Shown: piece by piece, positions 1 to 64,000 of the stretch | How positions within the stretch are numbered: position 1 is the first letter of the stretch | Layout of the letters: the number at the start of each line of letters is the position of its first letter | Source: Kaistia soli DSM 19436 | GTDB taxonomy: Bacteria; Pseudomonadota; Alphaproteobacteria; Rhizobiales; Kaistiaceae | NCBI RefSeq assembly: GCF_900129325.1 | Contig: NZ_FQUP01000001.1 | Location: forward strand, 620,001 to 684,000 | Length of the DNA: 64,000 nucleotides | Direction: 5' to 3' | The notes under the pieces: model-generated | Seen by the model: only the letters and a program-made list of their open reading frames with translations | Told to the model about the DNA's origin: nothing | The model's database searches: none | Position numbers and translations under genes: made by a program

Positions 1-407
1 TCGAGCCGCGCCGCGACCATCAACGGCCCCGGCGGCTCGAACGCAGCGCCGAACGGCGTCTCCGCGGGCAATGCGCCGGTCCCGCCCCGCACGTCCCAGC
101 TATAGGTCGTAAACTCCGCATGACTTTCCCAGCGAAGCGAGCCGCCGGCGAGCGCTACGACATGATGACGCGCCTCAGGCCCCGGCTGCGCCTCTCCAAT
201 TCTGAGGCAGAGGGCCGCGAGATTGCGGCGCGCCGCGTCCGACTGGGCCGTATCTGTCATGAAGGCGTAGTGGAGAACGAGGCGCGGTGCCTCGATCATG
301 TGGAACGGCCGCGCATGCACTTCGTGCAGCGCGGCATTCCGCAATGGATGATCGGCAAACCGTCTTGGGCCTTCGCGCATCAGCATCCCCCCGGATTGCG
401 CCACCAT
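1..407 (-). CDS. DUF3422 family protein, 3' part cut by the window edge
   Basis: The reverse strand reads from an ATG at 407 (in-frame alternatives at 386 and 380) to the window edge without a stop. The N-terminus contains HPLRNAALHEVHARP. This is close to the conserved opening of DUF3422 proteins, which are inner-membrane proteins of roughly 430 residues with two C-terminal membrane segments and unknown function. Only about 135 residues are visible, so the membrane part is missing. The gene lies 48 bp downstream of the lyase gene on the same strand and may share its transcript. The family call rests on this one motif block. Confidence 0.7.
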   Translation of the reverse strand, partial: MVAQSGGMLMREGPRRFADHPLRNAALHEVHARPFHMIEAPRLVLHYAFMTDTAQSDAARRNLAALCLRIGEAQPGPEARHHVVALAGGSLRWESHAEFTTYSWDVRGGTGALPAETPFGAAFEPPGPLMVAARL

Positions 408-455
408 AGCCTCGCATCCATCCGAAGGCGGCCGCGACACGCTGGCGCGCCCACG

Positions 456-1961
456 TCAGACGCGCGCGATCTCCTCGACCCGGCGCCTGAGCATATCCGA
501 TGCGTCGGTCCGGCGCTGCGCAGCCTCGCGCGCCCGCCGATCGAACTCCCCCAGCGCCAATCGATACCCGGCGAGCGCTGCGTCAAGCGCCGCTGGCGCG
601 GGACCGCCGAAGCGGTCGCGAACGGCTATAAACGCTTCCGGCGACACCATGTCCGCGAAGGCCATCTGGTCGGCGGCCGGGCGTCGGCCGACATGACGCT
701 CGAACGCCGCGACAAAAGTGGGATAGCCATCTTGTCGCAAGGTTCCGGATGCCGCGACGACGGCCCGCGCAACGTCGGCTGCAATCTCATGCGCAAGCCG
801 AAACGGCAGCCCTTCCTCGCGCACGAGGCGATCGGCGAGTTCGGTGATCGTGGCGCAGGAACGATCGAGATTGACGGCGACCCTTTCGGAATCGATGCGC
901 GCCGCTTCAATGGTGGCCGTCAGAAGCGCGAGGACGCGCAGGCCGACATCAAAAGCCTGATAGCCCATCTCGTGGGTCTCGGCCTCGCTGTCGGTCATGT
1001 CGGTGAAGGGCGTGTTGTGAAGGAGATCGACCACAGCGCGGGCGCGCCCGACGGTCTGGCCGGACAGATGCCGCAAGTGCTCGAACGGCACCGGATTGCG
1101 CTTCTGCGGCATGATCGAGGAAATCTGCACGAAGGCATTCGGCAGATAGAGTTGGCCGACCTCGAAGCTCGACCAGAACAGGAAATCCTGAACCGGCCGG
1201 CCAAGATGCAGGAACAGCAGGGCCAGCGCGTCATAGGTGGCGGTCAGATAGTCCACGGCGGCGATGCAGGAATAGGAATTCTGCAGCGGCGCAGCGAAGC
1301 CCAGCAGTTCCGCGACGCGGTGGCGATCGGTCTGGAACCCGGTTGTGGTGATCGCAGCCGCGCCGAGCGGGCAGAGATCGACGATCGAACGGGCCGCCTC
1401 GATCCTCTGGATGTCGCGGATCAGCACCTCGATCATCGCCGCGATATAGTGGCCATAGGTCGTCGGCTGGGCCGGCTGGCCATGGGTATAGGCGACGATC
1501 AGCGTATCCCGGTCCCGCGTCGCGGCCTCAATCAGTGCGCCGAGCAATCCGCGCAAGGCCGCCAATAATCCGTCGATGCGGGGAAGCAGGCCGAGCTTCA
1601 GGAAGGTATGATCGATATCGTTGCGCGAACGCGCCGTATGCAGACGGCCGCCGATATCGGCGCCGACGCGTCGTTTCAGCTCCTTCTCCATGTGGAAGAA
1701 GTAGTCCTCCACATCGCCACCATAGACGAGCGTGGCAGGGTCGATCTCCCGTTCCATCGCACCGAGTGCGCGCGCGAGTGCCCCGCCCTGCGCCGGGTCC
1801 AGGATGCCCGTCTCGACCAGCATCACCAGATGAGCGAAATCGATGCGGCGCAACGCCTCGGCATGGTGGTGTCGTGCGCCGTCGAAGAGCGGCTTCAGTA
1901 CCGTCTCTCGAAAGACCGGATCAGGAAACTGTGACCTGTCGCCGGATTGAAGCGTGCCCAT
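456..1961 (-). CDS. Argininosuccinate lyase family protein (fumarase/aspartase superfamily)
   Basis: 501 residues. It carries the superfamily signature SSIMPQKRNP near residue 285, whose flexible loop holds the catalytic serine. It also has the argininosuccinate-lyase-type block TARSRND near residue 110, which in ArgH reads TGRSRND. Such enzymes cleave a C-N bond by beta-elimination and release fumarate or a related acid. The protein is longer than housekeeping ArgH (about 460 residues), the T-A-R-S-R-N-D block departs from consensus, and no arginine genes are nearby. It may therefore be a paralogue acting on another succinyl-type substrate. The start at 1961 gives a normal N-terminus. The family is secure; the substrate is not. 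Confidence 0.8.
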   Translation of the reverse strand: MGTLQSGDRSQFPDPVFRETVLKPLFDGARHHHAEALRRIDFAHLVMLVETGILDPAQGGALARALGAMEREIDPATLVYGGDVEDYFFHMEKELKRRVGADIGGRLHTARSRNDIDHTFLKLGLLPRIDGLLAALRGLLGALIEAATRDRDTLIVAYTHGQPAQPTTYGHYIAAMIEVLIRDIQRIEAARSIVDLCPLGAAAITTTGFQTDRHRVAELLGFAAPLQNSYSCIAAVDYLTATYDALALLFLHLGRPVQDFLFWSSFEVGQLYLPNAFVQISSIMPQKRNPVPFEHLRHLSGQTVGRARAVVDLLHNTPFTDMTDSEAETHEMGYQAFDVGLRVLALLTATIEAARIDSERVAVNLDRSCATITELADRLVREEGLPFRLAHEIAADVARAVVAASGTLRQDGYPTFVAAFERHVGRRPAADQMAFADMVSPEAFIAVRDRFGGPAPAALDAALAGYRLALGEFDRRAREAAQRRTDASDMLRRRVEEIARV

Positions 1962-2025
1962 GACCGATCGTTCCGTCCCAAGGCCTAACCTTTCGGACGA
2001 GCCTAGGGACGAACCGGGCAGCCGC

Positions 2026-3180
2026 CTAGCCCCGATCGATCACTGTGCCGTCGATCTCGGCGATGGTGCGACGCCCGGTGAGCGCCATCGAGACGTCCAG
2101 CTCGCGGCCGATGATGTCGATCGCCTTGGCGACGCCAGCCTCGCCACCCGCACCGAGGCCATAAAGGAAGGCGCGGCCGATCATGCAGCTCTTCGCGCCG
2201 AGCGCGAGGGCCCGCAGCACGTCCTGACCTGAGCGGACTCCGCTGTCGAACATCACCTCGGTCTCGCTGCCCACCGCCTCGACGATGCGCGGCAATGTCG
2301 AGATGGCCGAGGGTGCGCCGTCGAGCTGGCGGCCGCCATGATTGGACACCACGATGCCATCCGCGCCGGTGGCGGCAGCGGCGCGCGCGTCATCGACGTC
2401 GAGCACGCCCTTGATGATCAGCTTGCCGGGCCAGATCGACCGGATCCAGGCCACGTCATTCCAGTTCAGCGCCGGATCGAACTGGCCGGCGATCCACTGG
2501 CCGAGCGACTTGACGCCCGTCATGCCCTTCACGAAGCCCTCGAGATTGCCGAAGGTCTTGCGCTTGCCGCGCAGGACCTTGAGCGCCCAGTCCGGCTTGG
2601 TGGCGATATCGATGACATTGGCCAGCGTGACGCGCGGCGGCACGGTCATGCCGTTCTTGATGTCTCGATGGCGCTGGCCCTGCACCTGCAGGTCGACCGT
2701 CAGCACGAGCGCGCTGCACTTGGCGGCGATCGCACGATCGACCAGCGACTTGGCGAAGCCGCGATCCTTCATGACATAGAGCTGGAACCAGAACGGCTTC
2801 GTGGTTCCGGCAGCGACATCCTCGATCGAGCAGATCGACATGGTGGAGAGGCAGAAAGGAATGCCAACTCGCTCGGCCGCGCGCGCGGCGAGGATCTCGC
2901 CATCGGCATGCTGCATGCCGGTCAAGCCAGTCGGCGCGAGCGCAAAGGGGAACGTCGCCTTCTCGCCGAGGATCGTCGTCTCAGTCGAGCGATTGGAGAC
3001 GTCGACCATCACGCGCTGGCGCAGCCTCAAAGCCTTCAGGTCGGCGCGGTTGGCGTTCAGCGTCTCCTCGGCATAGGAGCCGTGGTCGCAATATTCGAAG
3101 AAGGCCTTGGGAACACGCCGCTTCGCCATCAGCCGGAGATCGTCGATCGAGGTTGCGGTCGCGATTGACATGGATGCCAT
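2026..3180 (-). CDS. lldD: FMN-dependent L-lactate dehydrogenase (alpha-hydroxy-acid oxidase family)
   Basis: 384 residues covering a full FMN-dependent alpha-hydroxy-acid dehydrogenase barrel. The active-site signature SNHGGRQLD is present, with the catalytic base at about His281. The FMN-binding blocks near residue 85 (APTGLTGMQHADGE) and near the C-terminus (GAKSCMIGRAFLYGLGAGGE) are also seen. The family oxidises L-lactate to pyruvate at the membrane and passes electrons to the quinone pool. A GntR/FCD regulator is transcribed divergently 90-odd bp away, the usual arrangement for lactate-controlled lldD. AGGTGG lies directly before the ATG at 3180 and nine bases before a second ATG at 3171, so translation may start at 3171. 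Closely related 2-hydroxyacid oxidases are the main alternative. Confidence 0.85.
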   Translation of the reverse strand: MASMSIATATSIDDLRLMAKRRVPKAFFEYCDHGSYAEETLNANRADLKALRLRQRVMVDVSNRSTETTILGEKATFPFALAPTGLTGMQHADGEILAARAAERVGIPFCLSTMSICSIEDVAAGTTKPFWFQLYVMKDRGFAKSLVDRAIAAKCSALVLTVDLQVQGQRHRDIKNGMTVPPRVTLANVIDIATKPDWALKVLRGKRKTFGNLEGFVKGMTGVKSLGQWIAGQFDPALNWNDVAWIRSIWPGKLIIKGVLDVDDARAAAATGADGIVVSNHGGRQLDGAPSAISTLPRIVEAVGSETEVMFDSGVRSGQDVLRALALGAKSCMIGRAFLYGLGAGGEAGVAKAIDIIGRELDVSMALTGRRTIAEIDGTVIDRG

Positions 3181-3224
3181 CCACCTGTCGAGAAACCGCC
3201 GCTTCAGCCAGCGCGGCGGACAAC

Positions 3225-3243
3225 TGGATCATTTAATTGACCA
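3225..3243. promoter_or_regulatory. Possible FadR/LldR-type operator between lldD and its regulator
   Basis: TGG-A-TCA and TTGACCA flank an AT-rich core in the divergent spacer. The half-sites resemble the TGGTC/GACCA dyads bound by FCD-domain GntR regulators, but one arm has an extra base, so symmetry is imperfect. Its position fits control of both genes. This is inference. Confidence 0.3.
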
Positions 3244-3272
3244 CTCTGTCCGATGCTCATAATCTGATCTTC

Positions 3273-4118
3273 ATGCCGTTTCAACCCATCAAATCCCGTC
3301 CGACCGCCGATGAGGTCAGCCGGCAGATCGAGCTGCTCATCCTGGAAGGCGTGCTGCATCCGGGCGACCGCCTGCCGGGCGAGCGTGATCTCGCGGCGCG
3401 GCTAGATGTCTCGCGTCCGGTACTGCGCGAGGCGCTGAAGGGGCTCGAGGCTCGCGGGCTCATCGAGAGCCGGCACGGCGGCGGCACCTATGTCGCGTCG
3501 ATCGAGGGAACGTTGTTCGCGAGTCCCGTGATCGACCTCATCGCGGGCTCCCGCAAGGCCGGCGCGGACTACCTCGAATTTCGCCGTGAGGTCGAGGCGA
3601 CGGCGGCGGCGATGGCAGCGGCGCGCGCGACCGAATCAGATCGTACGATCCTTGCTCGCATCTTCTCCGCTATGGAGGCGGCGCATGGCGAAGCCGATTT
3701 CAGGCGCGAAGCCGCGCTCGACGTCGAGTTTCACCAGGCCATCGGTGAAGCGTCGCACAATATCGTCATGATTCACGTGCTGCGCGCCTGCTACCGCCTG
3801 CTCTCTGACGGGGTTTTCTACAGCCGCGGCCGCCTTTATGGCCATGCCGGCTCGCGCGATGCATTGCTCGCACAGCATCGAAGCTTGCTCGACGCGATCC
3901 TTTCGGGCGACAGCAAAGCCGCCCGCGACGCTGCAGAAGCGCATATCGCCTATGTCGAGGCGGCCCTGCGGGCAGATGCGGAAGCAGGCGCGCGGGCCGA
4001 AATCGGTTCGCTACGCCTGCTGCAATTCGAGGAACGAGCCGGAGCAACCCGCCCAGCCCGTCCGAAAGATCAGACGCCCGGCGACGAAGCCGGACCGTCT
4101 GATCATACTACGGACTAA
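3273..4118 (+). CDS. GntR family transcriptional regulator, FadR/FCD subfamily
   Basis: 281 residues from the ATG at 3273; an upstream in-frame TTG at 3237 is less likely. Residues 5-75 form a GntR winged helix with the typical LPGERDLAARLDVSRPVLREALKGLE recognition region (in pieces: LPGERDLA, then VSRPVLREAL). Residues 95-225 form an all-helical FCD ligand domain, seen in blocks such as RREVEATAAAMAA and DVEFHQAIGEASHN. Regulators of this group (LldR, PdhR) repress metabolic genes until an organic acid binds. The divergent position next to lldD suggests lactate or a related acid as effector. The 3' end runs into a convergent gene, and its last codons encode a strong hairpin. Confidence 0.85.
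   Translation: MPFQPIKSRPTADEVSRQIELLILEGVLHPGDRLPGERDLAARLDVSRPVLREALKGLEARGLIESRHGGGTYVASIEGTLFASPVIDLIAGSRKAGADYLEFRREVEATAAAMAAARATESDRTILARIFSAMEAAHGEADFRREAALDVEFHQAIGEASHNIVMIHVLRACYRLLSDGVFYSRGRLYGHAGSRDALLAQHRSLLDAILSGDSKAARDAAEAHIAYVEAALRADAEAGARAEIGSLRLLQFEERAGATRPARPKDQTPGDEAGPSDHTTD
4068..4104. terminator. Hairpin inside the 3' end of the GntR gene, between convergent genes
   Basis: GATCAGACG and CGTCTGATC pair perfectly around an inner CCGGC/GCCGG stem with a GACGAA loop. The structure lies within the last codons of the regulator, where this gene and the opposite-strand gene meet tail to tail. No long T-run follows on either strand, so termination is likely but unproven. Confidence 0.45.
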
Positions 4119-4492
4119 CCGCGACGCGCGCGCTCGACGTCCATGATATCGCCCGAGCGGGCGCTGATGGTAACGCGCATCGGACGGCCGCGGCGATCCG
4201 CGCCTTCCACCACCCAGACGCGGCCACGCCGATCGACTCCGAAGGTTTCAACGACGCCAGCCGAGCGGGCGATGCTGCGGGCTTCGCGCGGTCCGATGCC
4301 CTCATTGTTGTCGCTATAGCCGGGACCACGATCCCAACGGCCGGGTGGTGGCGGCGGCGGCGCCACTTCATAGGACGGCGGCGCGACGCGCACGCCGCCC
4401 CCATCGATGATGACGCTTTGGGCGCCGGCAGCGCTCGCCGCGAAAAGGCCGGCGGCAAATATGGCGGGTCCGATCAGGCTGCGGATTCTCAT
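4115..4492 (-). CDS. Small secreted PepSY-like protein, function unknown
   Basis: 125 residues. An N-terminal signal peptide of about 24 residues ends AASAAGAQ. A proline-rich linker (PPPPPPGRWDRGPG) follows, then a C-terminal segment (GVVETFGVDRRGRVWVVEGADRRG, broken here as GVVETFGVDRRG then RVWVVEGADRRG) and an IMDVERARRG tail. That segment looks like a PepSY-type beta hairpin. Similar periplasmic proteins are common in Hyphomicrobiales and have no assigned reaction. The start at 4492 is chosen because it gives the signal peptide. The stop overlaps the stop region of the convergent GntR gene. The PepSY assignment is from pattern only. Confidence 0.7.
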   Translation of the reverse strand: MRIRSLIGPAIFAAGLFAASAAGAQSVIIDGGGVRVAPPSYEVAPPPPPPGRWDRGPGYSDNNEGIGPREARSIARSAGVVETFGVDRRGRVWVVEGADRRGRPMRVTISARSGDIMDVERARRG

Positions 4493-4587
4493 GGATTTCG
4501 TCCTTGTCCTGCTGACGGCACGAAGACCGCCGATCACAGACAAGAACGCCGCTGCACGCGTTTTCGTTCCAGCGCCTGCTCTTTCCG

Positions 4588-5334
4588 TCAGACCATCCGC
4601 ATGCTCATTCCGCCGTCGACAACCAGCGTTTCCCCGGTGATGAAGGGGTTGGTCAGAAGCTCGACCGCCGCACTTGCCACATCTTCGGATGTTCCGAAGC
4701 GGTGCAGCGGAATGCGATTGTCGAGATTGTTCCGTCGCGCCTCTGGCGTCATCGCCGCGTGAAAGCGCGTCTCGATGATGCCAGGGCAGATGGTGTTGAC
4801 GCGGATGTTCTCGTGGCCATGGTCGCGGGCAAGTGCGCGGCCCATCTGCGGCAGTGCGCCTTTCACGGTCTGGTAGGCGACGGTGCCGGGGCAGCCGCGC
4901 AATCCAGCCACCGATGACACGAGCAGCATCGCGCCGCCCCGCGCGGCAAGCGCTGCATGAGCGGCGCGGAACAGATGGAATGGTGCGTGGACATGGACGC
5001 GGAACGCCTCGTCCCACGCATCGAGACTGATCGAAAGCGCCGTACCCGGCACGGCACCACCGGCCGCTGGCACCAGATAATCGATGCGGCCGAATTTCGC
5101 GAGTGCGGCTGCGACAAGGCGTTCCGCCGTGGCCGGATCGCCGGCGTCGCCTGATTCGAAAACGACCGTCGTCACTGTGCCGAGTTCGGCCAGCAGCGCG
5201 TCCACCTCGGCGTCGCGGTGCCGGCCGAACAGCACCAGATCGACGCCCCGCGCCGCCAGCGCCCGCGCGATGGCCGCGCCAATGCCGCGCGTTCCGCCTG
5301 TGATGACCGCCACCTGCCGCTCGTCAGTTGCCAT
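4588..5334 (-). CDS. SDR family NAD(P)-dependent oxidoreductase
   Basis: 248 residues from an ATG at 5334 preceded by a GGAGGAG ribosome site. The Rossmann motif TGGTRGIG is near residue 12, the structural NAG-like motif is AAGG, and the catalytic pair is YQTVK with an upstream serine in LLVSSVAG. NTICPGIIET and the C-terminal LVVDGGMSMRMV are typical of FabG-like classical SDRs. These enzymes reduce or oxidise carbonyl and hydroxyl groups with NAD(P)H. No neighbour reveals the substrate. The reading frame extends upstream to 5577 but the ribosome site decides the start. Confidence 0.85.
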   Translation of the reverse strand: MATDERQVAVITGGTRGIGAAIARALAARGVDLVLFGRHRDAEVDALLAELGTVTTVVFESGDAGDPATAERLVAAALAKFGRIDYLVPAAGGAVPGTALSISLDAWDEAFRVHVHAPFHLFRAAHAALAARGGAMLLVSSVAGLRGCPGTVAYQTVKGALPQMGRALARDHGHENIRVNTICPGIIETRFHAAMTPEARRNNLDNRIPLHRFGTSEDVASAAVELLTNPFITGETLVVDGGMSMRMV

Positions 5335-5473
5335 GGTTTTCTCCTCCTCTGGCCCGCGGCTATCGCTGCATGATTTAGGGTGACGCGTCCATGCGACGCT
5401 GCGGTAACAGCCTTCCTTGCCGAGCGCCGAGTGCGTCGCTAATGTGCCGATCCTTTTCCAAGCCGGAGACATC

Positions 5474-6844
5474 ATGGCCCGCGACGTGTCCGATTCCACG
5501 ATCGTCGAATCTCGCGACGATCTCATCGGGGCGATCGCGTCTGGCGGCAAGCCGGAAAGCCAATGGCGCATCGGCACCGAACACGAGAAATTCGGCTTCT
5601 ACACGGATGACCTCACGCCGGTTCCCTATGAAGGACCCCGCGGCATAGAGCGTATCCTCCGCCTGATGGAAGGCATGCTTGGCTGGCAGCCGATCGAGGA
5701 TCGTGGCCTCATCATCGGCTTGGTCGATCCCGTCGGTGGCGGCGCCATTTCGCTGGAACCGGGCGGGCAGTTCGAGCTTTCCGGCGCGCCGCTCGAAACT
5801 GTGCATCAGACATGCCGGGAACTGCATGCCCATCTCGCGCAGGTTCGCGAATGCGCCGAACCGCTCGGCATCGGCTTCATCGGCCTCGGCGCATCGCCGA
5901 TCTGGTCGCTGGCCGAAACGCCGGTCATGCCGAAGTCGCGCTACGAGATCATGGCCCGCTACATGCCGAAGGTCGGCACGCGCGGGCTCGACATGATGTT
6001 CCGGACATCGACCGTGCAGGTCAATCTCGACTTCGCCGACGAGGCAGACATGGTCAAGAAGATGCGTGTCTCGCTGGCCTTGCAGCCCGTTGCGACAGCG
6101 CTCTTCGCCAATTCGCCGTTCATCGACAATGCCGCCAACGGGCTGTTATCGAACCGCGCGGAGATCTGGCGCGACACCGACAACCAGCGTTCAGGCCTCA
6201 TCCCATTCGTCTTCGATGCGGGCTTCGGCTTCGAGTCCTATGTCGAATGGGCGCTTGATGTACCGATGTATTTCGTCAAGCGCGGCGACTTCTATCACGA
6301 TGTCGCCGGCCAGTCGTTCCGCGACCTGCTTGACGGCCGCCTGCCCGGACTTCCCGGCGAGCGCGCCACGCTTTCCGACTGGAACAACCATCTGACGACA
6401 CTGTTCCCCGATGTGCGGCTGAAGAAATATATCGAGATGCGCGGCGCCGATGCGGGCCCGTGGCGGACGCTGACGGCGCTGCCGGCGCTCTGGGTTGGCC
6501 TCCTCTATGACCAGATCGCTCTCGACGCCGCTTATGACCTCATCGCCGATTGGACCGCTGAAGAGCGTCAGGCTCTGCGCGACACGGTTCCCCGCCTCGG
6601 CCTCAAGACGCCGATGCGCTCGCGGACGGTGCGCGAGATCGCCGGCGAGATGGTCGAGATCGCCCGTGCCGGGCTCGCGCGTCGCGCGCGGCTGAACGGT
6701 GAAGGCGTCGACGAAAGCGTCTATCTCGCGCCACTGCAGGAAACGGTCGCCAGCGGCATGACGCCTGCGGAGCGCCTGCTTGCCGCCTATCGCGGCGATT
6801 GGCATGGCGATATTGGCGAAGTATTCAGACGGCATGCCTATTGA
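5474..6844 (+). CDS. gshA: Glutamate-cysteine ligase, plant/alphaproteobacterial type
   Basis: 456 residues from the ATG at 5474; an in-frame start at 5417 would add an unlikely leader. The opening WRIGTEHEKFGF supplies the metal-binding glutamates of the GCS2 fold. GGQFELSGAPLETVH, MPKVGTRGLDMMFRTSTVQVNLDF (as MPKVGTRGLDMM and STVQVNLDF) and the region near 370 (LTALPALWVGLLYD) match the plant-type glutamate-cysteine ligases of alphaproteobacteria. It catalyses ATP-dependent joining of glutamate and cysteine, the first step of glutathione synthesis in the cytoplasm. It stands alone; gshB is not in the window. Length matches the family. Confidence 0.88.
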   Translation: MARDVSDSTIVESRDDLIGAIASGGKPESQWRIGTEHEKFGFYTDDLTPVPYEGPRGIERILRLMEGMLGWQPIEDRGLIIGLVDPVGGGAISLEPGGQFELSGAPLETVHQTCRELHAHLAQVRECAEPLGIGFIGLGASPIWSLAETPVMPKSRYEIMARYMPKVGTRGLDMMFRTSTVQVNLDFADEADMVKKMRVSLALQPVATALFANSPFIDNAANGLLSNRAEIWRDTDNQRSGLIPFVFDAGFGFESYVEWALDVPMYFVKRGDFYHDVAGQSFRDLLDGRLPGLPGERATLSDWNNHLTTLFPDVRLKKYIEMRGADAGPWRTLTALPALWVGLLYDQIALDAAYDLIADWTAEERQALRDTVPRLGLKTPMRSRTVREIAGEMVEIARAGLARRARLNGEGVDESVYLAPLQETVASGMTPAERLLAAYRGDWHGDIGEVFRRHAY

Positions 6845-6886
6845 CGTCTGCGGGCCGGGGGCCGGCTTCGATCAGGGAGAGCCAGG

Positions 6887-7714
6887 ATGGATATCAAGGA
6901 CATCACCGTTGTCGTCGACCAGAGCGGCAGCCGGCCGGCTCTTCCCGTCGCGATCGACCTCACCAAGCGGCTCGGCGGGCATCTGACCGGGCTCAGCCTC
7001 GTTTATGATCCCGTTGTTCCCGGCTATGCGGTTGCCCCGGTTCCGGTCGATTTCATGGTCAGCGCGCGCAACGAAGCCGTTCGGGGCGCCAAGGAGGCTG
7101 ACGCGGCCTTCCTCGCAGCCGTTGAGGCGAGCGGCGTCACAGCGGAGACGCGTTCCGTCGAGGTCATCTCGGCAGGCGGGCTCGACGAGGTCGTGCACGA
7201 ACTCCGGCTCGCCGATCTCGTCGTCGTCGCCGAGGATGATCGTGACCGGCCGGAGCCTGTGCGCGAGGCGCTCATCGAAGCGATTCTCTTCCATGCCGGC
7301 GCGCCGCTGCTGATCATTCCGCGCGCCACGCCGCCGGCGAGCCTCGATCTCGGCCGGGTCATCATCGCCTGGGACGGCACGATTACCGCTGCCCGCGCCG
7401 TGCGCTCCGCGATTCCGTTCCTGTCCGCCGCGAACGCAGTCGACATCGTCATCGTTGACGACGGCAAGGACCTGCCGACGGGCCAGCGCGTGACCGGCTA
7501 TCTGGCGCGGCACGGCATTGCCGCGACGACGCACACGATTCCCAACCCGCACAAGGATGTCGCCGCTGCGCTCCGCCAGCAGGCGACTGAGACCGCTGCG
7601 GGCCTCATCGTGATGGGCGCCTATGGCCATAGCCGCCTGCTCGAATGGATCCTCGGCGGCGCGACGCGCGGCATGCTGCACAAGCAGTCGATCCCGATTC
7701 TCATGGCGCATTAA
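6887..7714 (+). CDS. Universal stress protein with two UspA domains
   Basis: 275 residues. The N-terminal half is a degenerate UspA fold. The C-terminal half (about 150-275) keeps the ATP-binding glycine motif G-A-Y-G-H-S followed by the GGATRGML loop and the family ending SIPILMAH. Tandem Usp proteins bind nucleotide and help cells survive stress, but no specific reaction is known. A GGGAG-type ribosome site precedes the ATG. The gene follows gshA by 42 bp in the same orientation and may be co-transcribed with it. Confidence 0.85.
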   Translation: MDIKDITVVVDQSGSRPALPVAIDLTKRLGGHLTGLSLVYDPVVPGYAVAPVPVDFMVSARNEAVRGAKEADAAFLAAVEASGVTAETRSVEVISAGGLDEVVHELRLADLVVVAEDDRDRPEPVREALIEAILFHAGAPLLIIPRATPPASLDLGRVIIAWDGTITAARAVRSAIPFLSAANAVDIVIVDDGKDLPTGQRVTGYLARHGIAATTHTIPNPHKDVAAALRQQATETAAGLIVMGAYGHSRLLEWILGGATRGMLHKQSIPILMAH

Positions 7715-7817
7715 GACGTCGGATTGGCAGAGAGCGGCGGCTGTCACGGCCGCCACGCCGCGGATTTGACGAAACGCCAACGCGGTCCGATCATGGCGGC
7801 TCCAAGGGGAGCAGGCG

Positions 7818-8513
7818 ATGAAGACCTTCTACGATCTGATGCGGGAAGCTCAGCAGAGCTCTTTCGGCCCGATGATGCAGAAGGAGTTCGGCCTCTCCGC
7901 TGAACAGCAGGCGCGAGCGGTCGAAGCGATGATGCCGGCCTTCTGGCTGGGCATGCGCAAGAACGCGGCCGATCCGTTCGGCGTCGCCGCCTTCTGGCAA
8001 GCGCTCGGCAGCGGTCCCTACCAGTCCTATTTCGACAATCCGTTCGCCGCGATGTCGCCAAAGGCGATGGATGACGGCAACGGGATGCTCGAGAAGCTGT
8101 TCGGCTCGCCCGAGATCGCCCGGGCCGTCTCGCTGCAGGTCGAAGCAGCCACCGGTATCACGCAGGACGTGGTGCGGCGCATGATGCCGGTCGTCGCCAA
8201 CATGATGATGGGCGGCTTGCAGCGGCAGACGGAAAAGATCGAAAACCCCTTCCTGCGCTTCATGCAGGACATGACTCAGCCGCCGAAGCCCAAGGTGGAG
8301 AAGCAGCCCGACCTGCCCTTCGTGGTGCTGATGAACAGTTTCCTTGGCAAGACCTCCGAGCCCGAGAAGGAGCCGGAACCCACGCCGGACGCCCCTGCCA
8401 GCAATGAAGAGGTGATCGATCGGCTGTTCGATGCCAATCGTCTGATGACCGACACCTATTGGAAGTCGATGGAGCATATTTTCGAGCAGTTCTCGCCGCA
8501 GAAGAAAGACTGA
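7818..8513 (+). CDS. DUF937-like helical protein
   Basis: 231 residues with a strong local ribosome site (GGGGAGCAGG). The central part, with FGSPEIARAVSLQVEAATG and VVRRMMPVVANMMMGGL, resembles the helical repeats of DUF937 (YidB-like) proteins. The C-terminal third is an acidic, proline-rich linker (EPEKEPEPTPDAP) followed by a helix. The function is unknown. The methionine-rich MMPVVANMMMGGL stretch is notable. Two phasins lie 7 kb away, but nothing links the genes directly. Confidence 0.6.
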   Translation: MKTFYDLMREAQQSSFGPMMQKEFGLSAEQQARAVEAMMPAFWLGMRKNAADPFGVAAFWQALGSGPYQSYFDNPFAAMSPKAMDDGNGMLEKLFGSPEIARAVSLQVEAATGITQDVVRRMMPVVANMMMGGLQRQTEKIENPFLRFMQDMTQPPKPKVEKQPDLPFVVLMNSFLGKTSEPEKEPEPTPDAPASNEEVIDRLFDANRLMTDTYWKSMEHIFEQFSPQKKD

Positions 8514-8516
8514 TCG

Positions 8517-8549
8517 AAAAGAAAAAGGCCCGCCGATGGACGGCGGGCC
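8517..8549 (-). terminator. Intrinsic terminator of the DUF1127 gene
   Basis: GGCCCGCCG and CGGCGGGCC form a perfect 9-bp stem with a 5-nt loop. On the minus strand it is followed directly by TTTTTCTTTT, a textbook rho-independent terminator. It lies downstream of the minus-strand DUF1127 gene and, in the stem only, beyond the plus-strand DUF937-like gene. Confidence 0.85.
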
Positions 8550-8662
8550 AAGTGCGGAACCACCCCGGGGATCGAGAGGGTTCCGGCTGCAGAGGACAGG
8601 ACGCCGGAGACCGGCGCCCGATGGGGTGGATGGGTGGCTCGCCGCAACCGGGCCGCTGGAAG

Positions 8663-9013
8663 CTAGACCTTAGCCCGGTAGCGCGCCGACCCGACATGCA
8701 GTTCGGCGCCATGGGCAAGGCGTTCGCGCATCTGTGCATTGCGGGCAAAGCGCCGCTCAAGCGAGAGCATCGAAAGCTGAACCGAGGCGTCTTCATCGAC
8801 CCGCGTCGCCATCGCGCAATAGACATCGCCCTGCGTCAGCCCGATATCGCTCAGCATATGATCGTCCCAGCTCAGCAGACGGGCTACTTGGCGACGATTT
8901 TTCCAGACACGAATCCGCAGCGTGGCAGCTGCGTAGGCGTTCGCGAGGAGCCCCGCGAAACCTTGGCGCGCCGTCGGCCGGCTCTCGGTGCTGAAAGTTT
9001 CAAATGTCGTCAT
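8663..9013 (-). CDS. DUF1127 domain protein
   Basis: 116 residues. The diagnostic DUF1127 block is WKNRRQVARLLSWDDHMLSDIGLT (seen as NRRQVARLLSWDDHML and SDIGLTQGDV) at residues 38-63. The domain is an arginine-rich helix pair often followed by DIGL. Small DUF1127 proteins in rhizobia affect phosphate and carbon metabolism and RNA turnover. This one is longer because of a C-terminal extension rich in arginine. It is transcribed away from a LysR regulator whose predicted operator lies in the shared spacer, so it is probably a target of that regulator. Confidence 0.85.
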   Translation of the reverse strand: MTTFETFSTESRPTARQGFAGLLANAYAAATLRIRVWKNRRQVARLLSWDDHMLSDIGLTQGDVYCAMATRVDEDASVQLSMLSLERRFARNAQMRERLAHGAELHVGSARYRAKV

Positions 9014-9104
9014 GGTATGCCTCCATCGGCTGACGCTTCGAGGTCCTTCCGCTCTTCGGAAGGGGCTGCTCGGCATGCGCCCTGGGAACAATCGAACATT
9101 GGCG

Positions 9105-9131
9105 CATTCGCATTGATCATTCCAACGAATG
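9105..9131. promoter_or_regulatory. Candidate LysR operator between DUF1127 gene and lysR
   Basis: CATTCG and CGAATG form a perfect inverted repeat with a 15-nt AT-rich spacer containing TGATCA. It lies about 90 bp upstream of the DUF1127 start and 150 bp upstream of the lysR start. Size and AT-rich core suit a LysR recognition site. Binding is inferred. Confidence 0.45.
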
Positions 9132-9283
9132 TTTCTAATATCAGCCATCGGAATTGATGATGCCGCGCAGCGCCGTTGTTGTCTTGATGCACCGCTCGGC
9201 AGCAGCCAGCCACCCGTTTCCTGCCGATTGGCAGAATTTGCCCGGCAATCGCCCACCTGGTGGGCAAATGTGAGGTATCGCAC

Positions 9284-10165
9284 ATGGCCGCCATGCTCGA
9301 TCTCGACCAGCTCCGCACCTTCGTCGCCATCTGCGACGCAGGCAGCTTCACGCGCGCTGCGGAAACCGTGCACAAAACCCAGTCCGCGGTCTCTATGCAG
9401 ATGCGACGGCTGGAGGAGCGGATCGGCAAGCCGATCTTCGGCCGCGACGGCCGTAGCGCCAAGCTGACGGAGGAAGGCGAGCGGCTGCTCGGCTATGCCC
9501 GCCGCCTGATCCGGCTTTCCGATGAGACGGTCGCCGCTTTCGACGACGAGGAACTCTCCGGCCGCGTACGGCTCGGCACGCCGGATGACTACGCCGATCG
9601 GTTCTTGCCCGAGATTCTCGCTCGCTTTTCGCGCTCGAATCCGCGCGTCGAAGTCACCGTGGTCTGCGAGCCGACACTGCAATTGGTCGAATGCCTGCGG
9701 GCCGGGTCTCTCGATCTCGCGATTGTCACCAGCTTCAAGGATACGTCGACGGCCGAGGTGGTGCGCCAGGAACCGCTGCTCTGGGTCGTTTCCAACCAGC
9801 ACCGCCTCGAGGAAGAGGATGTGTTGCCGCTGGCGCTTGGGCGCGACACCTGCTGTTGGCGGAAGGGGGCGATTGAGGCTCTGGCGGCGACCGGGCGCAA
9901 GAATCGGCTGCTCTACGCCTCGAACAATTCAACCGCCCTCGCCGCCGCTGTCCTCGCCGGTCTCGCGATTTCGGTCCTTCCCGAGTCGGCCTTGCGTCCG
10001 GGTATGCGCGTTCTCGGCGAAGCCGAAGGCCTGCCGCGGCTTGCGCCTTGCGAAATCGGCCTGATGCGGGCGCCTGGCCGTCCCTCAACGGCGCTTGTCG
10101 AGGCGCTGGCGGAACACATCGTGTCCTCGCTCGACAACCTTTCCATGCGGATCGCCGCCGAGTGA
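9284..10165 (+). CDS. LysR family transcriptional regulator
   Basis: 293 residues from the ATG at 9284 (291 from 9293; a GTG lies at 9260). The N-terminal helix-turn-helix reads DLDQLRTFVAICDAGSFTRAAE (split: DLDQLRTFVAICDAG, SFTRAAETV) with TQSAVSMQMRRLEERIG as recognition helix. The effector domain follows from about residue 90. LysR regulators facing DUF1127 genes are common in Hyphomicrobiales, and autoregulation plus control of the divergent gene is the expected mode. The stop overlaps the next gene's GTG start (GTGA), so the two are translationally coupled. Confidence 0.85.
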   Translation: MAAMLDLDQLRTFVAICDAGSFTRAAETVHKTQSAVSMQMRRLEERIGKPIFGRDGRSAKLTEEGERLLGYARRLIRLSDETVAAFDDEELSGRVRLGTPDDYADRFLPEILARFSRSNPRVEVTVVCEPTLQLVECLRAGSLDLAIVTSFKDTSTAEVVRQEPLLWVVSNQHRLEEEDVLPLALGRDTCCWRKGAIEALAATGRKNRLLYASNNSTALAAAVLAGLAISVLPESALRPGMRVLGEAEGLPRLAPCEIGLMRAPGRPSTALVEALAEHIVSSLDNLSMRIAAE

Positions 10166-10803
10166 GCGCGGTGCCGCCGGGTCGCATCGCCGTGCTCAAC
10201 GGCGCGCCGCGTTCAGGGAAATCCTCGATCGTCGGCGCGCTGCAGGCCCGCGACGACGCCATCTGGATCAATCTCGGCGTCGACACGCATATGGCGGGCA
10301 TGCTGCCGCCACGCCTCCTGCCCGGTATCGGCCTCCGGCCCGGCGGCGAACGGCCGGATCTCGAGCCACTGCTGCCCCGCCTCTATGCCGCGCTCTATGA
10401 ATCGATAGCGGCGCATAGCCGGCTCGGCTTTGACGTGGTCGCCGATCTCGGCCATCACGATGCCCATTCGCGCCCGCTGGGCATCCTGGCGGACTGTGCC
10501 AAACAGCTTCAGGGCCTGCCGGCGCTGCTTGTCGGCATTCATTGCCCTATTGACGTGATCATGGCTCGCCGGGAGATAGCAGTCCCCGGTCGCGAAGCGC
10601 TGTATGCGCGCGGCAGTGAGGCCGTGCCGGTGCCCGAGCCGGTGAGGCGCTGGCAGGATGCGGTCCATGCACACGCGATCTACGATCTCGAACTCGATAC
10701 CGCCCGGCTGACACCCGAAGAGTCCGCAGCCGCCATTCTATCCGCCTTCGATCGCGGCCTGCCGCACCCCACGGCTTTCGAAAAGCTGGCGGCAGGCACC
10801 TAG
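10162..10803 (+). CDS. Chloramphenicol phosphotransferase-like P-loop kinase
   Basis: 213 residues from a GTG at 10162 that overlaps the lysR stop. A Walker A motif GAPRSGKSS lies near residue 15. LVGIHCPIDVIMARREIAVPGR supplies the arginine-rich lid region of the chloramphenicol phosphotransferase (CPT) family (split: LVGIHCPIDVIMARRE, IAVPGR). The Streptomyces enzyme phosphorylates chloramphenicol. Most bacterial homologues have unknown small-molecule substrates, and resistance should not be assumed. The one-base overlap with a LysR gene suggests the regulator may sense the same compound. Its stop is 6 bp from the convergent glutaminase stop. Confidence 0.7.
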   Translation: MSAVPPGRIAVLNGAPRSGKSSIVGALQARDDAIWINLGVDTHMAGMLPPRLLPGIGLRPGGERPDLEPLLPRLYAALYESIAAHSRLGFDVVADLGHHDAHSRPLGILADCAKQLQGLPALLVGIHCPIDVIMARREIAVPGREALYARGSEAVPVPEPVRRWQDAVHAHAIYDLELDTARLTPEESAAAILSAFDRGLPHPTAFEKLAAGT

Positions 10804-10809
10804 TCGCGG

Positions 10810-11739
10810 TCAGGGCCCGAAGATCGACCAGTCCATCGCCTTCGCGAGGCGCTCCAGCGCGCGCGAGCCGAGCAGCGAATTGCCGACCTTGTTGAGACCC
10901 GGCGACCAGACGGCGATCGAGGCTTTGCCAGGAACGATCGCAAGGATACCGCCGCCGACGCCGCTCTTGCCGGGGATACCGACCCGAAAGGCGAATTCGC
11001 CCGAACCGTCATAATGGCCGCAGGTCAGCATCACCGCGTTGATGCGCCGGGCGCGCTCGGCCGACACCACCTTGTTGCCTGTCAGCGGGTGCCGCCCCTG
11101 CCCGGCCAGGAAGCTGCCGGCGACCGCAAGCTGGCGGCAACTCATGGCGATAGCGCATTGATGGAAATAGACACCGGTCGTCATTTCGACGGGATGACGA
11201 ATATTGTCATAGGCCTTCATGTAGTTGGCGAGCGCCCGGTTGCGGAAGCCGGTCTCCTCTTCCGAGCGGGCGACGTCGACATCGATGATGATGCTGTCAT
11301 CGCCGGCCAGCGACCGCATGAAGCTGAGGATCAGCCCGATCGCCTCGCGCGGCTTATAGCCGGCGAGAATGACGTCGGTGACGACCAGCGCGCCGGCATT
11401 GATCAGGGGATTGCGCGGAATGCCATGCTCATATTCGAGCTGGACGATCGAATTGAACGGGTTGCCCGAGGGTTCGCGGCCAACGCGGTTCCAGAGGATG
11501 TCACCGACCTGGCCGAGGGCGAGCGTCAAGGTGAAGACCTTGGAGATGCTCTGTATCGAGAAAGCGACATTGGCGTCGCCGGCCGAATGCACGACGCCGT
11601 CAGGCGTCAGCACCGCGATCCCGAACTGGCCGGGATCGACCTTGGCAAGCTCCGGAATATAGCTCGCGACCGCACCACGCTCGCTCGCGGTCTTCAGGTC
11701 TGTGGCGATCTCGTCGAGGACGGATTGTAAGTCTGGCAT
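10810..11739 (-). CDS. glsA: Glutaminase
   Basis: 309 residues from the ATG at 11739; an in-frame ATG at 11754 is the alternative. The serine-dependent beta-lactamase-like glutaminase motif [12 protein letters not shown] holds the catalytic Ser-x-x-Lys (SISK). [22 protein letters not shown]-type block ([14 protein letters not shown]) and [17 protein letters not shown] ([17 protein letters not shown]) are family-specific. It hydrolyses glutamine to glutamate and ammonia. Length equals that of E. coli GlsA enzymes (about 310). It stands 70 bp from the histidine kinase on the same strand. The assignment is firm. Confidence 0.92.
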
Positions 11740-11810
11740 GAATTCCTGAGGCATTTCCGGGCGAGCGGCGCGCCCGCACTCCCGAAAATGCGACAATCGG
11801 GGCGGCGCGT

Positions 11811-14800
11811 CTATCCGGCCAGCACGCGCGTCGCCGGAAAGGTGATGCGGATCAACGTGCCTTGCCCGACCGAGGAGTCGATCGCAAAGGCGGCACGATT
11901 GGCCTCCACCAGCGCCTTGGTCAGCGGCAGCCCCAGCCCGGTGCCGTCGCTGCGCCGCTCGCGCGAGGACGAGAGCTGGCGGAACGGCTTCAGCGCCGTC
12001 TCGATGTCTTTCTCTGACATGCCGATGCCGGTGTCGCGGATGCGCAGCGTCACCTCGCCATGCGGCTCCATCGCGGTCGAGACGATCACCTGCCCGCCGG
12101 CAAGCGTGAACTTCACGGCGTTCGACACGAGGTTCAGCACGATCTGCCGGATAGAGCGCGGATCGGCGACGATGTTGGGCACCTGCCCCGACAGCGACGT
12201 GCGAATGATGATCCGTTCGCGGTTGGCCTGGGGCTGCATCAGCGCGACGCATTCCATCACGATCTCGTTGAGTGCCACCGCCTCGAAAGTCAGATCGAGC
12301 TTGCCCGCCTCGATCTTTGAAAGATCGAGCAGGTCATTCAGCAGGCTCATCAGATGCGCGCCGGAGACATGGATATCGCGCAGATATTCCTTGTAGCGCT
12401 CGGTACCGATTGGGCCGAAGCGCTCCTCCATCATCACTTCGGAGAAGCCGATGATGGCGTTGAGCGGCGTGCGGATCTCGTGACTGACCTTGGCGAGGAA
12501 GTCCGACTTCTGCATCGAGGCGCTCTCGGCGGCGCGCCTGGCATTGATCAGCTCGCCCTCCGCATTCTTCCACTGCGTGATGTCGCGCAGGACAGCACAG
12601 AACTTGCCCGTCTCGGGTAGGCGGCCCATCGTCATGAACAGAGGAATAAGCCCGCCCTGCGGCACCCGGCCGATGACCTCGCGCCCGTCATTGAGGACAC
12701 TAGCCACCCCGTTCCGCGCCAGACCGTCGAGATAATCGAGTGCCGACTGGCGGCTCTCCTCAGCGAGCAGGTCCGGCAGGCGCAGGCCCGTCACAGACGC
12801 CGATTCGACGCCGAAAAGCGCCTCGGCGCTACGGTTGATCCGCTCGATCCGCGCGTCCTCGTCGACTACGATGATGCCATCGGTCGCCGTATCGAGGATC
12901 GCCTCGAGCTCGACGATCCGCTGGCGGGCGCCGAGCAGTTCGGCCTCGGCCCGCCGCATCAGAGGCACGAATGCCGACTCGGGCGACAGGACCTGCGCGG
13001 GTTCCGGCTGCGGCACGGTGGCTACTGTGGCTGCCGGTGCCTCTTCGGAAGGCGAGACGGCACCGGCGGCTTCCTCGGCCGGCTCGGCAAAGGGTGCATC
13101 TGGTGCTTCGGCCGGGAGCGGAACCACCTCCGCCGACGATAGCTGCGCCTCTGTCTCGGTCGTAGCGGATGCGGCGTCTCCTTCGGCCCTACCCTCGTCA
13201 TCCGATTGCGGCAAATCAGTCGATGGAACGGCCTGGGCCGGCACTTCAGCCAAAGGCCCAGAAACCGCCTCAGCCTCCATCGCGACGGGTTCGGGCGCGG
13301 CGCGCTCGACATCGCCCGCGGATGGCTGTTCCAGCTGCGAATGTTCGACCGCGGTGTCGCGCCCGACTGGCGGCGCTGCAGCGATGTCCGCACTCTCCGC
13401 AGCAGCCGAAAGATCCGACACGGCGGTGGCAGACGTCTCCGCTGCCGGACGGCTAGCCGGCGCTCCACCGAGCGCCGCGGCAATGCGGCGGAATGCATCC
13501 TGCTCCGGAGGCGAGAGCCGCTCCTGCTCGGAAGCGGGACGCGCCAGACGGATCACATTGGACGGCGCGGCGATCGGCCGGACGGGCACGCTTGGCAGAG
13601 GCAGCCGCGAAGCCGGCGCCGTCGCGGGCTCGCGCCGCTCCATCGGGCGAATGACGCCGAAGCCGCGATAGCCTTCAAAGACGCGATCACGCGAAAAGGC
13701 AGGCAGCGCGGCAAAGTCGACGGCGATCATCCGGGCAGTGCCCTCGACCGGCCAGTCGAGGGACACGCCGCTCCACGTGTCGCGCCGCGCAATCAGGCTC
13801 GCCACAGCCCCTGTCGGATCGAGTGCGAGCCGGCGTGCCACCTCGCTCCAGCTTTCGCCCACGGCAATGGCAGCTGCAGGTCCGACGATCTCGGCGAAGT
13901 TCGGCGAGACGAATGTGAAGCGGCCGGCTTCGTCCATCTGGAACACGAAGCGCACGGGGCCAGCCGGCTCCACGAAGGCAAAGCCATCGGAGGAAGGCGG
14001 CCCCTCCGGTAGTTCATCCTCGACCTCCCGAGGATGATCGGATGCAGCCTCCTGGTTGCTGCTCTCGTCAACCGGCCCCGGCCCGGCGACGATCTGCTCT
14101 GCTGAGATTGGTGCCTCGGAATCCTGGCCCGCGGGCACCGCAGCTTCGGGAATGGCGGCTTCCGCCGGTGACGTATTATCGACTATGGCGGGCGGCACCG
14201 GTTCGGGCCCCTCCCATTCGATACGCTCGCCCGGACCGACAACGAGAAGATGCACCAAGCCGTCGCCGGTTTCGACAGCCGCAAGCCCTGCCGGCCGGCG
14301 AATATCGCCGATGCGAATGGCCCGCTTCAACGGCCTTCCGAGTGAACGGGCTGCCCCGGCAATGAGATCCGGGATTGCGGCTTCGCCAACGAAGACGTCG
14401 AAATCACCGCTATCGGCGATCGTCGCGCCATTCGCATCAAGCACGGCGACGAGACAATCGTCAGCGGCAAGCAGATCGACCAGGCGGCGCGCGGCATCCT
14501 GACGGCCAGCCGCGCTGCGCGGCTCTGGCAGACGAACGAGAACGGCCGGCTCGCCACGCGGCAGCGTCACGCGAACACATTCTGCCGCAACGCTTGCAAA
14601 GCCGCCGCTGCCGGCAAAGCGGATACGCTCGAGCCGGCTGGCGCCGGGGGCTAGGCTGCGTGCGGCGCGGGCGATCTGCTCGGTCGCTGGCAGCGCCTCG
14701 GAAAACTGGCGCTCGAGCAGGGTTTCCATCCGCCGTTCGCCGAAAAAGACGGCGCCGGCGGCATTGGCAAAGAGAATGCGGCGCCCGTCCGCCGAGAACA

Positions 14801-14885
14801 AAAGCGCCGGCCGCGACGCAAGCAGCGCCGATCCGACCGCCGGCAGCGCCGTCAGATCCAGAAAGGCATAGTCGCGTCCGTTCAT
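11811..14885 (-). CDS. PAS-containing sensor histidine kinase, PdhS-like
   Basis: 1024 residues from the ATG at 14885 (1040 from a GTG at 14933). Order: N-terminal PAS-like domain (about 10-100), second sensory region (150-230), PAS (about 320-400), a long Ala/Glu/Pro-rich linker (about 420-650), PAS with [19 protein letters not shown] (about 690-790), HisKA with the phospho-accepting histidine in [18 protein letters not shown], and HATPase with [10 protein letters not shown] and [12 protein letters not shown]. The HisKA/HATPase part, including [10 protein letters not shown] and YLRDIHVSG, closely resembles PdhS/PleC/DivJ kinases that act on DivK in cell-cycle and polarity control. No transmembrane helix is seen, so it should be cytoplasmic, as Brucella PdhS is. 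Subfamily call is by motif only. Confidence 0.82.
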
Positions 14886-15095
14886 GGTCCGCCACGCTCC
14901 CCGCAAAAGGCGCAGCGCCGCGTTGGCACCCACCTTTGCTTAACAATACTCTAATAAAGCCGCGCCGCGCCAAGGTCCACGCAATGGGCGCTTCGCCCAC
15001 CGCAGTCTTGCAGCGCGTGGTTAATCGGCGATCCACATTTCCAGCCCGGCCGGATCAAGCTATGCTCCTCTCCCCAACCGGGCAGGAGGACCATC

Positions 15096-15476
15096 ATGGC
15101 CGACGAGACCGTTTTCGAAATACCCGAGCCGATGCGTGCATTCGCCGACAAGAGCGTCGATCAAGCTCGCAAGGCATTCGACGACTTCATGTCCGCGACC
15201 GTCAAGGCCGTCGACAAGGCCGAAACTTCGACCAAGTCGTTGCAAGAGGGTGCGCGCGACGTCAATCGCCAGGCGATCGGGTTCCTGGAAGAGAACGTCG
15301 CAGCTTCATTCGAGTTCGCCCAGAAGCTCGTGCGTGCGCGCACGGTGGAAGAGCTGCAGTCGATCCATCGCGATTTCCTGCAGCGCCAGGTGGCCGCAGC
15401 GCAGAACCAGACCAAAACGGTCGGCGAGGCGCTGACAAAGGCCGCTACTGAAGCGGCGCAGAAGATCAAGCCCTGA
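15096..15476 (+). CDS. Phasin family protein
   Basis: 126 residues, mostly amphipathic helix. The phasin_2 core is visible in NRQAIGFLEENVAASFEFAQKLVRA (NRQAIGFLEENVAASF, EFAQKLVRA) and VEELQSIHRDFLQRQVAAAQ. Phasins coat polyhydroxyalkanoate granules and also bind other hydrophobic surfaces. GGGCAGGAGG precedes the ATG. It is followed at once by an intrinsic terminator, so it is monocistronic. A second phasin follows 270 bp later, but no PHA synthase is present in the window. Confidence 0.88.
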   Translation: MADETVFEIPEPMRAFADKSVDQARKAFDDFMSATVKAVDKAETSTKSLQEGARDVNRQAIGFLEENVAASFEFAQKLVRARTVEELQSIHRDFLQRQVAAAQNQTKTVGEALTKAATEAAQKIKP

Positions 15477-15481
15477 GAACT

Positions 15482-15513
15482 GGCGCGGCGCCGTTCAGCC
15501 GCGCCTCATTTTT
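15482..15513 (+). terminator. Intrinsic terminator after the first phasin gene
   Basis: GGCGCGGC pairs with GCCGCGCC around an 8-nt loop and is followed by TCATTTTT. It begins six bases after the phasin stop codon. Confidence 0.85.
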
Positions 15514-15620
15514 ACGCATCGCACCGCAGCATACTCAGCGACCTAACGATGCTTGGATTAATTCGGACGCCAAGCAAATTGGCGCTTTCTCCAGCGGATT
15601 TTTACTTTTTGATCGGTGTG

Positions 15621-15666
15621 CGTCGCAAAATGATGTTGCAACGCACAAAGGCGGTGGCTATATAGG
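15621..15666 (+). promoter_or_regulatory. Promoter with overlapping dyad upstream of the second phasin
   Basis: TGCGTCGCAA and TTGCAACGCA form a near-perfect inverted repeat (9 of 10) around a 7-nt spacer. The right arm contains TTGCAA, a fair -35 box, 17 bases before TATAGG, a fair -10. TGC/GCA-type dyads are what PhaR repressors bind in alphaproteobacteria, so this could be a PhaR operator blocking a phasin promoter. The spacing is read directly; the regulator is inferred. Confidence 0.45.
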
Positions 15667-15746
15667 ATGCATCTCGATCGGATGCCTATCACCACAGTGT
15701 GCGGCTGCCGCGCTCTCGAGATCCATGAATTCTCAAGGAGAGCCCC

Positions 15747-16247
15747 ATGACCGATACCCCCGCCACCAAGCCCGTCAAGGCCGCCGCCGCCAAGGCAGCC
15801 AAAGCTTTTGAAGCCCCGTTCGAGGCGTTCAGCTTCAATCTTCCGAGCGCCGAGATGCCGGCGGCCTTCCGCGATTTCGCCGAGAAGTCGCTGACGGGTG
15901 GCAAGGAAGCCTATGCCAAGATGAAGGCAGCCGCCGAAGAGGCAACCGAAGCTTTCGAGGACACGATCGAGACCGCGCGTTCCGGCGCTGTGGAGCTCAG
16001 CCACAAGTCTCTCGATGCGGCTAAGCAGAACACGGACGCGACCTTCGCGTTCTACAAGGAACTGATCAGCGTCAAGACCTTCGCCGAGGCGCTCGAGCTT
16101 CAGATGGCGTTTGCTCGCAAGCAGACCGAGGCCCTGACCGCCCAGGTCAAGGACCTTCAGGACTTCTCGCAGAAGTTCGTCACCGAAGCGAGCCGCCCGG
16201 TCAAGGCGAGTGTCGAGAAGGCCTTCAAGGGCGCGACGCTCAACTGA
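15747..16247 (+). CDS. Phasin family protein, second copy
   Basis: 166 residues. An alanine/lysine-rich N-terminus (KPVKAAAAKAAKAFE) is followed by the phasin core: LSHKSLDAAKQNTDATFAFY and LQMAFARKQTEALTAQVKDL at residues 85-145. AAGGAGAG precedes the ATG. The lysine-rich head, absent from the first phasin, recalls histone H1-like PhaM/PhaP heads and could touch DNA, but this is speculation. It has its own promoter and terminator, so the two phasins can be expressed separately. Confidence 0.88.
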   Translation: MTDTPATKPVKAAAAKAAKAFEAPFEAFSFNLPSAEMPAAFRDFAEKSLTGGKEAYAKMKAAAEEATEAFEDTIETARSGAVELSHKSLDAAKQNTDATFAFYKELISVKTFAEALELQMAFARKQTEALTAQVKDLQDFSQKFVTEASRPVKASVEKAFKGATLN

Positions 16248-16270
16248 GCCTGTCGCGACCAATAAGGATC

Positions 16271-16304
16271 GGGCGCCGCCGGCTCCAGCCGCGGCGCCCT
16301 TTTT
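16271..16304 (+). terminator. Intrinsic terminator after the second phasin gene
   Basis: GGGCGCCGC and GCGGCGCCC form a perfect 9-bp stem with an 11-nt loop, followed by TTTTT. It lies 24 bp after the phasin stop. Confidence 0.9.
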
Positions 16305-16424
16305 CTTGATACGCCCTGCGACAACGCAACGCCGGACATCGCACTACGAAAGCGGTTGACGACGGCGCGGATGGGGCTTGAAACGCGGCGGCATTGCTTC
16401 TAGGTTCCGCTCGCTTTGGGATAG

Positions 16425-16501
16425 GCAGCTGTAGCTCAGTTGGTTAGAGCGTCGGATTGTGGCTCCGGAGGTCGGTGGTTCGAGACCACCCAGCTGTACC
16501 A
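16425..16501 (+). tRNA. tRNA-His (anticodon GTG), CCA encoded
   Basis: A full cloverleaf is visible. The acceptor strands are GCAGCTG and CAGCTGT, the D arm is AGCTCAGTTGGTTAGAGC, the anticodon loop is TTGTGGC with GTG at 16459-16461, and the T arm contains GGTTCGAGACC. The genome encodes the 3' CCA. The discriminator is A73, not the usual C73 that pairs with G-1 in tRNA-His. This variant is known from a large group of alphaproteobacteria whose histidyl-tRNA synthetase does not need G-1. Confidence 0.95.
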
Positions 16502-16536
16502 AAGATACGCCAACACAATCAGTTGGTTGTGAAACG

Positions 16537-16559
16537 CGGCGCCTTCGGGGCGCCGTTTT
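16537..16559 (+). terminator. Intrinsic terminator of tRNA-His
   Basis: CGGCGCC and GGCGCCG pair around a TTCGG loop, followed by TTTT. It is 35 bases beyond the tRNA 3' end. Confidence 0.85.
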
Positions 16560-18098
16560 CATGTTGAGACCGGGTTGCGACTGGTTTTCCACGGTTCTAG
16601 CGATTTCCACTGAGGCGCCACTTAGTTTGAGCACACGATGGTTTTTCCGGGACCAGACGGCATTATCCGGGATTTGGTGATTTTCCGTTGTTCTACCTGG
16701 ACTTAATCGCCAACTGGCGCCACTGTCGCCTCGGGTCAAAAACGCGACGCGCCATTTGATGCTCTCCGCGATAGGCCCGCTTCATGCCAAGTGAATTGAG
16801 CAATCCTCCACAAAAGTGCGGGCCGACACGACCAACGTCGCGACGCGATACGTCGCAACGCTCATTTCCGTCGCAGCGTGAGAAGCCCTATATTTCAGAA
16901 GGGCTTATGAGCTAATCGGCCCTAGTCCGCAGCCGCCGCGCTGCGACGCGTACAAGCGCCGTCTGCGTGGGTACATCTGAGACCGATCGGGACAGAAAGT
17001 GCGACAGAAAACGTCGCGCTTCCATTTTATGTCGCACTTAAGATTAGCCATATATGTCAGACAGTTATGGAGCACTCGCGCCGCGAAGCCGAGCCCTAAT
17101 GCGACAGTGCTGAAACCATTACGCGAACTTGTATGCGGAGAAACGCATCCCATATCGCGAAGGCGGAAAGCGCAGACAGAAATTCCGCGCTTAGGTAACC
17201 GTCTGCGCATTCCGAATGCGTTAGGTAAGCCAAGCGGTTAGCAGTTGTTTCCGGTATTGGTTCGATCCGCTAAGCGCGGAACGAGATGGCGCCTCGATTG
17301 GGTGGTTGAACTGGTGTCACGGTGGACCGGCGGAGGCGTTTGCAGCCGGAGGCGATGGCCCCCATCGATAGGGACTGCGGCCGCCCGCCATACTGCGTTG
17401 CGGCTTGCAGATCGGTCCCCCGACGATGAGCAGCAGGTTATGAGTATGCCGAGCATTCTGCGGGCAGAGGCAAGGATATCCGCACATCATTGGCCGCATC
17501 GTCGACCACCGCTTCATGCCGCCCTCCGGCAGGAAATGCTCAACCGCAGTGCCACAGTTGGCAGCACAGTGCCCCGAGCGCGGCAAACAGCCGTGATCGT
17601 TCTAACTCGACAGTCGCGGACGCGGCCCGTGATCGATTGGTGGATGGCGGTGGCTCGACTGGCGGTAACGATCGTCAGCTCGTTAAGCGCGCTTTGCGCT
17701 GACGTCCCTGCCGAGGCGAAGCATTGGCGCTGAAAGGCGTGCGGCTACTTTGGCGCCGGGAGCGGACTGGCCGGTTCTGGCTGGCGCTGTTCAGATAGCC
17801 GCCGTTCTGCAGCCGACCCCATTCCCAGTCGCTGCGCTGCCACGGATGATTGTTCGAAATCTGCCGTTGCTGGCCGACTCACCTCTGGGCGGGACCGGGG
17901 CCGAGAGCCGCCAGCCTGCTATTGTCGGTGTGCAGCTGATAGCTACCAATCTGAGGTCTACCCATTCCGGCTGGCCAGCACACGACAAGCTCGTTGATGC
18001 TGGAGTAATCCTCTGTCCGAGGCGTAAAATGAGATGAGCGATTTGATTGGGACCGCTCCATGCGTCTAGAGTTCGGGTGACAACGGGGGACCCATAGA
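16560..18098. other. Gene-poor DNA next to tRNA-His
   Basis: About 1.5 kb without a convincing gene. Several open frames exist, but they lack ribosome sites, family motifs and the alanine-rich composition of local proteins. Parts of 16.75-17.25 kb are less G+C-rich than the flanks. No integrase, transposase or att duplicate of the tRNA 3' end is seen. The 16.8-17.1 kb part is rich in GTCGC/GCGAC words, including a perfect inverted repeat. It may be an eroded insertion at the tRNA. Confidence 0.5.
16997..17039. repeat. Perfect 10-bp inverted repeat
   Basis: AAGTGCGACA and TGTCGCACTT are separated by 23 bases that include another GTCGC word. A further related copy (ATGCGACAGTGC) lies at about 17099-17110. 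The arms could form a hairpin or a dyad-binding site. No flanking gene explains it. Confidence 0.5.
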
Positions 18099-18128
18099 CT
18101 GGCTTTCTGCGATCTCAATCGTCGTCAG

Positions 18129-19253
18129 GTGGCGATGCTCGGCGCGGCTTTGACCGCGACGTGGCGCGTCCCGGTGGAAGCTCAGACGAGACGGCCGATG
18201 CTCTATCCCCGAGAAGAATTGACCGAGGCGGCCGGCTATCCGGCTCTGGTGCGGTTCGATCCCGGGCGGGCCGAACTCCCTCTCGTCGTGTTCATCACCG
18301 GAGGCGGAGTGCTCGGTCGGGTTGCCTACGGACCGCCTGGGGGAAGGACCGATGATTTCCTTTGCCATTGGCTGCATGAAGAAGGGTTCCCGTCGCTGGT
18401 CCTGTCCTACCCCATCGACAACAGCGGCGTGTTTGACGCCGCATTCCCGCTGTTCTCGATGACCAACTGGGCGGAGCAGAGCGCCGAGATCATCGCCCGT
18501 TACGTGGACCGGAACGGTCTGCCGGCAAACGTCGTCGTACTTGGCTGGAGCATGGCAGGGCGGATCGCGGAGCCGCTTCATGCAGCGCTGCAACGAAAGG
18601 GAAAGGGCATCGAACTCTTCGTCGCGATGGCGGGTGCATCGGCACTCCCCAATACTCTGCCCGGGCTCGACCATCTGACGCCAGCGCCGAGCGGCCTTGC
18701 CGCGATCAAGGGCGCCTACGTCGACTGGCTGCTCCACTGCCTCGCGGATCAGAACGCGGCAGCCGGCCATTCGGTGCTTGATGCCGCGAGGTTCACGGGC
18801 GAGATGACCGGCGATTTTCCGGTAGGGCTTGCGGCATCGGCGATGCGCTACAGAAACGGAGACTTCGTCCGCGACTCCGCCGGCGACGCGCTGGAGATCG
18901 GGACGGCGCAATATCGCGCCTTTCCGCCGCTCGCCTTGATGACGCACGCCTCTGCGATCGACGCCCGGCACGCTCTCACCGACCGCTCGACATGGGGCGT
19001 CTACATCACCCAGCAGCTATGCGAGACCCTCATCTTCTCCCGGCCAGACAAGCTCGCCGCCCTCCCCTCCGCGAAGTGGGTGAAGCTGGACGAGCATATC
19101 AGCCACGCCGCGCAGCGGCTGAGCGCCACGCTGCCGGGCAACCACATGTTCTTCCTCGGAGAGAAGGGCGCGCGGAAGACCGTGCAGGCGCTGAAGCTCC
19201 TCAGGCAAACCGCAACGGACGTTGCAGGTGAGATTTCGCGCCTGATGGCGTAG
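18129..19253 (+). CDS. Alpha/beta-hydrolase-fold protein, Tat-type leader with unclear start
   Basis: 374 residues from the GTG at 18129. The nucleophile elbow GWSMAG lies near residue 140 and an HISHAA/GNHMFF segment may supply the histidine. VVFITGGGVLG near residue 55 resembles an oxyanion-strand region. Just upstream in the same frame the DNA encodes LNRRQVAMLGAALTA, a good twin-arginine signal, but there is no ATG, GTG or TTG before it. A CTG at 18099, ten bases after GGGGGA, would restore it. Either a rare start is used or the export signal was lost. The substrate is unknown; an esterase or depolymerase-like role is possible. Confidence 0.6.
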   Translation: MAMLGAALTATWRVPVEAQTRRPMLYPREELTEAAGYPALVRFDPGRAELPLVVFITGGGVLGRVAYGPPGGRTDDFLCHWLHEEGFPSLVLSYPIDNSGVFDAAFPLFSMTNWAEQSAEIIARYVDRNGLPANVVVLGWSMAGRIAEPLHAALQRKGKGIELFVAMAGASALPNTLPGLDHLTPAPSGLAAIKGAYVDWLLHCLADQNAAAGHSVLDAARFTGEMTGDFPVGLAASAMRYRNGDFVRDSAGDALEIGTAQYRAFPPLALMTHASAIDARHALTDRSTWGVYITQQLCETLIFSRPDKLAALPSAKWVKLDEHISHAAQRLSATLPGNHMFFLGEKGARKTVQALKLLRQTATDVAGEISRLMA

Positions 19254-19409
19254 GAAATGTCGTTCCGCCAGGCTCGAACTGGCAACGAACGTCAAAGACG
19301 GCGCCTGGCACGTTCAGAATGGCAGTCAAGATCAGGCTTCCGGCACCAGCGCGAGCGGATGGTCCTCAATCGTTCCCCGCCAGCCGGCTCGGTGGTATCT
19401 CGACCCATT

Positions 19410-20516
19410 CTATACGGCCTGAGGCCCTGGATCCGCTTGTATGGCTGCCGCGACGACGATTATCGCCAGCGGGATGAGATTTGGCTTCGGCCCGGCAGCG
19501 AGGCGCGCGGCCATCCCGGCCTCCATCCGATCCATGAAATCGCGAACGCGTTCAGCGCTCGTGCCCTCCGAAAGGTCACGCGCAAGCGTTGGAAGGACCG
19601 ATGCCCTGGAGAACGCGGCCCAGCGCGCGCCGAAGGCTGTCGCATTGCCGTCGGCAAGGAAATCGCGCCAGATCGCGTCGTCGCCCTCGAATATCTCGAT
19701 ATCCTCCAGTTCGAGGCCGGAAAGCTCACCGGACGTGAATGGTGCCGCGAACTCCGCACGCGTCCGACCGACTGTCGGGATTGCCATCCTCGCCGCCTCC
19801 TCCTGCCGGACCACGCCCTCGGTCACCAGTTCCTGCAGCGCGTCATACATGGCCGTCAAAACCGACCCGTAGCCGAAGTCGCCATCATCGGTCTGGGCCA
19901 TGGTGATGATGACGAGACGGCCACCTGGCCGTAGTTCGCGGCGGCGATGCTTCAGGAAGACCAGCCAATCATCGGCGGCCTGGGCTGCGAACGCGGCGCG
20001 CGTGGCGTCGTCCTTGCTGTAGGCAACCTGCACATGGTCCGGAATTGCGACCGGCGTCCGGCTCAGCCATTGCACGGACCAGGCGCACCATCCGAGTGTC
20101 ACGCTGTCGTCGGGAAGGATCTGCTCGTAGAAGGAGCGTCCGATCGCGCTGGCAAAGGCGCCTTGGTCCAGCTTCAGATAGCTTCCCGGATCATCGTTCA
20201 ACAGTTCGAACAGTGCGCTGAAGTCATTCTCGGCAAGATCGGTATGGACGACCGATATTGCCCGGCCGCTGCCGAGGCGCTGCCGCAGAGTCTGCACCGC
20301 GATCGCCATCGGAATCAGCGAATTGCGCCCCTGCGAAGCGCCGTAATCGGCGACGACGATCGGACCTGCCCCCTCGGACAGCGGGACGTCGAGGGCAGCC
20401 TGCTCGAGGCGCGGCAATGCTGGCGAAGCCCCTGCGGCCTGCACCGCCGATCTCGAATTGTAGCCACCGCGTCCTTCCATGGGCGCGGGTCTGGCCAATT
20501 GCGGTTCGTCTTGCAT
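19410..20516 (-). CDS. SABATH-type SAM-dependent carboxyl methyltransferase
   Basis: 368 residues. The N-terminal GYNSRSAVQ and the SAM-binding IVVADYGASQGRNSL near residue 55 match Methyltransf_7 (SABATH) proteins, as do HTDLAENDFSALFELL, SVTLGWCAWSVQWLS and LRPGGRLVIITM. Plant members methylate carboxyl groups of salicylate, benzoate, jasmonate or theobromine precursors. Bacterial members probably do the same on small acids. The tryptophan in the SVQWLS loop is the usual substrate-clamp position. The nearby benzoylformate decarboxylase and flavin hydroxylase make an aromatic acid a reasonable substrate guess. A weakly hydrophobic C-terminal tail (IPLAIIVVAAAI) is odd for this family. Confidence 0.8.
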   Translation of the reverse strand: MQDEPQLARPAPMEGRGGYNSRSAVQAAGASPALPRLEQAALDVPLSEGAGPIVVADYGASQGRNSLIPMAIAVQTLRQRLGSGRAISVVHTDLAENDFSALFELLNDDPGSYLKLDQGAFASAIGRSFYEQILPDDSVTLGWCAWSVQWLSRTPVAIPDHVQVAYSKDDATRAAFAAQAADDWLVFLKHRRRELRPGGRLVIITMAQTDDGDFGYGSVLTAMYDALQELVTEGVVRQEEAARMAIPTVGRTRAEFAAPFTSGELSGLELEDIEIFEGDDAIWRDFLADGNATAFGARWAAFSRASVLPTLARDLSEGTSAERVRDFMDRMEAGMAARLAAGPKPNLIPLAIIVVAAAIQADPGPQAV

Positions 20517-20672
20517 TCAGTCTCTTCCGTTGTTCAGGGGCTGCTCATGCTTCGGACGTTGAGACGACAGACGGTGCGGCGCCGGGGGCCGCAGCACGCG
20601 GGGCAACTCTATACCCCGAACACCAAAGCAACCGACGCGGTCGACGGACGATGCGAGCCGGCTCAGGCTGCG

Positions 20673-21845
20673 CTAAGGCGACGGCGGAGCTAGCAAGGCG
20701 ACGGTCGCCATGGTCCGCTCGAAGTCTCTGAGGTTTTCCGCCTCCGACTTCCCGAGGATCGCGCGGATCTGGGTGCGGACCGTCATGAGGGAGACGCCGC
20801 GTCCGCGCGCCACATCTTCGGCGCTGGCGCCGCCCGAAAGCGCGACCGCGACTTCCGCCTCGGCGCGGCTGAAGTCGAACATCTCGCACAGCATGTCCGC
20901 TTGCGGCGATACCTTGCGATCAATCGGCCGCAGAATGAGCAGCGCGAGAGGTTCACGGCTGCCGCCGCCTTCCATCGTGTAGACATCGTCGGCGAGCCGC
21001 TGCGGCGCCGGCGTGACCATCATCGCGAGCGCCGAACCGTCGCGCGCGACAAGACGCATCGACCCTCCCGCTCCTCCTGATGTCGCGGAGGACACGAGCC
21101 GGCGGAGGCGGGCCGCGTCGTCGCGCGACAGGGCAGCGAGATAGACGCCGCTGCCGGCGAAGGCCCCCGACCGCCGGAACACAAGGCCTGCGTCAGGTCC
21201 CGCCAGATACCTGCGGGCCATATCGTTGACGAAGCGGATTCTCAGGGACGCATCGACGACACCCACGCCCACCGTGAGCGCGTTCACGGCCGCTTGGGTC
21301 AGCGAAGCGGCGTGCTCGTCGCGCGCAAGGCGCAGCCGGAGCTCGAGAGCACGCTGTACATGCGGCATCAGGGCCCGCAGCAAGCGGATATGCGTCTCGT
21401 CAAACGCGCCGGCATCGTCGCCGCGGAACACCAGCACAGGCGTCGCCTCGGCAATGCCAGCCATGCCGCCGATCACATGACGGCGTTCATGGTGGCGAGC
21501 GAAATCGACGTAGAACTCGCTGCGGAGGAAGTCGCTCTCGACGACCAGTTCGGCGCCGAGCTTGGCATTCCCCATGTGGTAGCTGCGCGCCTGCGCGAAA
21601 TCGCGGCGGGCCTTCGCGGCATAGGGGTCGGCTTTGTGGAAATGCGCCGCATAAGCCATCTCGCTGCCATCGGCCGGCATCAGGAGATTACCCGGCCCGC
21701 CAGGCCCGCCAGCGTTCAGCAGGACCCGCCGCGCCTCCAGAATCCGGCAAATACGCTCGCCGACGTCATGCCAGCTGCCGTCGCCGGACCCAGCCTGATA
21801 GATGGCGCCGACGCAATCGGCGAGATCGCGCTCAATGTCGGCCAT
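20673..21845 (-). CDS. LuxR family transcriptional regulator
   Basis: 390 residues from the ATG at 21845, preceded by GGGAG; a longer frame reaches 21935. The C-terminal 65 residues are a LuxR/GerE helix-turn-helix (FDFSRAEAEVAVALSGG, then VSLMTVRTQIRAILGKSE). The N-terminal 300 residues are a sensory region without a recognised name but with LLRALMPHVQRALELRLRL, a helix common in this regulator group. There is no receiver domain. It faces the cupin/decarboxylase genes across a spacer full of inverted repeats and is the natural candidate to control this accessory region. Confidence 0.8.
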   Translation of the reverse strand: MADIERDLADCVGAIYQAGSGDGSWHDVGERICRILEARRVLLNAGGPGGPGNLLMPADGSEMAYAAHFHKADPYAAKARRDFAQARSYHMGNAKLGAELVVESDFLRSEFYVDFARHHERRHVIGGMAGIAEATPVLVFRGDDAGAFDETHIRLLRALMPHVQRALELRLRLARDEHAASLTQAAVNALTVGVGVVDASLRIRFVNDMARRYLAGPDAGLVFRRSGAFAGSGVYLAALSRDDAARLRRLVSSATSGGAGGSMRLVARDGSALAMMVTPAPQRLADDVYTMEGGGSREPLALLILRPIDRKVSPQADMLCEMFDFSRAEAEVAVALSGGASAEDVARGRGVSLMTVRTQIRAILGKSEAENLRDFERTMATVALLAPPSP

Positions 21846-21998
21846 TGCCAGCTCCCGTCCCCGGAAACGAGAGTGCCAGAGCCGTTTCTGAGGTTCAATG
21901 GATGGACAAGCGACTTTTGCATGTGACGTTTCCAAGAGTTGCCGTCACAGGCCAGTCGATATCGTATTCCTTTCACCAGTTCTGTTGATGCGTCCGGC

Positions 21999-22086
21999 GA
22001 GCCGACCAGTATTTTGCGCCGGGTCGGCTCCGGTCGACGCTGGCATGCCCGCCCATACTGAGGAAGAGCGGGCGCTGCGACGCAGC
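21999..22086. promoter_or_regulatory. Three inverted repeats in the luxR/cupin spacer
   Basis: GAGCCGACC/GGTCGGCTC (21999-22030, 14-nt spacer), GCCCGC/GCGGGC (about 22047-22073) and GCTGCG-A-CGCAGC (22074-22086) lie side by side between divergent genes. They could be operators for the LuxR regulator or 5'-leader hairpins of the cupin mRNA. Only the symmetry is seen. Confidence 0.45.
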
Positions 22087-22133
22087 CCATCAGGATGCTG
22101 GACGCCTGCAACCGCACATCATGAGGTCTCGCA

Positions 22134-22616
22134 ATGACGATCAATTTCCTGCATTCGAGGGGCACGGAGCTGCCCATCAAGATCCCCGCCATCGGGCTCG
22201 ATCTGTTCGTGAGAATGCCGCCGGCCGCCAGCGGCAACGCGTTCTGCTTCATCGAGACGATCAATGCGCCGGGCTTCGGTCCACCGCGCCACCGGCATCC
22301 CGAAGCGGAGATCTTCCGCGTCATCGAGGGCCGCTATCTCTACGAGGCCGATGGACGCCGCTTCTACGCCGAGGCGGGGGATGTCGTCTGCATCCCCGGC
22401 GGCATGGAACACGGTTTCGTCAATGTCACCGACGCTCCGGCCCGGCAATATATCCTGATGACGCCGGCCCTCGATGCCGCCACCTTTTTCACCGAGCTCG
22501 GCGGCGTCATGCACAACGGTCTTCCCGACACTGAAGCGCTCAATGCATTCGGCATCAAGTGGCAGGTCGAGTTCCTCGGGCCGCCGGTGAAGCGGGACGA
22601 ACTGCCGACCGAATGA
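22134..22616 (+). CDS. Cupin domain protein
   Basis: 160 residues, single cupin barrel. Cupin motif 1 reads PPRHRHPEAEIFRVIEGRY with two histidines and a glutamate as metal ligands. Motif 2 reads GDVVCIPGGMEHGFVN with the third histidine. The metal site is therefore intact. Single-domain cupins include dioxygenases, isomerases and sensors, and nothing here decides between them. The gene is the first of the rightward set that continues with benzoylformate decarboxylase 280 bp later; that spacer (22617-22895) shows no gene. Confidence 0.85.
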   Translation: MTINFLHSRGTELPIKIPAIGLDLFVRMPPAASGNAFCFIETINAPGFGPPRHRHPEAEIFRVIEGRYLYEADGRRFYAEAGDVVCIPGGMEHGFVNVTDAPARQYILMTPALDAATFFTELGGVMHNGLPDTEALNAFGIKWQVEFLGPPVKRDELPTE

Positions 22617-22823
22617 CGTCGGCAATGTCGCGCGCCGGCCGCAACTCTTGCGCGATCTCGGCTTGACGTTTCGCCGGAAGCGGCAAGACTTGCGGGCGAG
22701 ACGAGGGGCGGCGCCCTGGGCGGCATGCCGGCCTCTTGCGACTGGTCCAAGCGACGCGTGCCCTCGCGCTCGCCGCTGGCGAAATGCCTCCACCGCCCCG
22801 GGAAATTGGGCCGCACGCAGTGA

Positions 22824-24482
<1,659 letters not shown>

Positions 24483-24635
24483 CCGGCGCAGAGCGGCGAA
24501 GATCGAGCGCCGACCGATGATCACCAGTTCTGATGATGTCCGGCTCGGCCAGAACAGGCATGAAAGCGCGGTGTACGCCAGACACTCGGTCGAATGACCT
24601 GAGGAACCAGACACTAACCTTTGAGGTGACTACAA

Positions 24636-24974
24636 ATGCGAACCATCCTGAAAGGTCTTGTTGCCATTGGCCTGACGGCACTGGCGGCGACGGATGCCTC
24701 GGCGGCGTCAATCACCGTTCCTGTCCAGGCTCCGAATTTCAACATCGTCCTCGTCGCGCAGGGCTGCGGTCCATATGGCTGGCGCGGTCCCTGGGGTCAT
24801 TGCCGTGACACCCCGTTCACCGGGCGGATGCCGGGCGGCGGCTGGGCCTACAATCTGCCGCCGGCCTACGGCTATTTCGGCAATGGCTGCCCGCCCGGCT
24901 TCTGGCACGGGCCGTGGGGTCACTGCCGCGACACGCCGTATCATGGCCGGCTTCCCGGTGGCGGCTGGCAATAG
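24636..24974 (+). CDS. Small secreted Gly/Trp-rich protein with two internal repeats (GCG_CRPN-like)
   Basis: 112 residues. A signal peptide of about 23 residues ends TDASAA. The mature part begins with SITVPVQAPNFN and then has two near-identical modules: GCGPYGWRGPWGHCRDTP plus GRMPGGGW, and GCPPGFWHGPWGHCRDTP plus GRLPGGGW. Each holds two cysteines and a WGHCRDTP block. This resembles small secreted proteins catalogued as GCG_CRPN prefix-to-repeat proteins, whose role is unknown. A GAGGTG ribosome site precedes the ATG. It is 42 bp ahead of the LTXXQ-like gene, so the two probably form an operon of exported proteins. Confidence 0.75.
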   Translation: MRTILKGLVAIGLTALAATDASAASITVPVQAPNFNIVLVAQGCGPYGWRGPWGHCRDTPFTGRMPGGGWAYNLPPAYGYFGNGCPPGFWHGPWGHCRDTPYHGRLPGGGWQ

Positions 24975-25016
24975 GCCCCCCCTCCGAAACCGATCCGCAC
25001 ACAACAGAGCAACATC

Positions 25017-25514
25017 ATGAAAACAACATTCCTGACCGCGATCGCGCTGGGTGCTTTCCTCGCCTCGGCACATCCCGTCCTGGCCGAGGACGCAACGCCG
25101 CCGGCCAATCCTCCCGCCGTCGAAATCTACACGGAGGCCGATGCACAGGCCGTCCTCGACGCCCGCATCATTGCCCTCAAGACCGTAATCGGTCTCTCCG
25201 TCGATCAGGAGAAGCTGTGGGCGCCTGTGGAGACAGCCATTCGGCAGATCGCTGCAAGTTCGGCCGCGCGGCGGGCCAAGCGCGCAGACGCCCCTGAGCC
25301 GGCGAGCTTTGTCGACATTCTGGAGCGGACCGCCGACGCGGAGGCGACGCGTGCCGCCGAGCTCAAGACCGTCGCCGAGGCACTGAAGCCGCTGGTCGCC
25401 ACGCTGACGCCGGAGCAGCAGCGCCGGATTCCGGCCTTCCTCGGCCTGCGCGAGGCGAACAACGGAATTCCGCAACCGACGGCGGAACTGTGGCTGTTCG
25501 AGGAGGAACAATAG
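25017..25514 (+). CDS. Spy/CpxP-like LTXXQ periplasmic protein
   Basis: 165 residues. A signal peptide ends VLAEDA near residue 24. The mature part is helical, with DARIIALKTVIGLSVDQEKLW and EALKPLVATLTPEQQ; the LTPEQQ is the LTXXQ motif of Spy/CpxP chaperone-like proteins. These bind misfolded envelope proteins or sense metal and envelope stress. It follows the repeat protein by 42 bp. It may protect or chaperone that secreted partner, but this is inference from position only. Confidence 0.75.
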   Translation: MKTTFLTAIALGAFLASAHPVLAEDATPPANPPAVEIYTEADAQAVLDARIIALKTVIGLSVDQEKLWAPVETAIRQIAASSAARRAKRADAPEPASFVDILERTADAEATRAAELKTVAEALKPLVATLTPEQQRRIPAFLGLREANNGIPQPTAELWLFEEEQ

Positions 25515-25652
25515 GCGGCATGGCGAAGCACGAGGACCTGCTGCGGCGGGTCCTCGGGAAGCGAACCAAGCCAGCGTTGCGCCGCGGTCGACGCAGATCA
25601 TGCCGGCCGAACTGAATCTTCGCCGGTGGAACAGAAGTTGAGGGGAGCCAAA

Positions 25653-27125
25653 ATGACAGATTGCGTTCTGGTAGCCGGCGCCGGGCCGGTCGGGCTGACG
25701 ATGGCGCTTGAACTTTCGCGCTACGGCGTTTCGGTCCGCGTGATCGACAAGATTTCCGGACCTTCGGACACGTCGCGGGCCGTCGCGATCTGGCCGCGCA
25801 CGCTGGAACTGCTCGATCGCTCCGGCGTGGCAGCAGACCTCGTCAAAGCGAGCAATCACGTGGTGTCGGCCAAGATCTTCTCCGGCAACACCCTGGTCGG
25901 ACAGATCAAGCTCGACGGAATCCCGTCATCGTTCCCCTTCGCGCTCATGGCGCCGCAATACGAGACGGAAGGCGTGCTGCGCCGCCACCTGAAGGCGCAG
26001 GGCGTCGAGCCCCAATTCTCCACGGAGCTCGCGGACATCGCGCAGGATGCGGACGGCGTTAGCGCGACGTTGCGCGCCGCGGACGGGACGGAGACCACGG
26101 AACGCTTCGACTGGCTCGTCGCCTGCGACGGCTCCCACAGCGTGGTACGCCATCGCCTCGGCCTCGAGTTCGAGGGCGACACGCTCGGCCTCGACTGGAC
26201 CCAGGGCGATTTTCACCTGACCGGCATGCCGATTCCCGCCTCGGAACTCGCCATCTTCTGGCATCCGGAAGGTGCGCTGATGTTCTTCCCGATGGCGCCG
26301 GATCGCTATCGCATCATCACCAGCCTCGGCCCCTCGTCGGACGTCGAACCCGTTCCGCTCGACCTCGCCGCCTTCCAGAAAGTCATCGACCGCCGCGGGC
26401 CCGGCGGCATCACGCTGACGGACACGGTGTGGACCAGCGCCTTCCGTATCAATGAACGGCAGGTCGACGCTTACCGCTCCGGCCGGATCTTCCTCGCCGG
26501 CGACGCCGCCCACGTGCACAGCCCGGCCGGCGGCCAGGGCATGAATACCGGCATGCAGGACGCGATCAACCTCGCCTGGAAGCTGGCTCTCGTCAGCCGG
26601 GGCATCTCCACGGCGCCGGTGCTGCTCGACAGCTACGACGCCGAGCGCCGGCCCGTCGGAGCCGAAGTGATCCGTGAATCCGGTCGGCTCACCAAGGCCG
26701 CGACGCTGGAGAGCCACGCCCTGCAGGACGTCCGCAATTTCGTCGCGCATCTCGTCCTTGGCCTGCCCGCCGCCCAGCATGCCATCGCCGGGATGATCAC
26801 CGAGGTCGCGATCGGCTATCCGCAAAGCCCGCTGAACGGACCGTCGGACGACGGCGCCGCTGCCGGCACCCGCGTGCCGCCAGCGGTCGGCGAGACGCCC
26901 TATGGCGGGGCCGATTCACCGCGCTTCAGCCTGCATGGCACCGGCGAGGGCGCCGCGTCGCTGGTGTCGCAGTTCCCGGCCCTGCTGGAGCCGCAGCTTC
27001 GCTCCCCGCAGGCGGCGGGCGGCCTCGCCCTCGTCCGGCCCGACGGCTATCTGGCGATGTCCGTGCCGGAGCGAGACTGGCCGGAGATCGCCGCTTATCT
27101 GGCGCGGTTTTCCGCACCGGCCTGA
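25653..27125 (+). CDS. FAD-dependent aromatic monooxygenase (PheA/TfdB/UbiH-like)
   Basis: 490 residues from the ATG at 25653, which has AGGGGAG before it; a GTG at 25626 is the alternative. The dinucleotide-binding GAGPVGLTMALELSRYG is at the N-terminus, the DG motif is WLVACDGSHSVVRHRLG near residue 160, and the second FAD motif is GRIFLAGDAAHVHSPAGGQG near residue 285 (split: GRIFLAGDAAHVH, SPAGGQG). These are the three signatures of group A flavin hydroxylases. They insert one oxygen into phenols or polyketide aromatics using NAD(P)H. It leads a set with the two NHLP-like genes and the CocE hydrolase, spaced 64 bp, overlapping, and 78 bp. The substrate is not identifiable. Confidence 0.88.
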   Translation: MTDCVLVAGAGPVGLTMALELSRYGVSVRVIDKISGPSDTSRAVAIWPRTLELLDRSGVAADLVKASNHVVSAKIFSGNTLVGQIKLDGIPSSFPFALMAPQYETEGVLRRHLKAQGVEPQFSTELADIAQDADGVSATLRAADGTETTERFDWLVACDGSHSVVRHRLGLEFEGDTLGLDWTQGDFHLTGMPIPASELAIFWHPEGALMFFPMAPDRYRIITSLGPSSDVEPVPLDLAAFQKVIDRRGPGGITLTDTVWTSAFRINERQVDAYRSGRIFLAGDAAHVHSPAGGQGMNTGMQDAINLAWKLALVSRGISTAPVLLDSYDAERRPVGAEVIRESGRLTKAATLESHALQDVRNFVAHLVLGLPAAQHAIAGMITEVAIGYPQSPLNGPSDDGAAAGTRVPPAVGETPYGGADSPRFSLHGTGEGAASLVSQFPALLEPQLRSPQAAGGLALVRPDGYLAMSVPERDWPEIAAYLARFSAPA

Positions 27126-27189
27126 GCAGGGCGTCCAGCGCACCGCGAAGGCGCGTCGCCATAACGTCGATTCCCTTTGAGGAGGCATC

Positions 27190-27534
27190 ATGACCGGAGA
27201 TTTCGAGAGAAAGCTGACGAGGCGCGTCTGGGCGGACGACGCCTTCGCGGATCGACTGGAAGAGCGGCCCGACGAGGCCCTGCAGTCGATCGGCCTGTCG
27301 GTGCCGGCCGGGGTCAAGGTGAAGGTCGTCGTTCAGAAGCGCGACAGGATCTACTTCACGATACCGCCGGTCCGGAGCCCGGGCTCGCCGCCGCCGACGG
27401 CGCCCCTCAACCAGTTCGACCTCTGGTCGAGCAAGGGTCTGTTCATCTGGCTGGTGCCGGTTGCAGCCAAGTTCAAGCTGCTCGCCCTGCGCAACGCCGC
27501 GCGCCAGACGGGGGATGGTCATGCGCAGCCCTGA
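27190..27534 (+). CDS. NHLP-like (nitrile hydratase leader peptide type) small protein 1
   Basis: 114 residues with a strong GAGGAGG ribosome site. Residues 8-62 match the pattern of nitrile-hydratase-alpha-like leader peptides. They comprise RRVWADDAFADRLEERPDEA, the block IGLSVPAGVKVKVVV, and RDRIYFTIPP, the usual end of such leaders. The remaining 50 residues are proline-rich, then contain LWSSKGLFIWLVPVAAKFK and a polar tail. NHLP leaders direct modification of proteusin and some thiazole/oxazole-modified peptides. There is no YcaO, LanM, radical SAM or C39 transporter gene in the window, and the tail is not Cys/Ser/Thr-rich. A non-RiPP role is possible. Confidence 0.65.
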   Translation: MTGDFERKLTRRVWADDAFADRLEERPDEALQSIGLSVPAGVKVKVVVQKRDRIYFTIPPVRSPGSPPPTAPLNQFDLWSSKGLFIWLVPVAAKFKLLALRNAARQTGDGHAQP

Positions 27535-27883
27535 TTTCGTCGAGGCTACTTACGAGCGCATCGCGACCGATCCGGCCTATCGTGCCAGGCTGCTGGCCGA
27601 TCCGGTCGCCACCGTCTCAGCGGAATTCGGCTACACGCCAGGGCCGGACCTGAAGATCGAGATCATCGAGCAGGCGGACGACACCATCATCATCATCGTA
27701 CCGCCGAAGCCCGAGGCGGGCGAGGATCTAGAGAGGGCGTTGGAGCGCGTGACGGAGCAGTCTCTCGACCTGCTGTTCTCGTCCGGCATCGGCGGCTTCT
27801 TCATCCCGGACGACGCCCAGAAATGGCTGCTCCGCGCGATGCGACTGGCATCCCAGGAGAAGGCCGACCCGGCGGGATCGTAG
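27521..27883 (+). CDS. NHLP-like small protein 2
   Basis: 120 residues from the ATG at 27521 (another ATG at 27515), overlapping the previous gene by 14 bp, with CGGGGGA as ribosome site. Residues 6-63 again follow the leader pattern: YERIATDPAYRARLLADP, then GYTPGPDLKIEIIEQADD and TIIIIVPPKP. The tail is an acidic helix (EDLERALERVTEQSLDLLF), a GIGG sequence, then FFIPDDAQKWLLRAM and a short polar end. Processing after the double glycine is possible in principle. The two proteins share architecture more than sequence, so they look like an old duplicated pair or heteromeric partners. Confidence 0.65.
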   Translation: MRSPDFVEATYERIATDPAYRARLLADPVATVSAEFGYTPGPDLKIEIIEQADDTIIIIVPPKPEAGEDLERALERVTEQSLDLLFSSGIGGFFIPDDAQKWLLRAMRLASQEKADPAGS

Positions 27884-27961
27884 ACTTAGCTCGGACCGTG
27901 GTCTGCGCAGTGCCGGCCCGGCGTATCGCGGTCGACGAGGTGCTACGCAAGGGAGTCTCGG

Positions 27962-29914
27962 ATGATGCCGATTACTAAGAAGCAAGAGTTCTGGGACAAT
28001 CTGATTCCGCTGAAGGGCGGGCTCTTCGGCGAGCAGCTCGCCGGCTGGAGACCGGGCCCGGCCGCGCGATTGGGGCTCGGCTGCCGCATCCTGGCGGACC
28101 AGCGGATCGACGTCGCGCCTAACGTCGCGCTCGCTGCCGATGTCTACCTTCCGAAGGTTCCGGGGCGCTATCCCGCCGTTATCGCCTTCGCCGCCTATTC
28201 CAAGGAGCTGCAGGCCGCCGGTGCGCCGACGGGCTCCAACGAGGCCGGCAGCCCCCCGGTGTTCACCGATCGCGGCTATGCCCATATCATCGTGGCCCGC
28301 CGCGGCATGGGCCGCTCGACCGGTGCCGACGCCGTCTATCTGAACGACACGGACGTCGCCGACCACGCCGTGGTCATTCAATGGGCCGCGGCGCAGCCCT
28401 GGTGTGACGGGCAGGTCGCGCTCTTCGGCACGTCCTACTATGGCATGACCCAGCCGCAGGTAGCGCGGCTTCGCCAAGCGGCCTTGAAGGGCTTTTTCGC
28501 CATCGAGATGTGCACGGACTTCTTTCGCCACATCGCCATGTTCGGCGGCTCACCCCAGCCCGATTTTTTTGCGACATGGATGGGCGCCAATTTCACGCCG
28601 TTCCAGTTCAAGCTGCATGTGCCGCCGCTGCTGCGCGCGATGGCTAGCCACATCACCAACTCGCCGCTCAAACGGCTGTGGTGGCCACAACTGAAGAAGC
28701 GCATGACGCGGGTCATGCGAGGATTCCGGAACGAAACGCCGACAAGGGCTTCGCTCGGATTGTTCGCCGCCCTCATGCTCGACGGCAAGACCCGCGCCAG
28801 CAGCGTCCTGCCGGCCGGCCCTTCCGGCGCGCTGGGCGACATCGCGGTCCCGTTCGTGGTCGTTCAAAACCCCGGCTATCTCAATCTGCACCAGTTCGGC
28901 GCCTATGACCTGTTCGAGAACGCCGGCACGCCAGCTGCCAGCAAATGGCTGATCATCGGATCTCCCGCCTATGAACTGCCCGCCTATCACTGGCAACTCG
29001 AGGCGCTCGCCTTCTTCGACCATCTCCTCTACGGCGCCGACAATGGCTATGCGAGCCAGGCGCGGGTGCGCTACTGGCGCCAGGGCGCCAGGACCTACGG
29101 CTCTGCAGAAGACTGGCCGCCTCCGCAGAGTGCGCCGCTACGGCTCTATCTCGCATCGAATGGCGCCGACAGGACCACGCACTGTCTGACGCCAGAGCCG
29201 CCGACCGACGGTCTGAAGAACCGCTGGGCGGCCGTCCCTCCGGGCGCTACGCTTGCAGCCGGCTTCGACGAGGTCACCAATCAATCCCTCGTCTTCGAAC
29301 TGTCGATCGAGGACGAGATGGAACTGGCCGGCCCTGTGACGGTGAGTCTCGCCTTCAGCTCGAACGAAATCGATTCCCACGTCGTGGCCCGCACGGGCGT
29401 CGTTGCGGCTGACGGAAGTTACACGATCCTGTCGATGGGCATGATCCGGCCGGCGTGCCGACGGATCGACGAGACCCGCTCCACAGCCACTGAGATCGCC
29501 ATCGACGTTGACACACCGGAGCCGCTCGTGCGGGACGTTCCGGTGATGCTCCGCTTCAGCCTGACGCCGCAGCCGGTCCTGCTGCGGCCCGGCGAGCGCT
29601 TTCGCCTCGACATCGGAAGTCGCACGGATCTCCTGCGCAGCGATGTGAGCCACGGCTACGCGCAATTCGACATGCAGGTTCCGCCCTATTTCGCGCGCAA
29701 CGCCGTCCACTACGGCGAGGACAGCTTCATCGAAATGAGGCACGTAGCGAGTATCCGATCTCTGCGATGGGGCTCTGCAGAAAATTGGCAGCCCGAACCC
29801 GCGAGACGCCGGTCGCCTCGGCCAGCCGGCAGATCGCGCCCAATCGCACGAATGCCCGCCTTGCCAGATCCGATGCGCCGCGTCGCTAGCCCGCAAGGAC
29901 CCGTCGGGCCGTAA
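27962..29914 (+). CDS. CocE/NonD family hydrolase (X-Pro dipeptidyl-peptidase S15 type)
   Basis: 650 residues. The S15 catalytic domain has VALAADVYLP, RRGMGRSTG and the nucleophile motif GTSYYGMTQ near residue 160. The C-terminal jelly-roll domain is visible from about residue 430 (ELAGPVTVSLAFSS, RFRLDIGSR, YFARNAVHYG). Relatives include cocaine esterase, alpha-amino-acid ester hydrolases and acylases. The final 55 residues are Arg/Pro-rich and do not look native; the gene's decayed copy ends soon after the YFARNAVHYG block, so the stop here may have been lost. It sits downstream of the NHLP-like pair and may act on an ester or amide made by the same operon. Confidence 0.82.
   Translation: MMPITKKQEFWDNLIPLKGGLFGEQLAGWRPGPAARLGLGCRILADQRIDVAPNVALAADVYLPKVPGRYPAVIAFAAYSKELQAAGAPTGSNEAGSPPVFTDRGYAHIIVARRGMGRSTGADAVYLNDTDVADHAVVIQWAAAQPWCDGQVALFGTSYYGMTQPQVARLRQAALKGFFAIEMCTDFFRHIAMFGGSPQPDFFATWMGANFTPFQFKLHVPPLLRAMASHITNSPLKRLWWPQLKKRMTRVMRGFRNETPTRASLGLFAALMLDGKTRASSVLPAGPSGALGDIAVPFVVVQNPGYLNLHQFGAYDLFENAGTPAASKWLIIGSPAYELPAYHWQLEALAFFDHLLYGADNGYASQARVRYWRQGARTYGSAEDWPPPQSAPLRLYLASNGADRTTHCLTPEPPTDGLKNRWAAVPPGATLAAGFDEVTNQSLVFELSIEDEMELAGPVTVSLAFSSNEIDSHVVARTGVVAADGSYTILSMGMIRPACRRIDETRSTATEIAIDVDTPEPLVRDVPVMLRFSLTPQPVLLRPGERFRLDIGSRTDLLRSDVSHGYAQFDMQVPPYFARNAVHYGEDSFIEMRHVASIRSLRWGSAENWQPEPARRRSPRPAGRSRPIARMPALPDPMRRVASPQGPVGP
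29432..29740 (+). repeat. Direct repeat copy A (3' part of the CocE gene)
   Basis: This stretch of the intact hydrolase gene recurs at 31063-31371 with about ten differences, mostly in the last 60 bases. The first 240 bases differ at only a few positions. Upstream of it the two copies are much more divergent. Confidence 0.9.
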
Positions 29915-30047
29915 ACCGTCTGGGTCATGCGCAGGCCGCACCGGCGCCGAACGGCCACCTGCAGCCATCGACCGCCATAAGGTGAACCGGGACCCCGCGC
30001 GGCCCGCCACCCGCCGAGGCCAAGGCGCGCAAAATCTCCACCCTTTG

Positions 30048-30611
30048 ATGTTAGTCTATGTCAGTCCCTCGATGCTTGAGGAGCGCGCGAATTTGGGTGG
30101 CGTACCGATATCTGTAATTTTGTGCGTGGTCGGCGCGGGGATCGGCTTCCTCGTCACGCGGCTCAACGACTGGATCGTCGAAAGCCGCGAATTCCGACGG
30201 GCCAGCCGGCATCTTCGGACCGAGGCGGCCAATGTCATACGTCACTATACTATTACTCAGGAAAAGCTCGCCGGGCATGAGACTGAGGTCGCTTGGCGCA
30301 ACGTCGTGAATCTCGAGATCGGCCGATTCTATGGCAGTGGTTTGGGCACATTCGACATGAGCGCGCTCCGCCTCTTCGACGAACCGGTCGCCGAAGAGGC
30401 AATGTATCTGATGCTCACGATCCGCAATAACAATGCCTATATAGACCAAGCTAAGCTGCACCTCGCTTCTGGTGACAAGGAGCAATTTAACGACGTTTGC
30501 CAGGAACTGACCGAACGCTGCCAGCTGACCATCGAGCGGGCCCGGCGGACGGAAGATATGCTTCGCAGCGGCTCCTATCGACTTCGATCGCCGATCAAGG
30601 GGACTGTATAG
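30048..30611 (+). CDS. Orphan membrane-anchored protein, function unknown
   Basis: 187 residues from the ATG at 30048; a start at 30072 is also possible. One N-terminal transmembrane helix (VPISVILCVVGAGIGFLV) is followed by a soluble helical domain with DWIVESREFRRASRHLRTEA and a C-terminal coiled region (ELTERCQLTIERARRTED). No family is recognised. Its G+C content and codon use are visibly less extreme than its neighbours, with many AAT, ATA and TTT codons, which suggests recent acquisition. It lies between the intact CocE gene and its decayed copy. Confidence 0.55.
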   Translation: MLVYVSPSMLEERANLGGVPISVILCVVGAGIGFLVTRLNDWIVESREFRRASRHLRTEAANVIRHYTITQEKLAGHETEVAWRNVVNLEIGRFYGSGLGTFDMSALRLFDEPVAEEAMYLMLTIRNNNAYIDQAKLHLASGDKEQFNDVCQELTERCQLTIERARRTEDMLRSGSYRLRSPIKGTV

Positions 30612-30934
30612 GGCGCCGCACCCAACCGACGATACAGCGACGCCGAAAGGCGTCTCGCACTCGTTGTCCGCAGTATCGGAACGCGTCGTTACGAGCCAGT
30701 CCGCTGAATGATGCGCGCCGCCGCAAATGCGCTGAGCGACCTGGGATTTCGATGTTGGGGCTCGAATTTCCCTTCGTTCTGCGCAGAAATTCCTTCCGTG
30801 GCTATTAAGGGAATTCGGGACGAAGTCCGTTGAATTTCAGTGCGTTATGCCGCCTTCCAGTGCCACATGAACGCCCGGACAGTGCGAACTCCCTCTGGTT
30901 TCCCTATATTGATGGAATTCGCGCGCCCCTCACG
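30612..30934. other. Spacer without recognisable gene
   Basis: About 320 bp after the orphan membrane protein. No ribosome-site-led ORF, RNA gene or repeat is seen. Moderate G+C like the preceding gene. Confidence 0.5.
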
Positions 30935-31401
30935 GCCGGCTTCGACGAGGTCGCCAATCAATGCCTCGCCTTCGAAATGCCGATCGAGAACGAAATGGAG
31001 TTCACCGGGCCCGTGGTAGCGCGCATCGGCCTCGTCGCGGCGGACGGAAGCTACAAGATGCTTCGATGGGCATGATCCGGCCGGCGTGCCGCAGGATCGA
31101 CGAGACCCGCTCCACAGCCACTGAGATCGCCATCGACGTCGACACACCGGAGCCGCTCGTGCGGGACGTTCCGGTGATGCTCCGCTTCAGCCTGACGCCG
31201 CAGCCGGTCCTGCTGCGGCCCGGCGAGCGCTTTCGCCTCGACATCGGAAGTCGCACGGATCTCCTGCGCAGCGATGTGAGCCACGGCTACGCGCAATTCG
31301 ACATGCAGGTTCCGCCATATTTCGCGCGCAACGCCGTCCACTATGGCAAGGACAACTTTGTCGAGATGAGGCGCGCGGCCAGTGGCCGACCACTGCAATA
31401 G
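30935..31401 (+). pseudogene. Decayed 3' fragment of a second CocE hydrolase gene
   Basis: The DNA matches the C-terminal domain of the intact hydrolase from GFDEV onward. Relative to that gene it lacks 45 bp (15 codons after GPV) and one further base before SMGM, which breaks the frame. The catalytic domain is absent. The fragment ends with its own stop after FVEMRRAASGRPLQ, which probably shows where the intact gene once ended. A non-functional remnant is the simplest reading. Confidence 0.85.
31063..31371 (+). repeat. Direct repeat copy B (in the decayed CocE fragment)
   Basis: Partner of the repeat at 29432-29740, offset by 1631 bp. Near identity here against strong divergence just upstream suggests a recent conversion or recombination tract. 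Confidence 0.9.
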
Positions 31402-31664
31402 CCAAAAGTGGCGGTCGAGTTCGCGGCAGACACGCGGGTGATAGTGGCAAGTGCACGCGCTTTGTACGCTTCGGCGACATTCGTGCAGATCGCGGCGAAT
31501 GGCAGGTCTTGGGGAACGGGTTCGGGCCCTTCGCCGTCCGAAATGAGGGCGCGAAGCGGACCACGCTGCAGCTCAGCTGGGAATGTCCCGAATACAGTCC
31601 TCCCAGGCCACCCGGCTATCCTGTATCAGAAGGAGCTGTTCCCTTGCGACGCCTGGAGCCTTGA
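31395..31664 (+). pseudogene. Startless open frame ending on the rpiR-type start codon
   Basis: A frame with no good start codon runs 90 codons and ends in TGATG, so its stop shares a base with the next gene's ATG. It reads CTRFVRFGDIRADRGEWQVL and later FGPFAVRNEGAKRTTLQLSW, which looks like protein but is not recognised. The stop/start overlap is what one expects of an operon partner, so this may be the 3' remnant of a lost gene. One copy of the 27-bp dispersed repeat lies inside it. Confidence 0.3.
31536..31562 (+). repeat. 27-bp dispersed repeat, copy 1
   Basis: Follows GTCCG-N6-GGGCGC-N2-AGCGGA. It aligns without gaps to the copies at 38577, 45268 and 48736. The ends GTCCG and CGGAC are complementary. 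Confidence 0.6.
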
Positions 31665-32527
31665 TGAGTTCGAACCGAAGCAGCGACGCGACTGCGGCCG
31701 AACGCGACGCTGATCGCAGCATTCTCAATCGCCTTCAGGACGAGATCGAGCACTTGCCGAGCGCGCTCGCGCGCATCGCCAAATATATCGTGGAGAACCC
31801 GGAAAAGGTCCTCCGGCAGTCCGTTTCGCAGCTCGGTGAATATTCGGGCAGCGGCGAGGCCAGCATCCTGCGGCTCTGCCGACAAATCGGCTTTACGGGC
31901 TTTCGGGATTTCAAGCTCGCCCTCGCCGCCGAGGTCGGACGAACCGGCGTTCGACACAATATGTTCGTCCGCAGCGAGGCCTCGATCGAGACGCTCGAAC
32001 AGGCGCTCGTTCAAAATCTCGCCATGGCCCGCAGCCACTGCGACCCGGAGACGCTGGATGCCGTGGCGTCGGTCCTGGCAACCAGCCGGCGGATCGACCT
32101 TTTTGGCGCGGGCATGTCCGGGATCGTGGCGGAGATGTTCGGCTTCCGGTTCTTGCGCGCCGGGCTTACCGCCCTCGTATTCCGCAACACGAACATGGCG
32201 CATGAAGTCGCCAACGGGCTCGGCCCCGGCTGTGTCGCGATCGGCATCTCGATCTCCGGGCTCACGATGGATACCGTCAAGTTTCTGAAAGGGGCCCATG
32301 ATGCGGGCGCCACGACCGTCGCGGTCACCAACCGCAGTCGAAGCCCCCTCGGCGACATCGCCGATTTTCGCCTGCAAGCCGCTGGACTGGACGACTATCC
32401 GATCGGTGATACGCTGACGGCGACTGTCGGCAAGATCTTCGTCCTCGAATGCCTGATGCTGAGCCTTGCGCGGCATATGCCGGCCACACCTTTTATGGAG
32501 CAAAACTCCATAACGTCATCTTCATGA
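31664..32527 (+). CDS. MurR/RpiR family transcriptional regulator (HTH plus SIS)
   Basis: 287 residues from the ATG at 31664. Residues 15-90 are the RpiR helix-turn-helix (LPSALARIAKYIVENPEKV, GSGEASILRLCRQIGFTGF). Residues 125-265 are a SIS sugar-phosphate-binding domain (RRIDLFGAGMSGIVAEM, AIGISISGLTMDTV). Such regulators sense phosphosugars or related phosphates. It precedes an importer with a phosphodiesterase and a phosphatase in the same orientation, 41 bp from the first transporter gene, and probably controls them. Confidence 0.87.
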   Translation: MSSNRSSDATAAERDADRSILNRLQDEIEHLPSALARIAKYIVENPEKVLRQSVSQLGEYSGSGEASILRLCRQIGFTGFRDFKLALAAEVGRTGVRHNMFVRSEASIETLEQALVQNLAMARSHCDPETLDAVASVLATSRRIDLFGAGMSGIVAEMFGFRFLRAGLTALVFRNTNMAHEVANGLGPGCVAIGISISGLTMDTVKFLKGAHDAGATTVAVTNRSRSPLGDIADFRLQAAGLDDYPIGDTLTATVGKIFVLECLMLSLARHMPATPFMEQNSITSSS

Positions 32528-32568
32528 AATAAAACACCACTAACGTTCCGCCATCGCAGGAGAGCGAG

Positions 32569-33717
32569 ATGGCGGGCGCAGAGCTTCATATCGATCGGAT
32601 TGCCAAGCGCTTCGGCGCGGGACAGGTGCTGCGCGACGTCTCGCTTGAGATTGCGGCGGGCGAGTTCGTGACGCTGCTCGGACCGTCCGGCTGCGGCAAA
32701 TCCACATTGCTGCGCATCATCGCCGGGCTTGAACGAGCGGACCGAGGCAGCGTTCGCGCCGGCGGACGTCAGCTCGATCCGCTCGCCCCCAAGGATCGAG
32801 GCCTCGCCTTCGTCTTTCAGAGCTATGCGCTCTATCCTCACCTCTCGGTCTTCGACAATATCGCCGCGCCCCTTGTGATGCGCGAATTGAGCAGTCTCGA
32901 GCGGCTGCCCTTCGTCGGCCGGCGCCTGGCCGGCTCCGCCGCGCGGCATCGATCGATCGACGATCGCGTTCGCCGCACGGCGAAGATCCTGCAACTGGAA
33001 GCGCTGCTCGATCGTCGTCCCGCGGCCCTCTCCGGCGGTCAGCGCCAGCGGGTGGCACTCGGAAGAGCCCTCGTGCGCGAACCGCAGATCTTCTTGATGG
33101 ACGAGCCGCTCGCCAATCTCGACGCGGGATTGCGCATCCATACGCGTGGCGAGATTGCACGCCTGCATCGGGAAGTCGGCGCCACGACGCTGTTCGTGAC
33201 GCACGACCAGAGCGAGGCGACCGCGCTGTCCGATCGGGTCGCCGTGATGTTCGGCGGTGAAGTTCGGCAGTTCGCCTCGCCGGTCGAACTCTACCGCAAT
33301 CCCGTCGATCTCGATGTGGCGCGTTTTCTGACCCAGCCCTTCCTCAACACATTGCCGGTGGACGCACCGGTGCAAGGAGCCGTCCGGATCGGCGAGTGCC
33401 GGGTACCGGTCCGCGACGCCGTCGGCGTTTCCGAGCCCGGCGTCCTGGCGTTCCGGTCCGAACATGCGTCGCTGGTACTGTCCGGGACGGGCGGTCATAT
33501 GCCGGTCACCGTGAAGCGGATCGAGCATTCGGGGGCCGAGGCACATGTCTTCGTCAGCGCCCCGGACGGGATCGACCTGGTGGTCCGCGCGCCGGCGGAG
33601 CTTGCCGTGCGGCTTCGTCCCGGCCTCGCGGTGCATCTTGCCATCGACACGGACAGAGCCTGGTTCTTCCCACGAAACGGTCGTCGCTCGGCTGTGGCCC
33701 GCGACGAGGCGGCCTGA
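32569..33717 (+). CDS. ABC transporter ATP-binding protein, UgpC/MalK class
   Basis: 382 residues. Walker A GPSGCGKST (residue 40), Q-loop VFQSYALYPHLSV, signature LSGGQRQRVALGRAL, Walker B IFLMDEPLANLD and H-loop TLFVTHDQSEA are intact. A C-terminal TOBE-like regulatory domain of about 130 residues marks the MalK/UgpC group that serves sugar and glycerol-phosphate importers. An insertion between the Q-loop and the signature (LVMRELSSLERLPFVGRRLAG) is longer than usual. AGGAGAG precedes the ATG. It energises the permease pair encoded next. Confidence 0.9.
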   Translation: MAGAELHIDRIAKRFGAGQVLRDVSLEIAAGEFVTLLGPSGCGKSTLLRIIAGLERADRGSVRAGGRQLDPLAPKDRGLAFVFQSYALYPHLSVFDNIAAPLVMRELSSLERLPFVGRRLAGSAARHRSIDDRVRRTAKILQLEALLDRRPAALSGGQRQRVALGRALVREPQIFLMDEPLANLDAGLRIHTRGEIARLHREVGATTLFVTHDQSEATALSDRVAVMFGGEVRQFASPVELYRNPVDLDVARFLTQPFLNTLPVDAPVQGAVRIGECRVPVRDAVGVSEPGVLAFRSEHASLVLSGTGGHMPVTVKRIEHSGAEAHVFVSAPDGIDLVVRAPAELAVRLRPGLAVHLAIDTDRAWFFPRNGRRSAVARDEAA

Positions 33718-33718
33718 C

Positions 33719-34669
33719 ATGGCCGCGCTCGCTGGTCCCGCCTTGTCCAGGCCCGAGGCGCCGATGCCGTCCTGGACGGTCCATGCGGCCCAGCGACGCG
33801 CTGCCATGGCGCTGACTGCGCCGGCGACGCTGCTCCTCGTGGCGCTTCTGCTCGGCCCGGCCATGCTGGTGCTCGTGCTCTCTTTCACGAATGCCTCGCT
33901 CGGGCTCGGGGGGATGACATTTGTCGGCCTCGGCAACTACGCACGCATGCTGACCGACCCCGGCTTTGCGACGAGCCTTCGCAACACAGCCCTCTATGTC
34001 GCGATCGTCGTTCCCGCCTCGATCGGGCTCGGTCTTGCGGCGGCGATCCTGATCGAGCGCGTCTCCGTCTTCGGATCCTTCTATCGCGCCGCTTATTTCC
34101 TGCCGGTCGCGGCGACACTGGTGGCGCTCTCGACAGCTTGGGAAGCGATCCTGCATCCAAGCTTCGGCCTCGCAAACATGGCTCTCGGGCTCGTGGGAAT
34201 CGGGCCGATCCGCTTCCTCTCCGATCCCGCGACGGCGCTCTACACCCTCGCGGGCATCGGGATATGGCAGCTCGTCGGCTTCAACATGATCCTCTTTCTC
34301 GCCGGCCTCTCGTCGATCCCCGAGGAACTCTATGAGGCAGCGGCCATCGACGGCGCCGATCGCGGGTTGAAGCGCTTCCTGCTGGTCACCTGGCCAATGC
34401 TGGCGCCCGTGACGCTGTTCGCGACGGTGATGACGATCATTCGCGGCTTCTCGGTCTTCGAGACAGTTGTCGTCCTGACCGAGGGCGGGCCGATGCGCTC
34501 GACCACGGTCATTCTCTACACCTTCTACGAAGAGGGCTTCCGCTACTTCCGCGCCGGCTATGCCTCGGCGATCGCCGTATCGTTCTTTCTCTTCGTGACG
34601 ACGCTCTCGCTGCTGCAGATGCGTCTTGCCGAGCCGCGCAGGACACGAAACGGCGGAGCCGCATCATGA
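33719..34669 (+). CDS. ABC transporter permease, UgpA/MalF class
   Basis: 316 residues from the ATG one base after the ATPase stop. Six membrane segments are expected; the first is LTAPATLLLVALLLGPAML. The EAA loop that docks with the ATPase reads EELYEAAAIDGADRGLKRFLLVTWPML (as EELYEAAAIDGAD and FLLVTWPML). This is the first half of an importer of the CUT1 carbohydrate/glycerol-phosphate group. It overlaps the next permease by 4 bp (ATGA). Confidence 0.9.
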   Translation: MAALAGPALSRPEAPMPSWTVHAAQRRAAMALTAPATLLLVALLLGPAMLVLVLSFTNASLGLGGMTFVGLGNYARMLTDPGFATSLRNTALYVAIVVPASIGLGLAAAILIERVSVFGSFYRAAYFLPVAATLVALSTAWEAILHPSFGLANMALGLVGIGPIRFLSDPATALYTLAGIGIWQLVGFNMILFLAGLSSIPEELYEAAAIDGADRGLKRFLLVTWPMLAPVTLFATVMTIIRGFSVFETVVVLTEGGPMRSTTVILYTFYEEGFRYFRAGYASAIAVSFFLFVTTLSLLQMRLAEPRRTRNGGAAS

Positions 34670-35502
34670 TGGTGCGTCCACAGTCACGGGCCGCGGCCGT
34701 CGCCACCCATGGCGTGCTGATGCTCGGTGCCGCCATCATGTTGCTGCCGTTCCTATGGATGGTCCTCGCCTCGCTGACACCGCAGAGCGAGATCTTCAGC
34801 GGCGCGCTGCTGCCTCATCCGAGCCTTGCGGGCGCCGTCGAGAATTACGGCACGGCAATGACGCGGATCCCGCTGCTGCGCTTCATGGTCAATGGCGTCG
34901 TCGTCTGCCTCGCGATCGTCCTGCTGCAGATCGCCATCGCAATCCCCTGCGGCTATGCGCTGGCCAAGCTGTCGTTTCCCGGCCGGGCCTGGCTGATGGC
35001 GGCCGTGTTGCTCGGCCTTCTGGTGCCGGTGCAGATCCCGACCATTCCCGTCTATATCGCGCTGGCCAAGGCAGGACTGCTCGACAGCTATGGTGCGCTG
35101 GTCCTGCCCTGGATCATCTCGGTCTTCGCGATCTTCCTGTTCCGACAGTTCTTCGTGACCTTTCCGGACGAGATCCTCGATGCCGCCCGGCTCGATGGCT
35201 TCAGCGAGTTCTCGATCGCCTGGCGGATCATCCTGCCGACGGCCTGGCCGGCGATCGCCGCCTTTTCGATCTTCTCCGTCGTCGCCCACTGGAACGACCT
35301 TTACTGGCCGCTGGTGGTCGTGACCGATCCCGACCTGATGACGCCTGCGCTTGGCATCGCCTATTTCCGCCAGCTCGGCGAGGGCGCCGGCCAGGTCGGA
35401 GCGCTCATGGCCGGCGGCGTGGTCGTCACCGCGCCGATGGTCGTCCTCTTCCTCGCCATGCAGAAGCACTTTGTCCGCGGACTGGTCATCGGCCGGCACT
35501 GA
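34666..35502 (+). CDS. ABC transporter permease, UgpE/MalG class
   Basis: 278 residues. Six membrane helices and the EAA motif DEILDAARLDGFSEFSIAWRIILPTA (DEILDAARLDGFSEF, IAWRIILPTA) are visible. QKHFVRGLVIGRH near the C-terminus is close to the MalG/UgpE ending (FVRGLTAGAVKG type). It pairs with the preceding permease to form the membrane channel. It is translationally coupled to it through ATGA. Confidence 0.9.
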   Translation: MMVRPQSRAAAVATHGVLMLGAAIMLLPFLWMVLASLTPQSEIFSGALLPHPSLAGAVENYGTAMTRIPLLRFMVNGVVVCLAIVLLQIAIAIPCGYALAKLSFPGRAWLMAAVLLGLLVPVQIPTIPVYIALAKAGLLDSYGALVLPWIISVFAIFLFRQFFVTFPDEILDAARLDGFSEFSIAWRIILPTAWPAIAAFSIFSVVAHWNDLYWPLVVVTDPDLMTPALGIAYFRQLGEGAGQVGALMAGGVVVTAPMVVLFLAMQKHFVRGLVIGRH

Positions 35503-35538
35503 CCCGACCCTTCAACCGCCCCACCCCAGGAGAGTCTC

Positions 35539-36795
35539 ATGAGAGTTTTCGCTTCGACCCTTGCTGCCGGCCTGATGGCCGCTGGCATGGCCTCGGCTGC
35601 GCATGCCGATACGGTGCTCGACGTCTATTACGCCTGGCCGGAAATGGAAGTGATCCACACGCCGATCGCCGCGGCCTTCATGGCGGCGAACCCGGACGTG
35701 AAGATCAGCTACCGCGCGGCCGCGCCGGACTACAGCGAAGCGGCACAGACGCTGATCCGCCAGAGCATGGGCGGCCAGTTGCCCGACATCCATTATGTCG
35801 GCTTCAACATGTTGAAGCCGCTCGTCACCCGAGGCCTGATCAAGCCGATCGACGACCTCGTCGCCGACGACGATTTGACGGCGAAGGGGTATTCGGAGCA
35901 GGTGCTCTCCCTCGCGAAAATCGATGGCAAGCAGTATGGCCTGCCCTTCGCGATGTCGACGCCGGTCGTGTATCTGAATGCCGATCTCGTCGCCAAGGCC
36001 AGCGGCAATCCCGACAAGATCCCGACCGACTGGGATGGCTTCGTGGCTCTCGCCGGCAAGATCGCCGCGCTCGGCGACGGCACCGCCGGCATGTATTACG
36101 AACTCGGCTCCGACGACTGGACGACGCAGAATCTCGTTCGCAATTTCGGCGGCCAGATGATGAACGACGACGAGACGGCGATCACCTTCGACGGCGAGGC
36201 CGGACAGAAGGCGGTCGCCCTCTTCAAGCGCTTCCACACAGAAGGCGGCCAGCCGGCGATCGACCAGCGCTCCGCTCGGCAGATGTTCACGGCCGGCAAG
36301 CTCGGCTTCTATTTCGCCTCGGCCGGCGGCGTGCGGGGCTTCGAAAAGCAGATCGGCGATCGCTTCCATCTTCGCACCGCCCTGCAGCCGCTCGGCAGCG
36401 CCAACGCCACGATGCCGACCGGCGGCATGGTCGCCGTCATCCTGACGGACGACCCGGCCAAGCGCGCCGCCGCCTGGCGCTTCGTCAAATTCGCGACCGG
36501 CCCTGAAGGCCAGACCATCGTCGTGCCGAATACCGGCTACATGCCGACCAATACCATCGCGCTCAGCAAGGACTATCTCAGCGCCTTCTACGAGCAGCAT
36601 CCGAACTGGTACACCAGCGTGCTGCAGACGCCGCGTGCGCGTCCGTGGTTCGCCTGGCCGGGCGAAAATGGCGTCCAGATCGCGCAGATCATCCATGACG
36701 AGATGACCGGCATCGCCAATGGCTCCACGGCGCCCGACGCCGCGCTCGCCGACATGACGAGCGAGGTCAAGGCACTTCTGCCGGCCACCAATTAA
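35539..36795 (+). CDS. ABC transporter extracellular solute-binding protein (SBP_bac_1)
   Basis: 418 residues with a Sec signal peptide (MRVFASTLAAGLMAAGMASA, ending AHA). The mature protein has the SBP_bac_1 fold seen in UgpB and MalE, with blocks such as LPDIHYVGFNMLKPLV, GLPFAMSTPVVYLNADL and TGGMVAVIL. It delivers substrate to the two permeases. With a phosphodiesterase and a phosphatase downstream, a glycerophosphodiester or similar phosphorylated compound is the best guess for the ligand. AGGAGAG precedes the ATG. Confidence 0.9.
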   Translation: MRVFASTLAAGLMAAGMASAAHADTVLDVYYAWPEMEVIHTPIAAAFMAANPDVKISYRAAAPDYSEAAQTLIRQSMGGQLPDIHYVGFNMLKPLVTRGLIKPIDDLVADDDLTAKGYSEQVLSLAKIDGKQYGLPFAMSTPVVYLNADLVAKASGNPDKIPTDWDGFVALAGKIAALGDGTAGMYYELGSDDWTTQNLVRNFGGQMMNDDETAITFDGEAGQKAVALFKRFHTEGGQPAIDQRSARQMFTAGKLGFYFASAGGVRGFEKQIGDRFHLRTALQPLGSANATMPTGGMVAVILTDDPAKRAAAWRFVKFATGPEGQTIVVPNTGYMPTNTIALSKDYLSAFYEQHPNWYTSVLQTPRARPWFAWPGENGVQIAQIIHDEMTGIANGSTAPDAALADMTSEVKALLPATN

Positions 36796-36810
36796 AACAT
36801 CGAACGACGC

Positions 36811-36842
36811 GGCGCCGGAGGCACGACCTTCGGCGCCCTTCA
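36811..36842 (+). terminator. Hairpin between binding-protein and phosphodiesterase genes
   Basis: GGCGCCG and CGGCGCC pair, with GAGG/CCTT extending the stem, followed by CTTCAT. It has no real T-run, so it more likely stabilises the upstream mRNA or only partly terminates, raising binding protein over enzyme output. Confidence 0.4.
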
Positions 36843-36857
36843 TCAGGAACACCCGTC

Positions 36858-37646
36858 ATGAAACTCGTTCACGTCACCGACCTCCACACCGTCCCGCCCG
36901 GCGACAGGCTCTACGGGCTCGATCCCGCCGAACGTCTCGACACGGTGATCGCGGCGATCAACCGCGATCATGGCGACGCCGAAATCTGCGTCTTCACCGG
37001 CGATCTCGCCGACAAGGGCGATGCCGCGTCCTATGCGCAACTGCGCGACTGTCTGCAGGCGCTGGCCGTTCCCTACCGTCTCCTGCTCGGCAATCACGAC
37101 AACCGCGCGGCATTCCTCGAGGTCTTCACTGATCATTCCCGCGACGCGCATGGCTTCGTCCAGTCGTTTCACGACTGCGCCGCCGGCCGCCTGATTTTCC
37201 TCGATACGCTGGTCGAGGGGCATGGCTATGGCGCACTCGATCAAGGTCGGCTGGACTGGCTTGCCGCATGCCTCGAAGATGCAAGTACAACGCCGGCCTA
37301 CATCTTCACTCATCACCCACTATCGCCGATCGGCCTGCCGCATTTCGAACCCTATGGCCTCAACGACAGCGCCGCGATCATGGATAGGGTGCTCGCAGCC
37401 GGCACGGTCCGTCACGTCTTCTTCGGCCATGTCCATGTCGATGCGAATGGAAGCTGGCGCGGCGTGCCGTTCAGCTGCAACCGCGGCGTCGCGCATCAGA
37501 TCGAACCGAATCTCAGCCGTTCGGAAGCCATCTTCATCGCAGGGGCGCCGACCTTCAGCGTTGCCCTGATCGACGAACATGATGTGCTCATCAACCGCTT
37601 CGATGCGAGCGAGCCCGTGGTGATCGGCCAATGGCCCCCGAAGTGA
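36858..37646 (+). CDS. GpdQ-like metallophosphodiesterase
   Basis: 262 residues. The binuclear metallophosphoesterase motifs are all present: DLH (residue 7), GDLADKGD, GNHDNRA, THHPLSPIG and GHVHVD. The class III cyclic-nucleotide phosphodiesterase/GpdQ layout is clear. GpdQ hydrolyses glycerophosphodiesters to glycerol-3-phosphate and an alcohol. No signal peptide is seen, so it acts on substrate already imported by the ABC system. It overlaps the HAD gene by 16 bp. Cyclic nucleotides are an alternative substrate. Confidence 0.85.
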   Translation: MKLVHVTDLHTVPPGDRLYGLDPAERLDTVIAAINRDHGDAEICVFTGDLADKGDAASYAQLRDCLQALAVPYRLLLGNHDNRAAFLEVFTDHSRDAHGFVQSFHDCAAGRLIFLDTLVEGHGYGALDQGRLDWLAACLEDASTTPAYIFTHHPLSPIGLPHFEPYGLNDSAAIMDRVLAAGTVRHVFFGHVHVDANGSWRGVPFSCNRGVAHQIEPNLSRSEAIFIAGAPTFSVALIDEHDVLINRFDASEPVVIGQWPPK

Positions 37647-38314
37647 GCGCCGCGCTGCAACCTTATGATCTCGTCATCTTCGATTGCGACGGCGTCTTGA
37701 TCGACAGTGAATTCCTCGCCTGCCGCATCGATGCGGAGGAACTGACGCGGCTCGGCTATCCCATCACGATGGAAGAGGTCGTTCTGCGCTTTACCGGCCT
37801 CTCGGCGGGATCGATGCGGATCGCGGTGGAGGCCGATTGGGGACAGAAGCTGCCGGATGATTTCGACGATGTCCTGCAGGCCAGGATCAAGGATGGCTAT
37901 CGACGCGAGCTTCAAGCCATCGACGGCATCGACGCCCTGCTGGCCGGTCTGGCGCAGCCGTTCTGCGTCGCATCCAGCAGCCAGCCTGAAAAGCTGAGGC
38001 TCGGGCTGGAACTGACCGGCCTCTGGCCACGATTCCACCCGAACATCTTCAGCGCATCCATGGTGAAGAACGGCAAGCCTGCGCCGGATCTCTTCCTCCA
38101 CGCCGCATCGGCCATGGGCCATGCGCCGCATCGCTGCGTCGTGGTCGAGGACAGCCTGGCCGGCGTCGCAGCCGGGATCGCCGCGGGAATGCAGGTCATC
38201 GGCTTCACAGGCGGGCGTCATTGCAGTCCGGGCCATGGCGATCGCCTTCGCGACGCTGGAGCCACCTTCCTGGCGCAATCGGCGAGCGAGATCGGGTCGA
38301 TTCTGGCGGTGTGA
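37631..38314 (+). CDS. HAD family phosphatase (subfamily IA)
   Basis: 227 residues. Motif I is VIFDCDGVLIDSE with both aspartates; motif II lies in CVASSSQPEK; the motif III lysine is in NGKPAPDLFL; motif IV is VVVEDSLAGV. This is the beta-phosphoglucomutase/phosphoglycolate-phosphatase group that removes phosphate from small sugars and polyols. It overlaps the phosphodiesterase by 16 bp and so is translationally coupled to it. It is the probable last step that strips phosphate from the phosphodiesterase product. Confidence 0.87.
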   Translation: MAPEVSAALQPYDLVIFDCDGVLIDSEFLACRIDAEELTRLGYPITMEEVVLRFTGLSAGSMRIAVEADWGQKLPDDFDDVLQARIKDGYRRELQAIDGIDALLAGLAQPFCVASSSQPEKLRLGLELTGLWPRFHPNIFSASMVKNGKPAPDLFLHAASAMGHAPHRCVVVEDSLAGVAAGIAAGMQVIGFTGGRHCSPGHGDRLRDAGATFLAQSASEIGSILAV

Positions 38315-38980
38315 CGTCTTCCGATGCCTGCCAAAGAGATGACGTCGGATTGCCGCCGGACAACGCAAGGAGCATACGCGCAGGGACGCGGCTGCGCCGC
38401 GGCATTGCTAACCGCCCGTCCCGATCGGCATGACTTTAGGACAATGACCGAGCCGGCTGTCGAGATTACCCGGACATACTAGCGCATAGTGAAGGAGGAC
38501 CTGTTGAAGTCCCCGTCCAATGCCTGAGAGCCAAAGGGAACGTCCGGTTACGGGTATTGCGGAGATGGAGACGAACGTCCGCAAAGAGGGCGCATAGCGG
38601 AAGTCGCTGAAAAGGAAGTCGAGGGGCCGATATTGATCAGAAGCGGACGCTGCGGCCACTACCCCGTGAATATCTTTACGGCGATGAACATCGTAGACGC
38701 CGATAGCACAGCCCTCATAGCCAACAACGTCCTGACACGTAGCTCACCGCGGTCGAAGATTTCGGTGACCTCGTCAGACATTTGTGGACCCGCACTGGAC
38801 CTTTGACCGCGGCCGATGCGGACGCACCGCTTCAGTGTATGGATCGCCGCTCCCAAGCACGGCTTCATCCAATCCATAATGGCAAGGAACTCGGCGACGG
38901 CAGAGGCCGTCATCGATCCGATTTGGATCGGCAGATGCCGGTTGACTGCATTATCCGAGAGGGCAATGTCTGAAGCGGTG
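38315..38980. other. Gene-poor spacer with a dispersed repeat
   Basis: No credible gene. Short frames on both strands lack ribosome sites and motifs. One clear copy of the 27-bp repeat lies at 38577, and a weaker copy (AACGTCCGG) starts near 38539. The right end adjoins a nadA relic, so part of this may be eroded coding DNA. Confidence 0.5.
38577..38603 (+). repeat. 27-bp dispersed repeat, copy 2
   Basis: Follows GTCCG-N5-AGGGCGC-N2-AGCGGA and is preceded by GAAC, as is copy 3. Confidence 0.6.
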
Positions 38981-39192
38981 ATTGCTCGACGTGCGGCAAA
39001 TGTCAGGCTCCGCCTTCATGGCAGCGGATGTGTTGACGTAGGTGACGAACGGCACGCCAGGATGGTTCTGGCACAGCAGGCGAACATCGGCCGCTCCGGG
39101 AAAAGCAGCGTGTTGCCAGGATTGAGCAGTTACGCTGTTTCGGCCATAAAATGCACGTGAGCGAGAACCATGACGTCCGCCTCGACGTTCAT
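38981..39192 (-). pseudogene. Quinolinate synthase (nadA) relic
   Basis: On the minus strand one frame reads [16 protein letters not shown], then a stop, then [12 protein letters not shown] shifted frame continues [20 protein letters not shown] and [11 protein letters not shown]. These are in-order pieces of NadA, which has HFMAETAK.L.P and the YVNTSAAVKA...CTSSN signature. A premature stop, a frameshift and loss of both ends show it is dead. It could be the eroded end of a former nadABC locus or an acquired fragment. Confidence 0.75.
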
Positions 39193-39258
39193 CCCGATGC
39201 CCGAGAGCACCAATCGCGGCACAATGCCGGTCGGTAGGCGGCATCCGGCCATACTGGA

Positions 39259-39849
39259 CTATGCGCGCGCCGTATTCCGGAATGAGGCGATGACGCCTTC
39301 CGCCATTCGCACAAACTGAGCGCTAGGTCCTTCGGCGCCGACGCTCTGGCGGCTGACGCGCGCGCCCTCAAGCAGCAGCGACAAGGTATCGGCGAGGAGT
39401 TCGGCCTGTTCTATGCCCGCATCGCGGCATAGGCCGACGAGACGATCGCGCTGCGCCGTCTTGAGTTCCTTGATCACCTGTCGCGCCGGGTGATCGTCTT
39501 CCGTCAATTCGACGGCGGCGTTGGCCATGTCGCAGCCGCGCCCGTCGACTTTCAGGCCATCCGCCACGGTTCGAACCCAGGCCTGCAACTGCCCAAGCTT
39601 GTCGTTCGGGTGCTCCGCTTCGAACTGGTTCCAGATCGCATTGGCGTCGCAAGCGACCGTGCGCAGGCATTCGATGATCAAGTCGTCCTTCGAATCGAAG
39701 TGACGATAGAGCGTCATCTTGTTGGTGCCGGCCGCTTCCGTGATGGCGTCGATTCCGACGCCTCGGATGCCATGCTTGTGAAACAGATCCCGCGCCGTCC
39801 CGAGAATGCGATCCCGCGGACGAACCTTCTCTGCAGCGCCATCTCCCAT
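39259..39849 (-). CDS. TetR/AcrR family transcriptional repressor
   Basis: 196 residues from the ATG at 39849, fixed by a perfect AGGAGG five bases upstream; the frame extends further. The TetR helix-turn-helix is at residues 10-56 ([37 protein letters not shown]). The C-terminal ligand domain ([12 protein letters not shown] near 165) is typical. It is divergent from an RND efflux operon, and a palindrome lies between them, so it is the probable drug-responsive repressor of that operon and of itself. Confidence 0.88.
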
Positions 39850-39888
39850 CGAAGCCTCCTTGTCTCCCAAAAACCGTACATCCACCCC

Positions 39889-39917
39889 TTGACTAGGGTG
39901 TGACCGGTCTGTAACTT
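39889..39917 (+). promoter_or_regulatory. Sigma70-like promoter toward the RND operon
   Basis: TTGACT and TAACTT are separated by exactly 17 bases. The -10 region overlaps the TGTAAC half-site of the TetR operator cluster. It is the best promoter candidate for the rightward efflux genes, leaving a leader of about 170 bp before the small ORF. Confidence 0.5.
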
Positions 39918-39923
39918 CTGCCC

Positions 39924-39941
39924 TGTTACTTACCTGTAACA
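39924..39941. promoter_or_regulatory. TetR operator palindrome
   Basis: TGTTAC-N6-GTAACA is a perfect inverted repeat. A third TGTAAC half-site lies 8 bases to the left, inside the predicted -10. Occupation would block the rightward promoter and sit about 75 bp upstream of tetR. The symmetry and position are seen; binding is inferred. Confidence 0.6.
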
Positions 39942-40102
39942 CCTCTATCGCCCTGCGTCAATCGACGGGGCTTTTCTGCGCTGTCTCCTGCCGAGGTTGG
40001 ACGGGAGAAAGCGCAAGGCTGGCGCAGCTTCGAGGGCGCGCCGGCAAAGAACACGAACAGCGATCTCTGGCGTTGCCGTGGATCCAAACGGGAGTGGTTG
40101 CC

Positions 40103-40345
40103 ATGTCGCAGCACGATGATTTCACCATCGACGAAGCGCTGAACGACTCGATGGTCCAGATGCTCATGAAGGCGGATCGGGTCGATCCGCTGGCATTGGA
40201 AGCTTCGCTGCGTTCCCTCGCTAAGGCACATTCGCGGCGTCGGAATCCTGTGCCCGCGCGGCTGCAGGACGATCGGGGGTCCCTGCGAGCGCCCGCGCTG
40301 CCGAACCGCAAGCAAGCGGGCGCGAGTGCATACACGCCATGGTAA
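40103..40345 (+). CDS. Small protein translationally coupled to the RND pump gene
   Basis: 80 residues from the ATG at 40103, with GGGAG upstream. It begins MSQHDDFTIDEALNDSMVQM and continues LMKADRVDPLALEASLRSLA, an acidic helical stretch, then becomes Arg/Pro-rich. No membrane segment or signal is seen. Its stop (TAA at 40343-40345) overlaps the pump's start ATG at 40339 by 7 bp, so ribosomes finishing it can start the pump. It may be a small regulator of the pump or simply a coupling leader. Not recognised as a named family. Confidence 0.6.
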   Translation: MSQHDDFTIDEALNDSMVQMLMKADRVDPLALEASLRSLAKAHSRRRNPVPARLQDDRGSLRAPALPNRKQAGASAYTPW

Positions 40346-43300
40346 GCTTCTTTATCCATCGCCCGATCTTCGCGTCGTCGATCGCCATTCTCATGGTCCT
40401 GGCCGGGACCATCTGCTATTTCCTGCTACCAGTCTCGCAGTTTCCCGACATTACGCCGCCGCAGGTCGTGGTCAGCGCCAACTATCCCGGCGCCAGCGCG
40501 CAGGTCGTGGCCGATACGGTCACGACGCCGCTGGAGCAGCAGATCAACGGCGTTGCCGGCATGACCTATATGTCGTCGTCCAGCTCCAATGACGGCTCGG
40601 CGACGATCACCATCACATTCGAAGTCGGCTATCCCCTGAGCATCGCCGCGGTCGATGTCCAGAACCGGGTTTCGCAGGCCGCGTCCTCGTTGCCCGCGAT
40701 CGTCAACCAGGGCGGCGTGACGATCAAGAAACAGAATCCGAACTTCGTCCTGATCGTCAATCTGACGTCGCCGGACGGTTCGGTCGATCCGGTCGCGCTC
40801 AGCAATCTCGCCTATCTGCAGGTCGTGGATCCATTGAAGCGCCTGCCGGGCGTCGGTGACGTCCAGATCTTCGGCGAGCGTCGCTATTCGATGCGCATCT
40901 GGCTCGATCCCGACAAGCTGGCCAATCTCGGCATCACCGCCGTCGATGTTCAAAATGCCGTCGCCGAGCAGAACGTACAGGTCGCCGCCGGCAAGATCGG
41001 GCAGTCGCCCGCGCCCGCTGGCACCGCATTCGAGATGCAGGTCAACGCCATCGGCAGGCTGAGCACGCCTGAACAATTCGGCGACATCGTCGTACGCGCC
41101 AATGCCGCCAACGGTTCGATGGTACGGCTGCGCGATGTCGCCCGAATCGAGCTCGGAGCACTGCAATATTCGTCCTCGGCCTTCTTCGGCAAGGACCCGA
41201 CCGTGGTGCTCGCTGTCTACCAGATGCCGGGCTCGAACGCGCTCGATCTGCAGCAGCGTGTCAAGGACAAGATGCAGGAACTGTCGAAGCGCTTCCCGAA
41301 GGGCGTCGACTACGCAATGCACTATGACACGACGCGGTTCGTGTCGGCCTCGATGCACGACGTGCTCGTCACGCTGGGCGAGGCGCTGGTTCTCGTCGTG
41401 GCCGTGGTGTTCCTGTTCCTGCAGAGCTGGCGGACGACGCTCATCCCGACCATCGCGATCCCCGTATCGCTGGTGGCGACGCTCATCGTCATGGAGATGT
41501 TCGGTTTCTCCCTGAACATGCTGAGCTTGCTTGGCATGGTGCTGGCGATTGGCCTCGTCGTCGACGATGCGATCGTCGTGGTCGAAAACGTCGAGCGCCA
41601 GCTAGAGGCCGGACTCCCGCCGCTTGCGGCGACTCGCGCGGCCATGGCCGAAGTCACGGGTCCGATTATCGCCACGACGGCGGTCTTGATGGCGGTGTTT
41701 GTGCCGGTGGCCTTCATTCCCGGCGTGGCCGGCAGGCTCTATAACCAGTTCGCGCTCACCGTTGCGATCTCCGTCGGCATATCCGCGTTCAATTCCCTGA
41801 CGCTCAGCCCGGCGCTTGCAGCTGCGTTCCTCCGTCACCGGCCGCCGACACATTTCCCGCCATTCCGCTGGTTCAACGCCGGCTTCGACAGGTTGTCGCA
41901 CGCCTATGCCCGTGGTGTACGGGTTCTCATCCGCCTGCGCTGGATCATGCTCGCCCTGTTCGCAGCGGGGCTGGCGGCCACCTACCTGCTTTCGACGCGC
42001 ATTCCATCGACCTTCCTTCCCGTCGAGGATCAAGGCTATTTCTTCGTCGTGATCCAGCTTCCCGACGGCGCCGCCCTCGAACGCACCGATGCGGTTGCGA
42101 AGAAGGCACGCGACATCCTGCAGGACACGCCGGGCGTCGATATTGTCGGCTCAATCAGCGGCCTCAACTTCCTGACCAACGCCGCCCAATCCAATTCGGC
42201 GGTGGAGTTCGCGATCCTTAAGCCGTGGGATGAGCGCGGCCCGGATCAGAGTGCCTCCAAGATCGTCGCCGATGTCCGCATGAAGCTCCTGCAGATCCCT
42301 GAGGCGTTTGCCCTGAGTTTCGATCCGCCTTCGATCCCGGGCATTGGCACGACCGGCGGCTTCGAATTCGAGGTCGAGGATCTTTCGGGTCGCGGCAGCG
42401 CGGCGCTGAACGAGGCAACGCAGGCTGTGCTCGCCGAGGCGCGCAAACAGCCGGAGCTGAACCCGCAGCAATTGTTCTCGTCCTTCTCGACATCGACGCC
42501 ACAATTCGACTACGACCTCGACCGCAACAAGGCGAAGCTGCTGGGCCTCAACCTGCCGGACGTGTTCAACACGCTGCAGATCTATCTCGGCTCGCTCTAC
42601 GTCAATGACTTCAACCTGTTCGGCCGCACCTTCCGTGTCACGATCCAGGCCGACAAGGATGCGCGCGCCGGAGCGGCCGATATATCGCGGCTCTACGTCC
42701 GCAATGCCTCGGGCGGCATGGTGCCGCTGAGCACGCTTGGCCGTCTCGTGCCGATTGTTGGCCCGGAAACCGTGCCGCACTACAATAACAACGCCTCCGC
42801 CCTGATCAATGGCGGCCCGGCACCTGGCTTCTCCTCCGGCCAGGCCGTAGCGGCCATGGAGCGGGCCGCCAATATCGCGCTGCCGAAGGATTTCGGCTTC
42901 GAATGGACGGGCATCACCTATCAGGAACTCAAGGCGGGCTCGATCGCGACGGTTGTGTTCGGCCTGGCCATCGTCTTCGTCTTCCTGATCCTGGCCGCCC
43001 AGTACGAAAGCTGGGCCATGCCCTTCATGGTCCTGCTGGCCGTTCCACTGGCGCTCTTCGGCGCGCTCGCCGCGATCTGGCTGCGCGGCATGCAGATCGA
43101 CGTCTACTCGCAGATCGGTTTCGTCATGCTGATCGGCCTTGCCGCGAAGAACGCCATCCTGATCGTCGAGTTCGCCAGGCGGCGTCGCGAGGACGGCCTC
43201 GGGATCATCGAGGCGGCAATGGAGGCGTCGCGGCTGCGGCTGCGTCCAATCCTGATGACGGCATTCGCCTTCATCCTCGGCGTGCTGCCGCTGATGTTTG

Positions 43301-43503
43301 CCGCCGGCGCCGGCGCAGCGAGCCGCCAATCCATCGGGACCACCGTGTTCGGCGGCATGGTGGCGGCGACTTTGCTGACCCTCGTGTTCGTCCCCGTCTT
43401 CTATGCGGTGATCGAGCAACTTCGCGAGCGCCGCGGCCGCCCTAAGCCCGGCACGCCAAACGCTGAGCCCGTCTTCGAGCCGATCGCCGAAGCGGCGGAA
43501 TAG
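40339..43503 (+). CDS. RND family multidrug efflux pump, AcrB/HAE1 type
   Basis: 1054 residues, the usual length. The N-terminus FFIHRPIFASSIAILMVLAG is the classic first helix. The proton-relay aspartate pair lies in GLVVDDAIVVVENVE (TM4) and the TM10 lysine in IGLAAKNAILIVEFARR. Two large periplasmic loops are present (about 40-330 and 560-860), consistent with a trimeric tripartite pump. It exports hydrophobic compounds from the inner membrane or periplasm. Here the pump gene precedes the adaptor gene, the reverse of acrAB order, and no outer-membrane channel gene is nearby. Confidence 0.93.
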   Translation: MVSFFIHRPIFASSIAILMVLAGTICYFLLPVSQFPDITPPQVVVSANYPGASAQVVADTVTTPLEQQINGVAGMTYMSSSSSNDGSATITITFEVGYPLSIAAVDVQNRVSQAASSLPAIVNQGGVTIKKQNPNFVLIVNLTSPDGSVDPVALSNLAYLQVVDPLKRLPGVGDVQIFGERRYSMRIWLDPDKLANLGITAVDVQNAVAEQNVQVAAGKIGQSPAPAGTAFEMQVNAIGRLSTPEQFGDIVVRANAANGSMVRLRDVARIELGALQYSSSAFFGKDPTVVLAVYQMPGSNALDLQQRVKDKMQELSKRFPKGVDYAMHYDTTRFVSASMHDVLVTLGEALVLVVAVVFLFLQSWRTTLIPTIAIPVSLVATLIVMEMFGFSLNMLSLLGMVLAIGLVVDDAIVVVENVERQLEAGLPPLAATRAAMAEVTGPIIATTAVLMAVFVPVAFIPGVAGRLYNQFALTVAISVGISAFNSLTLSPALAAAFLRHRPPTHFPPFRWFNAGFDRLSHAYARGVRVLIRLRWIMLALFAAGLAATYLLSTRIPSTFLPVEDQGYFFVVIQLPDGAALERTDAVAKKARDILQDTPGVDIVGSISGLNFLTNAAQSNSAVEFAILKPWDERGPDQSASKIVADVRMKLLQIPEAFALSFDPPSIPGIGTTGGFEFEVEDLSGRGSAALNEATQAVLAEARKQPELNPQQLFSSFSTSTPQFDYDLDRNKAKLLGLNLPDVFNTLQIYLGSLYVNDFNLFGRTFRVTIQADKDARAGAADISRLYVRNASGGMVPLSTLGRLVPIVGPETVPHYNNNASALINGGPAPGFSSGQAVAAMERAANIALPKDFGFEWTGITYQELKAGSIATVVFGLAIVFVFLILAAQYESWAMPFMVLLAVPLALFGALAAIWLRGMQIDVYSQIGFVMLIGLAAKNAILIVEFARRRREDGLGIIEAAMEASRLRLRPILMTAFAFILGVLPLMFAAGAGAASRQSIGTTVFGGMVAATLLTLVFVPVFYAVIEQLRERRGRPKPGTPNAEPVFEPIAEAAE

Positions 43504-43520
43504 AACTGGAAAGATCAATC

Positions 43521-44675
43521 ATGCGCATCTGGAAAATCACGCTCGGCGCGGTTGTCACGCTCGGTATCGTCTCTGCGGCCGGTGTCCACCTTCTCGATAT
43601 CCATGGCGATTGGCTGGGCGGCGGCACCGCGGGAGCGGCGACACCCGATCCGGCGGCGTTCGCCATGCCGGTGCCAGTCATGTCGGTGGTCAAGAAGACG
43701 ATCCCGATCTATCTCGATTATGCCGCGCGGACGGAATCGATCCGCAGCATCACGCTGCAGGCGCGGGTGCCCGGATATCTGCAAGAGCAGAACGCCGTCG
43801 ACGGTGCCGATGTCCATCAGGGCGACCTGCTCTACAGGATATCGCCCGACGATTTCCGCGCGGCGCTCGATCAGGCCAAGGCCCAGGCCCAACGCGACGC
43901 CGCGACGCTCGATTATGCGCGTTCCAACCTCGGCCGCGGCACCGAGCTCGCCAAGAGCGGCTATCTCGCCAAGGATGTCTTCGACCAGCGCACCAGCGCG
44001 GTGCGCGCCGATGAAGCGGCGCTCGCCATGTCGGAGGCGGCGGTTCGAACTGCGGAACTCAACCTCGGCTATGCCGAGATCCGCGCTCCGTTCAGCGGGC
44101 GCATCGGGCACAATCAGGCACCCGTCGGAACGCTTGTCAGCGTTGCCGGCACGGTGCTCAACACGCTGGTACAGCTCGATCCGATCTATGTCACCTTCCA
44201 TCCGAGCGAGAGCGATCTCGCGCAGATCGAAACGGCCCGTGCTGAGGGGGCGGTCGATGTCGAGGTCCTGCTTCCCGGCGATCCGGAGCCGGTCCAGAAG
44301 GGCGAACTGACCTTCATCGACAACATCGTCGATGCGACGACCGGCACCATCACGGCGCGGGCGACGATCGGCAACGGCAAATTCTCCTTACTGCCGGGAC
44401 AATATGTGCGGGTGCGCCTGCATGTCCGCCAGCAGCCCGATGCGCTGATGGTGCCCCAGGCGGCGCTCGGTTCGAGCCAGCTCGGCAAATATGTCTATGT
44501 CGTGGGCAAGGGCAATACGGTCGACCAGCGCCTGGTATCGCTCGGCCCGACGAACGGCGACCTGGTTGCCGTGCTGAGCGGTGTGTCGGAAGGCGATCAG
44601 GTGATCACCGGCAATCTGCAGAAGATCGGCCCCGGAGCGCCGGTTGCGCCAGTGACCGGGACGCCGGCCACCTGA
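43521..44675 (+). CDS. RND efflux periplasmic adaptor (membrane fusion protein)
   Basis: 384 residues. One N-terminal membrane anchor (LGAVVTLGIVSAAGVHLLD region) is followed by lipoyl half-motifs (LQARVPGYLQEQNAVDGADV; LGYAEIRAPFSGRIG), an alpha-hairpin rich in Ala/Gln, and a beta-barrel with LVQLDPIYVTF and LPGQYVRVRL. No lipobox cysteine is seen. It links the RND pump to an outer-membrane channel. It starts 17 bp after the pump stop, so both are on one transcript. The C-terminal end is Pro/Val-rich. Confidence 0.92.
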   Translation: MRIWKITLGAVVTLGIVSAAGVHLLDIHGDWLGGGTAGAATPDPAAFAMPVPVMSVVKKTIPIYLDYAARTESIRSITLQARVPGYLQEQNAVDGADVHQGDLLYRISPDDFRAALDQAKAQAQRDAATLDYARSNLGRGTELAKSGYLAKDVFDQRTSAVRADEAALAMSEAAVRTAELNLGYAEIRAPFSGRIGHNQAPVGTLVSVAGTVLNTLVQLDPIYVTFHPSESDLAQIETARAEGAVDVEVLLPGDPEPVQKGELTFIDNIVDATTGTITARATIGNGKFSLLPGQYVRVRLHVRQQPDALMVPQAALGSSQLGKYVYVVGKGNTVDQRLVSLGPTNGDLVAVLSGVSEGDQVITGNLQKIGPGAPVAPVTGTPAT

Positions 44676-44909
44676 GTGGGTCCACGTCCCCGGTTTTTGG
44701 AGATGTCGGTGACGCCGGGACCTATTTGCTGTTTCGTGTGACGTCGAGTTTGCCGTAGCTCAATCGACGTCACGACGCCGGAGGCGAGGTCGCCGAGCCA
44801 GCCGAGCAGGCAGGAATGGGTTACGGCGCGTTCCGGAGGTACGCTTTCCATGGTCAGTCATTCGAGCCGCGAACCCTGGCTCGATCATTGCGAATGGCAT
44901 GCTTGAGCA

Positions 44910-45060
44910 CTACGACGTATTCCCAGACCGTCTCGATCGAGCGGCTGTCTGAACGGCCAGTGGATCTTTCATCAGCAGCATGCCGGGACTGCTTGCTTCT
45001 TTCAGGTCGTCGACGAAAGCACGCACGACCGGAGAGAGTTCGCGCCCCCTGGACCGAGCA
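44910..45060 (-). pseudogene. LysR C-terminal relic
   Basis: The minus strand reads GRELSPVVRAFVDDLKEASS followed by about 25 residues and a stop. LSPVVRAFVDxL is a common ending of LysR effector domains. Upstream the frame does not continue as a regulator, so only the tail of a gene remains. Confidence 0.4.
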
Positions 45061-45267
45061 TGGTGACCTCAATGGCTGGAGGCGACGGCCCCGCCCGAAT
45101 AATCTGTAGTCTACGATCGCTATCATCCGTCCTGGCCGCCGGCAAATGACGGGTTTCGGGAACTATCCAAAGGCAATCTCAGCGACCGAAATGGGCAGCG
45201 CAAAGTCGACGTTTATGCATCTCGGCGCCAACGTCCGCCATCGGGCGACGGCAAGGCTTGCGTGAAC

Positions 45268-45294
45268 GTCCGCTTTGAGGGCGCAAAGCGGCCG
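45268..45294 (+). repeat. 27-bp dispersed repeat, copy 3
   Basis: Contains CCGCTTTG and CAAAGCGG as a perfect inner inverted repeat around AGGGCG. This copy has the best hairpin and is preceded by GAAC. Confidence 0.65.
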
Positions 45295-45341
45295 TTCGCA
45301 ACGGAGTCTTGGGAAGGCCGCTGTGGGTCGCTATCAGCCGT

Positions 45342-46511
45342 TCAGGTCAGGCCGCATGCCGCAACCCGCGACTGGTGCCGGGCCGTGAGCAGGACGAGTA
45401 CGAGGCCAGACGCAGCCGCCGCGGCACCGGCGAGTGCAACTGCTGGATAGCCCAACCCGCCGCCGATCACCGCACCACCCAGCGCCGCGCCGATGGCGTT
45501 GCCCAGGTTGAAGGCGCCGATATTGACCGAGGAGGCGAGGTTCGGCGCGTCGGAAGCGGCCGACATCACCTGCATTTGCAACGGCGGCACCAAGGCGAAG
45601 CTCGCGACGCCCCAAAGGAAGATCAGCACCGCGCTCGGCGCGGCAAAAGGCATGGCCACAGCAAACGCGACCAACAATGCCATTAGCGACGCCAGTGTCA
45701 CGATCAAGGTGCGGTCCACCGAGCGGTCGGCGAACCGGCCGCCGAGCCAGTTGCCGACGGTGAGCCCGAGGCCATAGGTCACCAGCATGGCGGTGACGAA
45801 GCCGATCGAGGCCCGAGTCTCCTGCTGCAGGATCGGTGCGATATAGGTAAAGACCGTGAACATGGCGGTTGAACTGAGCGCGGTCAAAGCGAGCGCCAGC
45901 AGAACCGGCGGGCGGCCGAGCACCTTCAATTCCGAGAGCATGTCGCCACCGATCTCGGCTGCAATGTCCGGCAGCGTCAGCCGCAGCGCGGCCATGGCGA
46001 CCACGCCGAGCGCCGCAATGCCGAAGAATGCGGCGCGCCAGCCGATCAGGTCTCCGCCCCAGGTCGCGAGCGGAACGCCGACGACATTGGCGATGGTGAG
46101 CCCCATGAACATGGCCGCGACGGCGGCGGCGCGCCGGTTCTCTGGCACCAGCCTTGCGGCGACGACGGAGCCGACACCGAAGAAGGCGCCATGGTTCAGC
46201 GCCGTAATCAGCCGCGCCACGAGCAGCATCTCGTAGCTGGTCGACAGAGCCGCCAGCAGATTGCCGATGGTGAAGATCGCCATCAGGCCGATGAGCAGGC
46301 TGCGCCGCGGGATCCGGCCGGTGGTGATCGTCATCAGCGGTGCCCCCAGCAGGACGCCGACCGCATAGGCACTGATCAGTAGACCGGCGGTCGGGATCGA
46401 CACGCCGAGATCGCCGGCGATCACCGGCAGCAGGCCCATTGGGGCGAATTCGGTGACGCCGATGCCGAAGGCTCCGACGGCGAGCGCGAGAAGGGGCGGA
46501 TTGAACTTCAT
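45342..46511 (-). CDS. MFS transporter, AraJ/sugar-efflux (DHA1) type
   Basis: 389 residues with twelve predicted membrane helices. The first reads LLALAVGAFGIGVTEFAPMG, and VTEFAPMGLLPVIAGDLGVS is a typical opening for arabinose-efflux/DHA1 exporters. The loop 2-3 motif appears as GAPLMTITTGRIPRRSLL. It exports small molecules using the proton gradient. The gene follows the aldo/keto reductase by 18 bp on the same strand and forms an operon with it, so the pair may reduce and export a reactive carbonyl compound. Confidence 0.88.
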   Translation of the reverse strand: MKFNPPLLALAVGAFGIGVTEFAPMGLLPVIAGDLGVSIPTAGLLISAYAVGVLLGAPLMTITTGRIPRRSLLIGLMAIFTIGNLLAALSTSYEMLLVARLITALNHGAFFGVGSVVAARLVPENRRAAAVAAMFMGLTIANVVGVPLATWGGDLIGWRAAFFGIAALGVVAMAALRLTLPDIAAEIGGDMLSELKVLGRPPVLLALALTALSSTAMFTVFTYIAPILQQETRASIGFVTAMLVTYGLGLTVGNWLGGRFADRSVDRTLIVTLASLMALLVAFAVAMPFAAPSAVLIFLWGVASFALVPPLQMQVMSAASDAPNLASSVNIGAFNLGNAIGAALGGAVIGGGLGYPAVALAGAAAAASGLVLVLLTARHQSRVAACGLT

Positions 46512-46529
46512 GGCATTGTGGCTTTGCGT

Positions 46530-47564
46530 TCAGACCAAAGGGGGATTGAGGCGGGCGAACCCGGCCTGTTGGCGATAGGGTGTGTGCGGATAGGGCGGCA
46601 GCACGTCGCTCGCGGCATCGAGCGTCGCCATCTGCGACTGCGTCAGCGACCAGCCGACCGCGCCGAGATTCTGGCGCAACTGTTCCTCGTTGCGGGCGCC
46701 GACGATGACAGACGAAACCGTCGGCCGCTGCAGCAGCCAGTTGATCGCGATCTGTGGCACGGTCTTCCCTGTCTCCGCGGCGACGGCGTCCAGCGCATCA
46801 ACGACGCGGTAGAGAAGTTCGTCCTCGACCGGCGGTGCGAAGATCGCGGTCTCGTGCAGGCGGCTGCCCTCGGGGATCGGCGCGCCGCGGCGAATCCGTC
46901 CGGTCAACCGGCCCCAGCCGAGCGGGCTCCAGACCAGCGCGCCGACATTCTGGTCCTGGCCGACGGCCATCAGGTCGGTCTCGTAGGCGCGGCCGATCAA
47001 CGAATAATAGACCTGATGGGCGACATAGCGCGGACGGCCATCACGGTCGGCGACGGCGAGCGACTTCATCAACTGCCAGCCGGGATAGTTGGAGACGCCC
47101 GTGTAGCGGACCTTGCCGGCTGCGACGAGCGTATCCAGCGTGGCGAGCAGTTCCTCGACCGGCGTCGACGCGTCGAAGGCGTGCAATTGCAGCAGATCGA
47201 TATAGTCGGTGCCGAGCCGGCGCAACGCCGCCTCGACCTGCCGGATCAAGCGGCCGCGCGACACGCCCCAGTCGGCCGGTCCGTCGCCAGTCGGGAGGCC
47301 AGTCTTGGTGGAGATCAGCACAGCGTCACGACGGCCCTTGATCGCCTCGCCAAGCACCTGTTCCGAAGCGCCATCGGAGTAGACATCGGCGGTATCGAAC
47401 AAATTCACCCCGGCCTCGAGGCAGATATCGACCAGCCGGCGTGCTTCTTGCGCATCGCTCTGGCCCCAGGCGCTGAACAGTGGGCCCGAGCCGCCGAACG
47501 TCCCGGCGCCGAAACTGAGCACGGGAACCCGAAGCCCAGACGATCCCAGCTGACGATATTCCAA
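46530..47564 (-). CDS. Aldo/keto reductase
   Basis: 344 residues from a TTG at 47564; TTGGAGG nine bases upstream and the N-terminus EYRQLGSSGLRVPVLSFG decide this start, although the frame runs on to 47855. The catalytic Asp-Tyr pair (FDTADVYSDGASEQVLG), the lysine region (VLISTKTG) and the NADPH motif (SSVIVGARNEEQLRQNLGA as VIVGARNEEQL) are intact. The enzyme reduces aldehydes or ketones with NADPH and resembles the YajO/voltage-gated-channel-beta-like group. It precedes an MFS exporter and faces a LysR regulator, a frequent inducible detoxification layout. Confidence 0.88.
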   Translation of the reverse strand: MEYRQLGSSGLRVPVLSFGAGTFGGSGPLFSAWGQSDAQEARRLVDICLEAGVNLFDTADVYSDGASEQVLGEAIKGRRDAVLISTKTGLPTGDGPADWGVSRGRLIRQVEAALRRLGTDYIDLLQLHAFDASTPVEELLATLDTLVAAGKVRYTGVSNYPGWQLMKSLAVADRDGRPRYVAHQVYYSLIGRAYETDLMAVGQDQNVGALVWSPLGWGRLTGRIRRGAPIPEGSRLHETAIFAPPVEDELLYRVVDALDAVAAETGKTVPQIAINWLLQRPTVSSVIVGARNEEQLRQNLGAVGWSLTQSQMATLDAASDVLPPYPHTPYRQQAGFARLNPPLV

Positions 47565-47615
47565 GGTAACCTCCAAGATTGGGCAATGATGCTTCCACGC
47601 AAAGATGGACGGTAC

Positions 47616-47645
47616 CCACGCAAGGGAGTAGGCGTGGCTCACGCC
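47616..47645. promoter_or_regulatory. Overlapping inverted repeats between AKR gene and lysR
   Basis: CCACGC-N10-GCGTGG (47616-47637) overlaps GGCGTG-GCT-CACGCC (47631-47645). They share the GCGTGG arm, so one site may exclude the other. Their place between divergent genes suits LysR autoregulation and target control. Confidence 0.45.
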
Positions 47646-47670
47646 AAGGATTTTTGAATGGGGTGCAAAG

Positions 47671-48567
47671 ATGGCTCCGGAAGGCGCAGATCGTGCAAGG
47701 GAATTGGAGGTGTTCTCGGCCATTGCGCGTCTCGGCAGCTTTTCGGCAGCCGGCCGCGCGCTGGACCTAACGCCATCGGCGGTCAGCCGGACGATCGACC
47801 GCATCGAGGCGCGCCTTGGCGTGCGGCTCCTGATTCGCACGACCCGCGCGCTCACCCTGACGATGGAAGGGCAGAGCTATCTCGGCGCTGCCCGGCGCAT
47901 CCTGGCCGATCTCGACGAGGCCGAGCGGTCGATCGCCGATCAGGGCGCACCCCGCGGGCGGCTCAGGGTCAGCGCCGGCTTCTCGCATGGCCGGCTCAGC
48001 ATCGTGCCGCTGCTCGGCGATTTCGCCCGCCTCTATCCGCATATCCTCGTCGATATCAGTTTGACAGACACGGTGGTGGACATAGCGGCGGGACAGGCGG
48101 ATGTGGGCATCAGGTTCGGGCCGCTGGCGGATAGTGCCTTGACCGCGCGGCGGATCGGCGAGACCGGCCGTTCCATCGTTGCCTCGCCGGATTATCTGGC
48201 GCGGCACGGCACGCCGCGCGTGCCGGAAGACCTGCTCGGCCACAACTGCCTGAATTTCAACTTCCGCCGCGCCGAACCGGTATGGCCGTTCCGTCGTAAC
48301 GGGCGCGATTATGCCCTGACAGTGCGCGGCAATATCGAGGCCAATAATGGCGAGACGCTGGGCCAACTCGCGATGGACGGCGTCGGAATCACCCGCGTCG
48401 GCCATTTCGGCGTCGCCGACGCCATCGCGGCCGGGCGGCTGGTGTCGGTGCTCGACGCCTTCAACCCGGGCGACGTCGAGCCGATCCACGCCGTCTTCGT
48501 CGGCGGCACCAACATGCCGGCCCGCGTCCGCGTCTTCGTCGACTATCTGGCCGAGCACCTGCGTTGA
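47671..48567 (+). CDS. LysR family transcriptional regulator
   Basis: 298 residues. The helix-turn-helix is LEVFSAIARLGSFSAAGRAL with TPSAVSRTIDRIEARLG. The effector domain has the common GHNCLNFNFRRAEPVWPF and NNGETLGQLAMDGVGI blocks of CrgA/AaeR-like regulators. It is divergent from the aldo/keto reductase-MFS operon and is the likely activator or repressor of it in response to a small toxic compound. Confidence 0.88.
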   Translation: MAPEGADRARELEVFSAIARLGSFSAAGRALDLTPSAVSRTIDRIEARLGVRLLIRTTRALTLTMEGQSYLGAARRILADLDEAERSIADQGAPRGRLRVSAGFSHGRLSIVPLLGDFARLYPHILVDISLTDTVVDIAAGQADVGIRFGPLADSALTARRIGETGRSIVASPDYLARHGTPRVPEDLLGHNCLNFNFRRAEPVWPFRRNGRDYALTVRGNIEANNGETLGQLAMDGVGITRVGHFGVADAIAAGRLVSVLDAFNPGDVEPIHAVFVGGTNMPARVRVFVDYLAEHLR

Positions 48568-49919
48568 GGCGTCCATCGGATCGTCTATTGCACAGCATCG
48601 AACCTGGATTGCGAAACCTAGAGCGTTGGCATCAGCTGCCAGAGTGGGACCAGTGACCGGTTCTGACGCGTAGCGGCCTTCAGCACCCATGCCGACGATG
48701 TCCCCTTTCAGGCAGTGGCAGGGTGAATCGCCATGTCCGGCTTGGGGGCGCGAAGCGGACGTTGGAAACTGCGTGCCAGCAAGGCCCCTCTCAGATCAAC
48801 TATCGACGTTTCGTGGGCCACCCGCTGACCTGATGCCGTCGGGACTAACCGCCTGCTGCAACAGCAGGTGCTCCTCGATCCGGTCACTGATCTTTCGCGA
48901 ACAGATCTTGGAAAATCACTGGACCCCAAGCTTGGCCATAGGCGTGCACCAGCGCGCCGCCTTCATTGAGCTCTCCCAAGACGACGGGCGCAAGTCCGAG
49001 CTGTTTGGCCAAGGCCAATCGCGTCATCGTTGTCGCTTGACGGGAAGACGAACCGGTGTCCGCCCCCGACAACTGGATCCCCTGCGGGAGCCGCCGCGAT
49101 CAGGTGATCGACACCCTTCACAAGCCTGCCGCCCTTAATCGCCTTCGCGACTAAGGGCGGCAATACGGGGTGGCCCAGATCCCTCCGGCGGCACACCATA
49201 GACATTGGTCACATTTACGATGGCCTGTACTTGCCTGGAAATCCGGCTAACCCGCCGTTTCTGCCATTAGGTGCTGGCGACTTGATCCCAGCCCGGCGCA
49301 CATCCCGACATCTTGGTCGCGATCATGCCGACACGAAGCGTTCGGCTACCCGGGGCCGACCTGCCGCCTAGATATCTGAGTACGCCCAAGGGATCGAAGA
49401 GTCGGACGTTGCGTTCCCAAGGAGCCGGTAGGAAATACAATTTCTGCGCTTCCAGAAGACAAAATACCCGCTGCGAGGTCCAATACTCGCCGTTCATCGC
49501 GCGATTGCGTGACGAAGGGCATCGCTGGTTCCGGCGCCGGCACTGCCGGCGAAATGTTAGCGCCGGTTTAGCGCCTTCGAGAGATGGCAAAGGGATTTCT
49601 TCTCTATCGCCATCATCGGCCTAGGCTTGAGCGGCCGCCGCAGATGGAACGAACCGTGCCGTTGCCGCCTCTGGATAGCCGACTGGACGAGAGCGCCTCC
49701 GGAAGGCGCAGCGCCGTCACGGCCGAGGATCAATCCGATGCTTGGACCGACCGGACCCGCGCCACCGAATGGGCACCGCGCCTGCAGCATGGGGTCTCGG
49801 CGGTGTTCGGCACCGGCCTGCGCCTCGTGCCCGAGCGACAGGGCCGACGCCCGCAAATCTGACAACGAGAGAGAGACCGATGGCTGCCGGATGCCATCGG
49901 CGCACACAAGGAGAAGACC
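48568..49919. other. Gene-poor DNA, 1.35 kb
   Basis: No gene with a ribosome site and a recognisable family is seen. Short minus-strand frames such as LALAKQLGLAPVVLGELNEG (about 48.9-49.05 kb) look protein-like but are broken and were not identified. Copy 4 of the 27-bp repeat lies at 48736. The last 60 bp carry AAGGAGAAG, the ribosome site of the next gene. The stretch is probably eroded coding DNA. Confidence 0.5.
48736..48762 (+). repeat. 27-bp dispersed repeat, copy 4
   Basis: Follows GTCCG-N5-GGGGCGC-N2-AGCGGACG. The ends GTCCG/CGGAC are complementary, as in copy 1. Confidence 0.6.
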
Positions 49920-50963
49920 ATGCCCGACGCCCGCAGCCTTCCCATTCTGGATTTCTCCCGCTTTCGCGCGGGGGGAGCGACGCGTGCTGCCTTCCTCGCC
50001 GATCTGCGCGACGCCGCGCGCGAGGTCGGCTTCTTCTATCTCTCCGGCCACGGCATCGCGACGTCCGAGGCTGACCACCTGAAGGCCCTCGGCCGTCAGT
50101 TCTTCGCCCTGCCCGAGGCGGACAAAGTGGCGATCGAGATGGTCCACTCGCCGCATTTCCGCGGGTATACCCGCGCCGGCTTCGAGCACACCCGCGGCCA
50201 GCCGGACTGGCGCGAGCAGATTGATTTCTCCAGCGAGCGCGCGCTCCTGCCGCGCGAGGCCGGCCAGCCCGACTGGACACGGCTGCAGGGGCCGAACCAG
50301 TGGCCCTCCGCTCTCCCCGCGCTGAAGCCGGCCGTTCTCGATTGGCAGAGCCATCTGACCGCGCTCGCCATCGATCTCCTGAAGGCCTTCGCCCTCGCGC
50401 TCGCGCAGGACGAGGACGTCTTCAAGCCGATCTACGAGAGCGCGCCGATCGAGCACATTAAGATCATCCGCTATCCCGGCCGCGACAGCACCGGCAGCGA
50501 CCAGGGCGTCGGCGCGCACAAGGACGGCGGCTTCCTGACGATCCTCCTGCAGGATGTCCAGGGCGGCCTGCAGGTCCAGGCCGACGATGGCAGCTGGATC
50601 GATGCGCCGCCGATCCCCGGCACCTTCATCATCAATATCGGCGAGGTGCTGGAGATGGCCTCGAACGGCTATCTGCGCGCCACCGTCCACCGCGTCGTCA
50701 CGCCGCCCGCCGGCAAGGATCGGCTGTCGATCGCCTATTTCTTCGGCGCGCAGCTCGACGCCGTCATCCCGCTTCTGCAGCTCACGCCCGCCTTCGCGGC
50801 CGAGGCGCTCGGACCCGCGGCCGATCCGGACAATCCGCTCTTCCGCGAGATCGGCCGCAACTATCTGAAGGGCCGCCTGCGGTCACATCCGGACGTCGCC
50901 CGCCGCCACTATGCAGACCTTCTCGAAGGCGTCCCGCAGCCGGCCACCGCCGGCGCCTATTGA
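49920..50963 (+). CDS. 2-oxoglutarate/Fe(II)-dependent oxygenase, isopenicillin N synthase-like
   Basis: 347 residues with AAGGAGAAG before the ATG. The N-terminal DIOX_N region is VGFFYLSGHGI near residue 40. The iron triad is His and Asp in GVGAHKDGGFLTILLQD and His in ATVHRVV. RLSIAYFF supplies the Arg-x-Ser that binds 2-oxoglutarate. Such enzymes oxidise small substrates with O2. The gene is 28 bp ahead of O-acetylhomoserine sulfhydrylase and next to sulfonate uptake genes. A role in freeing sulfur from an imported compound, as TauD does, is plausible though TauD belongs to a different subfamily. Confidence 0.87.
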   Translation: MPDARSLPILDFSRFRAGGATRAAFLADLRDAAREVGFFYLSGHGIATSEADHLKALGRQFFALPEADKVAIEMVHSPHFRGYTRAGFEHTRGQPDWREQIDFSSERALLPREAGQPDWTRLQGPNQWPSALPALKPAVLDWQSHLTALAIDLLKAFALALAQDEDVFKPIYESAPIEHIKIIRYPGRDSTGSDQGVGAHKDGGFLTILLQDVQGGLQVQADDGSWIDAPPIPGTFIINIGEVLEMASNGYLRATVHRVVTPPAGKDRLSIAYFFGAQLDAVIPLLQLTPAFAAEALGPAADPDNPLFREIGRNYLKGRLRSHPDVARRHYADLLEGVPQPATAGAY

Positions 50964-50991
50964 CCACCACACAGAAGCGACGAGACGAGCG

Positions 50992-52302
50992 ATGACACCC
51001 CATCCGACGTCCTTCGACACCAAGCGGATCGAAACGCTTGCCCTGCATGGCGGAACGTACCGTTCCGACCCGACCACCGGGGCGGTTGCGGTACCGATCT
51101 ACCAGACAACCTCGTTCCAACTCCCCGACACCGCGACGGCCGACAAGCTGTTCTCGCTCGACGAGCTCGGCTACGTCTATTCCCGCGTTGCCAACCCGAC
51201 CCAGGATGCGCTCGAGCAGCGCATCGCCGCGGTCGAGGGCGGCGTCGCCGCGCTGGCGCTGGCCTCCGGCCAAGCCGCAACCGCCTATTCCGTTCTCAAC
51301 CTGACCCAGCCCGGCGACAACATCGTCTCGGCTGCCGGCCTCTATGGCGGCACCTTCGCGCTCTTCGCCGCGACGCTGAAGAATTTCGGCGTCGAGGTGC
51401 GCTTCGTCGATGCCGACGATCCCGAGAATTTCCGCCGCGCCACCGACGACCGCACCCGCGCCTACTACGCGGAATCGCTGCCGAACCCAAAGCTCGAAGT
51501 GTTTCTGATCGGCGAAGTGGCGGCGATCGGCCGTTCGCTCGGCGTGCCGCTCATCGTCGACAACACTGCGGCGCCGGTGTGGATCCGCCCGCTCGAGCAT
51601 GGCGCGGCTGTCGTCGTCTATTCGGCGACGAAATATATCGGCGGCCATGGCACGACGATCGGCGGCCTGATCATCGACGGCGGCAATTTCCCCTTCGCCG
51701 ACTATCCCCAGCGCTTCCCGACCATCCACGAGCCGGATCCGAGCTATCACGGCGCCAACTGGCTGCAGAAGGCGGAGCCGCTCGGGCCGTTCCCCTATCT
51801 GCTGCGCGCCCGCGCCGTGCTGCTGCGCGACATCGGCGCGGCGATCACGCCGCTGGCGGCCTTCCAACTGATCCAGGGGCTCGAGACACTGCCGCTGCGG
51901 CTGCGCCAGCATGCCGACAACGCCATCAAGGTGGCGAATTTCCTGAAGACGCATCCGAAGGTCGAGCGGGTGATCTTCCCGGGCCTGCAGACCGGTGAAG
52001 CGCGGCGGCGCGCCGATACCTATCTCAAGGGTGGCTTTGGCGCTCTGGTCGGCTTCGAGATCGCCGCCGGCCGCGACGCCGGCAGGCGCTTCATCGACAA
52101 CCTGCAGCTGCTCTACCATGTCGCCAACATCGGCGATGCACGCTCGCTGGCAATCCATCCGTCGACGACGACGCACTCGCAGCTCTCGCCCGACGACCAG
52201 CTGCGCACTGGCGTGACGCCCGGCTATGTCCGCCTCTCGATCGGCATCGAGCACCCCGACGACATCATCGCCGACATCGCACAGGCGCTCGACAAGGCCT
52301 AA
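50992..52302 (+). CDS. metY: O-acetylhomoserine sulfhydrylase (Cys/Met metabolism PLP enzyme)
   Basis: 436 residues from the ATG at 50992. The PLP lysine is Lys214 in [15 protein letters not shown]. Opening [25 protein letters not shown] and [17 protein letters not shown] are typical, and [20 protein letters not shown] with the long insertion near 240 marks the MetY branch rather than cystathionine synthases. It condenses O-acetylhomoserine with sulfide or methanethiol to give homocysteine or methionine. A strong terminator follows. In this setting it is the sink for sulfide released by the nearby oxidative enzymes. Confidence 0.92.
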
Positions 52303-52308
52303 GACGAC

Positions 52309-52343
52309 AAAGGGACGACCCGGTGAATTCGGGTCGTCCCTTT
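52309..52343. terminator. Strong bidirectional terminator after metY
   Basis: A perfect 14-bp stem (AAAGGGACGACCCG with its complement CGGGTCGTCCCTTT) encloses a 7-nt loop. A/T runs at both feet suit termination from either side, between metY and the leftward ssu operon. Confidence 0.88.
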
Positions 52344-52400
52344 GGTGAACGAACGACCCGCAACCGAGTGCCCCCCAGGCGTCGGCGCGGGTCTTTTCGT

Positions 52401-52700
52401 TCAGTCCCGCTTGAGGCGGAGGAGTGCCCCGACTGCGAGGAGGCCGGCCGCGGCCCAGAGCAGCTCCGGCGAATAGCGGCGGATGCCGAGGAAATGGCTG
52501 CCCTTGCACAGCGCCTGGGCCAGCGAGCAGGTGTCGGTGACATTGGCGAGGCAAGGCAGCGCCGCCGGGACGCTCATGTAATCCCCGCCGATGACCTGGC
52601 TGTAGATGATCGTCCACCAGGCGAGGGCAACCAGCAGCGCGAGCAGGCCGAAGGACAAGGCGAGCGTGCCGGTTCGATCGGATGTGAGATGCGGTCGCAT
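52401..52700 (-). CDS. Small two-helix membrane protein, function unknown
   Basis: 99 residues. Two hydrophobic segments (LALSFGLLALLVALAWWTI; LLWAAAGLLAVGALL) flank a periplasmic loop with three cysteines (LPCLANVTDTCSLAQALC). Its ATG follows directly on the stop of the ssuB-like gene (TGAATG), so it is the last gene of the transporter operon. Its role is unknown; paired cysteines in the loop could form a disulfide or bind metal. Confidence 0.65.
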   Translation of the reverse strand: MRPHLTSDRTGTLALSFGLLALLVALAWWTIIYSQVIGGDYMSVPAALPCLANVTDTCSLAQALCKGSHFLGIRRYSPELLWAAAGLLAVGALLRLKRD

Positions 52701-53486
52701 TCAGACCTCCGCGCCGAAGCCGAGCTTTTCGAGAATGAACCGGCGCTGCGCGATGAGTTCGGGATCGTCACGGCGGCGCGGATGCCGCTTGTCGACGGCG
52801 ACCTCCGCCTCGATCCGGGCCGGGCGATCGCTGAGCACGATGACGCGATCGGCGAGCAGCAGGGCCTCCTCGACGTCATGCGTCACCATCAGCGCGGTGA
52901 AGCCAACCTTGCGCCAGAGGGCCAGAAGCTCGGTCTGCATGGTGAGGCGCGTCAAGGAATCGAGCCGGCCGAATGGCTCGTCGAGCAGCAGCAGCTCGGG
53001 ATCGTTGACGAGCGCCCGGGCCAGTGCGACGCGCTGCGCCATGCCGCCCGAGAGCTGATGCGGATGCGCGTCGGCAAAGCCGCCGAGCTGGACCAGTGCC
53101 AGCGCGGCATCGACCCGCCCCTTCTCCGCCGGCAGCAGGCCGCGCGCCTCCAGCCCGAAGGCGACGTTCTTCCAGACGCTGCGCCAGGGAAAGAGCGTCG
53201 GATCCTGGAAGACAAGGATCCGACGCGGGTCTGGACCCTGGATCGGCTGCCCGTCTTCGAGCACCTCGCCGCGCGTCGGCCGCTCGAGCCCGGCGGCAAG
53301 CCGCAACAGCGTCGACTTTCCGCAGCCGGAGGGACCGAGCAGGGCGACGAAGGAACCGGGCGCGATCGAGAGATCGATGCCATCCAGCACCGGCAGCAGC
53401 CGATCCTTCAGCGCGAAGCTCAAGGAGACGTCGCTGAAGTCGAGCGCCATCGCGCGGGTCGGTGCGGCGGCGAGCGGCAGGGCCAT
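52701..53486 (-). CDS. ssuB: Sulfonate/taurine-type ABC transporter ATP-binding protein
   Basis: 261 residues from the ATG at 53486, which overlaps the permease stop by one base (TGATG). Walker A GPSGCGKST, Q-loop LVFQDPTLFPW, signature LSGGMAQRVALARAL, Walker B LLLLDEPFGRLD and H-loop MVTHDVEEAL are intact. The LFPWRSVWKNV block is typical of SsuB/TauB/NrtD proteins. It energises uptake of sulfonates or related small anions together with the next two upstream genes. Confidence 0.85.
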   Translation of the reverse strand: MALPLAAAPTRAMALDFSDVSLSFALKDRLLPVLDGIDLSIAPGSFVALLGPSGCGKSTLLRLAAGLERPTRGEVLEDGQPIQGPDPRRILVFQDPTLFPWRSVWKNVAFGLEARGLLPAEKGRVDAALALVQLGGFADAHPHQLSGGMAQRVALARALVNDPELLLLDEPFGRLDSLTRLTMQTELLALWRKVGFTALMVTHDVEEALLLADRVIVLSDRPARIEAEVAVDKRHPRRRDDPELIAQRRFILEKLGFGAEV

Positions 53487-54484
53487 CAGATGATCCCCTT
53501 CTGCCAATCGAGCACATGGTCGCGGACGAGGAACAGCAGCTTGACGAGGCCGGCGCAGAGCAGCGCCATGATGATCAGCGCCGCATAGACGTTCACATAG
53601 GCCGAATAGGCGGTCTGGAACTGCAGATACCAGCCGAGGCCGTATTTCGCGCCGAGCATTTCGGCGACGACCAGGACAGCGAAGGAGGCGTAGAGCCCCA
53701 TGAACAGGCCGACAAAGACATTCGGCAGAGCGGCGGGGATCGCGACCTTCAGCACCAGGAAGCGCTCGGTGGCGCCGAGCGTGCGCGCGACGTCGTAGAA
53801 GGCCCGGCTCACCTGCTCGACGCCGGCGGCCGTCAGGATGATGACGGGAATGCCGGAGGCGAGCGCCACCAGGAAAAGGCTGGCGTGGAAGGTCGTCGGG
53901 AAGAAGAAGAAGGTGCAGGGTATCCAGGCGCTGGCCGGCACCGGGCCGATCAGCTTCAGGATCGGCATGCCCCAATAGGCGAAGCGCTTCGACCAGCCGA
54001 GACCGACGCCGATGACGAAGCCGACCGCGACGCCGGCGGCAAAGCCGATGCTCCAGAGCCGCAGCGTATAGAGCACGCAGATGCCGAGCCGCTGCCAATC
54101 GGTGACATAGACATGCAGCAGGCCCTGCGGCGGCGAAAAGAAGGGCTTCGGCAGCCAGCCGAGCTTCGCGGTCGAGAGCTCCCAGAGCGCGAGCCAGACG
54201 CCGAGCGCGATGAACCAGGGACCTGCATGGCGCAGCCGCTCGCCCGGACCGCCGCGACGCCACGTCGCCGCCGTCAGCAGCGCCAACAAAGCGGCGCCAC
54301 TGAGCAGAAGGCCGCCGAAGAGGTCGCGGCTTCCCCAGGGAATGACGTCGGGCAGGCCGATCGTGATCGCGGCCGCCGCCAGCCAGGCGAGCGATGCGAT
54401 CCAGCCGTCGCGCCAGACCCCGTGCCTTCCGGCAACCGCGACGGAACCGGCCTCAGCCAGGCCGGAGCCGGCAATCTCCGCCAT
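53486..54484 (-). CDS. ssuC: Sulfonate-type ABC transporter permease
   Basis: 332 residues. The BPD_transp_1 core is in the C-terminal 220 residues, with the EAA loop VARTLGATERFLVLKVAIPAALP (VARTLGATERFL, KVAIPAALP). About 100 extra N-terminal residues add two membrane helices (IASLAWLAAAAITIGLPDVI; GGLLLSGAALLALLTAA), which usual SsuC proteins of about 260 residues lack. It forms the membrane channel. Its stop overlaps the ATPase start by one base. Confidence 0.83.
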   Translation of the reverse strand: MAEIAGSGLAEAGSVAVAGRHGVWRDGWIASLAWLAAAAITIGLPDVIPWGSRDLFGGLLLSGAALLALLTAATWRRGGPGERLRHAGPWFIALGVWLALWELSTAKLGWLPKPFFSPPQGLLHVYVTDWQRLGICVLYTLRLWSIGFAAGVAVGFVIGVGLGWSKRFAYWGMPILKLIGPVPASAWIPCTFFFFPTTFHASLFLVALASGIPVIILTAAGVEQVSRAFYDVARTLGATERFLVLKVAIPAALPNVFVGLFMGLYASFAVLVVAEMLGAKYGLGWYLQFQTAYSAYVNVYAALIIMALLCAGLVKLLFLVRDHVLDWQKGII

Positions 54485-54495
54485 ACTTTCTGTCC

Positions 54496-55560
54496 TCAGG
54501 CGAGGATATTGGCGGTGATCCGTCCGGCAAGCTCCTTCGGATCGGTCGTCTGGTCGATGACGCTGATCAGCTGGAGCTCCTCGATGCCAAGCTGAACCTG
54601 CGCCTGCAGCTCCGCCCCGACCGGATGATCGTGCCAGACCAGGGAGGCGAGATCCTCATGCAGGTCCTCATAGGCGAAGTTCGGCTTCAGATTGTCGAGA
54701 TACCAGCGGGCGACCTCGTCCGGATGGGCGCCGGTATATTCGTGGATCTCGATATTCGCCTCGGCGAGGCGGCGGATGGCATCCTTGTTGGCCTCGAGGA
54801 ACGGACCGTTGACGCCGAGCACGCAGCAGAGATGCCCCTCGAACAGACCCGTCTGGGTATCCGCGACCTGGAACAGATCGAACTGCTTGCGCAGGCCCCA
54901 GGCCCAGGGATCGAGATGAACCAGTGCATCGGCCTGGCCGCGCTTGACCGTCTCACCGAGCAGGTCGAACGGCGCCACGGTCCAGTTGACGTCGCGCTCG
55001 GGATCGAGGCCCGACTTGGCCAGCGCGATCTGGAAGGAATGCTTCGGCGGGCTGGCCGGATCATAGGCGACGATCGTCTTGCCCTTGAGGCCGGCGAGCG
55101 TCGTGATTCCCGACTCCCTCGAGGCGAGGAGACGCGTGCAGCCGCCATGCGAGCCGACGAAGAGCTTGACGTCGAGGCCCTGCTCCAGCGGCTTCAGCCA
55201 GTCGAGAAGCAGCCCGGCGCCGGCATCGGCCTTGTTGGTCGCGAGCGCCTGGATCAGCGTCTGGCCACTGGCGCCCTGATAGAAGAGTTCGACGTCGAGA
55301 TCGTGCTTGGCATAGAAGCCCTTGGCGAGGCCGAAGGCGAGCGGCGAATGGCAGGCGGCGACCTCGGTCCAGGCGAGGCGCAGCTTGGTCGGGTTGCCGG
55401 CGATGGCGCGCGTCACGCCCCGTCCCCCGGCGAAGCCGAGTGCCGTCGCCGCGCCGGCGGCACCGGCGAGCCTCAAAGCCGATCGCCGCGAAAGGCCGGA
55501 CTTAGCAACCGCAGCTTCGTTCAACGTGCCGGAGGCGATGGGCGACCTGCGCAATGCCAT
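54496..55560 (-). CDS. ssuA: Sulfonate/taurine-type substrate-binding protein, Tat-exported
   Basis: 354 residues. A twin-arginine leader (LSRRSALRLAGAAGAATALG) ends near residue 54. The mature part has the NMT1/SsuA fold: LRLAWTEVAACHSPLAFGLA, GLLLDWLKPLEQGLDVKLF, and GKTIVAYDPASPPKHSF. HLDPWAW and CCVLGVNGPFLEANKDAIRR are also typical. It presents an alkanesulfonate, aryl sulfonate or similar anion to the permease. It is the first gene of the leftward operon, 11 bp before the permease, with a perfect palindrome 80 bp upstream. Confidence 0.83.
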   Translation of the reverse strand: MALRRSPIASGTLNEAAVAKSGLSRRSALRLAGAAGAATALGFAGGRGVTRAIAGNPTKLRLAWTEVAACHSPLAFGLAKGFYAKHDLDVELFYQGASGQTLIQALATNKADAGAGLLLDWLKPLEQGLDVKLFVGSHGGCTRLLASRESGITTLAGLKGKTIVAYDPASPPKHSFQIALAKSGLDPERDVNWTVAPFDLLGETVKRGQADALVHLDPWAWGLRKQFDLFQVADTQTGLFEGHLCCVLGVNGPFLEANKDAIRRLAEANIEIHEYTGAHPDEVARWYLDNLKPNFAYEDLHEDLASLVWHDHPVGAELQAQVQLGIEELQLISVIDQTTDPKELAGRITANILA

Positions 55561-55639
55561 GATGCGATCCTCGGTTCGACGTGTTGAGGCGATGAGTCTA
55601 GCGCGCTTCCAGGGGTCCGAACAGATAGACGACTAAAAC

Positions 55640-55659
55640 TATAGACTAACTAGTCTATA
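55640..55659. promoter_or_regulatory. Perfect palindromic operator upstream of ssuA
   Basis: TATAGACTA-AC-TAGTCTATA has two perfect 9-bp arms in an AT-rich pocket of otherwise G+C-rich DNA. It is about 80 bp upstream of the ssuA start, where a promoter is expected. No regulator gene lies beside it, so a global sulfur-status regulator is likely. Rest of the 55561-55820 spacer shows no gene. Confidence 0.6.
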
Positions 55660-55820
55660 TGAAACGAAAAGCTTTCGCGGCAAGATGCTTCGCGGCGCAT
55701 CGGCGTTCTTGATCACACACATGCACTGATCAAGAAGCCGCCGGACCTCAACGCGGCGATGCCGTCCGCAATCCTCGGGCATCGCGGCATGGCCGGCGCT
55801 CATGCGCGCGCCGGGCGGCC

Positions 55821-57467
55821 TTAGCCAGGGAGGCTCGCCCCGACGGCGTCCAGACCTGCGACATGCGCCGGAATGGCCGCGACCAGCTTCTGCGTGAACA
55901 GATGCTGCGGGTTGCCGAGGACCTCTTCGGTCGGACCACGCTCGACAACCCTGCCGCCAAACATGACCAGCACCTCGTCGCTCACCTGACGGATGACGCC
56001 GAGATCGTGCGAGATGAAGAGATAGGCGACGCCCGTCTCGCGCTGCAACTCGTCGAGCAGTTCCAGCACCTGCGCCTGCACCGACACATCGAGCGCCGAG
56101 ACCGGCTCGTCGCAGACGATGACCTTAGGGCTCGCCGCGAGGCTGCGGGCAATCGCGATGCGCTGGCGCTGGCCGCCGGACAATTGCAAGGGCCGTCGCC
56201 CAGCGGTTTCGACCGGCAGACGGACGCGCTCCAGCAATTCGCCGATGCGTGTGGCATGCTCCGCAGCGGGGACGCCGCCCGCATCGAGCGCGTCACCGAG
56301 GATTTCGGCCACCGTCCAGCGCGGATCGAACGAACTCAGCGGATCCTGGTAGACGACGCCGAGATGCGGCCTCTGTCGCCGTCGGTCGCGCTCGCGCACC
56401 CTCGCCTCGCCTGAGCCTGCCCAGGGCGCGCCATCGAACCGGACCGCGCCGTGGTCAGGATCGAGCAGCCCGAGCGCGATCCGCGCGGTGGTCGATTTGC
56501 CAGAGCCGCTCTCGCCGACAATGCCGATCGTCCGGCCCGCCTTCAGCGCGAAGCCGACATCGTCGACCGCGACCCGATCGACACCGTCCGGACCGACATA
56601 GGACTTCACCAGGCCGTCCGCTTCGAGGACCGTCTCGGTCGTAGCCGGCGCCGCGCGGGGCTTCCGCGGCCGCGCGCCGGGAACGGAGTTGATCAGGAGC
56701 CGCGTATAGGCGTGGCGCGGCCGGCTCAGCACCTCGGCTGTCGGCCCCTGCTCCATCGCCTCGCCATGATTGAGCACGACGACCTCGTCGGCGATGCGCG
56801 AAACGACCGCGAGATCGTGGCTGATGATGAGAAGCCCGGTACCGCGCTGCTTGATGGTCTCGAGCAGCGCAAGGATCTGCGCCTGCACCGTTGTATCCAG
56901 CGCCGTCGTCGGCTCATCCGCAATCAGGATCGGCGGATCGAGCGCGAGCGCCGTGGCAATGAGCGCGCGCTGGCGCAAGCCCCCGGAGAGCTGATCCGGC
57001 CGCTGGCGCGCCCGCAGCTCGGGTTCCGGGATGCCGACGCTGTCGAGCAGTTCGAGTACGCGCCGCTTGCGGCTGGCTGCCGTACCCCAGCCATGGGCCG
57101 CGAGCGCCTCGGCAATCTCGTCGCCGACGACGCGCAGCGGATCGAGCGAGACCAGCGCATCCTGCAGCACGAAGCCGATGTCCTTGCCGCGCAGCCGCCG
57201 CCAAGCGCGCTCATCAAGGGCCGAGAGGTCAATGTTGCCATAGCGCAGCGCACGCGCCGTTACGTCGGCGCCGTCTCCGGCCAGCCCGACCAGTGAGCGG
57301 GCGGTGACACTCTTGCCGGAGCCGGATTCGCCGACAAGCGCGACGGCCTTGCCCGGCGCGACGGTGAACGACACATCGCTGACCACGCGCCGCCTGTGCA
57401 CGCCACGCCCAAGCGTGACCGCGAGGCCTTCGACCACCAGCGCCGGCCTGACTGTCGCTTCGGTCAT
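55821..57467 (-). CDS. Dpp/Opp-type ABC transporter ATPase, DppD-DppF fusion
   Basis: 548 residues with two complete ATPase domains. Domain 1 (about 8-260): GESGSGKSVTA, LSGGLRQRALIATAL, ILIADEPTTALD, ISHDLAVVSRIAD. Domain 2 (about 285-540): GESGSGKSTTARIALGLL, VYQDPLSSFDPRWTV, LSGGQRQRIAIARSL, VIVCDEPVSALD, ISHDLGVIRQVSD. Each is followed by the dipeptide-transporter C-terminal motif (P-Y/R-T-R/Q-L/K-L). One polypeptide therefore supplies both ATPases of a peptide/nickel-class importer. The start overlaps the DppC-like stop by 4 bp. Confidence 0.9.
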   Translation of the reverse strand: MTEATVRPALVVEGLAVTLGRGVHRRRVVSDVSFTVAPGKAVALVGESGSGKSVTARSLVGLAGDGADVTARALRYGNIDLSALDERAWRRLRGKDIGFVLQDALVSLDPLRVVGDEIAEALAAHGWGTAASRKRRVLELLDSVGIPEPELRARQRPDQLSGGLRQRALIATALALDPPILIADEPTTALDTTVQAQILALLETIKQRGTGLLIISHDLAVVSRIADEVVVLNHGEAMEQGPTAEVLSRPRHAYTRLLINSVPGARPRKPRAAPATTETVLEADGLVKSYVGPDGVDRVAVDDVGFALKAGRTIGIVGESGSGKSTTARIALGLLDPDHGAVRFDGAPWAGSGEARVRERDRRRQRPHLGVVYQDPLSSFDPRWTVAEILGDALDAGGVPAAEHATRIGELLERVRLPVETAGRRPLQLSGGQRQRIAIARSLAASPKVIVCDEPVSALDVSVQAQVLELLDELQRETGVAYLFISHDLGVIRQVSDEVLVMFGGRVVERGPTEEVLGNPQHLFTQKLVAAIPAHVAGLDAVGASLPG

Positions 57468-58339
57468 GGCAGCCGGCCTTCGAGGCGGCGCTGCAGATAG
57501 CGGCCGACCATGGTGGTCGACAGCGTCGTCAGCACGATGAAGAGGCCAGGGAAGAAGGTCACCCACCAGGCGCGCTGCACGAAGTCGCGGCCCATCGACA
57601 GCATTGTGCCCCATTCGGCGGCCGGCGGCTTGGCGCCGAGGCCGAGAAAGGACAGCGCCGACGACCAGACGATCGCCTGGCCAATGCCCATCGTCACCGT
57701 GACGATCAGCGGCCGCATGGCGTTCGGCAGGATATGGCGGCGGATGATCCGGGCTGGCGAATGGCCGAGCGCGCGCGCCGCCTCGACATAGCCGGCATGG
57801 CGCGCGCTGACGACCTGTCCGAGCACCATCCGCGCATAACCGGGGACATTGCCGATGCCGGTCGCGATGATCAGCGGCCCGATGCCGTTGCCGAGATGCG
57901 AGGCGAAGAGCAGCGCCAGGATGAGCGTGGGGAACGAGAACAGGACGTCGAGCGTCCATCCGACGGCGCGCTGCGTGATGCGGCCGCCGAGGCCGCCGAT
58001 AAGGCCGAGCGCAATGGCAAGGGTCATCGACACCGCGACCGCGCCGACGCCTAGCAGCAGCGATTGGCGGGCGCCATAGATGACGCGGGTGAAGATATCG
58101 CGGCCGGACTGGTCGGTGCCGAAGAGATGCGCCGGACCCGGCGGCTGGAACGCCTCGCGCGGCGCGATCGCAAGCGGATTGGCGGCCGTGAACAGCCTTG
58201 GCTCGATCGCTGCGAGGATGAGGAGAACGAGGAACAGGCACGGGATCACGGCGCTCGCGGGCGGCAGCCGGCCGATACGGATGTGCGAGGCGATGGCGCG
58301 GCCGGGCAGGGCGTCGGACAAAGTCATGGGCGATGTCAT
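57464..58339 (-). CDS. Dpp/Opp-type ABC transporter permease, DppC class
   Basis: 291 residues. The DppC N-terminal motif HLFGTDQSGRDIFTRVIYGAR and the EAA loop AARALGHSPARIIRRHILPN are clear, with SFLGLGAKPPAAEWGTML near the C-terminus. Five to six membrane helices are expected. It overlaps its neighbours by 4 bp on both sides (ATGA), so the operon is fully coupled. Confidence 0.92.
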   Translation of the reverse strand: MTSPMTLSDALPGRAIASHIRIGRLPPASAVIPCLFLVLLILAAIEPRLFTAANPLAIAPREAFQPPGPAHLFGTDQSGRDIFTRVIYGARQSLLLGVGAVAVSMTLAIALGLIGGLGGRITQRAVGWTLDVLFSFPTLILALLFASHLGNGIGPLIIATGIGNVPGYARMVLGQVVSARHAGYVEAARALGHSPARIIRRHILPNAMRPLIVTVTMGIGQAIVWSSALSFLGLGAKPPAAEWGTMLSMGRDFVQRAWWVTFFPGLFIVLTTLSTTMVGRYLQRRLEGRLP

Positions 58340-59337
58340 AGGTGCTGCGCCTTCAGACGGGGATCAACGAGGACGAAGATGAGATCGGCGGCGGCGCTCG
58401 CCAGGATGTAGACGAGCGTCACCAACAGCGTGACGCCGATCGTCAGCGGCATGTCCTGCCGCGTCACCGCCTGATAGAGCACGCGGCCGAGCCCCTGCCG
58501 CGAGAAGATGACTTCGACCAGCACCGCATTGCCGATCAGCGAGCCGACCGCCCAGGCCGACAGGCTGATCCCGGGAAGCACGGCGTGGCGCAGCGCATGG
58601 CGCCAGCGCACCGCCCCGTCGGAGAGGCCGCGAGTCCTTGCCGACAGGATGAACGGCTGGTCGAGCGCGAGTTCGAGCGACTCGCGCGTCACCTGCGCCA
58701 GGAAGCCGGCAAGCGGCAGTGCGAGCGCGAGGGTCGGCAGGACGAGGCTAAGCGCGCCTTGATTGCCCTGTGGCGGGAACCAGCGGAGGCCGAAGGCGAA
58801 GATCGCAAGCAACACCAGCGCCAGCCAGAATTGCGGCAGCGCGGCGCTGATCGTCTCAAGCGCCGAGCCAAGCCCTTGCAGCAGCGGATGGCGGCGCGTC
58901 GTCGCCATCACGGAGGCGAGCGCCAGTAGCCAGGCAACGACGATGGAGGAAGCCATCAGCTGCAGAGTCGGGCCCACCTGGGCCGCGATCACGTCGACGA
59001 CCGGCTGGCGCTGCGAGAACGACATGCCGAGATTGCCGCTGGCAAGGCGGCTCATATAGAGGCCGTACTGGACGTGCAGGGGCTGGTCGAGCCCGAACTC
59101 GGCGATCGTGGCGGCGATCGTGGCTGGGCTCGGATTGGCGGTCGGGCCGCCGAGAACGGCCCGGACAGGATCGCCCGGCGTCAGATGCAGGGCGAAGAAG
59201 GTGACGGTCGCGGAGGCGAAGAGGACCAGCACTGCCGCCAGCACGCGAGAGAGGACACGGCGGCCTGCCGATCCGATCCGGCGGCGGGAGAGGAGGCCCG
59301 CCGCAGTGCCTGCCGCCGAGACCGTCACCGAGCTCAC
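58336..59337 (-). CDS. Dpp/Opp-type ABC transporter permease, DppB class
   Basis: 333 residues from a GTG at 59337 that overlaps the binding-protein stop (GTGA); a longer open frame upstream is antisense noise. DppB features are TFFALHLTPGDPVRAVLG, an FGLDQPLHVQYGLYMSRLAS block and the EAA-type loop SARTRGLSDGAVRWRHALRH. The C-terminal VDPRLK is the usual DppB ending. It forms the channel with the DppC-like protein. Confidence 0.9.
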   Translation of the reverse strand: MSSVTVSAAGTAAGLLSRRRIGSAGRRVLSRVLAAVLVLFASATVTFFALHLTPGDPVRAVLGGPTANPSPATIAATIAEFGLDQPLHVQYGLYMSRLASGNLGMSFSQRQPVVDVIAAQVGPTLQLMASSIVVAWLLALASVMATTRRHPLLQGLGSALETISAALPQFWLALVLLAIFAFGLRWFPPQGNQGALSLVLPTLALALPLAGFLAQVTRESLELALDQPFILSARTRGLSDGAVRWRHALRHAVLPGISLSAWAVGSLIGNAVLVEVIFSRQGLGRVLYQAVTRQDMPLTIGVTLLVTLVYILASAAADLIFVLVDPRLKAQHL

Positions 59338-60983
59338 TTCTGGACCCAGGCGTCGTAGAGGGTCGTCACCGAGAGCGACGGCTCGAGCCGCACGCCCTTC
59401 GCGGTCTTGTAGACGCCGAGGCGGGTCGACTGCGGGAAGGTCAGCACCTGCAGGAAGTTGGAGGCGACGATCTTCTGGGCGTCGTAGTAGAGCTTGCGCC
59501 GTGCCTCCGGGTCCTGCGTCTCTAGCGCCTTGTTCACCAGGGCATCGAATTCGGCATTCTTGAAGCCGGATGCGTTCTGGTGATAGCCGCCCGAACCGGC
59601 CGCGCCCAAGAACTCCGAACTGAGCACGATGCGCAGGACATCGGCGGTGTTGGTGTTCCAGTATTCGGGAATGACGTCGTAGTTCCACGTCGCCTGGCGG
59701 TCGAGCCATTCGCTGAAGCCGAGCGGCTCGAGCTGGACGTCGAAGCCGGTGCCGATCGCCGTCGCCTGGATCTGCTCCCACAGCGAGCGCTCGGCCGGCC
59801 CCTGGAAGTCGCCGATCGGGACATGGATCGTCAGCGGCTTGCCGTCCTTCTGGCGGATGCCGTTGGCGTCCTTTTCCGTCCAGCCGGCTTCATCGAGCAG
59901 CGCGTTGGCGCGCTCCGGATCATAGTCGTAGAGGCTCTTGAAATCGGGCGTCGCGAAGGGCGTCGCGGCGCTGAGCGGGCCGGGGGCGCGCTTGTAGCGA
60001 CCGAAGAAGACGCTATCGAGCGCGCTGGAGATGTCGGCCGAACGCACGAAGGCCTCGCGGACGCGGATATCGTCGAACGGCGCGCGGGTGGTATTGATCG
60101 CGCCGTTGGTCGGGTTGCCCGGCCGATCGGCGATGATCAGCTTGAGGTCCGGGTTCTGCTCGGCCTCTGCCTCCGATTCCGGCGGCACCGCCTCGATGAC
60201 GTCGACATCGCCGCTCGCGAGCGAGGCAAAGCGCACGGACGGCTCAGGAATGAACTTCCAGATAACCTGATCGAGATAGGCCGGCCCCTGATGCGCAGCC
60301 GTCGGCGGGGCCGAGTTGTAGTCCGGATTGCGCTCGAGCACGATCTGGCTCTGGCGGTCCCACTTGATGATCTTGAACGGGCCGGTGCCAACCGGGGTCT
60401 CGCAGTTCTCGTTGCGCGGACGGGCAAGCGCGCCCGGCGCCTCGATGCCGAGGAAGCCCTGCGCCAGCACTTCGAGGAAGGCCGCATAGGGCTTCGACAG
60501 CGTGACGACGGCGGTGAACTCGTCCGGCGTCTCGGTCTTCACATATTGCTGGATGTAGCCGCCGGCGGTGGACGATTGCGTCGCCGGGTTCTTGATGTGG
60601 TCGAGATTGGCCTTCAGCGCCGCGGCGTTGAACTTCTCGCCATTGGTGAATTTCACGTCGTCGCGGAGCTTGAACGTATAGGTCTTGCCGTCGTCCGAGA
60701 CGGTCCAGCTCTTGGCGAGCCAAGGCCCAATGTTGCCGTCCTTGTCCTGCGAGACGAGGGAATCCGTATATTGCTGGGCGATGAACACCTGCGGCATGTC
60801 GCCGTCGACATGCGGATCGAGGCAGGTCGGCTCGCGGTCGGTCGCGTAGATCAGCGTGCCGCCCTTGACCGGCTCGTCGGCGCCGAAGGCCGGCAGGATC
60901 GCGGCGCCGAGCGCTGCGAGGCCAACGGAGGCGAGCAAACTCGTGGTGCGCGCCGGTTGGCGCCACCTGTTCAGGGTCATCAT
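59334..60983 (-). CDS. Dpp/Opp-type ABC transporter substrate-binding protein (SBP_bac_5)
   Basis: 549 residues with a signal peptide ending LPAFGADE near residue 35. Family 5 features include CLDPHVDGDMPQVFIAQQY, the block LAKSWTVSDDGKTYTFKLRD, and VKFTNGEKFNAAALKANLDH, followed by VGTGPFKIIKWDRQ. The ligand may be a peptide, glutathione-like thiol, nickel or another small polar compound. The gene lies between a DszA-type monooxygenase and the rest of the importer, so an organosulfur ligand is favoured. Confidence 0.9.
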   Translation of the reverse strand: MMTLNRWRQPARTTSLLASVGLAALGAAILPAFGADEPVKGGTLIYATDREPTCLDPHVDGDMPQVFIAQQYTDSLVSQDKDGNIGPWLAKSWTVSDDGKTYTFKLRDDVKFTNGEKFNAAALKANLDHIKNPATQSSTAGGYIQQYVKTETPDEFTAVVTLSKPYAAFLEVLAQGFLGIEAPGALARPRNENCETPVGTGPFKIIKWDRQSQIVLERNPDYNSAPPTAAHQGPAYLDQVIWKFIPEPSVRFASLASGDVDVIEAVPPESEAEAEQNPDLKLIIADRPGNPTNGAINTTRAPFDDIRVREAFVRSADISSALDSVFFGRYKRAPGPLSAATPFATPDFKSLYDYDPERANALLDEAGWTEKDANGIRQKDGKPLTIHVPIGDFQGPAERSLWEQIQATAIGTGFDVQLEPLGFSEWLDRQATWNYDVIPEYWNTNTADVLRIVLSSEFLGAAGSGGYHQNASGFKNAEFDALVNKALETQDPEARRKLYYDAQKIVASNFLQVLTFPQSTRLGVYKTAKGVRLEPSLSVTTLYDAWVQK

Positions 60984-61034
60984 GGATCAGATCCTCTTGG
61001 GAACGTGAATGTCTGAAGGCGTGAGGCAGCTGGA

Positions 61035-62450
61035 CTATCCGGCGGCGGCAAGCGGTTGTTCGCGGGCGAGCGCTTCGGCGCGCTTCACCGCCTCGATGTC
61101 GCGGTAGCGGGCGCCCGGATGGTTCTCGGGCAGATAGGGACCATCGCCGAACAGCTTCTCGCGCAGCGTGCCGGGCGCGTAGGCGGACGGGTAGGCGCCG
61201 CGCCGCTGCAGCTCGGGCACGAGATAGCCGACGATGTCCTCGAAGGTACCGGGCTCGATCGCGTAGCAGAGGTTGAAGCCGTCGACATCGGTCTCGGCGA
61301 CCCAGTCCTGGAGGATGTCGGCCACTGTCTCGGCCGAACCGACGAAGACCGGCCCGGCCCCGCCGATGCCACCCCAGCGGGCGAGTTCCTCGATCGTCCA
61401 GGGCTTGTCGCGATCCTCGAGCCGATCCATCAGCGATGTGAGGCCGGGATTACCGACGCGGCGGACGAGATCCGTCGGCGCGAACGCTCCGAAATTGATG
61501 CCGCTCCAGCCCGACATGAAGACGAGGGAGCCTTCGAAGGAGGTGTACTCCTGCAGCTTTGCGAACTTCGCGGCCGCCTTGGCATCGGTCTCGTCGACGA
61601 TGACCGTGACGAGCGTGTAGACGTTGAGCTTGCGCGGATCTCGCCCGGCCGCCGCCGCCCGCGCGCGGATATCGGCGACATAGCTTTTCAGGAACGGCTT
61701 CGACAGCGCGCCGACGAAGACGCATTCCGCGTTGCGGCCGGCGAAGCTCCGGCCGGCCTCGGACTGGCCCGCCTGGAACAGCAGCGGCGTCCGCTGCGGC
61801 GAGGGCTCGCTGAGATGATAGCCCGGAACGTCGAAATGCCGGCCCTTGTGGCCGATCGCGTGCACCTTGGAGGGATCGGCGAAGATGCGGCGTGCCTTGT
61901 CGCGCAGCACGGCGCCGTCCTCCCAGCTGCCCTCGAACAGCTTGTAGAGCACCTCGAGATACTCTTCCGCGACGTCGTAACGATCGTCGTGCTGCTTGAG
62001 CCCGGTCTCGCCGACATTGCGCGCGCCGCTCTCGAGATAGGACGTAACAATGTTCCAGGCCACGCGGCCCTTGGTCAGGTGGTCGGCGGTCGAGAGGCGG
62101 CGGGCAAAGGTGTAGGGGTGTTCGAACGACGTCGAGGCCGTGATCCCGACGCCGATATGCTGGGTATCGATGGTGATCGGCACCGCAAGCTGGAGCGGGT
62201 CGTTAACGGGAATCTGCGCGGCCTGTAGCAGGGCGTGATCGATATTGCCGTTGTAGACATCGTAATATCCGACGACATCGGCAATGAAGATGCCATCAAA
62301 TATGCCGCCTTCAAGCAACTTCGCCAGCTTCACCCAGTGATCGACATCCTTGTATCGCCAGGATTGATCGTCAGGATGGGCCCAAAGGCCCGGAGACTGA
62401 TGCCCGACGCAGTTCATCTCGAATGCGTTGAAGCGAATATGCCGCGTCAC
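61035..62450 (-). CDS. NtaA/DszA family FMNH2-dependent monooxygenase (LLM class)
   Basis: 471 residues from a GTG at 62450. This start is supported by the partial paralogue at the window's right end, which begins MTRQIRFNAF against MTRHIRFNAF here. Family features are HQSPGLWAHPDD, LLEGGIFDGIFIADVVGYYD, GRVAWNIVTSYLESGARNVG and SPQRTPLLFQAGQSEAGRSF. Relatives (DszA, NtaA, SnaA, DmoA) need reduced flavin and cleave C-S or C-N bonds. A short frame ending MEIRK stops on GTGA, sharing bases with the start. It is upstream of the peptide-class importer, 51 bp away on the same strand. Confidence 0.88.
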   Translation of the reverse strand: MTRHIRFNAFEMNCVGHQSPGLWAHPDDQSWRYKDVDHWVKLAKLLEGGIFDGIFIADVVGYYDVYNGNIDHALLQAAQIPVNDPLQLAVPITIDTQHIGVGITASTSFEHPYTFARRLSTADHLTKGRVAWNIVTSYLESGARNVGETGLKQHDDRYDVAEEYLEVLYKLFEGSWEDGAVLRDKARRIFADPSKVHAIGHKGRHFDVPGYHLSEPSPQRTPLLFQAGQSEAGRSFAGRNAECVFVGALSKPFLKSYVADIRARAAAAGRDPRKLNVYTLVTVIVDETDAKAAAKFAKLQEYTSFEGSLVFMSGWSGINFGAFAPTDLVRRVGNPGLTSLMDRLEDRDKPWTIEELARWGGIGGAGPVFVGSAETVADILQDWVAETDVDGFNLCYAIEPGTFEDIVGYLVPELQRRGAYPSAYAPGTLREKLFGDGPYLPENHPGARYRDIEAVKRAEALAREQPLAAAG

Positions 62451-62719
62451 TTCCTGATTTCCATCGATGTCCGGTTGGCTTGATCCCTAGACGGTAGGCC
62501 ACGCCGAGCCTTGGCGACAGGAACGGACCATGCCTTGATAGCGAGCCCCGAGGAAAATTCGGCCAATGTCGGGCCGCAGGAAGACGCGAAACCACTCAGG
62601 GCACGAAATTTCACGACTGAGCCTATCGACAATATCGTCTTCCTGTATCGAACCCCGCCCGTCCGCTATCCCTGTTGCTAAGCCCAACGCGAGGGGCGGC
62701 AGCAGGTGGAACGAACGAC

Positions 62720-63946
62720 ATGACACAGATCGAGAATGGCTGGGGCGCCGGACCCTCGCTTGATTACGAGGTGCTGGCCGCACCGTTCCGCCCGGTCTTC
62801 GCGCGGATCGCCGAGGAGGCCGTCGCCCGCGAGGTGGATCGGCGGCTGCCATTCACGGAAATCGGATGGCTAAAGGAGGCCGGCTTCGGCGCGGTGCGCC
62901 TGCCGAGGGAGAGCGGCGGCAGCGGGGCGTCGCTCCCCGAGCTCTTTGCGCTGCTCATCGAATTGTCCGCGGCCGATTCAAACCTCACCCAGGCGCTTCG
63001 CGCCCATTTCGGCTTCACCGAGGATGTCGTCTCAAGCCGCGACGACGAGCATCGGCGGACCTGGTCGGCGCGGATCGCCGCCGGCGACATCGTCGGCAAC
63101 GCCTGGTCGGAAATCGGCGATGCAAAGCAGCAGACCTTCTCGACCCGGGTCGAGAAGAATGGCCATGGCTGGACATTGAACGGCGCCAAGTTTTACACGA
63201 CCGGGTCTCTGTTCGCCGAATGGATCGATGTCGGCGCCAGCGCCGAGGACGACGTCTCGGTCGGCGTCATCGTCGCCAGCAATAGCCCCGGTGTCGCCGT
63301 CGTCGACGACTGGGACGGCTTTGGCCAGATCGGAACGGCGAGCGGCACCGCGACCTTCACCGACGTCGTGGTCGAGGCGGAGCAGATCGTCGCCGACAAC
63401 GACCGCTTCCGCTATGGCCAGGCGTTCTTCCAGCTCGTGCATCTAGCGACGCTGGCCGGCGTCGGCCGAGCGGCGGCCTCCGACCTCGCCGCCCGCGTCG
63501 CGGCCCGGACCCGCCACTACACCAATGGCGCCGGTCCGCGGTCGAGCCAGGATCCGCAGGTGCTGCAGATCGTCGGACGCGTCCGCGCCGCCGCCTATGC
63601 CTCCGGCGCCATCGTGCTCAAGGCCGCCGAGGCTCTGCAGCGCGCCTTCGATGCGCGCCTTGCGGGCGACGAGGAGGCCGAGCGCCTTGCGACCAACATC
63701 GCCGACATCGAGGCCGCCCAGGCCCAGACCGTCGTGACAGACCTGATCCTCGAGGCGACCACGCTCGTCTTCGACGCCCTCGGCGCCTCGGCGACGCGCA
63801 AGGATGCCGCGCTCGACCGCTTCTGGCGCAACGCCCGGACGCTCTCCTCGCATAATCCGCGCATCTATAAGCATCGCATTATCGGCGACTTTGCCGTGAA
63901 CGGCACGCCCCATCCCGACCAGTGGCGCATCGGCCGCGTCGCCTGA
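62720..63946 (+). CDS. SfnB/DszC-like flavin-dependent oxidoreductase (acyl-CoA dehydrogenase fold)
   Basis: 408 residues from the ATG at 62720. The acyl-CoA dehydrogenase fold is clear: ESGGSGASLPELFALLIELS, NAWSEIGDAKQQTFSTRVEK, LNGAKFYTTGSLFAEWIDVG and a helical C-terminal domain with RFWRNARTLSSHNPRIYKHR. The RNARTLSSHNP.YK ending is typical of SfnB and DszC-type monooxygenases and of SfnB-family sulfur-acquisition oxidoreductases. It probably oxidises an organosulfur compound with FMNH2. It is divergent from the DszA-type gene and 20 bp ahead of a second one. Confidence 0.88.
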   Translation: MTQIENGWGAGPSLDYEVLAAPFRPVFARIAEEAVAREVDRRLPFTEIGWLKEAGFGAVRLPRESGGSGASLPELFALLIELSAADSNLTQALRAHFGFTEDVVSSRDDEHRRTWSARIAAGDIVGNAWSEIGDAKQQTFSTRVEKNGHGWTLNGAKFYTTGSLFAEWIDVGASAEDDVSVGVIVASNSPGVAVVDDWDGFGQIGTASGTATFTDVVVEAEQIVADNDRFRYGQAFFQLVHLATLAGVGRAAASDLAARVAARTRHYTNGAGPRSSQDPQVLQIVGRVRAAAYASGAIVLKAAEALQRAFDARLAGDEEAERLATNIADIEAAQAQTVVTDLILEATTLVFDALGASATRKDAALDRFWRNARTLSSHNPRIYKHRIIGDFAVNGTPHPDQWRIGRVA

Positions 63947-63966
63947 CGCCACGAGGAAGAGAGTCC

Positions 63967-64000
63967 ATGACCCGCCAGATCCGCTTCAACGCCTTCGACA
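63967..64000 (+). CDS. Second NtaA/DszA family monooxygenase, only the first 11 codons
   Basis: The ATG at 63967 follows GAGGAAGAGAG. The 11 visible residues, MTRQIRFNAFD, match the start of the monooxygenase at 61035-62450 at nine or ten positions. The rest lies beyond the window. It is in the same transcript as the SfnB-like gene. Confidence 0.75.
   Translation, partial: MTRQIRFNAFD

Follow-up and report, generated by a model that had tools for sequence, protein, structure and literature searches.

NHLP domains serve as a flag for RiPP precursors, and the closest described relatives of the two small genes reported here are of this kind. The proteusin-type precursors collected under TIGR03793 are small, are sometimes encoded in tandem and share, by profile, the N-terminal domain of our proteins. 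Such leaders are structured and serve as binding sites for a flavin-dependent brominase and for a YcaO enzyme (PMC10858898, PMC12455567); the brominase acts on NHLP-led peptides (PMC10858898). NHLP-type precursors of Burkholderia lie in tandem and lack the GG motif (PMC2887384); this NHLP-Burk family (TIGR03795; BMA_0021/BMA_0022) forms tandem pairs without GG motif 2, and our pair is likewise in tandem. A second relative is the nitrile hydratase alpha subunit (PF02979/TIGR01323), which has a segment of its fold in common with both of our proteins by profile. The mandelate-pathway MdlC clusters resemble the locus in another way, through a benzoylformate decarboxylase that is close to the solved enzyme. 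To our knowledge, the Pseudomonas mandelate operon holds nothing like these two genes. Among the publications retrieved, mostly as entries in literature listings, we recognised none that describes the pair.

The two genes lie in Kaistia soli DSM 19436, within a stretch of 64,000 nucleotides that we refer to as the window and to which the coordinates below belong. The first, p1 (27190..27534, forward strand), encodes an NHLP/NHase-alpha-like protein of 114 residues with a conserved tail from about residue 72 (PLNQFDLWSSKGLFIWLVPVAAKFKLLALR), and its ATG is preceded at a few bases' distance by GGAGG. The second, p2 (27515..27883, forward strand), encodes a paralogue of p1 with 122 residues and the conserved tail LDLLFSSGIGGFFIPDDAQKWLLRAMR. 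Its frame overlaps that of p1 by 20 nt, or by 14 nt if the alternative start at 27521 is used. Such an arrangement is general in the family: of 18 loci, 17 have the p2 start inside the p1 frame, and in the other the two genes are 2 nt apart.

Both proteins have significant E-values against TIGR03793 despite scores below its curated cut-off of 50.9 bits (p1, E 2.2e-10 and 40.2 bits; p2, E 3.4e-6 and 26.8 bits), and they are the sole matches to this profile in the genome in a search at E <= 10. Some true NHLP precursors also score just under the same cut-off, e.g. L133:9398-9727 with 48.5 bits. The NHase_alpha profile PF02979 (cut-off 27.2 bits) gave E 0.028 and 14.3 bits for p1 and E 1.5e-5 and 25 bits for p2. 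The initial annotation had called the genes an overlapping pair with NHLP-like regions and had proposed these two profiles as a check; the overlapping frames and the matches of both proteins bear the description out, and all four scores stay below the curated cut-offs. Against TIGR03795 (cut-off 41) p2 reached 15.5 bits and p1 was unlisted at E <= 1. Unlike NHLP-Burk, the window proteins have no C-terminal Cys, their last residues being QP and GS, and the genome has no YcaO match. Profiles built from the two families match solved nitrile hydratase alpha subunits as well as NHLP proteins (p1 profile A4 with 4zgj at E 1.7e-9 and 8tb1 at E 6.5e-6; p2 profile A5 with 1v29 at E 1.8e-10 and 8tb1 at E 8e-8), and we regard the fold family as established at the level of sequence comparison.

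One could read the pair as a nitrile hydratase remnant that still hydrates nitriles, in view of the match to the alpha subunit fold, of the Streptomyces records that annotate pair members as nitrile hydratase and of a nitrilase-like neighbour in Neorhizobium (TIGR04048 E 3.7e-71, below cut-off). The metal ligands are absent, however. Five true NHase alphas recovered in the same searches carry CTLCSC, whereas p1 and p2 of the window contain no Cys at all, are much shorter than the alpha subunit and have an extra tail. Cys occurs in 2 of 18 p1 rows and 14 of 19 p2 rows of our alignments, with one p2 column holding it in more than half of the rows and no conserved Cys motif in either alignment. 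We therefore rejected a nitrile hydratase function, and consider the remnant reading hardly credible.

The initial annotation had also described the tails of the two proteins as unlike, which does not hold. Profile-profile alignment of the two families with hhalign covers 106 columns including the tails (probability 98.0, E 2.8e-13), i.e. p1 and p2 are paralogous through their tails. The p1 alignment (18 sequences from two phyla) has 9 invariant columns among 33 in the tail and 10 among 57 in the NHLP region, and the p2 alignment (19 sequences, again from two phyla) has 9 among 39 and 8 among 58. Invariant polar residues are N74, D77, S81, K94 and R101 in p1 and D83, R105 and R108 in p2 (numbered from the start at 27521). 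They could build an active site from both tails, and the pair might then be a cofactor-free hydratase, lyase or hydrolase, a reading also favoured by its location next to genes for nitrilase-like proteins, hydrolases and decarboxylases. We think this quite improbable, since the tail models are unreliable (AlphaFold mean pLDDT 57.6 for p1 and 56.8 for p2, with tail blocks mostly below 50) and the best PDB profile alignments end ahead of the tail, at about residue 74 in p1 and 78 in p2.

Tail and preceding domain are conserved to much the same degree, as the comparison of p1 residues 4-60 with 73-105 and of p2 residues 5-62 with 72-110 indicates (linkers and chain ends excluded). For p1 pairs below 55% overall identity, the tail identity was 0.497 against 0.477 in the NHLP-like region, with the tail equal or higher in 50 of 85 non-independent pairs; for p2 the values were 0.518 and 0.423, with the tail equal or higher in 83 of 91 pairs, likewise non-independent. 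The control consisted of different true NHLP precursors whose leaders were less than 75% identical; it used 16 of the 18 read, since a quirk in the pattern applied by the script excluded the other two. Here the core identity was 0.117 against 0.520 for the leader, and the core was below the leader in all 109 non-independent pairs. Different true precursors of the window's order accordingly share a common leader through SGG, AGG or SAG and diverge thereafter. Orthologous true precursors of two related species have near-identical cores, and hence constancy among close relatives alone is no argument for a protein. Comparing the window genes with seven others each, we found dN/dS below 0.5 throughout p1 and p2 and values of 0.04-0.46 in both tails, indicating purifying selection. 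The tail value was lower than that of the NHLP-like region in 6 of 7 comparisons for p1 and higher in 5 of 7 for p2.

These comparisons bear directly on the possibility that p1 and p2 are a two-component RiPP, in which constant-core precursors, as in cofactor-type RiPPs, would be modified by cluster enzymes such as the FAD monooxygenase or a PapA5-like acyltransferase, with cleavage of p2 after its GxGG and of p1 by an unknown peptidase. The GxGG is invariant within the conserved motif of p2, 28 residues before the C-terminus. It keeps the modification reading alive together with the enzymes that bind NHLP leaders, and so do the NHLP profile matches and the precedents in PMC10858898 (a flavin enzyme on NHLP-led peptides) and PMC2887384 (tandem Burkholderia precursors without the GG motif). 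The PapA5-like enzyme (E <= 1e-20) was found in 2 of 397 genomes of the order, at L128:7772-9208 and L027:12283-13545, in both cases within about 5 kb of the pair; two genomes keep the pair without the frequent neighbour enzymes nearby. We nevertheless consider such a RiPP unlikely. Its tails would have to be constant where those of different true precursors are not, and p1 has no GG at a shared position (GG occurs in 4 of 18 rows, at differing places). No YcaO or SPASM match was found in the whole genome at E <= 0.001, and the single C39 peptidase match lies on the same contig about 526 kb from the pair, in keeping with the earlier statement that neither YcaO nor C39 genes are nearby. A LanM-type search (PF13575) matched none of the control genomes and carries no weight here. 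A YcaO- or SPASM-dependent RiPP was rejected on the genome-wide result. The PapA5-like acyltransferase was dropped as a universal modifying enzyme, since no match to it at E <= 1e-20 was found in the four pair-bearing genomes of the same genus. The pair loci compared share no single enzyme family, whether modifying or otherwise.

As far as our samples go, neither protein seems to occur without the other. Among 397 genomes of the order, an identical set of 8 gave strong matches (E < 1e-25) for p1 and for p2, and the two were adjacent in each. At E <= 0.001 the p2 profile matched 17 and the p1 profile 12 of these genomes; the weak matches (9 genomes for p2, 4 for p1) are by eye GG-type NHLP precursors or NHase alphas, with L011 and one place in L137 left unassigned. 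Both proteins are present in 3 of 13 other genomes of the window's genus. A phylum-wide sample searched with the first p2 profile (A2, E <= 0.001) gave 4 of 398 genomes, all of the window's own order (G000, G271 and, weakly, G196 and G310). Among 72,556 plasmid records, p1-type and p2-type queries returned the identical 10, namely four of Methylocystis parvus, five of Streptomyces and one of Neorhizobium, which amount to about four distinct sources because of repeat assemblies and near-identical strains; the surroundings were read for 5 of the 10. The Streptomyces members came from plasmids, the chromosome searches having covered the window's phylum only. One scan of viral contigs showed no relatives among the 100 pattern matches listed. 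Several loci and genomes named here are probably the same and are not independent (L016/G007, L017/G008, L046/G013 and L024/G158, the last at 100%).

The neighbours of the pair in the window are the flavin hydroxylase and CocE hydrolase that the initial annotation had named. A FAD_binding_3 monooxygenase (25626..27125, forward strand) lies on the 5' side, its nearest named relatives being those of Mesorhizobium sp. BR1-1-16 (91%) and Kaistia dalseonensis (88%), and a CocE/NonD-family hydrolase (27962..29914, forward strand) lies on the 3' side. Some 1.1 kb farther downstream, at 31060-31383 (ORF 30961-31401), the 3' portion of the CocE gene is repeated incompletely, with 94% identity over residues 490-597. 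Upstream on the forward strand are a cupin gene (22134..22616), which is conserved in the cluster, a benzoylformate decarboxylase gene (22833..24482), a small GCG_CRPN-repeat protein gene (24636..24974; in 5 of 17 compared gene sets and in G271) and an LTXXQ-family gene (25017..25514; in 11 of the 17). The decarboxylase can be aligned along its length with the benzoylformate decarboxylase of known structure (1bfd, 742.9 bits; NF005485 798.4 bits, cut-off 493). The Ser, the Glu and the two His that we take to be catalytic are kept in this alignment. Farther out are a probable alpha/beta hydrolase (18129..19253, forward strand; no NCBIfam match, a GWSMAG elbow by eye), a SABATH-type carboxyl methyltransferase (19410..20516, reverse strand; PF03492, 130 bits) and a probable LuxR-type regulator (20673..21935, reverse strand; weak family matches only). 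The hydrolase has relatives at a distance of 2-6 kb from the pair in L128 (82%) and L024 (66%), and none was found in the other Kaistia-type loci fetched; relatives of the regulator were seen in L046 and within the G271 cluster, and the methyltransferase was otherwise seen in L046 alone, which makes its place in the cluster less certain.

The order of monooxygenase, p1, p2 and CocE, which the initial annotation had proposed to survey, is conserved in part. The survey ran on genomes found via the pair itself rather than via the hydroxylase. CocE adjoins the pair in 5 of the 8 strong-match genomes (G000, G007, G008, G013 and G158), and the FAD enzyme is beside it in 4 of these 5, the short flank of G008 stopping before the position of the FAD enzyme, which is present in the presumed matching record L017. 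The remaining genomes depart from this order. Both genes are about 35-38 kb from the pair in G271, and no reference-cluster gene was found near the pair in G341 and G364 (about 60 kb and 20 kb read), where the pair adjoins an APH-type kinase gene and a HupE/UreJ gene. At L127:7475-9898 of G364, p1 starts 54 nt past the APH-type phosphotransferase gene, with the HupE/UreJ gene upstream. The CocE subfamily was found in 7 of 279 genomes of the order, a smaller sample than the 397 used for the pair; 6 of the 7 carry the pair, and the 20 kb read in the seventh, G110, contain no copy of it. The absence of CocE from G341 and G364 refers to the local stretches. For the FAD enzyme, the best 80 of 487 relatives gave 68 loci without the pair within the flank and 12 with p1 and/or p2, p1 lying beyond the locus end in L019, L027 and L034 of the latter; these loci were fetched with the FAD enzyme as query, so its proximity to the pair is partly built in. 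In L028 and L035, two loci in which we found no pair, the FAD enzyme gene is followed by a relative of the cupin gene.

Kaistia-like loci keep the order cupin, benzoylformate decarboxylase, GCG_CRPN protein, LTXXQ protein and FAD monooxygenase, followed by p1-p2-CocE; in L017 a D-lactate dehydrogenase gene stands between the monooxygenase and p1-p2-CocE. Loci of Xanthobacter, Ancylobacter, Aquabacter and Chelatococcus, all fetched by the FAD enzyme, have p1-p2-CocE and the FAD enzyme with varying extras (malic enzyme, a second ThDP enzyme, D-lactate dehydrogenase, PapA5-like acyltransferase, hydantoinase-type and S-Me-THD-type genes). About 42 kb of G271 hold, besides the pair, genes for S-Me-THD, GCG_CRPN, FAD monooxygenase, CocE, benzoylformate decarboxylase, UbiD, a UbiX-family flavoprotein (PF02441), cupin, LuxR-like regulator, pirin, tautomerase, malic enzyme, alpha/beta hydrolase and PapA5-like proteins. 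For unannotated loci we relied on a simple gene-calling script, which leaves the limits of small genes rough and missed some p1 and p2 copies; L135 and L173 were read in part, and the join from L172 to L173 was not fully covered.

Plasmid-borne pairs keep similar company in both phyla. Two different plasmids of Methylocystis parvus OBBP (L154 and L155) carry p1, p2, rubredoxin, pirin, tautomerase, CocE, a short hypothetical gene, GST and mdlC. The Streptomyces goshikiensis plasmid has the order CocE-p1-p2-mdlC, with a CocE protein only 26% identical to that of the window. The Neorhizobium plasmid carries a divergent FAD monooxygenase gene, the nitrilase-like gene, an alpha/beta-hydrolase-like gene, p1 and p2, the last three overlapping by 4 nt each. 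On the plasmid of S. anthocyanicus, a monooxygenase (FAD) gene is followed by p1 fused behind a RidA-type domain (TIGR00004 E 1.7e-6, below cut-off) and by p2. This fusion argues against a RiPP, and together with the constant tails it suggests that the tail is part of the working protein rather than a released core.

The initial annotation had offered two readings: a new pairing of precursor and modification, and a protein of two subunits that stems from nitrile hydratase alpha. Most counts go against the first, namely the profile scores, the lack of a conserved GG in p1, the constant tails, the negative YcaO and SPASM searches and the RidA fusion. The second agrees better with pairing in every strong case, overlapping frames, tails constant in two phyla and the absence of the metal-site cysteines. 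The pair is thus more likely a two-part working protein than a pair of peptide-antibiotic precursors. With modest confidence we propose that p1 and p2 are a heterodimer derived from the NHase alpha fold, acting as an accessory or carrier protein of an aromatic 2-oxo/2-hydroxy acid pathway.

Under this proposal p1 and p2 would each supply one half of a heterodimer that is obligate and translationally coupled. The heterodimer would derive from the NHase alpha/NHLP fold, lack a Cys metal site and bear a constant C-terminal tail on each subunit; the pairing and the overlapping frames suggest a 1:1 complex. It would be dedicated to a small-molecule pathway. The NHLP-like domains may dock the FAD monooxygenase, the benzoylformate decarboxylase and the CocE-type hydrolase, and both tails could jointly form a binding or reactive site. 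The substrates are probably aromatic 2-oxo or 2-hydroxy acids; judging from family names, aromatic-acid chemistry is suggested by the recurrent decarboxylase, monooxygenase and hydrolase genes and, in G271, also by genes for UbiD, pirin and tautomerase. Several observations count against the heterodimer proposal: G341 and G364 keep the pair without the reference-cluster genes in the stretches read, the pair loci have no enzyme family in common, the FAD enzyme often occurs without the pair, the models are poor, the GxGG of p2 can be read as a double-glycine site, and the dN/dS of the p2 tail and the divergence of the S. goshikiensis CocE do not fit well.

We also speculate, as a long shot, that the Trp- and Ser-bearing invariant tails are oxidised or acylated by the cluster enzymes to give a protein-borne reactive group, which would allow the heterodimer to serve repeatedly as cofactor or carrier in the chemistry of aromatic 2-oxo acids. 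The pair would then be a protein substrate turned tool, instead of a source of secreted peptides. More generally, a family from two phyla that has an NHLP domain and constant tails and is found only in pairs would imply that this fold serves a non-precursor role as well, which would help prevent false RiPP calls, and the decarboxylase, monooxygenase and hydrolase genes that usually accompany the pair offer a small gene set for finding that role.

The same searches recovered several true precursor loci. Two related genomes, G140 and G315 (L129-L132, L136 and L138), have several separate NHLP precursor loci with SGG, AGG or SAG sites, and none of the eight neighbouring genes scanned is a known RiPP enzyme. 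At L133:8247-10252 a GNAT-type acetyltransferase gene lies directly 5' of two SGG-type NHLP precursors, a layout that recalls the selidamide arrangement. L134 has the same layout with a predicted acetyltransferase-like gene.
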